Source: Acidobacteriota bacterium (lineage in GTDB: Bacteria; Acidobacteriota; Terriglobia; Acidiferrales; UBA7541). Taken from it: a stretch of 34,254 bases of DNA. A model generated the notes under the pieces. It saw nothing but the letters and a program-made list of their open reading frames with translations. It had not been told where the DNA came from and did no database searches. Where the stretch lies: the NCBI GenBank assembly GCA_003224235.1, contig QHYU01000024.1, positions 1-34,254 on the forward strand, given 5' to 3'. A program made the position numbers and the translations under genes. Positions 1 through 34,254 of the stretch are shown here, piece after piece. The stretch's first letter is position 1; the number at the start of each line of letters is the position of its first letter.

Positions 1-133
1 CGTGGCGAAAATCGACGCCTTCGTTCAGAGCTCCAACGCCAGCGCTCGGCCCTTTGTGTGGACCGCGACGGCAGACTCGATCTTCGCTAAAGTGCAAAGA
101 CTATGTGAACGTATTTCCGGGACAGGACACTAG
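1..133 (+). CDS. IS630-family transposase, C-terminal end (cut by window edge)
   Basis: The reading frame that starts at base 2 is open from the window edge to a TAG at 131-133 and encodes 43 residues. They include PFVWTATADSI followed by a basic Lys/Arg/Cys helix and a short tail, SGTGH. A pattern of PF-W-T-A then I-K then a C-terminal His is typical of the tail of IS630-type (DDE, Tc1/mariner-like) transposases, which cut and paste at TA dinucleotides. The catalytic DDE core lies outside the window, so completeness cannot be judged. The sequence after the stop is lower in GC than the housekeeping genes, consistent with accessory DNA. The family call rests on motif memory only. Confidence 0.7.
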   Translation, partial: VAKIDAFVQSSNASARPFVWTATADSIFAKVQRLCERISGTGH

Positions 134-354
134 GTGTCGGAGATAGAGTCCTCATCATTCCCGAGAATAAAGAAGAGTCCAGTTCGTGCGCCTTGTGGAC
201 TCTAAAGGGAAAATTGCTGGGTACGTTCACATTGTCGGCCCATCCAATTCCGGAGTGGTGGAGGACGCCACATCTAGTGGTTTCTTCAATCAATAACCTG
301 GAAACGGATCGAGATGGAAAAGTTATCTTAACTTTGGACACCGTAGAAATCTGA
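109..354 (+). pseudogene. Decayed ORF just after the transposase (unrecognised)
   Basis: A plus-strand frame stays open from 109 to a TGA at 352-354 (about 81 codons) with no credible start codon. The predicted product has ordinary composition, with stretches such as VGDRVLIIPENKEES and DGKVILTLDTVEI that read like beta-rich real protein. It overlaps the transposase end in another frame. The simplest reading is the 3' remainder of a gene interrupted by the insertion sequence. It could equally be chance, since the opposite strand is also open here. I do not recognise the family. Confidence 0.22.
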
Positions 355-522
355 GTTAACAGAATGATGACGGCAAATACGAGAATGTCGAGGCACACGT
401 CAGGCTACATGACGGGGTTTGCCCTCCCCCTCGCTACCGCGAGGTCTCCCTCTCCCGGCCGTCTTTATCTTTGTGCGTAGCGAGTTCTCATTCGGCACTA
501 GCGCTGCCCGCCGACAGAGTCG

Positions 523-595
523 GTAGCACAGCCACTCTTGGCTGCACCCATATGCCATTCCAAGCGCAGCGCACAGGCAGGAGTGCCTGTGCTAC
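523..595. repeat. Composite intergenic repeat, module A (copy 1)
   Basis: Outer arms GTAGCACAG (523-531) and CTGTGCTAC (587-595) are perfect inverted repeats. Each arm carries its own small hairpin: GCCA-ctct-TGGC on the left and GGCA-ggag-TGCC on the right. The unit recurs at 3591-3655 with the same arms. It lies between genes and has no coding signal, so it is best read as a dispersed palindromic (REP/MITE-like) element. Confidence 0.75.
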
Positions 596-600
596 GCGTT

Positions 601-720
601 CGCGACGACAGAGAGATTTCTCGGCCCGACGCGCGCCGGCGGGCCTCGAAATGACAAAGGAAAGCGAGAGAGAGCCTAGGTTTTGCTGGTTTGCGGCACG
701 ACTGAAGTCGAGCCCTGACG
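601..720. repeat. Composite intergenic repeat, modules B+C (copy 1)
   Basis: This segment starts CGCGACGACAGAGAGATTTC, runs through CCTCGAAATGACAAAGG and ends with the ACTGAAGTCG module followed by CCCTGACG. Near-identical copies lie at 1803-1918 and 3661-3770, and the end module alone recurs near 6402-6431. Copies 1 and 3 directly follow module A. From 720 to the hicA stop at 1018 there is no gene, only further palindromic modules and a purine-rich GGAAGTTGGAGG-type run at about 955-1015. Confidence 0.75.
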
Positions 721-846
721 AGCCGTGCCGTGACAAGATCCAGAACATTTATCAGATGAGGGTTGCCTTCTTTTGTCGGAGCTGAAGCTAAGACCCCCTG
801 GTGAAGAGGTGGAGCGGAACAAGGGATATGGGCGGGGAGGCGGGGA

Positions 847-863
847 GCCGGCAAGATGCCGGC
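847..863. repeat. Short palindromic repeat (GCCGGCA-aga-TGCCGGC)
   Basis: A perfect 7-bp stem with a 3-nt loop is followed by GGTACC. A related GTAGCGCCGGC hairpin unit occurs after valS at 15851. It has no T-tract, so it is more likely a dispersed repeat unit than a terminator. Confidence 0.5.
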
Positions 864-873
864 GGTACCGAAC

Positions 874-940
874 GGCCCACCCTCGCTCCCTCGCGCCCGC
901 CTCGGCGGGCTCGGGCCAAGTGCGCGAGGATGGGGCACCC
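874..940. repeat. GC-rich inverted repeat with nested GCCCGCC palindrome
   Basis: The left arm begins GGCCCACCCTCGC and the right arm reads GCGAGGATGGGGCACCC. A second palindrome, GCCCGCC-tc-GGCGGGC (895-910), sits in the loop. A shorter copy of the outer element is at 1761-1792, and the inner palindrome resembles those at 13080-13097 and 26643-26666. This is nested modular repeat DNA with no coding potential seen. Confidence 0.6.
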
Positions 941-1017
941 CCAGGGATTAGAGGTTGGAAGTTGGAGGCTGGAGGCTGAAGGGCGGAGGCACATGTTGGA
1001 AGTTGAAGGTTGGGGAT

Positions 1018-1266
1018 CTACTTGTTGAAGACCTCCTCGGCCAGCCTGCTGCGATCGATTTCCAGGTAAGAGGCCACGTCAGTCAGGATGGCGTGCAGGG
1101 TTCCCACTTTCAGTGGCTTGTGGGCGGGAATGGTGATGTGGTGTTCGCTGCCTTTCATCTGGGAAGTCAGGCGTAGGTGACTACCCGCTTGTCTTGTGAT
1201 TTCGTAGCCGTAGCGTCGAAGAAGCGCCGCGAGTTCCTCTCCGCTAATGTCCCGGGGGAGCTTCAA
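1018..1266 (-). CDS. hicA: HicA-type mRNA interferase toxin
   Basis: This 82-residue protein has the double-stranded-RNA-binding-like fold expected of HicA (YcfA) toxins. It carries LRRYGYEITRQAGSHLRL, with the catalytic-type Gly-Ser-His near residue 28, and then ITIPAHKPLKVGTLHAIL. Toxins of this family cleave mRNA and are held inactive by HicB. The start ATG (1264-1266) overlaps the upstream gene's stop (1263-1265) as ATGA, so translation is probably coupled. The length fits the family. Here the antitoxin is translated first, the reverse of the textbook hicAB order but common in genomes. No degradation is visible. Confidence 0.88.
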   Translation of the reverse strand: MKLPRDISGEELAALLRRYGYEITRQAGSHLRLTSQMKGSEHHITIPAHKPLKVGTLHAILTDVASYLEIDRSRLAEEVFNK

Positions 1267-1475
1267 ACCGGGATGACCTCATCCTTGACCAAGTGGAGCC
1301 GAATCACCCGGGGCCGTGCGTGCTCCTCGAAGTGACAGCGCACGGCATCTTGAAGCATGCTTCTGAGTTCTTCCAAGGTGTCTGCCTGGGTGTGAATCGA
1401 GTATCCGAGTGCCCGAGCCTGGTAGCCGCCTTCGGGCGACTCCTCCACCACAAAGATGATTTCGCTATCGGCCAT
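1263..1475 (-). CDS. hicB: HicB-type antitoxin (short form)
   Basis: This 70-residue protein reads FVVEESPEGGYQARALGYSIHTQADTLEEL. That is the partial RNase H-like HicB fold, in which an E-x-PEGGY-A segment precedes a helix with T-LEEL. It neutralises the HicA toxin encoded immediately downstream with a 4-nt overlap. It ends soon after the core domain and shows no C-terminal ribbon-helix-helix or HTH DNA-binding domain, so autoregulation by itself is doubtful. A strong ribosome site, AGGAGG, sits 6 nt before the ATG on the minus strand. Confidence 0.82.
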   Translation of the reverse strand: MADSEIIFVVEESPEGGYQARALGYSIHTQADTLEELRSMLQDAVRCHFEEHARPRVIRLHLVKDEVIPV

Positions 1476-1493
1476 CTCCGGCCTCCTGCGCGC

Positions 1494-1499
1494 ATTATA
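1494..1499 (-). promoter_or_regulatory. Candidate -10 box for hicBA
   Basis: On the minus strand, TATAAT lies 18 nt upstream of the hicB ATG and just before the AGGAGG ribosome site. No convincing -35 is seen at 16-18 nt. The transcript would have a very short leader. Confidence 0.4.
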
Positions 1500-1760
1500 G
1501 CTGGTTTCGAATGTGAACAGGTGGACGGTGAACCTGCTCAGCGTGGAACTGGGGCCCCAGGCCTTCCCATCAGCTTGCAGCGGGAATCTTTGGTCCCTGC
1601 AAGCCCTTCGGGATCCGCACTTACAAAATGATTGGACTTAAGGCCTCCTGAAATCAACACCCACAAAAAACAGGGGGTTCGCCCAGGCGCACGGGAGAAG
1701 TTGCTTGGTGGTGGCCTGGTCGTAGCGAGCGCTCCTTCCGGTTGCCAGCCTGAACCAACG

Positions 1761-1792
1761 ACCCACCCTTGCTGAGCAAGGATGGGGCACCC
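1761..1792. repeat. Inverted repeat ACCCACCCTTGC / GCAAGGATGGGGCACCC
   Basis: This compact version of the element at 874-940 has arms CCCACCCTTGC and GCAAGGATGGG separated by only a few bases. It sits in the gene-free stretch 1476-2044, which otherwise holds modules B/C, a GCCGCCC hairpin and roughly 250 bases (1500-1760) where I see nothing recognisable. Confidence 0.55.
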
Positions 1793-1802
1793 GTGAGGGA
1801 TC

Positions 1803-1918
1803 TCTCTGAGAGATTTCTCGGCCCGGTGCGCGCCGGCGAGCCTCGAAATGACAAAGGAAAGCGAGAGAGAGCCTAGGTTTTGGTGGTTTACGGCACGACT
1901 GAAGTCGTGCCCTGACGA
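1803..1918. repeat. Composite intergenic repeat, modules B+C (copy 2)
   Basis: This copy lacks module A but otherwise matches 601-720 closely: GAGAGATTTCTCGGCCC, CCTCGAAATGACAAAGG, GCCTAGGTTTTG, then CGGCACGACTGAAGTCGTGCC. In this copy the terminal module is a perfect GGCACGACT-gaa-GTCGTGCC hairpin. Confidence 0.72.
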
Positions 1919-1967
1919 AGTCCTATCCTGGCGGAGCGTGCGTCTTGGAAGTTGGATGACAGGCGTT

Positions 1968-1989
1968 GCCGCCCTGAAGGGCGGCGCTA
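1968..1989. repeat. Hairpin repeat GCCGCCC-tgaa-GGGCGGC + GCTAC
   Basis: A perfect 7-bp stem with a TGAA loop is followed by GCTAC. The TGAA loop and the GCTAC tail recur in other repeat units of the window (for example near 16205), which suggests one family of hairpins with swappable stems. Confidence 0.5.
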
Positions 1990-2044
1990 CATGTGCTCCG
2001 CCGAAATGGTGGAAGATGTCGCTGCGGTTCCAGGCGGCATGGCC

Positions 2045-2509
2045 CTACCGCTTATAAACGATTTTACCGTGCAGGACTGGAAAGTCCCTGCCAAAGAACC
2101 CGCCGACGAAGCCGCCAATAGCACCCAGCAGGATCGCTCCGCCGCCGCGGGTCAGCGTCTCGGGTTTCTGACTGGCGCCCACAGCCGCGCCGACGCCACC
2201 GCCGATTGCTGCCCCGAGCGCGGCATCAGCAGCCTCGCCATGTTCGAGACGCACTTCGCGGATACTTTGGCGGTCGAAGGTGAGTTGGGACGGACCGAAA
2301 GGGATGCGATGCTCCGCGGGGAGCTCACAGACCAGTTCATCGTGTGTCGCGCGCAGAAAGAAGCACATGGTGCGAAGGCGAACCTTTACTGAGATGCGGG
2401 AGCGGGGCTTCAGGCTCTCTACCGCTCGCCAGTTTCCAGTCTGTGCCTGCGCACTCGATGTAAAGATCAGGAGCGCAAGCATGCAATGAATGATTCGTTG
2501 GTGTCGCAT
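2045..2509 (-). CDS. Secreted glycine-zipper protein, function unknown
   Basis: The 154-residue product begins with a short charged N-terminus and a hydrophobic stretch ending SSAQAQ at about residue 23, a likely Sec signal peptide with cleavage after AQA. The middle part (about 25-90) looks like a small beta domain. Residues 95-145 are Gly/Ala-rich (ALGAAIGGGVGAAVGA, then LLGAIGGFVGGFFG), a glycine-zipper pattern seen in membrane-associating envelope proteins. It lies 61 bp downstream of the GntR gene on the same strand, with a strong palindrome between, so the regulator may control it. No good Shine-Dalgarno site precedes the ATG. I do not recognise a named family. Confidence 0.68.
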   Translation of the reverse strand: MRHQRIIHCMLALLIFTSSAQAQTGNWRAVESLKPRSRISVKVRLRTMCFFLRATHDELVCELPAEHRIPFGPSQLTFDRQSIREVRLEHGEAADAALGAAIGGGVGAAVGASQKPETLTRGGGAILLGAIGGFVGGFFGRDFPVLHGKIVYKR

Positions 2510-2551
2510 GGCAGCATGCTAGCGACAGGCTCGCGGCGGCAGGTACGAATT

Positions 2552-2575
2552 TGTGACACTTTCGCAAGTGTCACA
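2552..2575. promoter_or_regulatory. Perfect 10-bp inverted repeat at the 3' end of the GntR gene
   Basis: TGTGACACTT-tcgc-AAGTGTCACA is a perfect palindrome with a 4-nt centre. It overlaps the GntR stop codon (2571-2573) and lies 43-66 bp upstream of the glycine-zipper start. TGT...ACA ends are the kind of half-site GntR-type dimers bind. The minus-strand RNA would also form a strong hairpin, but the following bases are A-rich rather than U-rich, which argues against an intrinsic terminator. Confidence 0.5.
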
Positions 2576-3497
2576 TCGAGGGGGCGAGCGGGCTGCGGAT
2601 GAACTCCTCGTAACGCCGCAGCTCCGCCAGCGAAGACTCCGAGAGCAGGGGAAACACCACGGCGCGAGACGTTTTCGGCAATTCGGCGGCGGACACAGAA
2701 TCACAGACGACTGCCGCCGTCTGCTTTAGACCTCGTTGCCAATTCGGCTTCCGAGCATCCCGAAATACCAGGCCATCCGGATGGAATCCGGCGGCGATCA
2801 GCATGGTGCGAGCCAATCGCAGAAAGTCCGGCCACCGTGACGCAATGCCGACCAACGCGCCCGAAGGAGCCGGTAACCACCCGGTGAGAGAGGAGGGTAC
2901 CGAGCGAACACGCAGCGTCAGCAACTCGGCTTCAGCCGGCAGGGCCTGCCGCACGATCCTCGCCTTGCTCGGAAGCACGGCCGGAATGGCGCCTTCGAGT
3001 GCTTCGAGGAGATGGCCGTCGTTCAAGCTGCAGCTTCGGACCGGAAGAGTCACAGCCTGCTGCATCTCCGCGGCAACGATTCGTCTCAGTTCTTCATCCG
3101 GCTCAATCAGGAGGAAATGATCGGGCGGCTGCAATTCCAGCCACTGGCGCAGACGTGAGCGCACAGTGGATAGAGGAGCGCCCAGTCTGCGCGCCGAACG
3201 GAAGAGGTTCGCAATCAACTGGTCCAGTGCGAGTGCCGGCGAGAGCGGCACATCCGATTTCGTATCCCGGACATAGACGCCGCTTCCCCGGCGGAACTCA
3301 ACCCAACGCTCCCGCTCCAGTTGCCGATATCCTGCGCTGACGGTGTTGGGATGAAGACGAAACCGTCGCGCCAGCTCTCGAGTGCTGGGCAGACGCTGCC
3401 CGGGACGCAGGTCGCTGCACAAGATGCCCAGAATGACCTGCGTTACAAGCTGCTCGCGGAGAGAAACTTCGGTTCCATGAGCGAGCCAGAGTTGCAT
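2571..3497 (-). CDS. GntR-family transcriptional regulator with an unusual C-terminal domain
   Basis: The 308-residue product has an N-terminal winged HTH at about residues 8-77. Its landmarks are LRPGQRLPSTRELARRFRLH, NTVSAGYRQLERERW and the wing RRGSGVYV, all hallmarks of GntR proteins. The remaining 220 residues do not look like FadR, HutC or aminotransferase (MocR) effector domains. They contain alternating beta/alpha stretches (HFLLIEPDEELRRIVAAEM, then TAAVVCDSV) reminiscent of a periplasmic-binding-like fold. The downstream secreted protein and the palindrome at the 3' end make local control plausible. The start has no strong ribosome site but matches the expected beginning of the domain. 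Confidence 0.82.
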   Translation of the reverse strand: MQLWLAHGTEVSLREQLVTQVILGILCSDLRPGQRLPSTRELARRFRLHPNTVSAGYRQLERERWVEFRRGSGVYVRDTKSDVPLSPALALDQLIANLFRSARRLGAPLSTVRSRLRQWLELQPPDHFLLIEPDEELRRIVAAEMQQAVTLPVRSCSLNDGHLLEALEGAIPAVLPSKARIVRQALPAEAELLTLRVRSVPSSLTGWLPAPSGALVGIASRWPDFLRLARTMLIAAGFHPDGLVFRDARKPNWQRGLKQTAAVVCDSVSAAELPKTSRAVVFPLLSESSLAELRRYEEFIRSPLAPSM

Positions 3498-3590
3498 GCC
3501 GAAGTATTCTAAGCCTTGTGGACTGCTCGGAATAGCATTCGCGTCACGAATTACGAGTCTGCCTGGGGGAACGCCCTAACCGTCGACTCT

Positions 3591-3655
3591 GTAGCACAGC
3601 CACTCTTGGCTGTGCTTCGATATTCGCAACGCACAGGCAGGAGTGCCTGTGCTAC
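3591..3655. repeat. Composite intergenic repeat, module A (copy 2)
   Basis: This has the same outer arms as copy 1 (GTAGCACAG and CTGTGCTAC) and the same internal CCACTCTTGG and GGCAGGAGTGCC hairpins, but a slightly shorter centre. Together with 523-595 it brackets the hicBA/GntR segment as a direct repeat. Confidence 0.75.
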
Positions 3656-3660
3656 GTGGC

Positions 3661-3770
3661 CGCGACGACAGAGAGATTTCTCGGCCCGACGCGGGCCTCG
3701 AAATGACAAAGGAAAGCGAGAGTGAGCCTAGGTTTTGCTGGCCCTTTACGGCACGACTGAAGCCCGCCCG
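3661..3770. repeat. Composite intergenic repeat, modules B+C (copy 3)
   Basis: This starts with the same CGCGACGACAGAGAGATTTC as copy 1, with a short internal deletion in the GACGCGGGCC part. It runs into TTTACGGCACGACTGAAG and loses the right half of module C. It ends about 25 bp before the stop of the minus-strand MoaD-like gene. Confidence 0.72.
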
Positions 3771-3794
3771 CCCTTCCGTAACCAGTGCTGGCCC

Positions 3795-4091
3795 CTAGCC
3801 GCCGGCAATCGCCCCTATGATGAGAAGGGGCTCTGCCCCCGACGCGACCGCGTCGGGCAGCGGTGCGTCCGGCAGCTCATGGGAAAGATCCTCCTCGCAG
3901 GCGAAGAACCGCAAGAACGGTCGGCGCTGTTGCGTGACCTGATCGCGGATCGTCCCGCGCAGCATCGGGTAGCAGGCCTCGAGCGCGTCGAGGACCGAGC
4001 GCTGCGTGGCCTGACCCTCGACGTCGAGCTTCACCTCGCCGTCGACGCGCGCCAGCGTCCGCAGATGTGCCGGGAGTATGACTCGGATCAT
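3795..4091 (-). CDS. MoaD/ThiS-type ubiquitin-fold sulfur carrier
   Basis: The 98-residue protein begins [14 protein letters not shown]. It contains the family pattern [20 protein letters not shown]...LRG and ends IIGAIAGG, with the terminal Gly-Gly that is adenylated and thiocarboxylated in MoaD and ThiS. The residues [16 protein letters not shown] match the middle beta strand region. Its ATG (4089-4091) overlaps the stop of the upstream beta-propeller gene as ATGA, so the two are co-translated. No MoaE, ThiG or E1-like (MoeB/ThiF) gene lies nearby, so its acceptor is unknown. It could serve molybdopterin synthesis, another sulfur transfer, or protein conjugation. Family call is firm; role is open. 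Confidence 0.85.
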
Positions 4092-5266
4092 GGCAGTGTT
4101 TGGACCTCGACAGAAAGCACGCCCGGAAGATCTCGGACAATGGGGGTCCAGCTGTCTCCGGCATCGGTCGACGCGTACACCTGCCCGCCGGTGGTGCCGA
4201 AATACACCCCGCACGAATCGAGCGAGTCGACGGCCATCGCGTCGCGCAAGACGTTGACGTAGCAGTCGCGTTGCGGCAGACCTTTCGTGAGCGCCTCCCA
4301 CTCGTTTCCGCCCGTGCGGCTGCGGTACACGCGCAGCTTCCCATCTGGGGGAAAGTGCTCCGAGTCGCTCTTGATGGGGACGACGTAGATAGTCTCCGGC
4401 TCGTGCGCGTGAACGTCGATCACGAACCCGAAGTCCGTCGGCAAGTTTCCGCTGACCTCTTGCCACAAATCGCCGGCGTTGTCGCTGCGCAAGACGTCCC
4501 AGTGCTTCTGCATGAACAGCACACCCGGGCGCGAGCGGTGCATCGCGATGCGGTGTACGCAGTGGCCGACTTCGGCAGTCGGGTCGGGGATGTATTCGGA
4601 CTTCAGTCCACGGTTGATTGGCCGCCATGTCTTGCCGGTGTCGTCGCTGCGGAACGCGCCCGCAGCCGAGATGGCGATGAAGATCCGGCCGGGGTCGCTC
4701 GGATCCAGAAGGATCGTGTGCAGGCACATCCCACCGGCACCTGGCTGCCAGCGGGGCCCCGAGCCGTGGCCGCGCAGTCCGGCGAGTTCCTGCCAGGTCT
4801 GTCCGCCGTCGGTCGAGCGGAACAAAGCCGCGTCTTCAACCCCGGCGTAGACTGTGTCCGGATCGGTGAGCGACGGTTCAAGATGCCAGACTCGCTTGAA
4901 CTCCCAGGGGTGCTGCGTGCCGTCGTACCACTGATGCGTGGTGATGGGTTTGCCGGTTTCAGGAGAAGTGTCGTAGACGAATTTGTTGCTCGCGCCAGCA
5001 GGCATGCTGCCTGGCGCGGGTGTCGTCTCGCCTCCGGGCGCCTCCCACGTATTGCCGCCGTCGTTTGAGCGCTGGATGATCTGCCCGAACCAGCCGCTGC
5101 ACTGCGAAGCATACAGCCGGTTCGGGTCAGCGGGAGACCCCTTGACGTGGTAGATCTCCCAGCCCGCAAAATGGGGGCCACTGACCTCCCACCGTTCGCG
5201 CTTTGCGTCCGACGTCAGGACGAACGCGCCCTTGCGCGTGCCAACCAGTACTCGTACCTTGCTCAT
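4088..5266 (-). CDS. BNR/Asp-box beta-propeller protein (sialidase-like fold)
   Basis: The 392-residue product has at least five Asp-box motifs of the S-x-D-x-G-x-x-W type: SNDGGNTW (near 69), STDGGQTW (near 151), SDDTGKTW (near 208), SDNAGDLW (near 264) and STDAGDSW (near 370). Each closes a propeller blade, as in sialidases and in YCF48-like assembly factors. There is no signal peptide ([17 protein letters not shown]), so the protein is probably cytoplasmic, and the sialidase Arg triad is not evident. AGGAGG sits 8 nt before the ATG. It is translationally coupled to the ubiquitin-fold gene downstream, an association I recall from other bacteria. Enzyme activity is not supported; a scaffold or binding role is equally likely. 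Confidence 0.85.
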
Positions 5267-5358
5267 CTCTCACTCCTCCTGTGCTTCGCGTATGTACTCA
5301 TTCAGGTGATCGAAACTCTCCGTGCAGAACGGCCCACCATACTACACCCACTCGCAGG

Positions 5359-5754
5359 CTAACTTCGCAGAGGAACGAGCGCGCGCAGCCGGTCATCGCG
5401 CAAGTACAGCCCTGCCCAGACCAGCACGCCAAAAATGACCGGAAAGTAGAACGGTTCGCCGACGCGCACGTGGGTAGCCGTTGCGCCGCCAAGATAGGCT
5501 GTCATCAAGATCGCACCAAGAACGGAAGTACGCGGAATCACGTAGACGACAGTACAGGCGAGTTCGAGGATCCCGATGCGGAGAGCGAGGCTCTCAGGAT
5601 ATCCCAAGTGAGCGAATGCCTGCACGACAGGCGCCGGCTTCACCAATTTCATGGCGCCGCTGAAGAGCAGCAACAGCACCGGTAGCGCGCTAATGATACG
5701 TCCGGCCCAGAGCATCTTCTTCGAGACCGGAGCCGTTTGAGTAGCCGATTGCAT
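5359..5754 (-). CDS. DoxX-like integral membrane protein
   Basis: The 131-residue product has about four hydrophobic segments, at roughly 14-34, 50-75, 78-97 and 103-120. Its features (SGAMKLVKP near the first segment, HLGYPESLALRIGILELAC in the middle) are typical of the DoxX/DoxX-like group. Members often accompany redox- or thiol-stress regulators, and their biochemical role is poorly defined. A good ribosome site, GGGAGGAA, precedes the ATG. It is divergent from an HxlR-type regulator 108 bp away and 92 bp upstream of the propeller gene on the same strand, so it may head a three-gene operon. Confidence 0.8.
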   Translation of the reverse strand: MQSATQTAPVSKKMLWAGRIISALPVLLLLFSGAMKLVKPAPVVQAFAHLGYPESLALRIGILELACTVVYVIPRTSVLGAILMTAYLGGATATHVRVGEPFYFPVIFGVLVWAGLYLRDDRLRALVPLRS

Positions 5755-5823
5755 GAATTCTTCCTCCCGATGTATGGCGAACCAATGAGTGAGAAGTCCG
5801 CCGGGGTGAAACTATGCCATCTT

Positions 5824-5840
5824 ACTTGTGAAATGCAAGT
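5824..5840. promoter_or_regulatory. Candidate HxlR operator between doxX-like and hxlR genes
   Basis: ACTTG-tgaaatg-CAAGT is a perfect 5-bp inverted repeat in the 108-bp divergent intergenic region. It lies just upstream of a TATGCT -10-like element (5846-5851) for the plus-strand regulator. On the other strand it overlaps a TTGCAT -35-like element for the doxX-like gene. That position suits repression of both directions. Confidence 0.45.
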
Positions 5841-5862
5841 GAAAATATGCTAGTGTGGAAAT

Positions 5863-6300
5863 ATGCCGCAGAAGAGGCCGAGTCCAAAGCGGCGGTCGGG
5901 GTGTCCGCTGAACGCTTCCGTGGAGATTCTGGGCGATCGCTGGTCGTTGCTGATTATCCGCGACATGATGCTGCGAGGATCCCGAACCTACAAGGAATTC
6001 CTGGAGTCCTATGAAGGAATCGCGACGAACATATTGGCGGATCGCTTGGGTAAGCTGGAAGCTCATGGAATCGTTACCGCGGAACGAGACCCATCGGACG
6101 GGCGAAAGCTGATTTACTTGCTCACAGCCAAAGGAATCGGTCTTGCACCGGTGCTCACGGAAATGGTCCTGTGGGCAGCCGCGCACGAAGATACCGGTAA
6201 TCAAGCGCTTGTCCGGCAAATGCAAAAGGACAAGGAGCAATTTCTGGCTGCAGTGCGACAACGCTGGGCCGAAAAGACAATCCGTTCAATGGCTAACTAA
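5863..6300 (+). CDS. HxlR-family winged-helix regulator
   Basis: The 145-residue protein contains the HxlR signature: CPLNASVEILGDRWSLLIIRDM (from residue 14) with a Cys at the start, then FLESYEGIATNILADRLGKLEAHGIV and the wing ERDPSDGRKLIYLLTAKG. Family members sense redox or electrophile stress, commonly through that N-terminal Cys, and often repress a divergent oxidoreductase or DoxX gene, as here. The N-terminus is basic (PQKRPSPKRRSG). The leader is short, with only a weak GGAA ribosome site. Family call is firm; signal and targets are inferred. Confidence 0.9.
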   Translation: MPQKRPSPKRRSGCPLNASVEILGDRWSLLIIRDMMLRGSRTYKEFLESYEGIATNILADRLGKLEAHGIVTAERDPSDGRKLIYLLTAKGIGLAPVLTEMVLWAAAHEDTGNQALVRQMQKDKEQFLAAVRQRWAEKTIRSMAN

Positions 6301-6401
6301 GTCCGAGCGGGAGTCCTCGCAGGTGGATGGGATGACCCTTACCGCGGACGAAAGTTCTCGGCCCGTTTCCGTACGCTGCATGGTGGTCCCCTGGTCACTT
6401 T

Positions 6402-6431
6402 GGCGCCCGACTGAAGTCGTGCCCTGACGAA
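6402..6431. repeat. Partial module C of the composite repeat
   Basis: CCGACTGAAGTCGTGCCCTGACGAA matches the last module of the element at 1803-1918. It lies directly before the longest possible rsmB reading frame (GTG at 6434). That argues that the longer N-terminus is repeat-derived and that the true start lies further in. Confidence 0.55.
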
Positions 6432-6496
6432 CGGTGCTGCGACGGGGTCAGAGAGCGGCTATGCGCGGAGCTTCTTCTATGGTTTCATCTGAGGGC

Positions 6497-7894
6497 ATGC
6501 GCGTGACTGCGGCGCGGCAAATCGCGTTTGAAATTCTTCGGCGCGTGGAAACCGCAGATGCCTTTGCGGCTGACTTGCTACACGCGCGCTTGAGTGAAGC
6601 CAGCGCCCCGCGAAAGCGCGCAGATGCGGCCTTGGCGACCGAGCTGACCCTGGGTGTGCTGCGTTGGCAGCGCCTGCTCGATTTCCTGCTCGAGCGATAC
6701 GCGGGCCGGCGGGCTGCCGACTTCGACCTTGAGGTGCTCCTTGCGCTGCGCCTCGGGCTCTACCAGTTGCGATTCCTGACGCGCGTGCCCGCGCGCGCGG
6801 CGGTACACGAATCGGTTGAGCTCGTGAAGTGGGCGAGGAAGGGTTCTGCGGCGACACTGGTGAACGCGGTGCTGCGCCGCGCATCCTCTGAAAAAGAGAG
6901 CGCTGTTAACGCTCCGCTCGAGCAGATTGAGCAGCAATTGTCGCCCGACCTGCCTCCTGCCGAGCGGCTGGGGATTCTGTATTCGCACCCGACGTGGATG
7001 GTTGAGCGCTGGCTGCAATGCTTAGGCGTGGCGCGCACCAAGGCGCTACTTGAGACCGACAATCGGCCTGCACGCGTCATGTGCACGCTGCTGGACCCGG
7101 CGCATGCGGAGGGAGCTACTTCCGCGCTTCGCGAGGCCGGCCTAAGCATCGAGCCTGGCCGGATGCTGGGCTCGGCTTGGTCCACCCGCGGCGGCGATCC
7201 CACCGACACGGAAGCTTTTCGCCGCGGCTGGATCTCGATTCAGGACGAAGCCTCGCAGCTCGTCGCCCTGCTGCTGGACGCCGGTCCCGGCCGGTCGATA
7301 CTGGACCTCTGCGCCGCACCGGGCGGTAAGACCGCGGTGCTGGCTCGTGCAGCGGGGCCGCAATCGTTGGTAATTGCGGCCGATCGCCACTTGCACCGGC
7401 TGCGAGCGACAAAAACGAACCTGAATCGGTTGGGAGTCACCAGCGTCCACCTGCTGGCGTTGGATGCCACGACCCCGCTGCCACTCGCCGCAAGCTTTGA
7501 CCGCATCCTCGTCGATGCCCCGTGTTCCGGGACGGGCACGCTTTCCCGGAACCCGGAGATTCGCTGGCGCTTGGGCCCGAATGATCTAGCCGAATTCCAC
7601 CGGCGGCAGGTGGCGCTTCTTTCGAGCGCTCTCGATCGCCTCGCACCTGGCGGGCGGCTTGTATACTCTACCTGCTCGCTCGAGCCGGAAGAAAACGAGC
7701 AGGTCGTCGCAGAGGTACTGCGGGGCCGCCGCGAAATCCGGCGAGTTTCCGGCTTAGGCGTGGCCGCACTCAAGCCGCACCTTGCTCCCGGCGTCAACCC
7801 AAACGAGCTATTCGACCGAGAAGAGAATTTCCGCACTTTTCCGCCCGAGCACCAAACCGATGGCTTCTTTGCTGCTATCCTGGAGAGCCCATGA
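6497..7894 (+). CDS. rsmB: 16S rRNA m5C967 methyltransferase RsmB
   Basis: From the ATG at 6497 this encodes 465 residues, a usual RsmB length. An N-terminal NusB-like RNA-binding domain (MRVTAARQIAFEILRRVE to about residue 140) is followed by a Rossmann SAM domain. The SAM site is LDLCAAPGGKT near 268. The two reactive cysteines lie in DAPCSGTG near 340 and YSTCSLEPEENE near 391. The enzyme methylates C5 of a cytosine in helix 31 of 16S rRNA. The frame stays open up to a GTG at 6434, but that extension runs straight out of a dispersed repeat and is not family-like; ATG at 6479 is another option. It heads the plus-strand housekeeping block. Confidence 0.92.
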   Translation: MRVTAARQIAFEILRRVETADAFAADLLHARLSEASAPRKRADAALATELTLGVLRWQRLLDFLLERYAGRRAADFDLEVLLALRLGLYQLRFLTRVPARAAVHESVELVKWARKGSAATLVNAVLRRASSEKESAVNAPLEQIEQQLSPDLPPAERLGILYSHPTWMVERWLQCLGVARTKALLETDNRPARVMCTLLDPAHAEGATSALREAGLSIEPGRMLGSAWSTRGGDPTDTEAFRRGWISIQDEASQLVALLLDAGPGRSILDLCAAPGGKTAVLARAAGPQSLVIAADRHLHRLRATKTNLNRLGVTSVHLLALDATTPLPLAASFDRILVDAPCSGTGTLSRNPEIRWRLGPNDLAEFHRRQVALLSSALDRLAPGGRLVYSTCSLEPEENEQVVAEVLRGRREIRRVSGLGVAALKPHLAPGVNPNELFDREENFRTFPPEHQTDGFFAAILESP

Positions 7895-7900
7895 GAAAAA

Positions 7901-7918
7901 CCCGACTTCATCGGGCCT
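7901..7918. terminator. Weak hairpin after rsmB
   Basis: CCCGA-cttca-TCGGG follows the rsmB stop within about 10 bases and is preceded by an A-run, but no T-run follows. It is at best a weak terminator or processing site. The rest of the 208-bp gap to 8103 shows nothing clear. Confidence 0.2.
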
Positions 7919-8102
7919 CAGCAGCTGAAGCCGCTGAAGAGCTAAGGCAATTTTGGAACGGGAATAGGAACCGCCAGCGTCATGGCACAATCTCGGCTCG
8001 GTCCACAAACCCAGAGGTGGCGTTGAAGCGGCGATGCGGCACGTGCTAGTCTCGAAAGGCTGAGGGAGGCAAGCGGCAGGCGAATCCCCTTTCCAATTTC
8101 CA

Positions 8103-8939
8103 ATGGACATACTCGGACTGGGACGATCACTACAACGCAGCAAAACCGCGACGCAAGAGCACGAATCTCCGGCGTCGCAGGACCGCAAGACTGAGCCTCA
8201 GAAACCGCCACAACGGATGAATCTTCGCGAGCGATTTGAGTGGGTGCTGCGGATGGCGCTGCTGGTGTTTATCCTGGCCTCGGCATCATTTCTGAGCGCG
8301 ATCACGGCGATTCGTTTTGCCATCCACGGCCGCGAAGTCGTGATGCCCAACCTGGTGGGCAAGAAGGCCGCCGACGCGGAAAAGCTGCTGGCCTCGAAGG
8401 GCTTGGGGATGAAGGTTGCTGACCGCGTGTACAGCGAGCTGCCGTTGAACCAGGTGGTGCGCCAGAGTCCTGCGCCGGGGGTGCACATGAAGGTGACGCA
8501 GCAGGCCCATGTGGTGTTGAGCCTGGGCGCCCGCCAAGTGAATATCCCCGGCTTGGAGGGAAGAAGCCTCCGCGCAGCGCGGATCGAGCTGTTGGGCACA
8601 GGACTCCAGATAGGCGAAATCTCAAACATCTACTTGCCGGATTATCCCGCCGACTCTGTTGTGCAGCAGGACCCGCGGCCGGGCGCTTGGGGGTCGATCC
8701 CGCGAGTTAATCTGCTGGTATCGGGGGGAGCGCGGGAGCCGGCATTCGTGATGCCCCATCTGGTGGGTCTGAATCACGCCGAAGCACAGCGCCAGCTTGC
8801 CGCGGCGGGCATCCGGGTGGCCAAGGTCACCGTGGTGCTGGCCCCGGAATGGCCCCACGACACGGTCACTGATCAGACGCCGCCGCAGGGCAGCCGGGTC
8901 GCCGCCGGCAGCGGGGTTGAGCTCCAGGTGGCTGAGTAA
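8103..8939 (+). CDS. Single-pass membrane protein with three PASTA domains
   Basis: The 278-residue product has a charged cytoplasmic tail (1-46), one transmembrane helix (about 48-70, MALLVFILASASFLSAITAI) and three extracytoplasmic PASTA repeats. Each repeat has the V-P/M-x-L-x-G start and Q-x-P-x-G end: MPNLVGKKAADAEKLL...QSPAPG, IPGLEGRSLRAARIELL...QDPRPG and MPHLVGLNHAEAQRQL...QTPPQG. PASTA domains bind peptidoglycan fragments or act as spacers in Ser/Thr kinases and PBPs. No kinase or transpeptidase domain is attached, so this is a stand-alone PASTA anchor. An in-frame ATG at 8217 would remove the tail. It is followed by rpe on the same strand. Confidence 0.88.
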   Translation: MDILGLGRSLQRSKTATQEHESPASQDRKTEPQKPPQRMNLRERFEWVLRMALLVFILASASFLSAITAIRFAIHGREVVMPNLVGKKAADAEKLLASKGLGMKVADRVYSELPLNQVVRQSPAPGVHMKVTQQAHVVLSLGARQVNIPGLEGRSLRAARIELLGTGLQIGEISNIYLPDYPADSVVQQDPRPGAWGSIPRVNLLVSGGAREPAFVMPHLVGLNHAEAQRQLAAAGIRVAKVTVVLAPEWPHDTVTDQTPPQGSRVAAGSGVELQVAE

Positions 8940-8999
8940 TTCCAGGAACGATTTCCGGCACGTATTATTCGAGCGGAGGGCTACGGCGGGTGTGTTAAA

Positions 9000-9701
9000 A
9001 TGAAACGCAGTACTATGACGGAATTTCACGTCGAGATTGCTCCCTCCATTCTAGCCGCGAACTTCGCTTCCCTGGCTGACGAAATCCGCGCAGTGGAACG
9101 TGGCGGCGTATCCATGCTGCACGTGGACGTAATGGATGGCCACTTTGTGCCTAACATCTCGATCGGCGTGCCGGTAGTGGAGTCGCTGCGCAAGGCAACC
9201 CAACTTACGCTCGACGCGCATCTGATGATTGAACATCCCGAGCAATATATCGAGGCGTTTGCTAAGGCCGGGGCGGACATGATTTCAGTGCACCAGGAAG
9301 CCACTGTGCATCTGGACCGCCTCCTGTGTGCGATTCGTGAACTGGGCTGCGAGGCGGGCGTGGTAATCAACCCAGCGACCCCCGTCGGGATGCTCTCCGA
9401 GGTGCTGGACAAAGTGGACTACGTGCTAGTGATGTCGGTGAACCCGGGCTTCGGCGGGCAGAAATTCCTTCCCGGCGCGCTGGACAAGATTAGGCACCTC
9501 AAAGAGATACGGGCAAGGTATAATCATGGCTTTCGCATCGAGGTGGACGGGGGCATTGGGCCCGAGAACGTTGCCGAAGTGGTCCGCGCCGGGGCGCAAA
9601 TCCTGGTGGCTGGCACCTCGGTATTTCATACTCCGGACCCGGCTGCAGCCGTCCGGCGGATGCAGCAATTAGCCGATGAGGCGCTAACCACTAAGGTTTG
9701 A
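9000..9701 (+). CDS. rpe: Ribulose-phosphate 3-epimerase
   Basis: This TIM-barrel enzyme of 233 residues interconverts ribulose-5-phosphate and xylulose-5-phosphate in the pentose phosphate pathway. Landmarks are IAPSILAANFASL near the start, the metal-binding LHVDVMDGHFVPN (His and Asp ligands), DAHLMIEHPEQYI, VLVMSVNPGFGGQKF and the phosphate-binding EVDGGIGPENV...AGTSVFH. An alternative start at the second ATG (9015, MTEFHVEIAPS) is closer to the family N-terminus. Ribosome sites are weak for both. Length and motifs are complete. Confidence 0.95.
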   Translation: MKRSTMTEFHVEIAPSILAANFASLADEIRAVERGGVSMLHVDVMDGHFVPNISIGVPVVESLRKATQLTLDAHLMIEHPEQYIEAFAKAGADMISVHQEATVHLDRLLCAIRELGCEAGVVINPATPVGMLSEVLDKVDYVLVMSVNPGFGGQKFLPGALDKIRHLKEIRARYNHGFRIEVDGGIGPENVAEVVRAGAQILVAGTSVFHTPDPAAAVRRMQQLADEALTTKV

Positions 9702-9753
9702 AGGGCTGACGGGTTGCCGATCCAGCCGGCTCGCCGGTCGGAAGGTTGCTTCG

Positions 9754-11049
9754 GTGAGACAAAAGTATAAATTCCTGGTTGTTCCGCTGCTGGTCACTTT
9801 GCTGCTGGCCGGGTGTTTCGGGAAGAAAAAGAGCAAGCAGCCGCAGGCCGGTAGCTCGGCCGAGCCCGATCGCTTGCTCTATGAGAGGGCCTTGCAGGAT
9901 ATTCGCAAGGGGCGTCAGGGCATCGGCCGACTTACCCTGCAGACGCTAATCAACACTTACCCCGACAGCGAATACCTGGCCAAAGCCAAACTCGCCATCG
10001 CCGATTCCTACTACAAGGAAGGCGGCACCGCCGGTTTGAAGCAGTCGATTGCCGAATACAAAGATTTCATCACCTTCTTCCCTTTTCTCGACGAAGCCGC
10101 CTATGCGCAGATGCAGGTGGGCCTGGCGCACTTCCGGATGATGGAAAAGCCGGACCGCGACCGCACGGACGGCCGCTTGGCTGAGGAAGAGTTCCAGATC
10201 TTCCTGCAGAAATATCCCCAGAGCAAGCTCGCACCGGAGGCCGAGCAGCGTCTCCGCGAGGTGCAGGAAGTGCTGGCGGAAGGGGATTACCGCATCGCTC
10301 GCTTCTATTACATCAAGCGCTCGCACCGCGCTGCGGCGTCGCGCCTGATCGAACTGACCAACCGGTACCCGCTTTACAGCCAAGCCGACAGAGCGCTGTG
10401 GATGCTCGGCAACATCTTTGAACGCAGCGAGAAGAGCGACGTTGCCGCGCAATACTACAGCCGGATCGTACGCGATTATCCGCTTTCCGGCTTGGGCGAT
10501 GACGCGAGAGCAAAGCTCACCAAGCTGGGTGTGCCGCTCCCCCAGCCCGACCCGATGGCTCTGGCCCGCATGCAGAAAGAACGCGAGTTCGAACATCGCC
10601 CCGGCTTCCTCAAGCGCGCCTCACATGGTGTACTGATGACGCGGCCCGATGTGTCGATGGCCGCGCACACTGGGCAGCCCAACCTGGCACCGCCAAGTGA
10701 AGCCGCCGCTAGCACGGAGACTCTCGTGCCCGGCGGGAAGTCGACCGTGGGGACTGCCGGTGCTGGCGGGGGCGGATCGGGAGGCAACACAGCAGTGGTG
10801 ATGACAGTCACACCGGGTTCCCCCGGCAGCAGCCAGCCAGCGGAGAGTTCGAGCGCGACGCCGCCCCCGGCGGCGGGCTCCGAGAACCCGCCCAAGGCGG
10901 ACCCCGCATCTCCCGGCACGAAGCCGGAGGACCCTAAAGCCTCCGATAAAACCAAGCCAGCCGACCCCAACAAAGACAAGAAAAACGACCCCAAGAAAGA
11001 GTCCACCAGCAAGAAGAAGAAGGGTCTGCGAAAGATTATCCCCTGGTAA
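9754..11049 (+). CDS. bamD: BamD/YfiO-like outer-membrane assembly lipoprotein with long C-terminal extension
   Basis: The GTG start is preceded by GGAAGG. The signal peptide ends in the lipobox LLAGC (Cys21), so the protein is probably an outer-membrane lipoprotein. Residues about 40-265 form tetratricopeptide-like repeats of BamD type: YERALQDIRKG, YPDSEYLAKAKLAIADSYYK, FFPFLDEAAYAQMQVGL, KYPQSKLAPEAEQRL and DYPLSGLGDDARAKL. BamD is the essential partner of BamA in inserting beta-barrel proteins. From about residue 290 the chain becomes a low-complexity Pro/Gly/Ser run and then a Lys-rich tail (KTKPADPNKDKKND, ending KKKKGLRKIIPW). Such a tail is absent from the enterobacterial protein. The 218-bp gap that follows has a TTGACT element. 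Confidence 0.85.
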   Translation: MRQKYKFLVVPLLVTLLLAGCFGKKKSKQPQAGSSAEPDRLLYERALQDIRKGRQGIGRLTLQTLINTYPDSEYLAKAKLAIADSYYKEGGTAGLKQSIAEYKDFITFFPFLDEAAYAQMQVGLAHFRMMEKPDRDRTDGRLAEEEFQIFLQKYPQSKLAPEAEQRLREVQEVLAEGDYRIARFYYIKRSHRAAASRLIELTNRYPLYSQADRALWMLGNIFERSEKSDVAAQYYSRIVRDYPLSGLGDDARAKLTKLGVPLPQPDPMALARMQKEREFEHRPGFLKRASHGVLMTRPDVSMAAHTGQPNLAPPSEAAASTETLVPGGKSTVGTAGAGGGGSGGNTAVVMTVTPGSPGSSQPAESSSATPPPAAGSENPPKADPASPGTKPEDPKASDKTKPADPNKDKKNDPKKESTSKKKKGLRKIIPW

Positions 11050-11170
11050 AACGATCGACTTTCACGTGCAGCCAACGTTTGTCCACTTCAAGTGCCATTA
11101 GTGCCGCGATGAATCTCATTGGAAACCCTGTCTTGCCATTTCACTCCGACACAGCGTCGTCGGGTTCGTG

Positions 11171-11199
11171 TTGACTCACTCTCTGTAAGGTGTTAGGAA
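11171..11199 (+). promoter_or_regulatory. Possible promoter upstream of the receiver-domain gene
   Basis: TTGACT at 11171-11176 matches 5 of 6 bases of a -35. A weak TAGGAA lies 17 nt further on at 11194-11199. The -10 is poor, so this is only suggestive. The neighbouring TTAGG-TTACG-TAGGG bases have no clear meaning. Confidence 0.25.
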
Positions 11200-11267
11200 T
11201 TAGGTTACGTAGGGTTACTGCCTGCGGCGTCCTAAGTGTCCGGGGACGATGGGTAGTGGAGGCTTTG

Positions 11268-12908
11268 GTGGCCAGAGTTCTGGTTGCCGATGACAACAGC
11301 AACATCCAGAAGATGGTGACGCTGGCGCTGAAGGACCAAGGGATCGATGTGGTCTCAGTCGGCAACGGCGAAGCCGCAATTCGCAAACTCCCTGATCTCT
11401 CCCCCGATCTGGTCCTGGCCGACATTTTCATGCCCGTGCGCAGCGGCTATGAGGTCTGCGAGTATGTGAAGCGCGATGCGCGATTTGCGCACATCCCCGT
11501 CATACTGCTGGTCGGTGCTTTCGACCCCCTCGACGAGCACGAGGCGAAGCGCGTTGGTGCCGACGGCGTGCTTAAGAAGCCTTTTGTGCCACCCGAGCCG
11601 CTGATCAAAATGGTTAAGGCAGCGCTGGAGCAATCGGCGAGACAGCATCCGGTGCCTGTCACTGTGCCTGTGGGTGCCACCGTGGCCACTTCGGTAGCTA
11701 CCCAGCGCGCTACTTCCGCAGGCCAGCCGCCGCCAACAGTCGCCAGCGCTACAGGTGAGCCCGCGCCCATACCTGTCACAGCCGAGCCCGCAGACGAAGT
11801 GCCTCCCAAGGTATTTTCTGCGCAAACGGAAAGCATTGAGTTCCGCGAGGGTGAAAAGCCGCTGGCGTTCGGCGACCTGCTGCGCGCACCGGCTGCCGAG
11901 TCTGCGCACGAACCACCGCCGCCGAGCGAATCGGGACCTTCACCCTTTACAGCCAGCGGCGCCTACGGCGCCACTCCACCAGCGGATTCCAATGTGGCGC
12001 CCGGCCAGGGCCAACCTGCCTTCCCCGAAGCAACCCGCGACGAAATACCGTGGGGGAGCAACCTGCTTCCCTGGATGTCAAACCAACTTGCCCCTCCAGC
12101 CGCCGCGCCGGAAGATACCACCCCACACCGCGTGCCGCTGCACTCCGAAATGTTGGTCGAAAACGCAGCAGAGAAAACAGCCACAAACGCCAGCGAAACT
12201 TCGGAGCAAGCTGCCTTGACCTTGGAGCCTCCAGCCACATCCCTCCGGGCCGAGTATCCGGTCCCTGGACTCGGCGTTGAGGAAGTCCCTTTCGCGGCGA
12301 GGCTAAAGGGCGGTTCTCTGGCCGGGACAAGTGAAACGGCACCGGAACAGAGCACCTGGCTGCCTCCCGGCGGGGAGGTTAGAGAAGTGCCACCGGGGAG
12401 CAATCCCGTCATCGAGGCAACAAAAGCGTCTCCCTGGAGCCAATACGTCACCGAGCTTGACCAGCCGGGGGCCCCTGCGGCCACTGGACCTGCAAAGAGC
12501 GTGTGGGACCAGTCCGCCGGGCACAACCCGTTGCAAGTGGGCAACCTCACAGAGCCAGCCGGGGGCTGGCCAACCGGCACGTCACCTCCCGGCTCCACAC
12601 CGGCTGTGGCAGGGACCAATCCGGCGCAGGACGCCCAGCCGGCTTCGGCGTGGCCGAGCCCCATCTCATCTCCTCAATCCGCGCCCGGAGCCGTCGCCAC
12701 TGAACAGCCGCCGCTCGCGGTCGGACCGGCTGTCAGCGACGCTGTGCAATCTTTTGAGGTTCCTCGTCCGGCCGACCCTACGATCGTAGAAGCAGTAGTG
12801 GCGAGAGTTATCGAGCGCATGCAGCCACAAATCCTCGACATTGTCACCCGCGAGATCCTCAAGCCGGTCGTGGAGGCCCTGGTGCGACGCGAGATCGAGA
12901 AGGGCTAA
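11268..12908 (+). CDS. Receiver-domain protein with Pro/Ala-rich linker and conserved C-terminal helix
   Basis: The GTG at 11268 is chosen because GGAGG lies 5 nt upstream and the receiver domain begins at once (VARVLVADD). Residues 1-120 are a CheY-like receiver with acidic D8/D9, acceptor D52 in LVLADIFMP and K104 in LKKPF. The usual Thr/Ser after beta-4 is Val82 (VILLVGAF), so classic switching may be altered. Residues 130-500 are Pro/Ala/Glu-rich and presumably disordered. The last 37 residues form a charged amphipathic helix (ERMQPQILDIVTREILKPVVEAL). No output domain such as HTH or GGDEF is present, so it likely acts through protein contacts. A longer frame back to 11190 exists but looks non-family. 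Confidence 0.82.
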   Translation: MARVLVADDNSNIQKMVTLALKDQGIDVVSVGNGEAAIRKLPDLSPDLVLADIFMPVRSGYEVCEYVKRDARFAHIPVILLVGAFDPLDEHEAKRVGADGVLKKPFVPPEPLIKMVKAALEQSARQHPVPVTVPVGATVATSVATQRATSAGQPPPTVASATGEPAPIPVTAEPADEVPPKVFSAQTESIEFREGEKPLAFGDLLRAPAAESAHEPPPPSESGPSPFTASGAYGATPPADSNVAPGQGQPAFPEATRDEIPWGSNLLPWMSNQLAPPAAAPEDTTPHRVPLHSEMLVENAAEKTATNASETSEQAALTLEPPATSLRAEYPVPGLGVEEVPFAARLKGGSLAGTSETAPEQSTWLPPGGEVREVPPGSNPVIEATKASPWSQYVTELDQPGAPAATGPAKSVWDQSAGHNPLQVGNLTEPAGGWPTGTSPPGSTPAVAGTNPAQDAQPASAWPSPISSPQSAPGAVATEQPPLAVGPAVSDAVQSFEVPRPADPTIVEAVVARVIERMQPQILDIVTREILKPVVEALVRREIEKG

Positions 12909-13079
12909 CGCCGAGCCGACCTTCAGGGATATCCCAGCCAAGCCTACATGTAGACATTGATGCGGAACGCGTTACATACGCATTTGACGCCCTGCGCAAT
13001 CGGCCCGTATGATTGGGCTTTCATGACCGCGCGATGTGAGCGGGCGTAACGACGGGCTCCGAGCACGAATTGTCACCTA

Positions 13080-13097
13080 AGCCCGCCGCAGCGGGCT
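13080..13097. repeat. GC-rich palindrome AGCCCGC-cgca-GCGGGCT
   Basis: A 7-bp perfect stem lies in the 261-bp gap before valS, followed by CGGATTGACAGAGCC with no T-run. It resembles the palindromes at 895-910 and 26643-26666. It is more likely a dispersed repeat than a terminator, although it could reduce read-through. Nothing else recognisable is seen in this gap. Confidence 0.45.
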
Positions 13098-13169
13098 CGG
13101 ATTGACAGAGCCAAGCGCCGGTCGAGGCGCGCTACTGCACTGGCGCGTAGGGAGAGAATCGGGAACGAT

Positions 13170-13907
13170 ATGCCAAGAGAGATCCCCAAAGCGTACGAAC
13201 CGCAGCAGATCGAGCAGCGCTGGGCCCGCGCCTGGGTGGAGCAGCAATTGTTTCGTGCCGATGCCAAAACGCCAGGGCCCGTGTTCTCCATCGTCATCCC
13301 GCCGCCCAATGTGACCGGCTCGCTGCATATCGGCCACATGCTCGACCACACGGAGATAGACATCCTGACGCGCTGGCACCGCATGCGCGGCTACAACACG
13401 CTCTTTCTGCCCGGCACCGACCACGCCGGAATTTCGACGCAGCGCGTTGTCGTGAAACTGCTAGCCGAGCAAGGCATCGATTACCGCAAGCTGGGCCGCG
13501 AGGCATTTGAAAAAAAAGTTTGGGAGTGGAAGGAGCAGTCGGGCGGCACCATTACCAAGCAGATGATGCAGATCGGCGAGAGCTGCGACTGGACGCGCGA
13601 ACGTTTCACGCTCTCGCCCGAGCTCTCCCGCGCGGTTCGTGAAGTGTTCGTCCGGCTCTACGAAGAGGGCCTGATCTATCGTGGGCACTACATGGTCAAC
13701 TGGTGCCTGGCACATCCGCTACCCGGTCGTCGGGTCGAACGAGTACCTTGTGGTTGCGACCACGCGCCCGGAAACCATGCTCGGCGATACCGCCGTCGCT
13801 GTCCATCCGGAGGACGAGCGCTACGCCCACCTGGTTGGCAAAACGGTTCGGTTGCCGTTGATGAACCGCGAAATCCCGATCATCGCCGACCGCTACGTGG
13901 ACCGTGA
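13170..13907 (+). CDS. valS: Valyl-tRNA synthetase, N-terminal part (frame lost at about 13707)
   Basis: This frame starts [22 protein letters not shown] and carries the class-I Rossmann motifs of Val[17 protein letters not shown] (HIGH at 53-56) and [12 protein letters not shown]. It follows the family closely through [15 protein letters not shown] (residue 179). After that the residues ([13 protein letters not shown]...) are not ValRS-like. The continuation [16 protein letters not shown] is found in the +2 shifted frame starting 1 nt after the last good codon. About 20 residues normally present between MVNWC and WHIRYP, including a Cys-x-x-Cys knuckle and the LEVE segment, are missing altogether. 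The cause is a small deletion of 3k-1 nt, real or an assembly error. Confidence 0.85.
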
Positions 13908-15846
13908 GTTCGGCACCGGCGTGGTGAAGGTCACACCGGCGCACGACCCCAATGACTTCGAGGTCGGTAGGCGGCACAACCTGCCCGAAATTGATGTGAT
14001 GACTGACGACGGTCACATGAGCGCCGCAGCGGGCAAGTATGCGGGCCTGGACCGCTTCGAGGCGCGCAGGCGCGTGGTCGAAGACTTGCAAGCGCAGGGC
14101 CTGCTCGACCGCGTCGTCAACTACACCCACGCCGTCGGCACCTGCGACCGCTGCAAGACGATCATCGAGCCCCGGGCCTCCACGCAGTGGTTTGCGCGCA
14201 TGAAGCCGCTGGCTGAGCCTGCCATCGTCGTGGTCGAACGGGGCGAAATCGAAATCATTCCCGAGAACTGGCGCGCAGTTTACTTCGAGTGGCTGCGCAA
14301 TATCCGCGACTGGTGCATTTCACGGCAACTCTGGTGGGGCCACCGCATCCCCGCGTGGCACTGCCGCGACTGCGCCGGGATCACTGTCGCGCGCGAATCG
14401 CCGTCAAAGTGCGCCAAGTGTGGCTCGACCAAGATCGAGCAAGATTCCGACGTGCTCGACACCTGGTTCAGCTCCGCGCTGTGGCCGTTCTCCACGCTGG
14501 GTTGGCCGGACCAGACTGAAGACCTGCGCGTCTATTATCCGACCAGCCTGCTCATCACCGGATACGAGATCCTGTTCTTCTGGGTCGCGCGGATGATCAT
14601 GATGGGGCTGAGATTCATGGGCAAGGTGCCTTTCCGCAAAGTGTACCTGCACTCGATCGTGCGCAATGCCGAAGGGCAGAAGATGTCCAAATCCAAGGGC
14701 ACGGGCATCGACCCCGTGGCACTGAACCAGCAGTACGGCACCGACGCCATGCGTTTTACGCTCGCCATTCTGGCGGCGCCGGGCACCGACATCATCTGGA
14801 GCGAAGAGCGCATCCAGAGCTACCGCGCCTTCGCCAATAAAATCTGGAATGCCGCGCGGTTTCTGTTCGTCAACCTCGACAAATTCGAGGGTACTGGCGC
14901 GACGATTGAGGAGTTGGCCGCGCCTGAAGTCCGCGCTGACGCTCCCTACCGCGCACGGGGCGCTTTGGGCCTGGTGGACCGCTGGATCTTCTCCCGGGCG
15001 GCGCGCGTCACTGAACAGATCAACGAGGCCCTGGGGAATTTCCGCTTCCATGAGGCCGCCCACGTCGTCTATCACTTTTTCTGGGGCGACTTCTGCGACT
15101 GGTATATCGAGTGGGTGAAGCCGCAACTCGGCTCGGCCAACCGCGAGGTGGCTATCGCGGCGTGGCGCAACCTGTTTTCCATCTTCGAGGCGGCGCTGCG
15201 GCTCCTCCATCCCTTTATGCCCTTCATCACCGAGGAATTGTGGCACCAGTTGCCGCAGCGCGCTGGCGCGAAGTCAATCGCGCTCGAGCGCTTCCCGGGA
15301 GAGCGCGCCGATTGGATCGATGAATCGGCCGAAAGCCAGATGGCCCTGCTGCAAGAGATCATCGTCGCCGCCCGCAACATCCGCGCAGAGATGAAGCTCG
15401 ACCCCAGGCGCAAGGTTGCTGCCGAGTTCGCGGCGCCCGACATAAACGTTCGCGAGCTCGTCCGGCAGAACCTTGATCCGGTGCTGCGGCTGGCCACTCT
15501 TTCCGCGTTGCACTTTTCCTCCGAGCGCCTTGCTCCGGCGGGCGGCGCCGTCCGCTCGACCGCGCAATTCGATCTTCGCATCGCGCACGAGGGGGCGGTT
15601 GACGTCCGCGCCGAGGTGGCGCGGCTGCGCAAGGAAAAGGAAAAGCTGGCCCGCGACCTGGAATCGAAACAGAACCGCCTGGCAGACCAGGCGTTCCGCA
15701 GCCGCGCACCGGAAGAGATAGTGCGCGGATTGGAAACCACGCTGCAAGCGCGGCAGGTGGAATATCAGAAGCTGGCTGAGCGCCTGGCGCAACTCGAGAA
15801 CCAGATGGGGGGCGCAAGTGATAGTGGCGCCCCCGCCACGCCGTGA
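13681..15846 (+). CDS. valS: Valyl-tRNA synthetase, main C-terminal part (no start of its own)
   Basis: Authentic ValRS sequence begins at about 13708 ([13 protein letters not shown]). It continues through the CP1 editing domain ([35 protein letters not shown]), the zinc-type GTCDRCKT, the catalytic half with [17 protein letters not shown], and the KMSKSKGTG loop. Then come the anticodon-binding helical domain and a C-terminal coiled coil ([20 protein letters not shown]) typical of ValRS. The 13681 GTG lies inside the upstream frame and is not a real start. Without frameshifting, this part would not be translated with the HIGH-containing N-terminus. valS is usually single-copy and essential, so an intact second copy or a sequence error must be considered. 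Confidence 0.87.
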
Positions 15847-15850
15847 TGGT

Positions 15851-15883
15851 TGTAGCGCCGGCGTCTCACCGGCGGTTTTGGCA
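15851..15883. repeat. Dispersed repeat GTAGCGCCGG-cgtctca-CCGGCGG
   Basis: A 5-bp GCCGG/CCGGC hairpin, preceded by GTAGC and followed by TTTTGGCATCCCC, starts 4 bp after the valS stop. The T4 after the stem could let it act as a weak terminator. The GTAGC plus stem layout matches the other intergenic modules. Confidence 0.5.
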
Positions 15884-15929
15884 TCCCCGGGGCCTACTGA
15901 AGACCACGGCCGACGGCGTCAGGCGGATC

Positions 15930-15946
15930 GCTGCTGCGACAGCAGC
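15930..15946. repeat. Hairpin GCTGCTG-cga-CAGCAGC
   Basis: A perfect 7-bp stem with a 3-nt loop in the valS-nadC gap. No T-tract follows. It belongs to the gap's series of palindromes. Confidence 0.4.
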
Positions 15947-15986
15947 GGCGCCGGCACTTATTTGAAATGCTGTAGCCCCGGGTCTT

Positions 15987-16133
15987 TAAGAGCTTGCTGA
16001 AAAAGTGCTCTTGATTGTCATTCCGAGCGAAGCGAGGAATCTCTCTCTCACAAAAGTCGAAGAAAACGACAGATTCCTCGTCGCCTCTGGCTCCTCGGAA
16101 TGACATCGCGAAGGATTTTTCAACAAGCTGTTA
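15987..16133. mobile_element. MITE-like element of about 147 bp
   Basis: The terminal inverted repeats TAAGAGCTTGCTGAAAAA (15987-16004) and TTTTTCAACAAGCTGTTA (16116-16133) match at 16 of 18 positions. Inside is a second pair: GTCATTCCGAGCGAAG then GAGGAATCT on the left (16017-16042), and AGATTCCTCG then CTCGGAATGAC on the right (16071-16104). The element could therefore fold into one long hairpin. Its ends begin and finish with TA, as expected for IS630/Tc1-type transposition. It has no coding capacity. The internal GTCATTCCGAG...AGGAATCT unit is a repeat I recall from acidobacterial genomes. Confidence 0.7.
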
Positions 16134-16204
16134 GACGCGACCTCTTGTCGTGCGGCCGCCCGGCGGCTGAATTGCCGCCCGGACGCTGCCGCTACAAAAC
16201 CTCG

Positions 16205-16218
16205 CCCTCTGAAGAGGG
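16205..16218. repeat. Small hairpin CCCTC-tgaa-GAGGG + GCTAC
   Basis: This has the same TGAA loop and a GCTAC sequence shortly after, as at 1968-1989, but a different stem. It lies 30 bp upstream of nadC. Confidence 0.35.
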
Positions 16219-16247
16219 GGGCTACACCACAGGCTGATCCGCGCCGA

Positions 16248-17198
16248 ATGATGCCCACGGCAAAGGCGAACCGAATCGATTGGGACGCCCCGGAGATGAC
16301 CGCGTTGATCCGCGCGGCCATTGGGGAAGATGTCGGCTCATGCGATCTGACCACCAGCGCTCTTGTGCCGGCCGGCCGCTTGGCTCGTGCGCGCATCGTC
16401 GCCAAGCAGGACCTAGTGGTCGCGGGGCTGCCGGTGGCGGAGCGAGTCTTCAGAGCGCTGGATTCAGATATCCTTTTCCAGGCACAGTATGAAGACGGCG
16501 CCCAGGTTCCCGCAGGGGCAGCGGTGGCAGCAATCGAAGGGCGCGCCCAGGCCATACTTTCTGGCGAGCGCACCGCGCTGAATTTCCTGGCGCACCTCTC
16601 GGGCATCTCCACGCTCACGCGCCAATTTGTGAACGCCATGACCGGAACGCGCGCTCGCATCCGCGACACCCGCAAAACCCTCCCAGGCCTGCGCGCGCTC
16701 GAGAAATGGGCGGTGCGCGTGGGCGGCGGAACAAATCATCGCTTCGGCTTGTTCGACGCCATTCTGATCAAGGAAAACCACGTCGCGATCGCCGGAAGCG
16801 TTGCCGAAGCGCTCCGCCGGGCGAAGACCTTCGCGGTTGCAATGCAGCCGACGCCACTCGAGATGGCCGAGCGCGAATCGTTTCGCGCCTTCGAGAATCA
16901 AGGCTTCCTGCCGATTCAGGTCGAGGTGCGCAACCAAGCTGAACTGCAGGAAGCCCTCGCTGCCGGAGCCGAACTGTTGCTTCTCGATAATGTGTCACCC
17001 ACAGACGCGGCGCGCCTGGTGGCGATCGCCCGGCGGGAGCGGGCCGATTGCGTCGTTGAAGTATCCGGTCGAGTCACTCTCGCCACGGCCCGCGCCTACG
17101 CCGACGCTGGCGTCGATTTCATCTCCGTCGGCGCGCTGACTCACTCCGCTCCTGCCGCCGACCTGAGCCTTCTTGTGGAACCGACGAGTGGCGGGTAA
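16248..17198 (+). CDS. nadC: Nicotinate-nucleotide pyrophosphorylase (carboxylating)
   Basis: The 316-residue enzyme makes nicotinate mononucleotide from quinolinate and PRPP in NAD synthesis. Family motifs appear in order: IGEDVGSCDLTT near the start, GERTALNFLAHLSGIST, the active-site DTRKTLPGLRALEKWAV and GGGTNHRFGLFDAILIKENH, then LLLDNVSP and EVSGRVTL...DFISVGALTHS. These cover quinolinate and phosphate contacts. The start is ATG-ATG at 16248 or 16251, without a strong ribosome site. birA follows after 14 bp, so the two are probably co-transcribed. nadA and nadB are not in the window. Confidence 0.95.
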   Translation: MMPTAKANRIDWDAPEMTALIRAAIGEDVGSCDLTTSALVPAGRLARARIVAKQDLVVAGLPVAERVFRALDSDILFQAQYEDGAQVPAGAAVAAIEGRAQAILSGERTALNFLAHLSGISTLTRQFVNAMTGTRARIRDTRKTLPGLRALEKWAVRVGGGTNHRFGLFDAILIKENHVAIAGSVAEALRRAKTFAVAMQPTPLEMAERESFRAFENQGFLPIQVEVRNQAELQEALAAGAELLLLDNVSPTDAARLVAIARRERADCVVEVSGRVTLATARAYADAGVDFISVGALTHSAPAADLSLLVEPTSGG

Positions 17199-17212
17199 GC
17201 TGACAGGCCAAG

Positions 17213-18217
17213 ATGGCGCTACGCACCCTTCCCGGCACCACCGACCGGCGCGTCGATAAGCTGCTGACGCTGCTCGCCGACAACGCCATGATTGTCGTCA
17301 GCGGCGGGAAAATCGCGCGGGAGATTGGCGTGGCGCGCTCCACCGTCTGGCGGTGGACGCAGAGGCTGCGCGAGCTGGGTGTGAAGGTGAAAAGTCACCC
17401 GCGCACCGGCTACCAAATCGAAAGAGTGCCGGATGTACTTATGCCGAATATGCTCCGGCAGAGGCTGGCCAATACTCCATTTCGGAAGCGAATCTATCAT
17501 TTTTTTAAGATCGATTCGACGAACAACCTCGCGCTGCACTTGGGGCACGAAGGGGAGCCGCACGGCGCCGTCGTCATCGCTGAGGAGCAGACCGCCGGCC
17601 GGGGGCGCGTGGGCCGCTCCTGGCACTCCGAGAAGTCAAGCGGGATCTACCTGACGGTGCTTCTGCGCCCGAAGATCTCGCCGGTGCAGGCGCCAATAAT
17701 GACGCTGGTCGCGGGACTGGCGGCACGCGACGCCGTCGCCGAACAGACCGGCTACCAGGCGGACCTTCGCTGGCCGAACGATCTGCTGCTCGACGGCAAG
17801 AAATTCTGCGGCATCCTGACGGAAATGCACGCCGAGCCCGACCATGTCCATTTTGTCATCGTGGGCATCGGGATCAACGTCAACCACACGCGGATGCCGG
17901 AGGAGCTGGCTCGGATCGCGACCTCGCTGCGGATAGAAAGCGGCCGCAGCCACTCGCGACTCGAGTTGCTGGTCCGGTTGCTGCGATGCCTGGACTCCTA
18001 CTACAATCGGTTCCTGGCCGAAGGAGCGGCGCCGATCCTGACCCGCTTTGCTGAGGTTTCGAGTTACGCCCGCGGCAAGCGTGTGCGCATTTCCACTGCC
18101 ACCGAGACTTACGTCGGAACCACGGCAGGCCTGGAGCCGAACGGGCTGCTGCGCGTCGAGCGCGATGACGGCCGCATGGAGGTCGTTACGTCTGGCGACG
18201 TGGCCGAGGCATCCTGA
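17213..18217 (+). CDS. birA: Bifunctional biotin-[acetyl-CoA-carboxylase] ligase / repressor-type BirA
   Basis: The 334-residue product has an N-terminal HTH (about 12-75, [27 protein letters not shown]). A biotin ligase domain follows, with TNNLAL (biotin pocket), [18 protein letters not shown] (adenylate-binding GRGRxGR), [20 protein letters not shown] and VGIGINVN. The C-terminal SH3-like domain ends [20 protein letters not shown]. It attaches biotin to the carboxyl-carrier protein. The HTH suggests it can also act as a repressor, though no biotin operon lies nearby. Its TGA overlaps the ATG of coaX by one base. Confidence 0.94.
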
Positions 18218-19101
18218 TGCTGCTCACACTGGACGTTGGCAACACCAATACCGTCCTGGGCGTTTTCCGCGGCGCGGAACTCGCCGCGCACTGGCGACTG
18301 ACCACGGCGCGCGATCAGACTGTGGACGAATACGGCATCCTCACCCGCAACCTCTTCACTCTTGCCGGGCTCGACGCCGCCGCGATCGAAGGTGTCATCA
18401 TCAGCTCTGTGGTGCCGCCGCTCAATGGCACGCTGGCCGAAATGGCGCGGCGCTACTGCGGCGTTGAGGCGCTCTTCGTCGAGCCGGGCGTGAAGACCGG
18501 CATGCCTATTCTGTACGACAACCCGCAGGAAGTGGGCGCCGACCGCATCGTCAATAGCGTGGCCGCGTTTGAAAAATATGGCGGGCCGTGCATCGTGGTG
18601 GATTTTGGCACGGCAATCAACTTTGACGCCATTTCAGCGAAGGGCGAATACCTGGGCGGCGTGCTGGCGCCGGGGATCGGGATATCGGCCGAGGCGCTTT
18701 TTACCCGCGCCGCACGGCTCTCGCGCGTGGAAATCAAAGACCCTGGAAAGATTATCGGCACGAACACGGTGGCCTCCATGCAGGCCGGACTCTATTATGG
18801 ATATATCGATCTGGTGGACGGCATTCTGGCGCGCATGAAGGACGTCCTGGGAAAAGACACCAAAGTGATCGCTACCGGGGGGCAGGCGCTGATGGTGGCG
18901 CGTGGCTCGCGCTATATCGAACAGACCGACGAGTTCCTCACCCTCGAAGGCCTGCGCATCATCTGGGAGCGCAATCGCGCCGGGCGAGCCGCCCCGGGAG
19001 TCACGCAAACCGCAAGACCCGGCGCATCCGGCGGCGCCAGTCCAGCGGAGGCAGCCAAGCCTGCAGGGCCCGCTGTCGTTTCGCGAAAATCGCGACGTTG
19101 A
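18217..19101 (+). CDS. coaX: Type III pantothenate kinase
   Basis: The 294-residue product phosphorylates pantothenate in CoA synthesis. ASKHA-fold motifs are clear: [15 protein letters not shown] (phosphate 1) at the N-terminus, [54 protein letters not shown] (phosphate 2) and [17 protein letters not shown], then [11 protein letters not shown] (adenosine). The catalytic domain ends near residue 258. The last 35 residues are a low-complexity Ala/Pro/Gly tail of unknown role. It is translationally coupled to birA. birA-coaX adjacency is a recurring arrangement in bacteria. Confidence 0.95.
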
Positions 19102-19111
19102 GCCCACCGCT

Positions 19112-19840
19112 ATGGGCACGTTCAATTACTTCAACTATTTCACCGAAATTGAAGAGTACTTCTGGCGGAAGCGCGGCGCTCACTTGCTTGTCTCCCCGCT
19201 CGACTGGGCCATCGTGGAAACCTGGCAGAAGGCGGGCATTCCCGTCCAAGCTGTGCTGAAGGGCATCGACCGCGCGTTTGAAAGCTATCAGCGGTCGCGC
19301 CGTGCGGCCGGCGGGCGGCAACTGAAAAGCCTGGCCTACTGCGTGGACGCGGTGCTGGACGCCGCCGATGAGGATAAGGAAGCTGCGGCGGGCACAGGGC
19401 CGCAACCGCGGCCCGCGGCGCCGGCCGGCGAACCATTCTCGCGTGAAGAGCTCCGCGCCTACCTGCGACGCAACGCCGAGCGCCTCGGCTGCGCCGCCCA
19501 AAAGGTCCAAGCGACGCAGTCAGAACTGGCGGCGCGCATCGAAAGTACTGGTAAGAAGTTGCAGGAGCTGCTCCCGCTGCTTGACTCCCCGGCCGCCCTG
19601 GACCTCGAGGATCTCGAGCGACGGGTGAGCGTTCTGGAGGAAAAGCTGACCGCCGCGCTCACCGCCGGCGCGAGCGAAGATGCCCTGCTCGCCATCCGGC
19701 GGGAGATGGACCGGGCGCTGCAGCCCTATCGCCGGAAAATGACGGCGGAGCAGCTCCGCCAGCTCGAGCGCCAGTACACGCAGAAGCGGCTGTTCGGGCA
19801 TTATGAACTGCCGCGGCTGAGCTTGTTCTATCTGACGTGA
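19112..19840 (+). CDS. Conserved-looking hypothetical protein, 242 aa
   Basis: The ATG at 19112 is chosen because the protein then begins MGTFNYFNYFTEIEEYFWRKR, a plausible N-terminus just 10 bp after coaX. The frame runs further upstream only by overlapping coaX. Residues 1-85 form a compact alpha-rich domain with VSPLDWAIVETWQKAGIPVQAVLKGIDRAFESYQ, followed by an acidic/Pro hinge (90-110). Residues 120-200 are predicted helical or coiled coil, with many Glu/Leu/Arg heptads (LDLEDLERRVSVLEEKLTAA). The end is an aromatic YELPRLSLFYLT. I do not recognise a family. The position after coaX suggests a lineage-specific housekeeping-linked gene. Confidence 0.7.
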   Translation: MGTFNYFNYFTEIEEYFWRKRGAHLLVSPLDWAIVETWQKAGIPVQAVLKGIDRAFESYQRSRRAAGGRQLKSLAYCVDAVLDAADEDKEAAAGTGPQPRPAAPAGEPFSREELRAYLRRNAERLGCAAQKVQATQSELAARIESTGKKLQELLPLLDSPAALDLEDLERRVSVLEEKLTAALTAGASEDALLAIRREMDRALQPYRRKMTAEQLRQLERQYTQKRLFGHYELPRLSLFYLT

Positions 19841-20016
19841 GTGACGCGCGGAAGCGATAGAGTGGGCCTTGGGACTTGAGGAGGTGCGGGGGCTCGACTT
19901 CTCTCTCTCCGTCATTCCGGCCCGAGGGCGGCGGGCTGGGGATCACACGCCCGAAGTCAGCGGACAGAAAAGGTCGGCTAACGGGAGGACGGAGCCGAAG
20001 GTGCTCCCAATTCTAG

Positions 20017-21300
20017 ATGGACATCAAGATTGAAAAACTTGTGTATGGCGGCGAAGGCCTGGGGCACCACGATGGCCACACAGTCTTCGTGCCCTTCGTT
20101 CTGCCCGACGAAGTCGTGTCCGTACGGCCGACTGACCAAAAAAAGAAATTCGTCCGCGGGCGCGTCGAGCAAGTGGTGACTCCATCCCCGCAGCGCGCTT
20201 CCCCGCCCTGCCGGCACTTCACGGTCTGCGGCGGCTGCCACTACCAGCACATTCCCTACCAGGCGCAACTCCAGTACAAAGCTGAAATTCTGCGCGAGAC
20301 GCTGGGGCGCATTGGGCGGGTTGAATGGGGCGGCCCAATTGAGACGCACGCTTCGCCACCATTCGGCTACCGCAACCGCGCGCAGTGGAAGGTTCGCCCG
20401 GCCGGCCCAGGGGGGAAGACCGCGATCGGCTACTTTCAGTCCGGCTCCTCGACGCTTTGCGCAGTGGAGGAGTGTCCAATTCTCTCGCCGCGGCTGACCG
20501 AAACACTCGCGGCGCTGCGCGACCTGATCGCGCAAGGCAAACTTCCTTCCACACTCGGCGAGGTGGAAGTCTTTGCCGATTCCGCGGACCAGAAAACCCT
20601 GCTCAATGCTTCGTTCGAGAGCTTCGATGCACCGCCGGCAATACTTGCCCAAACCCTGCGCGACGCGCTGCCCAGCCTCGAAACCATCCTGCTGCAGGAA
20701 ACCCGGCGCGAGCATTTTGAGTTGATCGGCCCTGGCTTCGTGCACTACCAAGTCGCCGAGAGCCGATACCGCGTGGGACACCTCTCCTTTTTCCAGGTCA
20801 ACCGGTTCCTGATGGAAGAGCTGGTGCGCGCCGTGGTGCCAAACGAGCAAGGCGGGCTGGCGCTCGATTTGTTCGCCGGCGTGGGACTCTTCACCCTGCC
20901 GCTTGCGCGGCGGTTCGCGCGCGTGGTGGGCGTCGAGTCAGACTTGGCAGCCGCGCGAGACCTGCAGGCCAACATCGACGCGGCAAAAGTGAACGCTCAG
21001 CACGTCAACGCCACGGTCGAATCACTGCTTGGCCGGTGGGAAGAAAGACCGGATTTCGCCGTGCTCGACCCGCCCCGAGCAGGCGTTTCTGGCCCGGCGC
21101 TCGTGCGCCTGGTGCAAATCGCTCCCGCCCGCATCACTTATCTCTCCTGCGATCCAGCCACGCTGGCGCGCGACCTGAGCACCTTGACAGGCGGGGCGGG
21201 AGCTGCGGGGGCCTATGAGATTACGGCCCTTCATCTCTTCGACGTTTTTCCTCAAACCTTTCATATCGAGTCGCTGGTGGCGCTCAGGCGTCGCGAATGA
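20017..21300 (+). CDS. rlmD: RlmD/RumA-type 23S rRNA (uracil-C5)-methyltransferase
   Basis: The 427-residue product has a TRAM-like N-terminal domain (MDIKIEKLVYGGEGLGHHDG...VFVPFVLPDE). A 4Fe-4S ligand set follows: C-x5-C-x2-C in PCRHFTVCGGCHYQHI, plus the later Cys in VEECPIL. The SAM domain has FFQVNRFLMEELV, LALDLFAGVGLFTLPLA, FAVLDPPRAGV and the catalytic Cys in YLSCDPATLARDL. Such enzymes form 5-methyluridine in RNA. The Fe-S motif favours the RumA/RlmD branch over TrmA, but the exact target base is not shown by sequence. No strong ribosome site is seen. Its 3' end overlaps comEC by 4 bases. Confidence 0.88.
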   Translation: MDIKIEKLVYGGEGLGHHDGHTVFVPFVLPDEVVSVRPTDQKKKFVRGRVEQVVTPSPQRASPPCRHFTVCGGCHYQHIPYQAQLQYKAEILRETLGRIGRVEWGGPIETHASPPFGYRNRAQWKVRPAGPGGKTAIGYFQSGSSTLCAVEECPILSPRLTETLAALRDLIAQGKLPSTLGEVEVFADSADQKTLLNASFESFDAPPAILAQTLRDALPSLETILLQETRREHFELIGPGFVHYQVAESRYRVGHLSFFQVNRFLMEELVRAVVPNEQGGLALDLFAGVGLFTLPLARRFARVVGVESDLAAARDLQANIDAAKVNAQHVNATVESLLGRWEERPDFAVLDPPRAGVSGPALVRLVQIAPARITYLSCDPATLARDLSTLTGGAGAAGAYEITALHLFDVFPQTFHIESLVALRRRE

Positions 21301-23924
21301 AGCTACCTGTACTGTGGATCGTCAGCGCGCTGGCTGCGGGCATTTTGCTGGCGGGTCCCGGGCCCGCGATGCCGTCAATGAGGCCGATGGTGTGGCTCGC
21401 GCTGGCCGTCGCGGCTCTGCTGGTCAGCCTTGTCTTCCTGCTGCGTCGTTCGACGCCAATGGCCTGGGTGTTGGGACTACTTAGCTGGGTGTTCCTCGGA
21501 GCGCTGGCGGCCCGGCTCGAGCAGGTGGCCATACCCTTAAATCACGTATCAGTGCTGCTCGGTGCAGGGCGCCTCGACACCAGCGAAGCGTTGCGGTATC
21601 GCGGACGTCTACGCGAGGACCCGATTCAAATTCCGGGGGGCTTGCGCTGCGACGTAGACCTGGAGGAGGTGGAGGTCGGCGGCGCGCCTATTGACGTAAG
21701 CGGCGGCCTGCGTCTCAATTACTTCCGCAGTGAGACTGCGGCAACCGAGCAGGAACCCGAGTTGCTTCCCATCCTGCGAGCCGGGGATCGTGTCGAAGCT
21801 TTGCTCCGTGCGCGCGCGCCGCGGAATTACGGCAACCCCGGCGCCTTCGATACGCGCACCTATCTCGCGCGCCAGAATATACATCTGACTGGGTCGCTGC
21901 GCAGTGCTGCCCTGCTCACCAAAGTTGGCGAACCGCCGCCGTCGCTGGCGCATCGGGTCGCGCGGGTGCGCGGCCGCCTGCTGGCGCAAATGGACGCCCT
22001 GTTTGCCGCCGCACCCGATCGCGCCGCCGTCCTCCGGGCGATGCTGCTCGGCGACCGGACCTTCATCGACCACCAGCGCGCCCTGGCCTTTCAAAAAAGC
22101 GCTGCGTACCATGTGCTGGTGATCGCCGGCCTGCACGTTGGAGCGCTGACCGGCTTTGTGCTGTGGGCCGGGAAGAGGCTGCGGCTTTCGTTGATTGCGC
22201 GAACCGCAGTAACTCTGATGGCGCTGGCGGCGTACGTCGCGGTGGTCGAAGACCGTCCGCCGATTCTCCGCGCCGCGTTGATGGCCACAACCCTTCTTTG
22301 TGGGTGGCTGTTCTACCGAAAAATCGAACTGCTCAACACGTTGGCGCTGGCGGCTCTGGTCCTTCTCGCCGCGCGGCCGTCAGCGCTCGCTGACCCCAGC
22401 TTCCTGCTCTCTTTCCTGACCATCGGCACCATCGGCGCGCTCGCCGTGCCATGGATCGATCGCTCGAGCGCGCCGTATCTCCACGCGCTCGAACATTTGG
22501 CGGACGGCACACGAGATGCCGGCCATCCCCCGCGCCCGATGCCATTTCGGCTCGACGCTCGCGCCGCGCCCCAATGGCCCGCCCCGCGGCTGCCTGCTCG
22601 CCTGGCTGCGCGCGCCTCATCCTTCGTCATTCTCCCATGCCGCGGCGCGCTGCGTCTTTGGGAGGTCTTTCTGCTTTCCGCCACCATCCAGCTCGGCATG
22701 CTGCCACTGCTGGCGTACTACTTCCATCGCGTGAGTCTGACTGGACCGCTGGCCAACATTCCAGCGGTGGCGCTGACAGGACTGATTGTTCCGCTTGGCT
22801 TCGTGACTTTGGGAGCGAGTCTGTTATGGGCACCACTGGGCAGTGCACTCGCGAGACCACTTGGCGCGTTGGTTGGGGCGCTGGTGGCGTCCGTGGAATG
22901 GTTCTCGCGCTGGCACTGGGGCTCGTATCGAATTCCCGGACCGCCCTGGATGTTGTTGTTCGCTTTTCTGATTGTGGTGATCCTGATGGCAGTCGCGGCG
23001 CGCGCCTCGCGGAAAGGCTGGCAACTGGTGTTGGCAGCGCCCCTGGGTCTGTTGGCGCTCGGGATCGCGGTCTATCCGTTCGCGCCGGATCTGGCGCGCG
23101 GCAAGCTCGAAGTCACTGTGCTCGACGTGGGCCAGGGCGATGCGATTCTCACCGCATTTCCCGACGGCACTACCATGCTGGTGGATGCCGGCGGCGTGCC
23201 GGGGATGCGGGGCGTGCAGCGCGTTGGCGGGGCAAGAGCGAGCTTCGACATCGGCGAAGAGGTCGTTTCACCATACCTGTGGCATCGCGGGTTGAAGCGT
23301 TTGGATGTGGTCGCAGTCACGCACGCCCACCAAGATCATTTGGGCGGCGTCTACGCCGTGCTCGAGAACTTCCGCGTGCGGGAACTCTGGGTGGGGCGTG
23401 ATGTCTCCCGGCCCGCGTATCGCGCGGTGTTAGAAGCCGCGCAAGCCCGCGGGGTGCGCGTAGTGCATCACATACGGGGCGAACAATTTTCCTGGGATGG
23501 GGCCAGTGGTCGCGTCCTCTGGCCGGACAGTTCCGCTGAAACCGACTCGGCCAAGAACAACGACTCGCTCGTGTTGCGGCTTGAACATGGCCGTGTCGCC
23601 CTTTTGCTTCCCGGCGACATCGAGGCACCGGTCGAGCGCACTCTCGCGGCCCGGGGCGATACACTCGCGGCGGAGTTCCTGAAAGTGGCGCATCACGGGA
23701 GCAAGACGTCCACCAGCGCGGAGTGGCTCGTCCGCGTTGGGCCGCGACTCGCAGTGATCTCCGCCAGTGAGAACAACCCTTTCGGCCAGCCGCATGCTGA
23801 CGTGCTCGAGCGGCTTCGCTCGGCGGGGGTGCGTGTGCTTCGCACCGACCGCGACGGCGCGGTCACGGCGCTCAGCGACGGCCAGACGCTGCGTATCCAC
23901 AGCTTCGTTGAATCGCGCCAGTAG
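21297..23924 (+). CDS. comEC: ComEC/Rec2-type DNA uptake channel
   Basis: The 875-residue product has N-terminal membrane segments and a DUF4131-type domain (about 1-190). The competence domain (about 240-530) contains LLGDRTFIDHQRALAFQKSAAYHVLVIAGLHVGALTG in outline and several transmembrane helices. A C-terminal metallo-beta-lactamase domain (about 600-860) has VLDVGQGDAIL and the metal motif THAHQDHLGG, then LLPGDIE and KVAHHGSKTS. ComEC moves single-stranded DNA across the inner membrane during transformation. Its ATG overlaps the stop of the RNA methyltransferase gene. All three domains are intact, so natural transformability is plausible, but other com and pil genes are not in the window. 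Confidence 0.93.
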   Translation: MKLPVLWIVSALAAGILLAGPGPAMPSMRPMVWLALAVAALLVSLVFLLRRSTPMAWVLGLLSWVFLGALAARLEQVAIPLNHVSVLLGAGRLDTSEALRYRGRLREDPIQIPGGLRCDVDLEEVEVGGAPIDVSGGLRLNYFRSETAATEQEPELLPILRAGDRVEALLRARAPRNYGNPGAFDTRTYLARQNIHLTGSLRSAALLTKVGEPPPSLAHRVARVRGRLLAQMDALFAAAPDRAAVLRAMLLGDRTFIDHQRALAFQKSAAYHVLVIAGLHVGALTGFVLWAGKRLRLSLIARTAVTLMALAAYVAVVEDRPPILRAALMATTLLCGWLFYRKIELLNTLALAALVLLAARPSALADPSFLLSFLTIGTIGALAVPWIDRSSAPYLHALEHLADGTRDAGHPPRPMPFRLDARAAPQWPAPRLPARLAARASSFVILPCRGALRLWEVFLLSATIQLGMLPLLAYYFHRVSLTGPLANIPAVALTGLIVPLGFVTLGASLLWAPLGSALARPLGALVGALVASVEWFSRWHWGSYRIPGPPWMLLFAFLIVVILMAVAARASRKGWQLVLAAPLGLLALGIAVYPFAPDLARGKLEVTVLDVGQGDAILTAFPDGTTMLVDAGGVPGMRGVQRVGGARASFDIGEEVVSPYLWHRGLKRLDVVAVTHAHQDHLGGVYAVLENFRVRELWVGRDVSRPAYRAVLEAAQARGVRVVHHIRGEQFSWDGASGRVLWPDSSAETDSAKNNDSLVLRLEHGRVALLLPGDIEAPVERTLAARGDTLAAEFLKVAHHGSKTSTSAEWLVRVGPRLAVISASENNPFGQPHADVLERLRSAGVRVLRTDRDGAVTALSDGQTLRIHSFVESRQ

Positions 23925-23939
23925 ACTGAAGCAGTGCGC

Positions 23940-24194
23940 TCAACGGTTGCCAGCGAGATACTCAGCGATGATGCGCCGGGCGTCGTCTGCCTGCGATTCG
24001 GGTACCAGGATCTCAACGCCGTGGAAGCCCTTGGGCGGCTCACGCATGGGGAAGGGGTCGGTCGAGGTTGGGGGTGGCGATTCAATCCCGGCGCTTTCCA
24101 GCAAACCGCGCAGAACCACCGCTTCGGTCCACGAACCGGCCTCGTGGACGACAATTACCCTTTCGGGTGTCGGTGCTTCGCCCTCTTGCTGCAT
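23940..24194 (-). CDS. DUF2007-type putative signal-transducing protein
   Basis: The 84-residue product contains VIVVHEAGSWTEAVVLRGLLESAGI, then a variable loop, then GVEILVPESQADDARRIIAEYL. This is the DUF2007 pattern: a small ferredoxin-like alpha/beta fold in which the first helix selects among paralogues. Its biochemical role is unknown. AAGGTG lies 7 nt before the ATG. It converges on comEC, with only 15 bp between the stops, and is divergent from the next small gene, sharing its promoter region. Confidence 0.75.
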   Translation of the reverse strand: MQQEGEAPTPERVIVVHEAGSWTEAVVLRGLLESAGIESPPPTSTDPFPMREPPKGFHGVEILVPESQADDARRIIAEYLAGNR

Positions 24195-24214
24195 TGTAGT
24201 GCACCTTATATAAT
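24186..24214 (+). promoter_or_regulatory. Sigma70-like promoter for the 24231 gene
   Basis: TTGCTG (24186-24191) and TATAAT (24209-24214) are separated by exactly 17 nt. Transcription would begin about 7 nt after the -10, only about 10 nt before the GTG start codon, giving an almost leaderless mRNA. The -35 overlaps the start codon region of the divergent DUF2007 gene. The complementary strand of the A/T run could serve that gene. Confidence 0.5.
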
Positions 24215-24230
24215 AAGACGGTCTCTCACT

Positions 24231-24491
24231 GTGACCGAGGATGCCAAACGCGGGCCCACCAAGGAAGAGATTGACGAAGAATCCAGACAGGTGCGCCGGC
24301 TCCGCATCGTAGTTACCCTCGCATTACAGGTCATTGCGCAGGGCAAAATGCCCATCGAAGAAGCTCACGAGTTGATCGCTGCAACCCGCAAGGTGGCTCT
24401 GCAACTATTTCCCGGCAAAGACAAAGTGTACGATCTGATTTATCTCCCCAAGTTCCAGCGATTGATCAAAGAGGTCTATCGCCTGCACTAG
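24231..24491 (+). CDS. Small conserved alpha-helical protein, function unknown
   Basis: From GTG at 24231 this encodes 86 residues: a hydrophilic start (TEDAKRGPTKEEIDEESRQVRRLR), a helix with IVVTLALQVIAQGKMPIEEAHELIAATRKVALQLFPGKDKVYDLIYLPKFQRLIKEVY. The latter part resembles small helical proteins I have seen in acidobacterial and related genomes, with the LFPGK..YDLI..P.F.R element. No Shine-Dalgarno site is present, and the promoter lies so close that a near-leaderless transcript is likely. A longer open frame back to 23934 overlaps the antisense gene and is not credible. Confidence 0.62.
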   Translation: MTEDAKRGPTKEEIDEESRQVRRLRIVVTLALQVIAQGKMPIEEAHELIAATRKVALQLFPGKDKVYDLIYLPKFQRLIKEVYRLH

Positions 24492-24565
24492 TCCTCCTTC
24501 CCCAGTTCGGCTACAGGCGTCGCGGGGCCGACGCTCGCGCGCATTCTCTCCAGCCGGGCCGCAAG

Positions 24566-25141
24566 TCAGCCGCGCCAGTGCATCCGCAACCAGAGTAACG
24601 CAATTCCCGCCAGGGAACCCAGCAGCGACTCGTATTCGCGGTTGCGAGAATAGCACTCCCAAGAGAAGCGAACACCGGGGCCCGTAGCGCCACCCGAACT
24701 TCCGGCGCGTGTGAGGCGCGGCCAGAAGCGCGGTACGCGCGCCGCGTAATCGTCAAACGCCGCGCCATATGACCTGCGGAGCTCTTGCTCTTCCCGCCGC
24801 ATTACCGCCGGATAGAATAGCGCGAAATAGCCAAGGACAATAGCAGTGGCACTCCACGAATGGGTCGCGACAACAAAACCAGCGGCCAGCAACGTGCTGC
24901 CTAGATAAAGGGGGTTGCGGGTGTACGCATACGGCCCCCAAATCGCCAGTCGTTCGCCTTTACACAAGTGCCCAGCCGCCGTCCCCCGCACGAGCAAACC
25001 CAGGGCAGCAATCGCCGTCCCGATCGTGAGCGAGCTCGGGGTCGGTCGGGCGAGCACAAAACTGATAAGCGCTACCGGGTAGCCCAGACGCACTCGCCAG
25101 CGCACCCAGATTTCGCTCGACACTCGGGGTGCGTTTATCAC
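24566..25141 (-). CDS. Isoprenylcysteine carboxyl methyltransferase (ICMT)-like membrane methyltransferase
   Basis: The 191-residue product has several hydrophobic helices (about 18-33, 38-52, 78-110). It also has the C-terminal SAM-binding signature of the ICMT/PEMT superfamily: GPYAYTRNPLYLGSTLLAAG (near 68-87) and REEQELRRSYGAAFDDYAARVPRFWP (near 115-142). Bacterial members methylate small lipids or unknown acceptors, since prenylated proteins are absent. Its ATG overlaps the stop of waaC as ATGA, making it the last gene of the LPS operon, which points to an envelope lipid as substrate. About 50 residues after the domain include a final hydrophobic stretch. Confidence 0.83.
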   Translation of the reverse strand: MINAPRVSSEIWVRWRVRLGYPVALISFVLARPTPSSLTIGTAIAALGLLVRGTAAGHLCKGERLAIWGPYAYTRNPLYLGSTLLAAGFVVATHSWSATAIVLGYFALFYPAVMRREEQELRRSYGAAFDDYAARVPRFWPRLTRAGSSGGATGPGVRFSWECYSRNREYESLLGSLAGIALLWLRMHWRG

Positions 25142-26148
25142 GCAAGTCCCAGCCGGCGCTCAACCGCCGCCACGACTTGTTCGACCGGGATGCGCAACAT
25201 CGCCGCTGAATAATTGTTTCCGCGACGGTGCGTCGTCTCTTCGGGCCGCGCATTACGCAAAACGATATCCTCGTGGCTGTACGGACCGTTGCGCTGCGGG
25301 TCGGTTGGCCCGTAAAGTCCGACGACGGGTGTACCCAGCGCCACGGCAAGATGCAGCGGGCCAGTGTCGCCCGCCACGAGAACTTTAGCGCCGCGCAATA
25401 GCACCGCCAGTTGCGGAATATCCGTGAAAAGCCGCAGTGGTTTGGCCTTTGCTGCCGCGGCGCACACGGCTTCGGCGACTTCCTCTTCACCGGGGCCGTG
25501 GTTCACGATCGCCCGCCAGCCATAGCGCCGCTCCAGTTCGCGACACAGCTCGCCATACCGCTCGGGCGGCCAACACTTCGAGCGCCAGCCTCCGCCCGGG
25601 CTGAGCACAAAGAACTCGCCCAAGCCGCTCGACGCCAGCCGGCGGCTGACTTCCGCTTCTGCCTCCGGCGGGACCTGGACCGGAAATCGGCACGCCGTTT
25701 TGCGCGCGCCCGCAGCTTCCGCCAAAGCCAGGTTCTGCTGCACGACGTGCCCCGCAGGGCAAGCAGCGCGCTGCGTATAGAGAACCGCAGCAATGCCTTC
25801 CCGTGCCGCGTGCCGGTTGAAGCCGACGCGCCGCGGCGCGCCGGAGAGCATTGTGAGAATAGCCGATTTATACAGGCCCTGAAAATCGATGGCGCACGTA
25901 TACCGCATCGCGCGCAGCCGACGAATGCAATCCCGAAGCATCCCCCAGGAACCGCGGTCGAACCTGACTGTTTCGTCCAAGTCGGGATTGCCGTCGAGCA
26001 GCGCGGCCCACTTGCGTTCGACCAGCCAGTCGATGCGCGCCCCAGGAAACGAATCGCGAAGCGAGGCGATTGCCGGCAGGGTGTGCACCAGGTCGCCCAG
26101 GGAACCCAACCGCACGATCAGGAACCGCTCATCAGATTTTTCGGGCAT
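25138..26148 (-). CDS. waaC: Lipopolysaccharide heptosyltransferase I
   Basis: The 336-residue GT9-family (GT-B fold) glycosyltransferase starts [18 protein letters not shown], the acceptor-side motif of WaaC. Other landmarks are [46 protein letters not shown] and the ADP-heptose-side [33 protein letters not shown]. It would add the first heptose onto Kdo2-lipid A. The 5' end overlaps the upstream adenylyltransferase gene by 17 nt. The assignment as WaaC rather than WaaF rests on GSLGD...DFQGL features and on a separate WaaF in the cluster. Confidence 0.9.
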
Positions 26149-26629
26149 CGGAAGGCTTACCCAGGCGCGCGAGGAGTTCGCGCGTGGAGTGTTGCTTAGG
26201 GTCGCCGACGACGGCGATGCGCACGCCTAACTGCGCCGCGAGCGCCCGCTCCGGAACCGTCTCAACCGTGTAGTCGGTTCCCTTAGCGTGGACGTGCGGC
26301 CGGAGCGCGGTGAGCAAAGCCTCGACGTTGGGCTCGTCGAAGATTACGACGTAATCCACGACCGCAAGCGCGGCCACCAGCGCGGCGCGAGCCTGCGCCG
26401 GAAGAATGGGGCGGCCATCCCCCTTGAGAAGTCGCTCGCTCGCGTCCGAGTTGATGCCGACCACCAACACGTCACCCTCGCGGCGGGCGCCTTCAAGGTA
26501 CCGGACGTGGCTCACGTGCAGCAGGTCAAAGCAACCATTGGCGAGAACAATTCGCTGGCCGCGCCGCCGGTGCTCGGCAATCCGTTCGATCGCGCTATCT
26601 CTGGAAAGGATCTTCGCGCGGGTGTTCAT
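26132..26629 (-). CDS. rfaE2: D-glycero-beta-D-manno-heptose 1-phosphate adenylyltransferase (HldE C-terminal type)
   Basis: The 165-residue nucleotidyltransferase makes ADP-heptose from heptose-1-phosphate and ATP. Motifs are [42 protein letters not shown], the adenylate-side [13 protein letters not shown] and [15 protein letters not shown] near the C-terminus. The nucleotide-binding HxGH motif reads HVSH here, Ser for Gly, which is unusual. It is separate from the kinase domain, with which it overlaps by 4 nt. In enterobacteria the two are fused as HldE. Confidence 0.9.
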
Positions 26630-27699
26630 TGGCTTGTCTTTTCCGAGCCCGCCGCGGCGGGCTCGGCAGGCCCGCTGGTAGCGTCGCTGCGGATGGCGGC
26701 CATCAATTCCTCACGAGTGAGGCTAGCGGTGCCGCGCTTCATCACCACGATCCCTCCCGCATAATTGGCGAGGTAAGCGGCCTCCACGAACGTAGCGCCT
26801 GCGGCCAGCGCCAGGGTGAACACGGCGATCACCGTATCCCCCGCGCCAGTGACATCGGCGACCTGGTCGGTGCCGTAGATGGGGATGAAGTGCGGTTTGC
26901 GCCTGGGCTCGAAAACCACCATGCCGTCTTTGCCGCGTGTCACGAGCAGCGCCTGGAGCTTCATCTGTCGCAGTGTGCGCCCGGCAATCCGCTCGAGCGC
27001 GTCACGGTCGGTGCCGATGCGAGTGCCATGCAGCGCCTCCAGCTCGGGCTCGTTGGGGGTGGCCGCAGTCACCCCCAAGCCGCGATAATCGTGCAACTTA
27101 AAGCGCGAGTCCAGCGTGATCAGTTCCTCCCGAGCAGAGCCTGGCGTTCTGCGCCCGCGCAACTCCCCCAGCACCTCGGGGGTCGCGGCGCCGCAGCCGT
27201 AATCGGAGACCAGCAGGGCTGCGGCCCGGCGCAGGCGTTCGCGAGCTTTGCGCCGCAGCGCCTCCCGCACGCGCGCGGGCAACGGAGCCGAAGGCTCGCG
27301 GTCCACCCGCAGCACCTGTTGCCTTGTGGAGTGTGTCCAGCCAGCGAGGTAGCGCGTCTTGGTGGGCGTGGTCCAGCCAGGTACACGTATAATCCCGCCG
27401 GTGTCCACGCGCTTGCGGCGGAAGTAATCGATCAGAGCACGACCTGCGGTGTCGTCGCCGACCGCGCTCACCGGCAAGACGCGCGCGCCCAGGTCTGCTA
27501 GGTTGTTTGCGGCGTTGGCCCCGCCGCCGGGCAGAAGTTGAGTCTCGCGATGGCGCAGGATGAGCACCGGGGCTTCGCGAGAAACCCGCGCGATCTCCCC
27601 GAACAGGAATTCATCGGCCACGAAATCGCCCAGCAAGGCGATAGTTTGCTGGGGAAAGGATTCGACTAGGTCCGCCAAGCGGGCGAGATCGGCGCTCAC
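26626..27699 (-). CDS. rfaE1: D-glycero-beta-D-manno-heptose-7-phosphate kinase (HldE N-terminal type)
   Basis: The 357-residue PfkB-family kinase phosphorylates heptose-7-phosphate at C1. Landmarks are [17 protein letters not shown] (N-terminal), [43 protein letters not shown] and the catalytic [20 protein letters not shown], followed by [22 protein letters not shown]. The C-terminal tail, [15 protein letters not shown], is encoded by a perfect 24-bp palindrome, so it is probably repeat-derived and not catalytic. The gene overlaps its neighbours by 4 nt at both ends (gmhB upstream, adenylyltransferase downstream). Confidence 0.92.
26643..26666. repeat. Perfect 24-bp palindrome inside the rfaE1 coding end
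   Basis: CCGAGCCCGCCG is followed immediately by its exact reverse complement CGGCGGGCTCGG. The palindrome lies within codons of the kinase C-terminus. Similar GCCCGCC/GGCGGGC palindromes occur between genes at 895-910 and 13080-13097. Confidence 0.8.
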
Positions 27700-28265
27700 C
27701 GCAGCTCCTCGAGAATCAGGTCCGCGGCAATGGACAGATTTTCCGCGACGCCGCAGGGTTGCCGCGGCCAGTGGCCGCGGTGAAGCTCATACTCACCGCG
27801 ACCGTAGCCGGTCAGGACTAAGATTCCGCGGCCGCCGACCTGGTGCGCCATCTCGAGATCGGCGTAGCGGTCGCCCACAACATAACAGCCATGCAGAGCC
27901 AACGCATGCTCGCGCGCGGCCCGTTCGAGCATTCCCGGATGCGGCTTGCGGCAGCCGCAGGCGTCTTCGGTCGCGTGCGGGCAGAAATAGACGGCGTCGA
28001 CGCGCGCCCCCGCCGCAGCGAGTTCCGCAATCATTTTTTCGTGCACGCGGTGCACCAGCGATTCCGGAAAGATGCCGCGCGCGACTCCAGACTGGTTGGT
28101 CACGACGATGACCGGTAGGCCCGCCTGATTGAACCGGCGGATCGCGGCGGCGGCGAAAGGAAACATTTGAAAGCGGCTGATGTGGTTGACGTAGCCCATC
28201 TCTTCGCAAATCGTGCCATCGCGGTCGAGAAAGACGGCGCGGCGGAGGGCGCCGGCGTCAGACAC
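27696..28265 (-). CDS. gmhB: D-glycero-D-manno-heptose-1,7-bisphosphate 7-phosphatase
   Basis: The 189-residue HAD-family phosphatase starts VFLDRDGTICEE, with the nucleophile Asp and the DxD pattern. It has VVTNQSGVARGIF and a zinc-binding loop with C-x-H-x-n-C-x-C in YFCPHATEDACGCRKPHPGML. The end motif is GCYVVGDRYADLEMAHQVG. It removes the C7 phosphate between the kinase and adenylyltransferase steps of ADP-heptose synthesis. The gene overlaps rfaE1 by 4 nt and waaF by 8 nt. Length is normal. Confidence 0.93.
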   Translation of the reverse strand: MSDAGALRRAVFLDRDGTICEEMGYVNHISRFQMFPFAAAAIRRFNQAGLPVIVVTNQSGVARGIFPESLVHRVHEKMIAELAAAGARVDAVYFCPHATEDACGCRKPHPGMLERAAREHALALHGCYVVGDRYADLEMAHQVGGRGILVLTGYGRGEYELHRGHWPRQPCGVAENLSIAADLILEELR

Positions 28266-29313
28266 GGGCGGCGCTCCTGCCGCTCGACTGGGCGAGCCAC
28301 GGGCGCGCCGCCGAATAAACGGCGTCCACGGCGATGCGCGTCATACAGCGATGGTCTACCGGACACTGTCGGAGAAAACAAGGACTGCAGGAAACCGGCT
28401 GGCGCACCAGGGTGAAATGCGGCGTGACCGGCTGTGTGCCGCCTGGGTCGGTGGGGCCAAAGATGCCCACGACAGGCAGGCCCGCCGCGGCGGCCACATG
28501 CATTGCGCCGGAGTCGTTCCCGATGAACAGATGGCACGAATGGAATAGTGCGGGCAAATCGCCGATCGAGGTCTCTCCCACCAGTGTGACAGGGTGGCGC
28601 CGCATGCCGCCGGTAATGCGTTCCGCGACTCCGCGTTCCGCGGCTGTGCCGAAAAGTATCACATCGGCGTCGAACTCAGCAATGAAGCGGTCGGCGAGCG
28701 CCGCAAATCGTTCGGGCGGCCAGCACTTGGCCGAGCCGTAAGCCGCGCCGGGGCCGAGCGCGATACGCAACGCGCCTCTGCGCGCCCCCGCGCGGCGGAG
28801 AGCAGTTTCGGCGCGCTCGCCCGCCGCCGAGTCCACTCGCAACTCGATGCGCTCGACATTCTCCAGGCGCTCAAGCCAGCCAACGCGGCGAAGGAGTTCG
28901 AGGTAATAGTAAGTCTCGTGCGCAGGCACCTCCCCACGCCGCGGAGCAAGTATCGCGCGAGTGAGCAGAAAGCCCCGAGCATCGCGCGCATAGCCGATGC
29001 GTTCGGCAATCGCGGCGCGCCAAGCAAGCCACGCCGCCTCAAAGGCGTTTTGAAGCAGCACCGCGACGTCAAAGCGTTCCCGGCGCAATTCGGCCGCCAG
29101 CCGCTCCCGCCCGACCACGCCGCGATGGCGGCCCGCGTGATCAAACGCGATCAGGCGGTCCGCATAGCCCTGGCCGCGATACAGCTCGACCACCCATGGC
29201 CGCCCAAGGATTGCGATTTCAGCCTGGGGCCAGCGGCTGCGAAGGGCTGCAATCGCCGGGATGGACATCACCGCATCGCCCACCCAGTTCGTCGCGCGGA
29301 CGAGGATTTTCAT
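28258..29313 (-). CDS. waaF: Lipopolysaccharide heptosyltransferase II
   Basis: From the ATG at 29311-29313 this encodes 351 residues starting MKILVRATNWVGDAVMSIPAIAAL, the WaaF N-terminal motif. The open frame runs 17 codons further upstream, but that part overlaps lpxK and is not family-like, and the ATGA overlap with the lpxK stop supports this start. Other motifs are LLQNAFEAAWLAW, IALGPGAAYGSAKCWPPERFAALA and FIGNDSGAMHVAAAAGLPVVGIFGPTDPGGTQP. The protein is a GT9 enzyme that adds the second heptose to the inner core. The last residues include Cys-rich SCSPCFLRQCPVDHRCM, common in this subfamily. Confidence 0.92.
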   Translation of the reverse strand: MKILVRATNWVGDAVMSIPAIAALRSRWPQAEIAILGRPWVVELYRGQGYADRLIAFDHAGRHRGVVGRERLAAELRRERFDVAVLLQNAFEAAWLAWRAAIAERIGYARDARGFLLTRAILAPRRGEVPAHETYYYLELLRRVGWLERLENVERIELRVDSAAGERAETALRRAGARRGALRIALGPGAAYGSAKCWPPERFAALADRFIAEFDADVILFGTAAERGVAERITGGMRRHPVTLVGETSIGDLPALFHSCHLFIGNDSGAMHVAAAAGLPVVGIFGPTDPGGTQPVTPHFTLVRQPVSCSPCFLRQCPVDHRCMTRIAVDAVYSAARPWLAQSSGRSAARV

Positions 29314-30338
29314 CGCGCCACCCTGGCCCGCTTGGTCTGGACCACTTCGCTCACGGCTTGCCAAAACTGCTCGCCCTCCGCAATGCGCAGATCAATACGG
29401 CAGAAGAAAACGGGAATGCGCCGGAATTGAACGCCGTCGAGATTCCATACGTCTTTCTCGGTACACAGGAGAGCTGTGGCCCCAGTGGCCTGCGCTCGTC
29501 TTTCCAGGTCATCCGCATCGCCCTGCGAATAGTGGTGGTGGTCACGGTAATCTGCTGTGCCGACGATCTGCATCCCCCATCGCTGCAAGTCATCATAAAA
29601 CGCAGCGGGATTTCCAATCCCGCAAAAGGCAAAAAACTTCTCGGCCCGCCAGGGGAGAGACGGCCCGCCGGGAAGACTCTCGAGGTTTGCGCAGACGCTA
29701 TCCAATTGCGTTTGAGCATGGAAAACAGGGGCTGTGGTGTAACGCCGTATAACCGTCTCAACGGCCGGCGCATGCTCGCTGCGCGTGACAACGACGATGT
29801 CCGCGCGCGACAACGACGACTTTGGCTCCCGAAGGCGGCCGGCGGGCAGCAGGAAGCCGCCGCCGAAGGGGTCCGTGGCGTCGATCAACACAATGTCCGC
29901 GTCCCGCGCGAGGCGCAGGTGCTGGAAGCCATCGTCGAGCACAAACCACTCTACGCCGTGTCGCTCAAGCATCAAACCCTTCGTGTAGCGGTCGGCCCCG
30001 ATTCCGAATCTCGCCTTCCGGCGGAGTCGCTCGCGCAGCATGGCGGCCTCATCACTCTCCAGTTTGCCGCGCTCCCCGGCTGGGCGAGCGCCGCGATAAC
30101 CGCGGGTCAGGATGCCAACAGGCTTGCCTTCCGCGATGAGTCGCTCGGCGATCCATAACACCATCGGTGTCTTGCCGGTGCCGCCGACGGTGAGGTTGCC
30201 GACGCTGATCACGACACCCCGCAGGCGCCGCTGCTTGAACACCCCGCGGCGATAGCACCACCCGCGCAGGCGCACAATCACCTCGAAGACAAGCGACGCC
30301 GGCCACAGAAGCCAGCTCATCCCGGCCGGGAGCCTCAC
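29310..30338 (-). CDS. lpxK: Tetraacyldisaccharide 4'-kinase
   Basis: The 342-residue kinase phosphorylates the 4' position of the lipid A disaccharide. A hydrophobic N-terminal segment anchors it to the membrane. The P-loop is VISVGNLTVGGTGKTPMVLW, followed by ILTRGYRG, DEAAMLRERL, WFVLDDGFQHLRLARDADIVLIDATDPFGG and FCGIGNPAAFYDDL. The start is a GTG (30336-30338) that overlaps the waaA stop as GTGA; an in-frame ATG six codons in is an alternative. It stands between the Kdo and heptose transferase genes in one operon. Confidence 0.92.
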   Translation of the reverse strand: MRLPAGMSWLLWPASLVFEVIVRLRGWCYRRGVFKQRRLRGVVISVGNLTVGGTGKTPMVLWIAERLIAEGKPVGILTRGYRGARPAGERGKLESDEAAMLRERLRRKARFGIGADRYTKGLMLERHGVEWFVLDDGFQHLRLARDADIVLIDATDPFGGGFLLPAGRLREPKSSLSRADIVVVTRSEHAPAVETVIRRYTTAPVFHAQTQLDSVCANLESLPGGPSLPWRAEKFFAFCGIGNPAAFYDDLQRWGMQIVGTADYRDHHHYSQGDADDLERRAQATGATALLCTEKDVWNLDGVQFRRIPVFFCRIDLRIAEGEQFWQAVSEVVQTKRARVAR

Positions 30339-31708
30339 GCGCGGCCCCGCCCTGCAAGCTCCGCCAACGTGCTCTGCGCGCCCGCGAGAAAAGCGGCGAT
30401 GTGTTCGAGCGAGCGCTCTGTGGCGCCGCGATTGCGTTCCACCAGAGCGCGCGCGGCGGCGCCCATCTGCTCGCGCCGAGTCTTGTCCTGGATCAGCTCG
30501 ATCCAGGCCACGCCAAGGTCCTCGGGGCTGTGCACTTGGATGCCGGCTCCGGCTTCCAGAAACATCGCAGCCATTTCGCGAAAATTCTCCATCGAAGATC
30601 CAAACAGCGGCGGCTTGCCGAATGCAGCGGGCTCCAAGATGTTATGCCCGCCCGCAGGCACCAGCGATCCGCCCACAAAGACCGTGTCCGCAAGTCGGTA
30701 GAGTCCGGCAAGCTCGCCGACGCTATCGAGGAGAATAACGCTTACATCCTCATCGAGGGAGCTGCTGACTGCGCCATCGAGCGAAATCCGGCTGCGCCGC
30801 AGAAGTTTGCGGTGCGACTCTTCAATCAGACGCGCTGCGACGTCGAAGCGTTCGGGCTTGCGGGGCGCAAGCACAAGCAAAGCCCGGCGCCACTGGCCCT
30901 GGGAAATCCCAAAGGCGATCAGAACCAGCGACTCTTCGCCCTCCGTGACGCTGCCAGCCACGATCACCGGGCCGCGGTCCTGACGCCGCAACTCGCCCTC
31001 GAGCCAGGTCACAATCGGAGAAGAGCTAGCCGGCGCGAGATCGTATTTCAGATTGCCGGCCACCACCACGCGCTCTGCCGGCGCGCCCAACTCGCGCAGC
31101 CGCCGGGCGTCCTCCTCGCTCTGCATCAGAAACAGACTGCTGTCTGCCAGCACGCGCGCCAGAAATCCTCGGAGCACGCCTCTAAAGAACCGCAACGCAC
31201 GTTGGTAGCGACGGAAGGACCGCTCAGAGATGCGCCCGTTGACGAACACCACCGGCACGCTGGCGCGGCGGGCCTCGCGCAGAAAGTTCGGCCAGATCTC
31301 CGTCTCCAGGATAACAACCAGGGAAGGTCGGACCGCCCGCAGCGCGCGGCGCACGGGAATGCCCCAGTCGAGCGGGAAATAGAATACCGCGTCGGCGAAG
31401 TCCATGCGCTCGCGCGCCAGGCGCTGCCCGGTGGCTGTTGTGGTCGAGACCACCAGACGCCGCCCGGGAAAGCGCTCCTTCAGCCGGCGCGCCAGCGGCA
31501 GCGCCGCCAGCGCTTCCCCCACCGAGACGGCGTGAATCCAGATTGCTCCCGCTGCGTTCGCATCGCGCGCGTGAAGCGAAGCGGGCAGCCAGCCCAGCCG
31601 CTCAGGGATGCTGTGCAGATATTTGCCGCGCCGCAATCCCTGGATGATGAAGTACGGCAGAAGAAGCAGCATCGCTGCCGCCGTAAGAAAGCTATAGAGA
31701 AAATACAT
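30335..31708 (-). CDS. waaA: Kdo transferase (3-deoxy-D-manno-octulosonic acid transferase)
   Basis: The ATG at 31706-31708 gives 457 residues beginning MYFLYSFLTAAAMLLLLPYF, a membrane anchor as usual in WaaA. The frame extends 16 codons upstream, but the extra residues precede the anchor and look non-native. GT30 motifs include ERLGWLP, IWIHAVSVGEALAALPLA, VVSTTTATGQRLA, FPLDWGIPVRRALRAVRP, ILETEIWPNFLREA, VNGRISERSFRRYQ, VFVGGSLVPAGGHNILEPAAFGKPPLFGSSMENF. It transfers Kdo to lipid IVA. It is the first gene of the LPS operon, with AGGAG 12 nt before the ATG. Confidence 0.92.
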   Translation of the reverse strand: MYFLYSFLTAAAMLLLLPYFIIQGLRRGKYLHSIPERLGWLPASLHARDANAAGAIWIHAVSVGEALAALPLARRLKERFPGRRLVVSTTTATGQRLARERMDFADAVFYFPLDWGIPVRRALRAVRPSLVVILETEIWPNFLREARRASVPVVFVNGRISERSFRRYQRALRFFRGVLRGFLARVLADSSLFLMQSEEDARRLRELGAPAERVVVAGNLKYDLAPASSSPIVTWLEGELRRQDRGPVIVAGSVTEGEESLVLIAFGISQGQWRRALLVLAPRKPERFDVAARLIEESHRKLLRRSRISLDGAVSSSLDEDVSVILLDSVGELAGLYRLADTVFVGGSLVPAGGHNILEPAAFGKPPLFGSSMENFREMAAMFLEAGAGIQVHSPEDLGVAWIELIQDKTRREQMGAAARALVERNRGATERSLEHIAAFLAGAQSTLAELAGRGRA

Positions 31709-31786
31709 TCGGCTAGTGGCTCCTGACGCCACTCCTCCACTCAGCGGCCCCTGCAAGATTCACGGCAGGCCGCGAGCAAACCCGGT

Positions 31787-31792
31787 ATTATA
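31787..31792 (-). promoter_or_regulatory. Candidate -10 box for the LPS operon
   Basis: A minus-strand TATAAT lies about 80 nt before the waaA ATG. No good -35 is seen at the right spacing. The same bases read TATTAT (31786-31791) on the plus strand, where they could serve the divergent secreted gene. Confidence 0.3.
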
Positions 31793-31860
31793 GTGGCTCT
31801 CGGCGCGAGGGGACACCAGGCAAGTAGGATTGTGGCAGAGCATTTTCTCCTCTGAACGGT

Positions 31861-32499
31861 ATGCTACGACGGCTTCTGACCGCGGCTCTCTTCGGGTTTG
31901 CTGGAGTGGGGGCAGGACTGGCTCAGGTGGATCCAGCTTCCCTGCCCTCTCGCGATGCGCACGAAGGCCTCTTGATCGCCGCCGATCCGTACACTGACCC
32001 CACACAGTACAAAGCGCGCTTCGGCAAAAAGACCCCCTACGAGGTCGGCATCTTGGCGATGGATGTGTACTTCCGCAATGATACCGACAAGCCTATTCGA
32101 ATAGACCTGGAAAGCATTCGGCTGCTGCTCGCTCCGCCCGACGTGGAGCGCCAGCGATTCAGAGCCCTTTCTGTCGAAGATGTCGCCGACCGCATTCTGC
32201 ACAAAGGAGGACCGAACCCCACTACCCCGCGGCGTCCCATCTCCATACCGGGCCGCGGACCGAACAAGAGCCGCAACAAGGAGTTAAATGAACTGGTGAT
32301 GGCGCTCCGCCCGGGCGCCTTTGAGATGGATATCCTGCCGCCGCGCTCGTCCGTGCATGGCTTCTTTTTCTTCGATGTGAATCACCGCTACGACTGGCTT
32401 CCCTACGCGAAGTTCTACGTGCCTGACCTGAAATTCATGGACACTAAGCAGCCGCTCCTCTTCTTTGAGGTGGACCTCTCCACCGCGCGCCCCCGCTGA
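31861..32499 (+). CDS. Secreted protein of unknown function
   Basis: The 212-residue product has a signal peptide (MLRRLLTAALFGFAGVGAGLAQ, likely cut after GLA). The mature part is predicted beta-rich: KTPYEVGILAMDVYFRNDTDKPIRIDLESIRLLLAPP suggests an immunoglobulin-like or NEW3-type fold, followed by a Pro/Arg loop (GRGPNKSRNKELNEL) and DILPPRSSVHGFFFFDVNHRYDWL. I recall similar proteins only in Acidobacteriota-type genomes and know no function. No Shine-Dalgarno site is evident. The last 85 or so codons recur downstream as a frameshifted copy at 33359-33620. It is divergent from the LPS operon. Confidence 0.72.
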   Translation: MLRRLLTAALFGFAGVGAGLAQVDPASLPSRDAHEGLLIAADPYTDPTQYKARFGKKTPYEVGILAMDVYFRNDTDKPIRIDLESIRLLLAPPDVERQRFRALSVEDVADRILHKGGPNPTTPRRPISIPGRGPNKSRNKELNELVMALRPGAFEMDILPPRSSVHGFFFFDVNHRYDWLPYAKFYVPDLKFMDTKQPLLFFEVDLSTARPR

Positions 32500-32739
32500 A
32501 TCGCGGGACTGCGCGCAAGCGAGCTGTTCGAGAGGTTTACGTCACCCCAGCGACACGAAAACAGCCTAGGTGTTATGCTTTTATTCAGTGATAACCTCTG
32601 ACATGACAGTTGCTTACACGAATCGGCGCCGACAGCAAACAGGAGGATAGGGGGGCGCGCCCGGTACTACGGTACTAGATGTTTGAGGCTTTACAAACAC
32701 TCCGTCACGGTACAACATGAACAGCGGGAGGCGCGTCCA

Positions 32740-32946
32740 ATGCCATTGCAGGTGGAATTGGGCCCCAAGTCCAAAAGCGAGATGATTGGAGAGTTCTGCC
32801 GGGACTTGGCAGTTTTGATTTTGGTGTTTGTGCCATTGGAGCTGTATCGTAACAGCACAGTGCCTCAATGGGTGATTCAAGTTTCCATTTTCGGGAGCAT
32901 CGGGCTGCTGCTGTCGGGTATGACGATTGAGAGGTTAAGGAGATGA
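32740..32946 (+). CDS. Small membrane protein, unknown function
   Basis: The ATG at 32740 is preceded by GGGAGG at 8 nt, which decides the start over the ATG at 32683. The product has 68 residues: a polar start (MPLQVELGPKSKSEMIGEF), then a hydrophobic segment LAVLILVFVPLELY and a second WVIQVSIFGSIGLLLSGMTI, so probably two membrane passes. It overlaps the next ORF by 4 nt (ATGA). GC is lower than in the housekeeping genes. No family is recognised. It lies between the two copies of the neighbouring gene's 3' end. Confidence 0.5.
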   Translation: MPLQVELGPKSKSEMIGEFCRDLAVLILVFVPLELYRNSTVPQWVIQVSIFGSIGLLLSGMTIERLRR

Positions 32947-32948
32947 AT

Positions 32949-33170
32949 ATGCATGCTATGGGAGCATTGCTGTGGGTACTTGGCTACGGCGTGGCTGTGG
33001 CATGCGTGGGTCTGGTTCTGGCTGTGCAGGAGCGCAGAAAGCATCGTGCTTCGGAGCAGAAGGTTAACGAGGTATTCGAGGCGCTTCAGCACGCTAAGCA
33101 CGCCCGGCTAACAACGGATACCGGACAGGAACTTGAGGTGTTTCTGGCGGCAAAGAGGGCTGCGCGTTAG
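32949..33170 (+). CDS. Small membrane-anchored protein, unknown function
   Basis: Three ATGs compete (32943, 32949, 32958). The one at 32949 is favoured because AAGGAG sits 6 nt upstream. The product of 73 residues has one N-terminal transmembrane helix (ALLWVLGYGVAVACVGLVLAV) and a charged cytoplasmic helix (QERRKHRASEQKVNEVFEALQHAK). It is probably co-translated with the preceding small membrane gene. The stop is 8 bp before a tRNA-like sequence. Function unknown. Confidence 0.5.
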   Translation: MHAMGALLWVLGYGVAVACVGLVLAVQERRKHRASEQKVNEVFEALQHAKHARLTTDTGQELEVFLAAKRAAR

Positions 33171-33178
33171 GGGGTCTC

Positions 33179-33255
33179 CTTTCCGTAGCTCAACTGGGAT
33201 AGGGCAAAGTTTCCTCAACTCTAGGTTGGCGGTTCAAGTCCGCCCGGCCCTGCCA
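33179..33255 (+). pseudogene. Degenerate tRNA-Arg(CCT)-like sequence, 3' half intact
   Basis: The 3' half is tRNA-perfect: T stem-loop GGCGG-TTCAAGT-CCGCC (33228-33244), acceptor strand CGGCCCT, discriminator G and CCA (33253-33255). The D arm GCTC...GGGC and a CCT anticodon loop (33211-33217) are recognisable. However, the anticodon stem has an A-C mismatch, position 37 is a pyrimidine, and the 5' acceptor strand (CTTTCCG) pairs at only three of seven positions. It is probably non-functional: a decayed tRNA or an attachment-site copy of a tRNA 3' end. Confidence 0.6.
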
Positions 33256-33358
33256 GCCACCACTACACGCCAAGTCGCATCATTCCTTGCACAGCGGCCA
33301 TCCGGATGTCATCCGCTCGCCACCAGTGCGCCCACCGCAAAGCTGGCGAAAAAGACGG

Positions 33359-33620
33359 CCCATCTCGATACCGGGCCGGGGACCGAACAAGAGCCGCAAC
33401 AAGGAGTTAAATGAACTGGTGATGGCGCTCCGCCCGGGCGCCTTTGAGATGGATATCCTGCCGCCACGCTCGTCCGCATGGCTTCTTTTTCTTCGATGTG
33501 AATCACCGCTACGACTGGCTCCCCTACGCGAAGTTCTACGTGCCTGACCTGAAATTCATGGACACTAAGCAGCCGCTCCTCTTCTTTGAGGTGGATCTCT
33601 CCATCGCGCGCCCCCGCTGA
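33359..33620 (+). pseudogene. Truncated, frameshifted copy of the 31861 secreted gene's 3' end
   Basis: Bases 33359-33620 align with 32236-32499 almost base for base, from the Pro/Arg loop (GRGPNKSRNKEL) to the stop codon. A 2-nt deletion (GTCCGCATGG for GTCCGTGCATGG) shifts the frame in the middle. No signal peptide or start is present. Similarity continues about 35 bp past the stop (CGCAAGCGAACTGTTCG against CGCAAGCGAGCTGTTCG). It is a duplication remnant and is not expected to make the protein. Confidence 0.85.
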
Positions 33621-33631
33621 ATGGTGGGACT

Positions 33632-33659
33632 ACCCCGCAAGCGAACTGTTCGGCGGGGT
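33632..33659 (+). terminator. Hairpin after the duplicated gene end
   Basis: ACCCCGC (33632-33638) and GCGGGGT (33653-33659) form a perfect 7-bp stem with a 14-nt loop, followed by TCTTGCTT. The T content after the stem is modest. The equivalent place after the full-length gene (about 32505-32535) lacks this stem. Confidence 0.45.
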
Positions 33660-33680
33660 TCTTGCTTAGGGAGCGGGGCA

Positions 33681-33710
33681 GAGCCCGTGACTGACTGCCT
33701 TGACGGGCTC
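33681..33710. promoter_or_regulatory. Inverted repeat overlapping the tRNA-Glu promoter
   Basis: GAGCCCGT (33681-33688) and ACGGGCTC (33703-33710) are perfect 8-bp arms. The right arm covers the end of the candidate -35 TTGACG. This could be a terminator stem for upstream transcription or an operator. Confidence 0.35.
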
Positions 33711-33729
33711 AGCCGTTCCACGCTATAAA
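33700..33729 (+). promoter_or_regulatory. Strong sigma70-type promoter
   Basis: TTGACG (33700-33705) and TATAAA (33724-33729) are separated by 18 nt. Both differ from consensus by one base. The only downstream plus-strand unit is the tRNA-Glu 5' half at 33826, about 90 nt after the expected start, so this is probably the original tRNA promoter. Confidence 0.55.
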
Positions 33730-33825
33730 AATGTCTGCCATTTTCGGTGGCCTCGCTTCAGCACACGGGCCGCCTTTCCGGAGTTTGTGCCGAGTCCCCT
33801 CAGCTTCGGGAGTGAGCCCGACCGA

Positions 33826-33865
33826 GGCGGTATCGTCTAGGGGTTAGGACGCCAGATTCTCAATC
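33826..33865 (+). pseudogene. tRNA-Glu(CTC) 5' half, truncated
   Basis: GGCGGTA, TC, D arm GTCT...GGAC with AGGGGTTA in the loop, then stem CCAGA and loop TTCTCAA (anticodon CTC, 33859-33861) match a bacterial tRNA-Glu. The expected stem partner TCTGG reads TCGAG, and no T arm or acceptor 3' strand follows; the DNA instead becomes CAGCACCCCCGTCAATCG. The tRNA is therefore cut just after the anticodon loop, a known type of integration position. Confidence 0.65.
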
Positions 33866-33902
33866 GAGCAGCACCCCCGTCAATCGCTGATTCTTAAGGC
33901 AC

Positions 33903-33934
33903 TTAGGGTAGGCTACGTTAGGCTAAATTAGGCT
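33903..33934 (+). repeat. Helically phased TAGGCT direct repeats
   Basis: TAGGCT occurs at 33909-33914, 33919-33924 and 33929-33934, exactly 10 bp apart. A related TTAGGG lies at 33903-33908. Spacing of one helical turn places the motifs on one face of the DNA, as in protein-binding arrays. Confidence 0.55.
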
Positions 33935-33941
33935 GTTTTTT

Positions 33942-33984
33942 GGCCCGTTAATAAAAAGTCAGTGAAAAACTGACAGGACGGGCC
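33942..33984 (-). terminator. Nested hairpin between the repeats and the last gene
   Basis: The inner stem is GTCAGT-gaaaa-ACTGAC (33958-33974). The outer stem is GGCCCGT (33942-33948) with ACGGGCC (33978-33984). Reading the minus strand, the hairpin is followed by an A6 run (T6 on plus at 33936-33941), so no U-tract. On the plus strand it is preceded by T6. It may terminate minus-strand transcription from 34016-34234 or be a recombination or regulatory structure. Confidence 0.45.
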
Positions 33985-34015
33985 GCACCCTGTAACCTCT
34001 GACCAGAGGCCAGGT

Positions 34016-34234
34016 TCAGCGATAAGGGCCGAGTTCCTGAAGCACTTTGATTAGGTCAGGGATTGCCGACCCTGCCACCTCGACCTTCTTCTCTGGGTTC
34101 TCTGCATACCGGATCGTGACCTTCGTACCGTCCTCGGATTTCTCCACTTCATAGATTGGCTTGCTTCCCGCAGCAATCGTGAAGGTTCTGGCCCTACTGT
34201 CGGCAGTAATCGTGTACGTTCCGTTTGTTGGCAT
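34016..34234 (-). CDS. Small hypothetical protein, 72 aa
   Basis: GGGGGAG lies 8 nt before the ATG, supporting the start. The product (MPTNGTYTITADSRARTFTI...KPIYEVEKSEDGTKVTIRYAEN) is predicted to be mostly beta strand, ending in a short helix PDLIKVLQELG. It has no signal peptide and no recognised family. It lies beyond the truncated tRNA-Glu and may belong to an integrated element that continues outside the window. Lower GC than the core genes supports that. Confidence 0.5.
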   Translation of the reverse strand: MPTNGTYTITADSRARTFTIAAGSKPIYEVEKSEDGTKVTIRYAENPEKKVEVAGSAIPDLIKVLQELGPYR

Positions 34235-34254
34235 CGCTTCTTCTCCCCCGCATC

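Follow-up and report, generated by a model that had tools for sequence, protein, structure and literature searches.

Does the half tRNA gene near the end of an acidobacterial contig mark the end of an integrated mobile element, and which half of the tRNA would such an element have used? The window analyzed here (34,254 nt) is the whole of contig C123 of G000, a 237-contig acidobacterial assembly. A first-pass annotation had described in it a tRNA-Glu gene that keeps a good promoter and is cut after the anticodon loop, followed by phased repeats and a hairpin, and had likened this arrangement to the end of an integrated element. In the analysis below we find that the window very probably ends just inside a mobile element of the reversed 5′ type that used the anticodon loop of a tRNA-Glu(CTC) gene as its insertion site, with a tyrosine integrase as the recombinase.

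A tRNA-Glu gene is interrupted past its anticodon loop

Most of the window is ordinary chromosome, with lipopolysaccharide genes and kdtA toward its end. A circular contig or attP was ruled out by the lack of a terminal overlap and by core-chromosome content (kdtA, lpxK, comEC, nadC and a valyl-tRNA synthetase-like gene). The window has nucleotides 1-40 of a tRNA-Glu(CTC) gene, without a single difference from the intact copy at C190:6267-6341 of the same assembly; the first mismatch is at nt 41, and the DNA from 33866 onward is unrelated. No T arm or acceptor 3′ strand was found after nt 40 in the remaining 390 bp of the contig, and ARAGORN called no tRNA in the 34,254 nt of the window. The cut and the loss of the T arm and 3′ end were thus confirmed. 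The promoter is also present as claimed (Table 1); its function is predicted from its sequence, and it would now be left driving half a gene.

The intact tRNA-Glu(CTC) gene on C190, which answers the earlier question of whether G000 has another copy, adjoins a queF-like gene. The locus in the window is a second copy in this genome, and no element-free counterpart of it is known. Since the queF-linked tRNA-Glu is intact in G000, it serves as the element-free state of the queF-linked site.

The region upstream appears to have been rearranged as well. About 570 bp before the tRNA-Glu half lies a remnant of tRNA-Arg, a decayed tRNA-like sequence (33184-33255) that reaches 23.7 bits with the Rfam tRNA model, below threshold, and is 84% identical to the intact tRNA-Arg(CCT) gene at C92:746-822 of G000. 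It is held in an insert of about 0.8 kb flanked by the two copies of a 298-bp direct repeat (32233-32530 and 33356-33652, 95% identical), both of which are copies of the 3′ part of the ORF at 31861-32499. The second copy has a 2-nt deletion. This looks like another old insertion or duplication.

Table 1. Features at the right-hand end of the window
Feature	Coordinates	Strand	Basis
Duplicated tRNA-Glu promoter region and tRNA 5′ half	33687-33865	+	85% identity to the intact locus G000:C190
Host sigma-70-like promoter of the tRNA-Glu gene, TTGACG (33700-33705)-18-TATAAA (33724-33729)	33700-33729	+	Read directly; conserved in G000:C190 and G001:C267
Orphan tRNA-Glu(CTC) 5′ half, nt 1-40: D arm, anticodon stem 5′ strand, anticodon loop	33826-33865	+	100% to C190 tRNA-Glu; mismatches begin at nt 41, likewise in G001
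Putative strand-exchange (core) region: anticodon loop TTCTCAA (33857-33863) and flanking core half-sites	33852-33868	+	Orphan/restored identity ends at nt 39-41 in clean cases
Three TAGGCT direct repeats, predicted excisionase (RDF) binding sites between core and arm-type sites	33909-33934	+	Period 10; shuffles; left-end comparison
Predicted integrase arm-type sites: CAGTGAAAA (33960-33968), preceded at about 12 bp by a degenerate copy	33948-33968	+	In register with GTGAAAA pairs of the G001, G092 and G381 left ends
Two-tier hairpin: GGCCCGT 33942-33948/ACGGGCC 33978-33984; GTCAGT 33958-33963/ACTGAC 33969-33974	33942-33984	.	z -6.6
72-aa ORF, first gene inside the element	34016-34234	-	ORF call; DNA relative in G005

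Phased repeats and candidate arm-type sites follow the junction

The TAGGCT copies start at 33909, 33919 and 33929, so that the exact 10-bp spacing reported for them was confirmed, and they form the only perfect threefold 6-mer at period 10 in the 34-kb window. Their score is 18/18. When the 120 nt that follow the junction were shuffled 1000 times with dinucleotides preserved, no shuffle reached this score, and the best scored 14. They had been placed within 40 bp of the cut; they are present, but the first copy starts 44 bp past the junction. They had also been taken for either arm-type recombinase sites or excisionase sites. By place and spacing they are best read as predicted excisionase sites, and the arm-type role is instead attributed to an (A)GTGAAAA pair that lies within the hairpin region and overlaps the hairpin (Table 1). 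The arm-type sequence of the window matches the right-arm repeat of G001, a genome of the same genus, with a score of 14, and only 1 of 500 shuffles was as good.

Other elements are built alike on this side. From the tRNA to the arm, the window, G001, G092 and G381 align nearly gap-free at their left ends. Across nine element left ends, repeats of period 10 between the core and the arm repeats gave a mean z of 3.4, and the other periods from 7 to 14 gave mean z values of at most 0.8.

The two-tier hairpin of the first-pass annotation is real. Its pairing is not conserved in the left ends of G001 or G092, and we rejected it as a functional element for that reason. On the minus strand, the inner stem together with TTTTTATT (TTTTT) looks like an intrinsic terminator of the 72-aa ORF, as judged from sequence. 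This ORF has no match in Pfam, PHROGs or NCBIfam. It has a relative (70% DNA identity over 169 bp) at G005:C32 (L037), positions 6668-6835, on the 5′ side of an intact tRNA-Cys. This relative may be cargo of a similar element; the 20 kb read at that locus contain no orphan half of tRNA-Cys.

The same junction is present in a relative of the same genus

G001 is an Acidobacteria groundwater MAG that was assembled separately. Its contig C267 contains, in order, queF, the promoter, a tRNA-Glu 5′ half and sequence like that of the window (73% over 145 bp). The breakpoint is at the same nucleotide as in the window, here at the native, queF-linked tRNA-Glu. A second contig, C98, carries a tyrosine integrase gene (764-1942, 392 aa; Phage_integrase 1.5e-18, PHROG integrase 2e-48), the stop codon of which falls within the 5′ part of an intact tRNA-Glu (1921-1995), and an ORF of the excisionase-family HTH_17 is close to it. 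Since one contig has the 5′-half end and the other the end with the integrase and intact tRNA-Glu, we read both as ends of one element, a pairing that we infer across separate contigs. Downstream of the rebuilt tRNA-Glu, at 1996-8636 of C98 (L057), a 6.6-kb segment with a ChrB-like gene is ended by a tRNA-Glu 3′ fragment (nt 22-75). It is apparently a 3′-type element on the other side of the same tRNA-Glu.

The recurrence in G001 bears on the alternative that survives best, namely that the locus in the window is a plain tRNA pseudogene, a duplicated tRNA-Glu cut by an unrelated deletion or rearrangement, beside which the repeats and the hairpin are incidental. The promoter region is indeed an 85% duplicate of C190, other duplications and the decayed tRNA-Arg lie nearby, and the contig end is close. 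However, an identical breakpoint with the same following sequence at another locus in G001, a core-to-arm spacing that fits three other elements nearly gap-free, and the recurrence of period-10 and arm repeats in relatives all make a pseudogene very unlikely.

Because the contig ends at 34254, the element's own integrase and the tRNA 3′ half are out of sight. Neither the integrase of the window element nor the rebuilt tRNA was found on any contig of the G000 assembly, and the ortholog of uvrD, which follows this locus in G001, is missing from that assembly too. The only related integrase in G000 (51%; C222, L079, 4836-5914) is followed after its stop codon by ATGCAA-type repeats, and an excisionase-like ORF seems to be divergent from it. 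It was considered as the integrase of the window element; since its locus has no tRNA and has other repeats, it probably is not.

Complete elements pair a restored tRNA with an orphan 5′ half at the far end

We searched 399 genomes of the class with the G001 integrase and read the flanks of the matches. Its closest relatives are followed at a short distance, on the same strand, by intact tRNAs for Gln, Met, Thr, Asn, Glu and Asp. At 27 loci, termed 5′-type, an intact tRNA follows the integrase gene on the same strand, and its 5′ end is generally 5-70 bp downstream of that gene; a few integrase ORFs run into the tRNA and one is 123 bp away. At 25 further loci from the same search, termed 3′-type, the integrase faces the 3′ end of the tRNA. 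Because a 5′-type query was used to draw the sample, the proportions of 27 and 25 are not population frequencies.

Seven elements each lie on a single contig with both their ends, one of which has the integrase gene and a restored tRNA and the other an orphan tRNA 5′ half. The seven measure 38.5 kb (Gln), 7.3 kb (Met), 14.1 kb (Thr), 3.2 kb (Asn) and 12.3, 19.9 and 13.4 kb (Leu). The Gln element carries a type I restriction-modification system, and phage-like and metabolic genes are among the cargo of others. The seven orphan halves extend from nt 1 to about nt 39-43, and in clean cases the restored and orphan copies are identical from nt 1 to nt 39-41, just past the anticodon loop. About half of the tested 5′-type loci showed no visible orphan; most of these loci are on short contigs, although one has 31 kb. 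With the integrase and restored tRNA at one end of its relatives and an orphan 5′ half with phased repeats at the other, the window is read as the orphan (left) end of a 5′-type element. The earlier suggestion of an element end at a disrupted tRNA is therefore supported by the same junction and arm repeats at the native tRNA-Glu of G001 and by the integrase at the other end of complete homologous elements.

The left and right ends of one element share a tandem repeat pair in the same orientation. These arm-type repeats are 11-12 bp long; examples are TGATACAAAACTGATACAAAAAC in the Asn element and the AGTGAAAA pairs in G001. When the left and right arms of the same element were compared, the score was above all 500 shuffles in five of eight elements and above all but four in a sixth; two of the eight failed the shuffle test with the window sizes used. 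Tandem repeats of period 11 upstream of the tRNA were found at 16 of the 27 5′-type loci (z>2). Complete elements have arm-type repeats on both sides of the core, of which the window shows one side only.

No convincing sigma-70-like promoter was found in the 120 bp upstream of any of eight rebuilt tRNAs. The orphan ends had such a promoter in three of eight cases at p<0.05 in a 120-nt scan, and the promoter of the window, about 97 bp upstream of its tRNA, falls at most partly inside a scan of this length.

A conventional 3′-type island, in which the element uses the tRNA 3′ half and the window is a degenerate or rearranged end, draws on the presence of 3′-type integrases of the same superfamily in these genomes (the 25 loci) and on the tRNA-Glu 3′ fragment of G001, which follows the restored gene at a distance of 6.6 kb. 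Such an element would join the promoter and 5′ half to a rebuilt 3′ half, whereas here the 5′ half is orphaned, as it is in the seven complete 5′-type elements. Moreover, 89 genomes of the family were searched for a displaced 3′ half that begins at the anticodon loop and is preceded by an altered base, and none was found, as expected for 5′-type elements. We regard a 3′-type end as highly improbable. An assembly chimera might be suspected with a junction 390 bp from the contig end in a 237-contig assembly, but the junction at the same nucleotide in the separately assembled G001 leaves it next to no probability. Bacterial tRNA introns are located in the anticodon loop, and a stable hairpin comes after the junction here; a group I intron or other RNA element at that position is equally implausible, given no Rfam intron match, no 3′ exon in the remaining 390 bp, and kilobases of genes plus an integrase between the tRNA halves of relatives.

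A proposed mechanism and the integrase lineage

For the reversed 5′-type element, the circular attachment site would consist of the 3′ end of the integrase gene with its tandem arm-type repeats, the copy of the tRNA 5′ half, the anticodon-loop core, the phased excisionase sites and a second arm-type pair, in this order. The integrase would cut at the anticodon loop, and the core half-sites would derive from the host on the left and from the element on the right, with cleavage points predicted from where the sequence identity ends. Integration would then join the 5′ half of the element to the 3′ half of the host and thereby produce an intact tRNA directly downstream of the integrase gene, and the host promoter and 5′ half would stay behind as the orphan at the far end. 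For excision, the excisionase may bend the left arm. The rebuilt tRNA would be transcribed from within or upstream of the integrase gene.

In the attachment site used by Int and Xis of phage lambda, a core with a 7-bp overlap is flanked on either side by arm-type repeats, and the excisionase sites occupy the arm that does not adjoin the integrase gene. The elements described here resemble it in having a core with a putative 7-bp overlap, arm-type repeats to its left and right, and predicted excisionase sites on the corresponding arm. They differ from it in that the tRNA anticodon loop is the target and the integrase-side arm is fused to a tRNA 5′ half.

The 5′ and 3′ labels were mapped on the integrase tree. 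They cluster, with 8 changes compared with 16.3 in shuffles (0 of 500 shuffles were as low), and at least five changes are forced by well-supported branches. One clade of 16 rows contains 12 5′-type members and one 3′-type member. Viral contigs contained no relatives of the integrase and no matches to the tRNA-half pattern, and phage integrases are only about 24% identical to it. The literature that we searched, covering part of the field, contained no description of an acidobacterial 5′-type integrase lineage. There may be a large acidobacterial lineage of tyrosine integrases in which reversed (5′-half) tRNA targeting is the default, arm-type sites lie at or within the 3′ end of the integrase gene, and the rebuilt tRNA is driven only by transcription entering through that gene; we consider the chances of this whole proposal to be evenly balanced. 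If it is true, target orientation has switched several times inside one integrase family, and the supply of the tRNA depends on the element's own transcription.

Relation to known tRNA islands

Islands of the 5′ type are already known but rare, and the element at the end of the window very probably belongs among them. The Islander database contains 159 islands with a 5′ tDNA fragment and 3760 with a 3′ fragment (PMC4383910), and a reversed element was reported by Zhao and Williams (2002, J Bacteriol 184:859, as cited in PMC6563490). In such islands, as here, the element supplies the 5′ portion of the tRNA and an orphan 5′ fragment marks the far end. What sets the present case apart is that an entire acidobacterial integrase lineage does this, with six or more tRNA identities as targets, and that arm-type repeats are located at the 3′ end of the integrase gene or close to it.

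Two other systems can be compared. For archaeal pTN3-like elements, a review reports that the promoter of the integrase drives the rebuilt tRNA, and it describes pTN3-type integrases as suicidal, with the gene split on integration (PMC8371274). Unlike these archaeal genes, the acidobacterial integrase gene stays whole in the elements seen. Mycobacteriophages of the Fionnbharth type show tRNA-dependent lysogeny (PMC10865867). They share with the present elements a short common core in the tRNA and the removal of the host tRNA by integration unless the element compensates; those phages carry a whole separate tRNA gene, whereas here a half tRNA at attP would rebuild it.

The 5′ type accounts for about 4% of the tRNA islands mapped in one database, and the expression of the rebuilt tRNA has been little studied. 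With both orientations in one integrase family (27 and 25 loci) and many complete elements on single contigs, these loci lend themselves to a study of orientation switching. They also allow one to ask whether the host tRNA supply becomes tied to transcription of the integrase gene. For annotation, an integrase gene can be taken to mark the end of an element if a tRNA of the same orientation begins no more than about 70 bp from where the gene ends.

Some tRNAs seem to have received more than one element. Upstream of the orphan half at G011:C39 (about 21421, L086) and G013:C12 (about 96764-97636, L091), there are remnants of other integrase 3′ ends or a further 5′ half, which suggests tandem or successive integrations at one tRNA.
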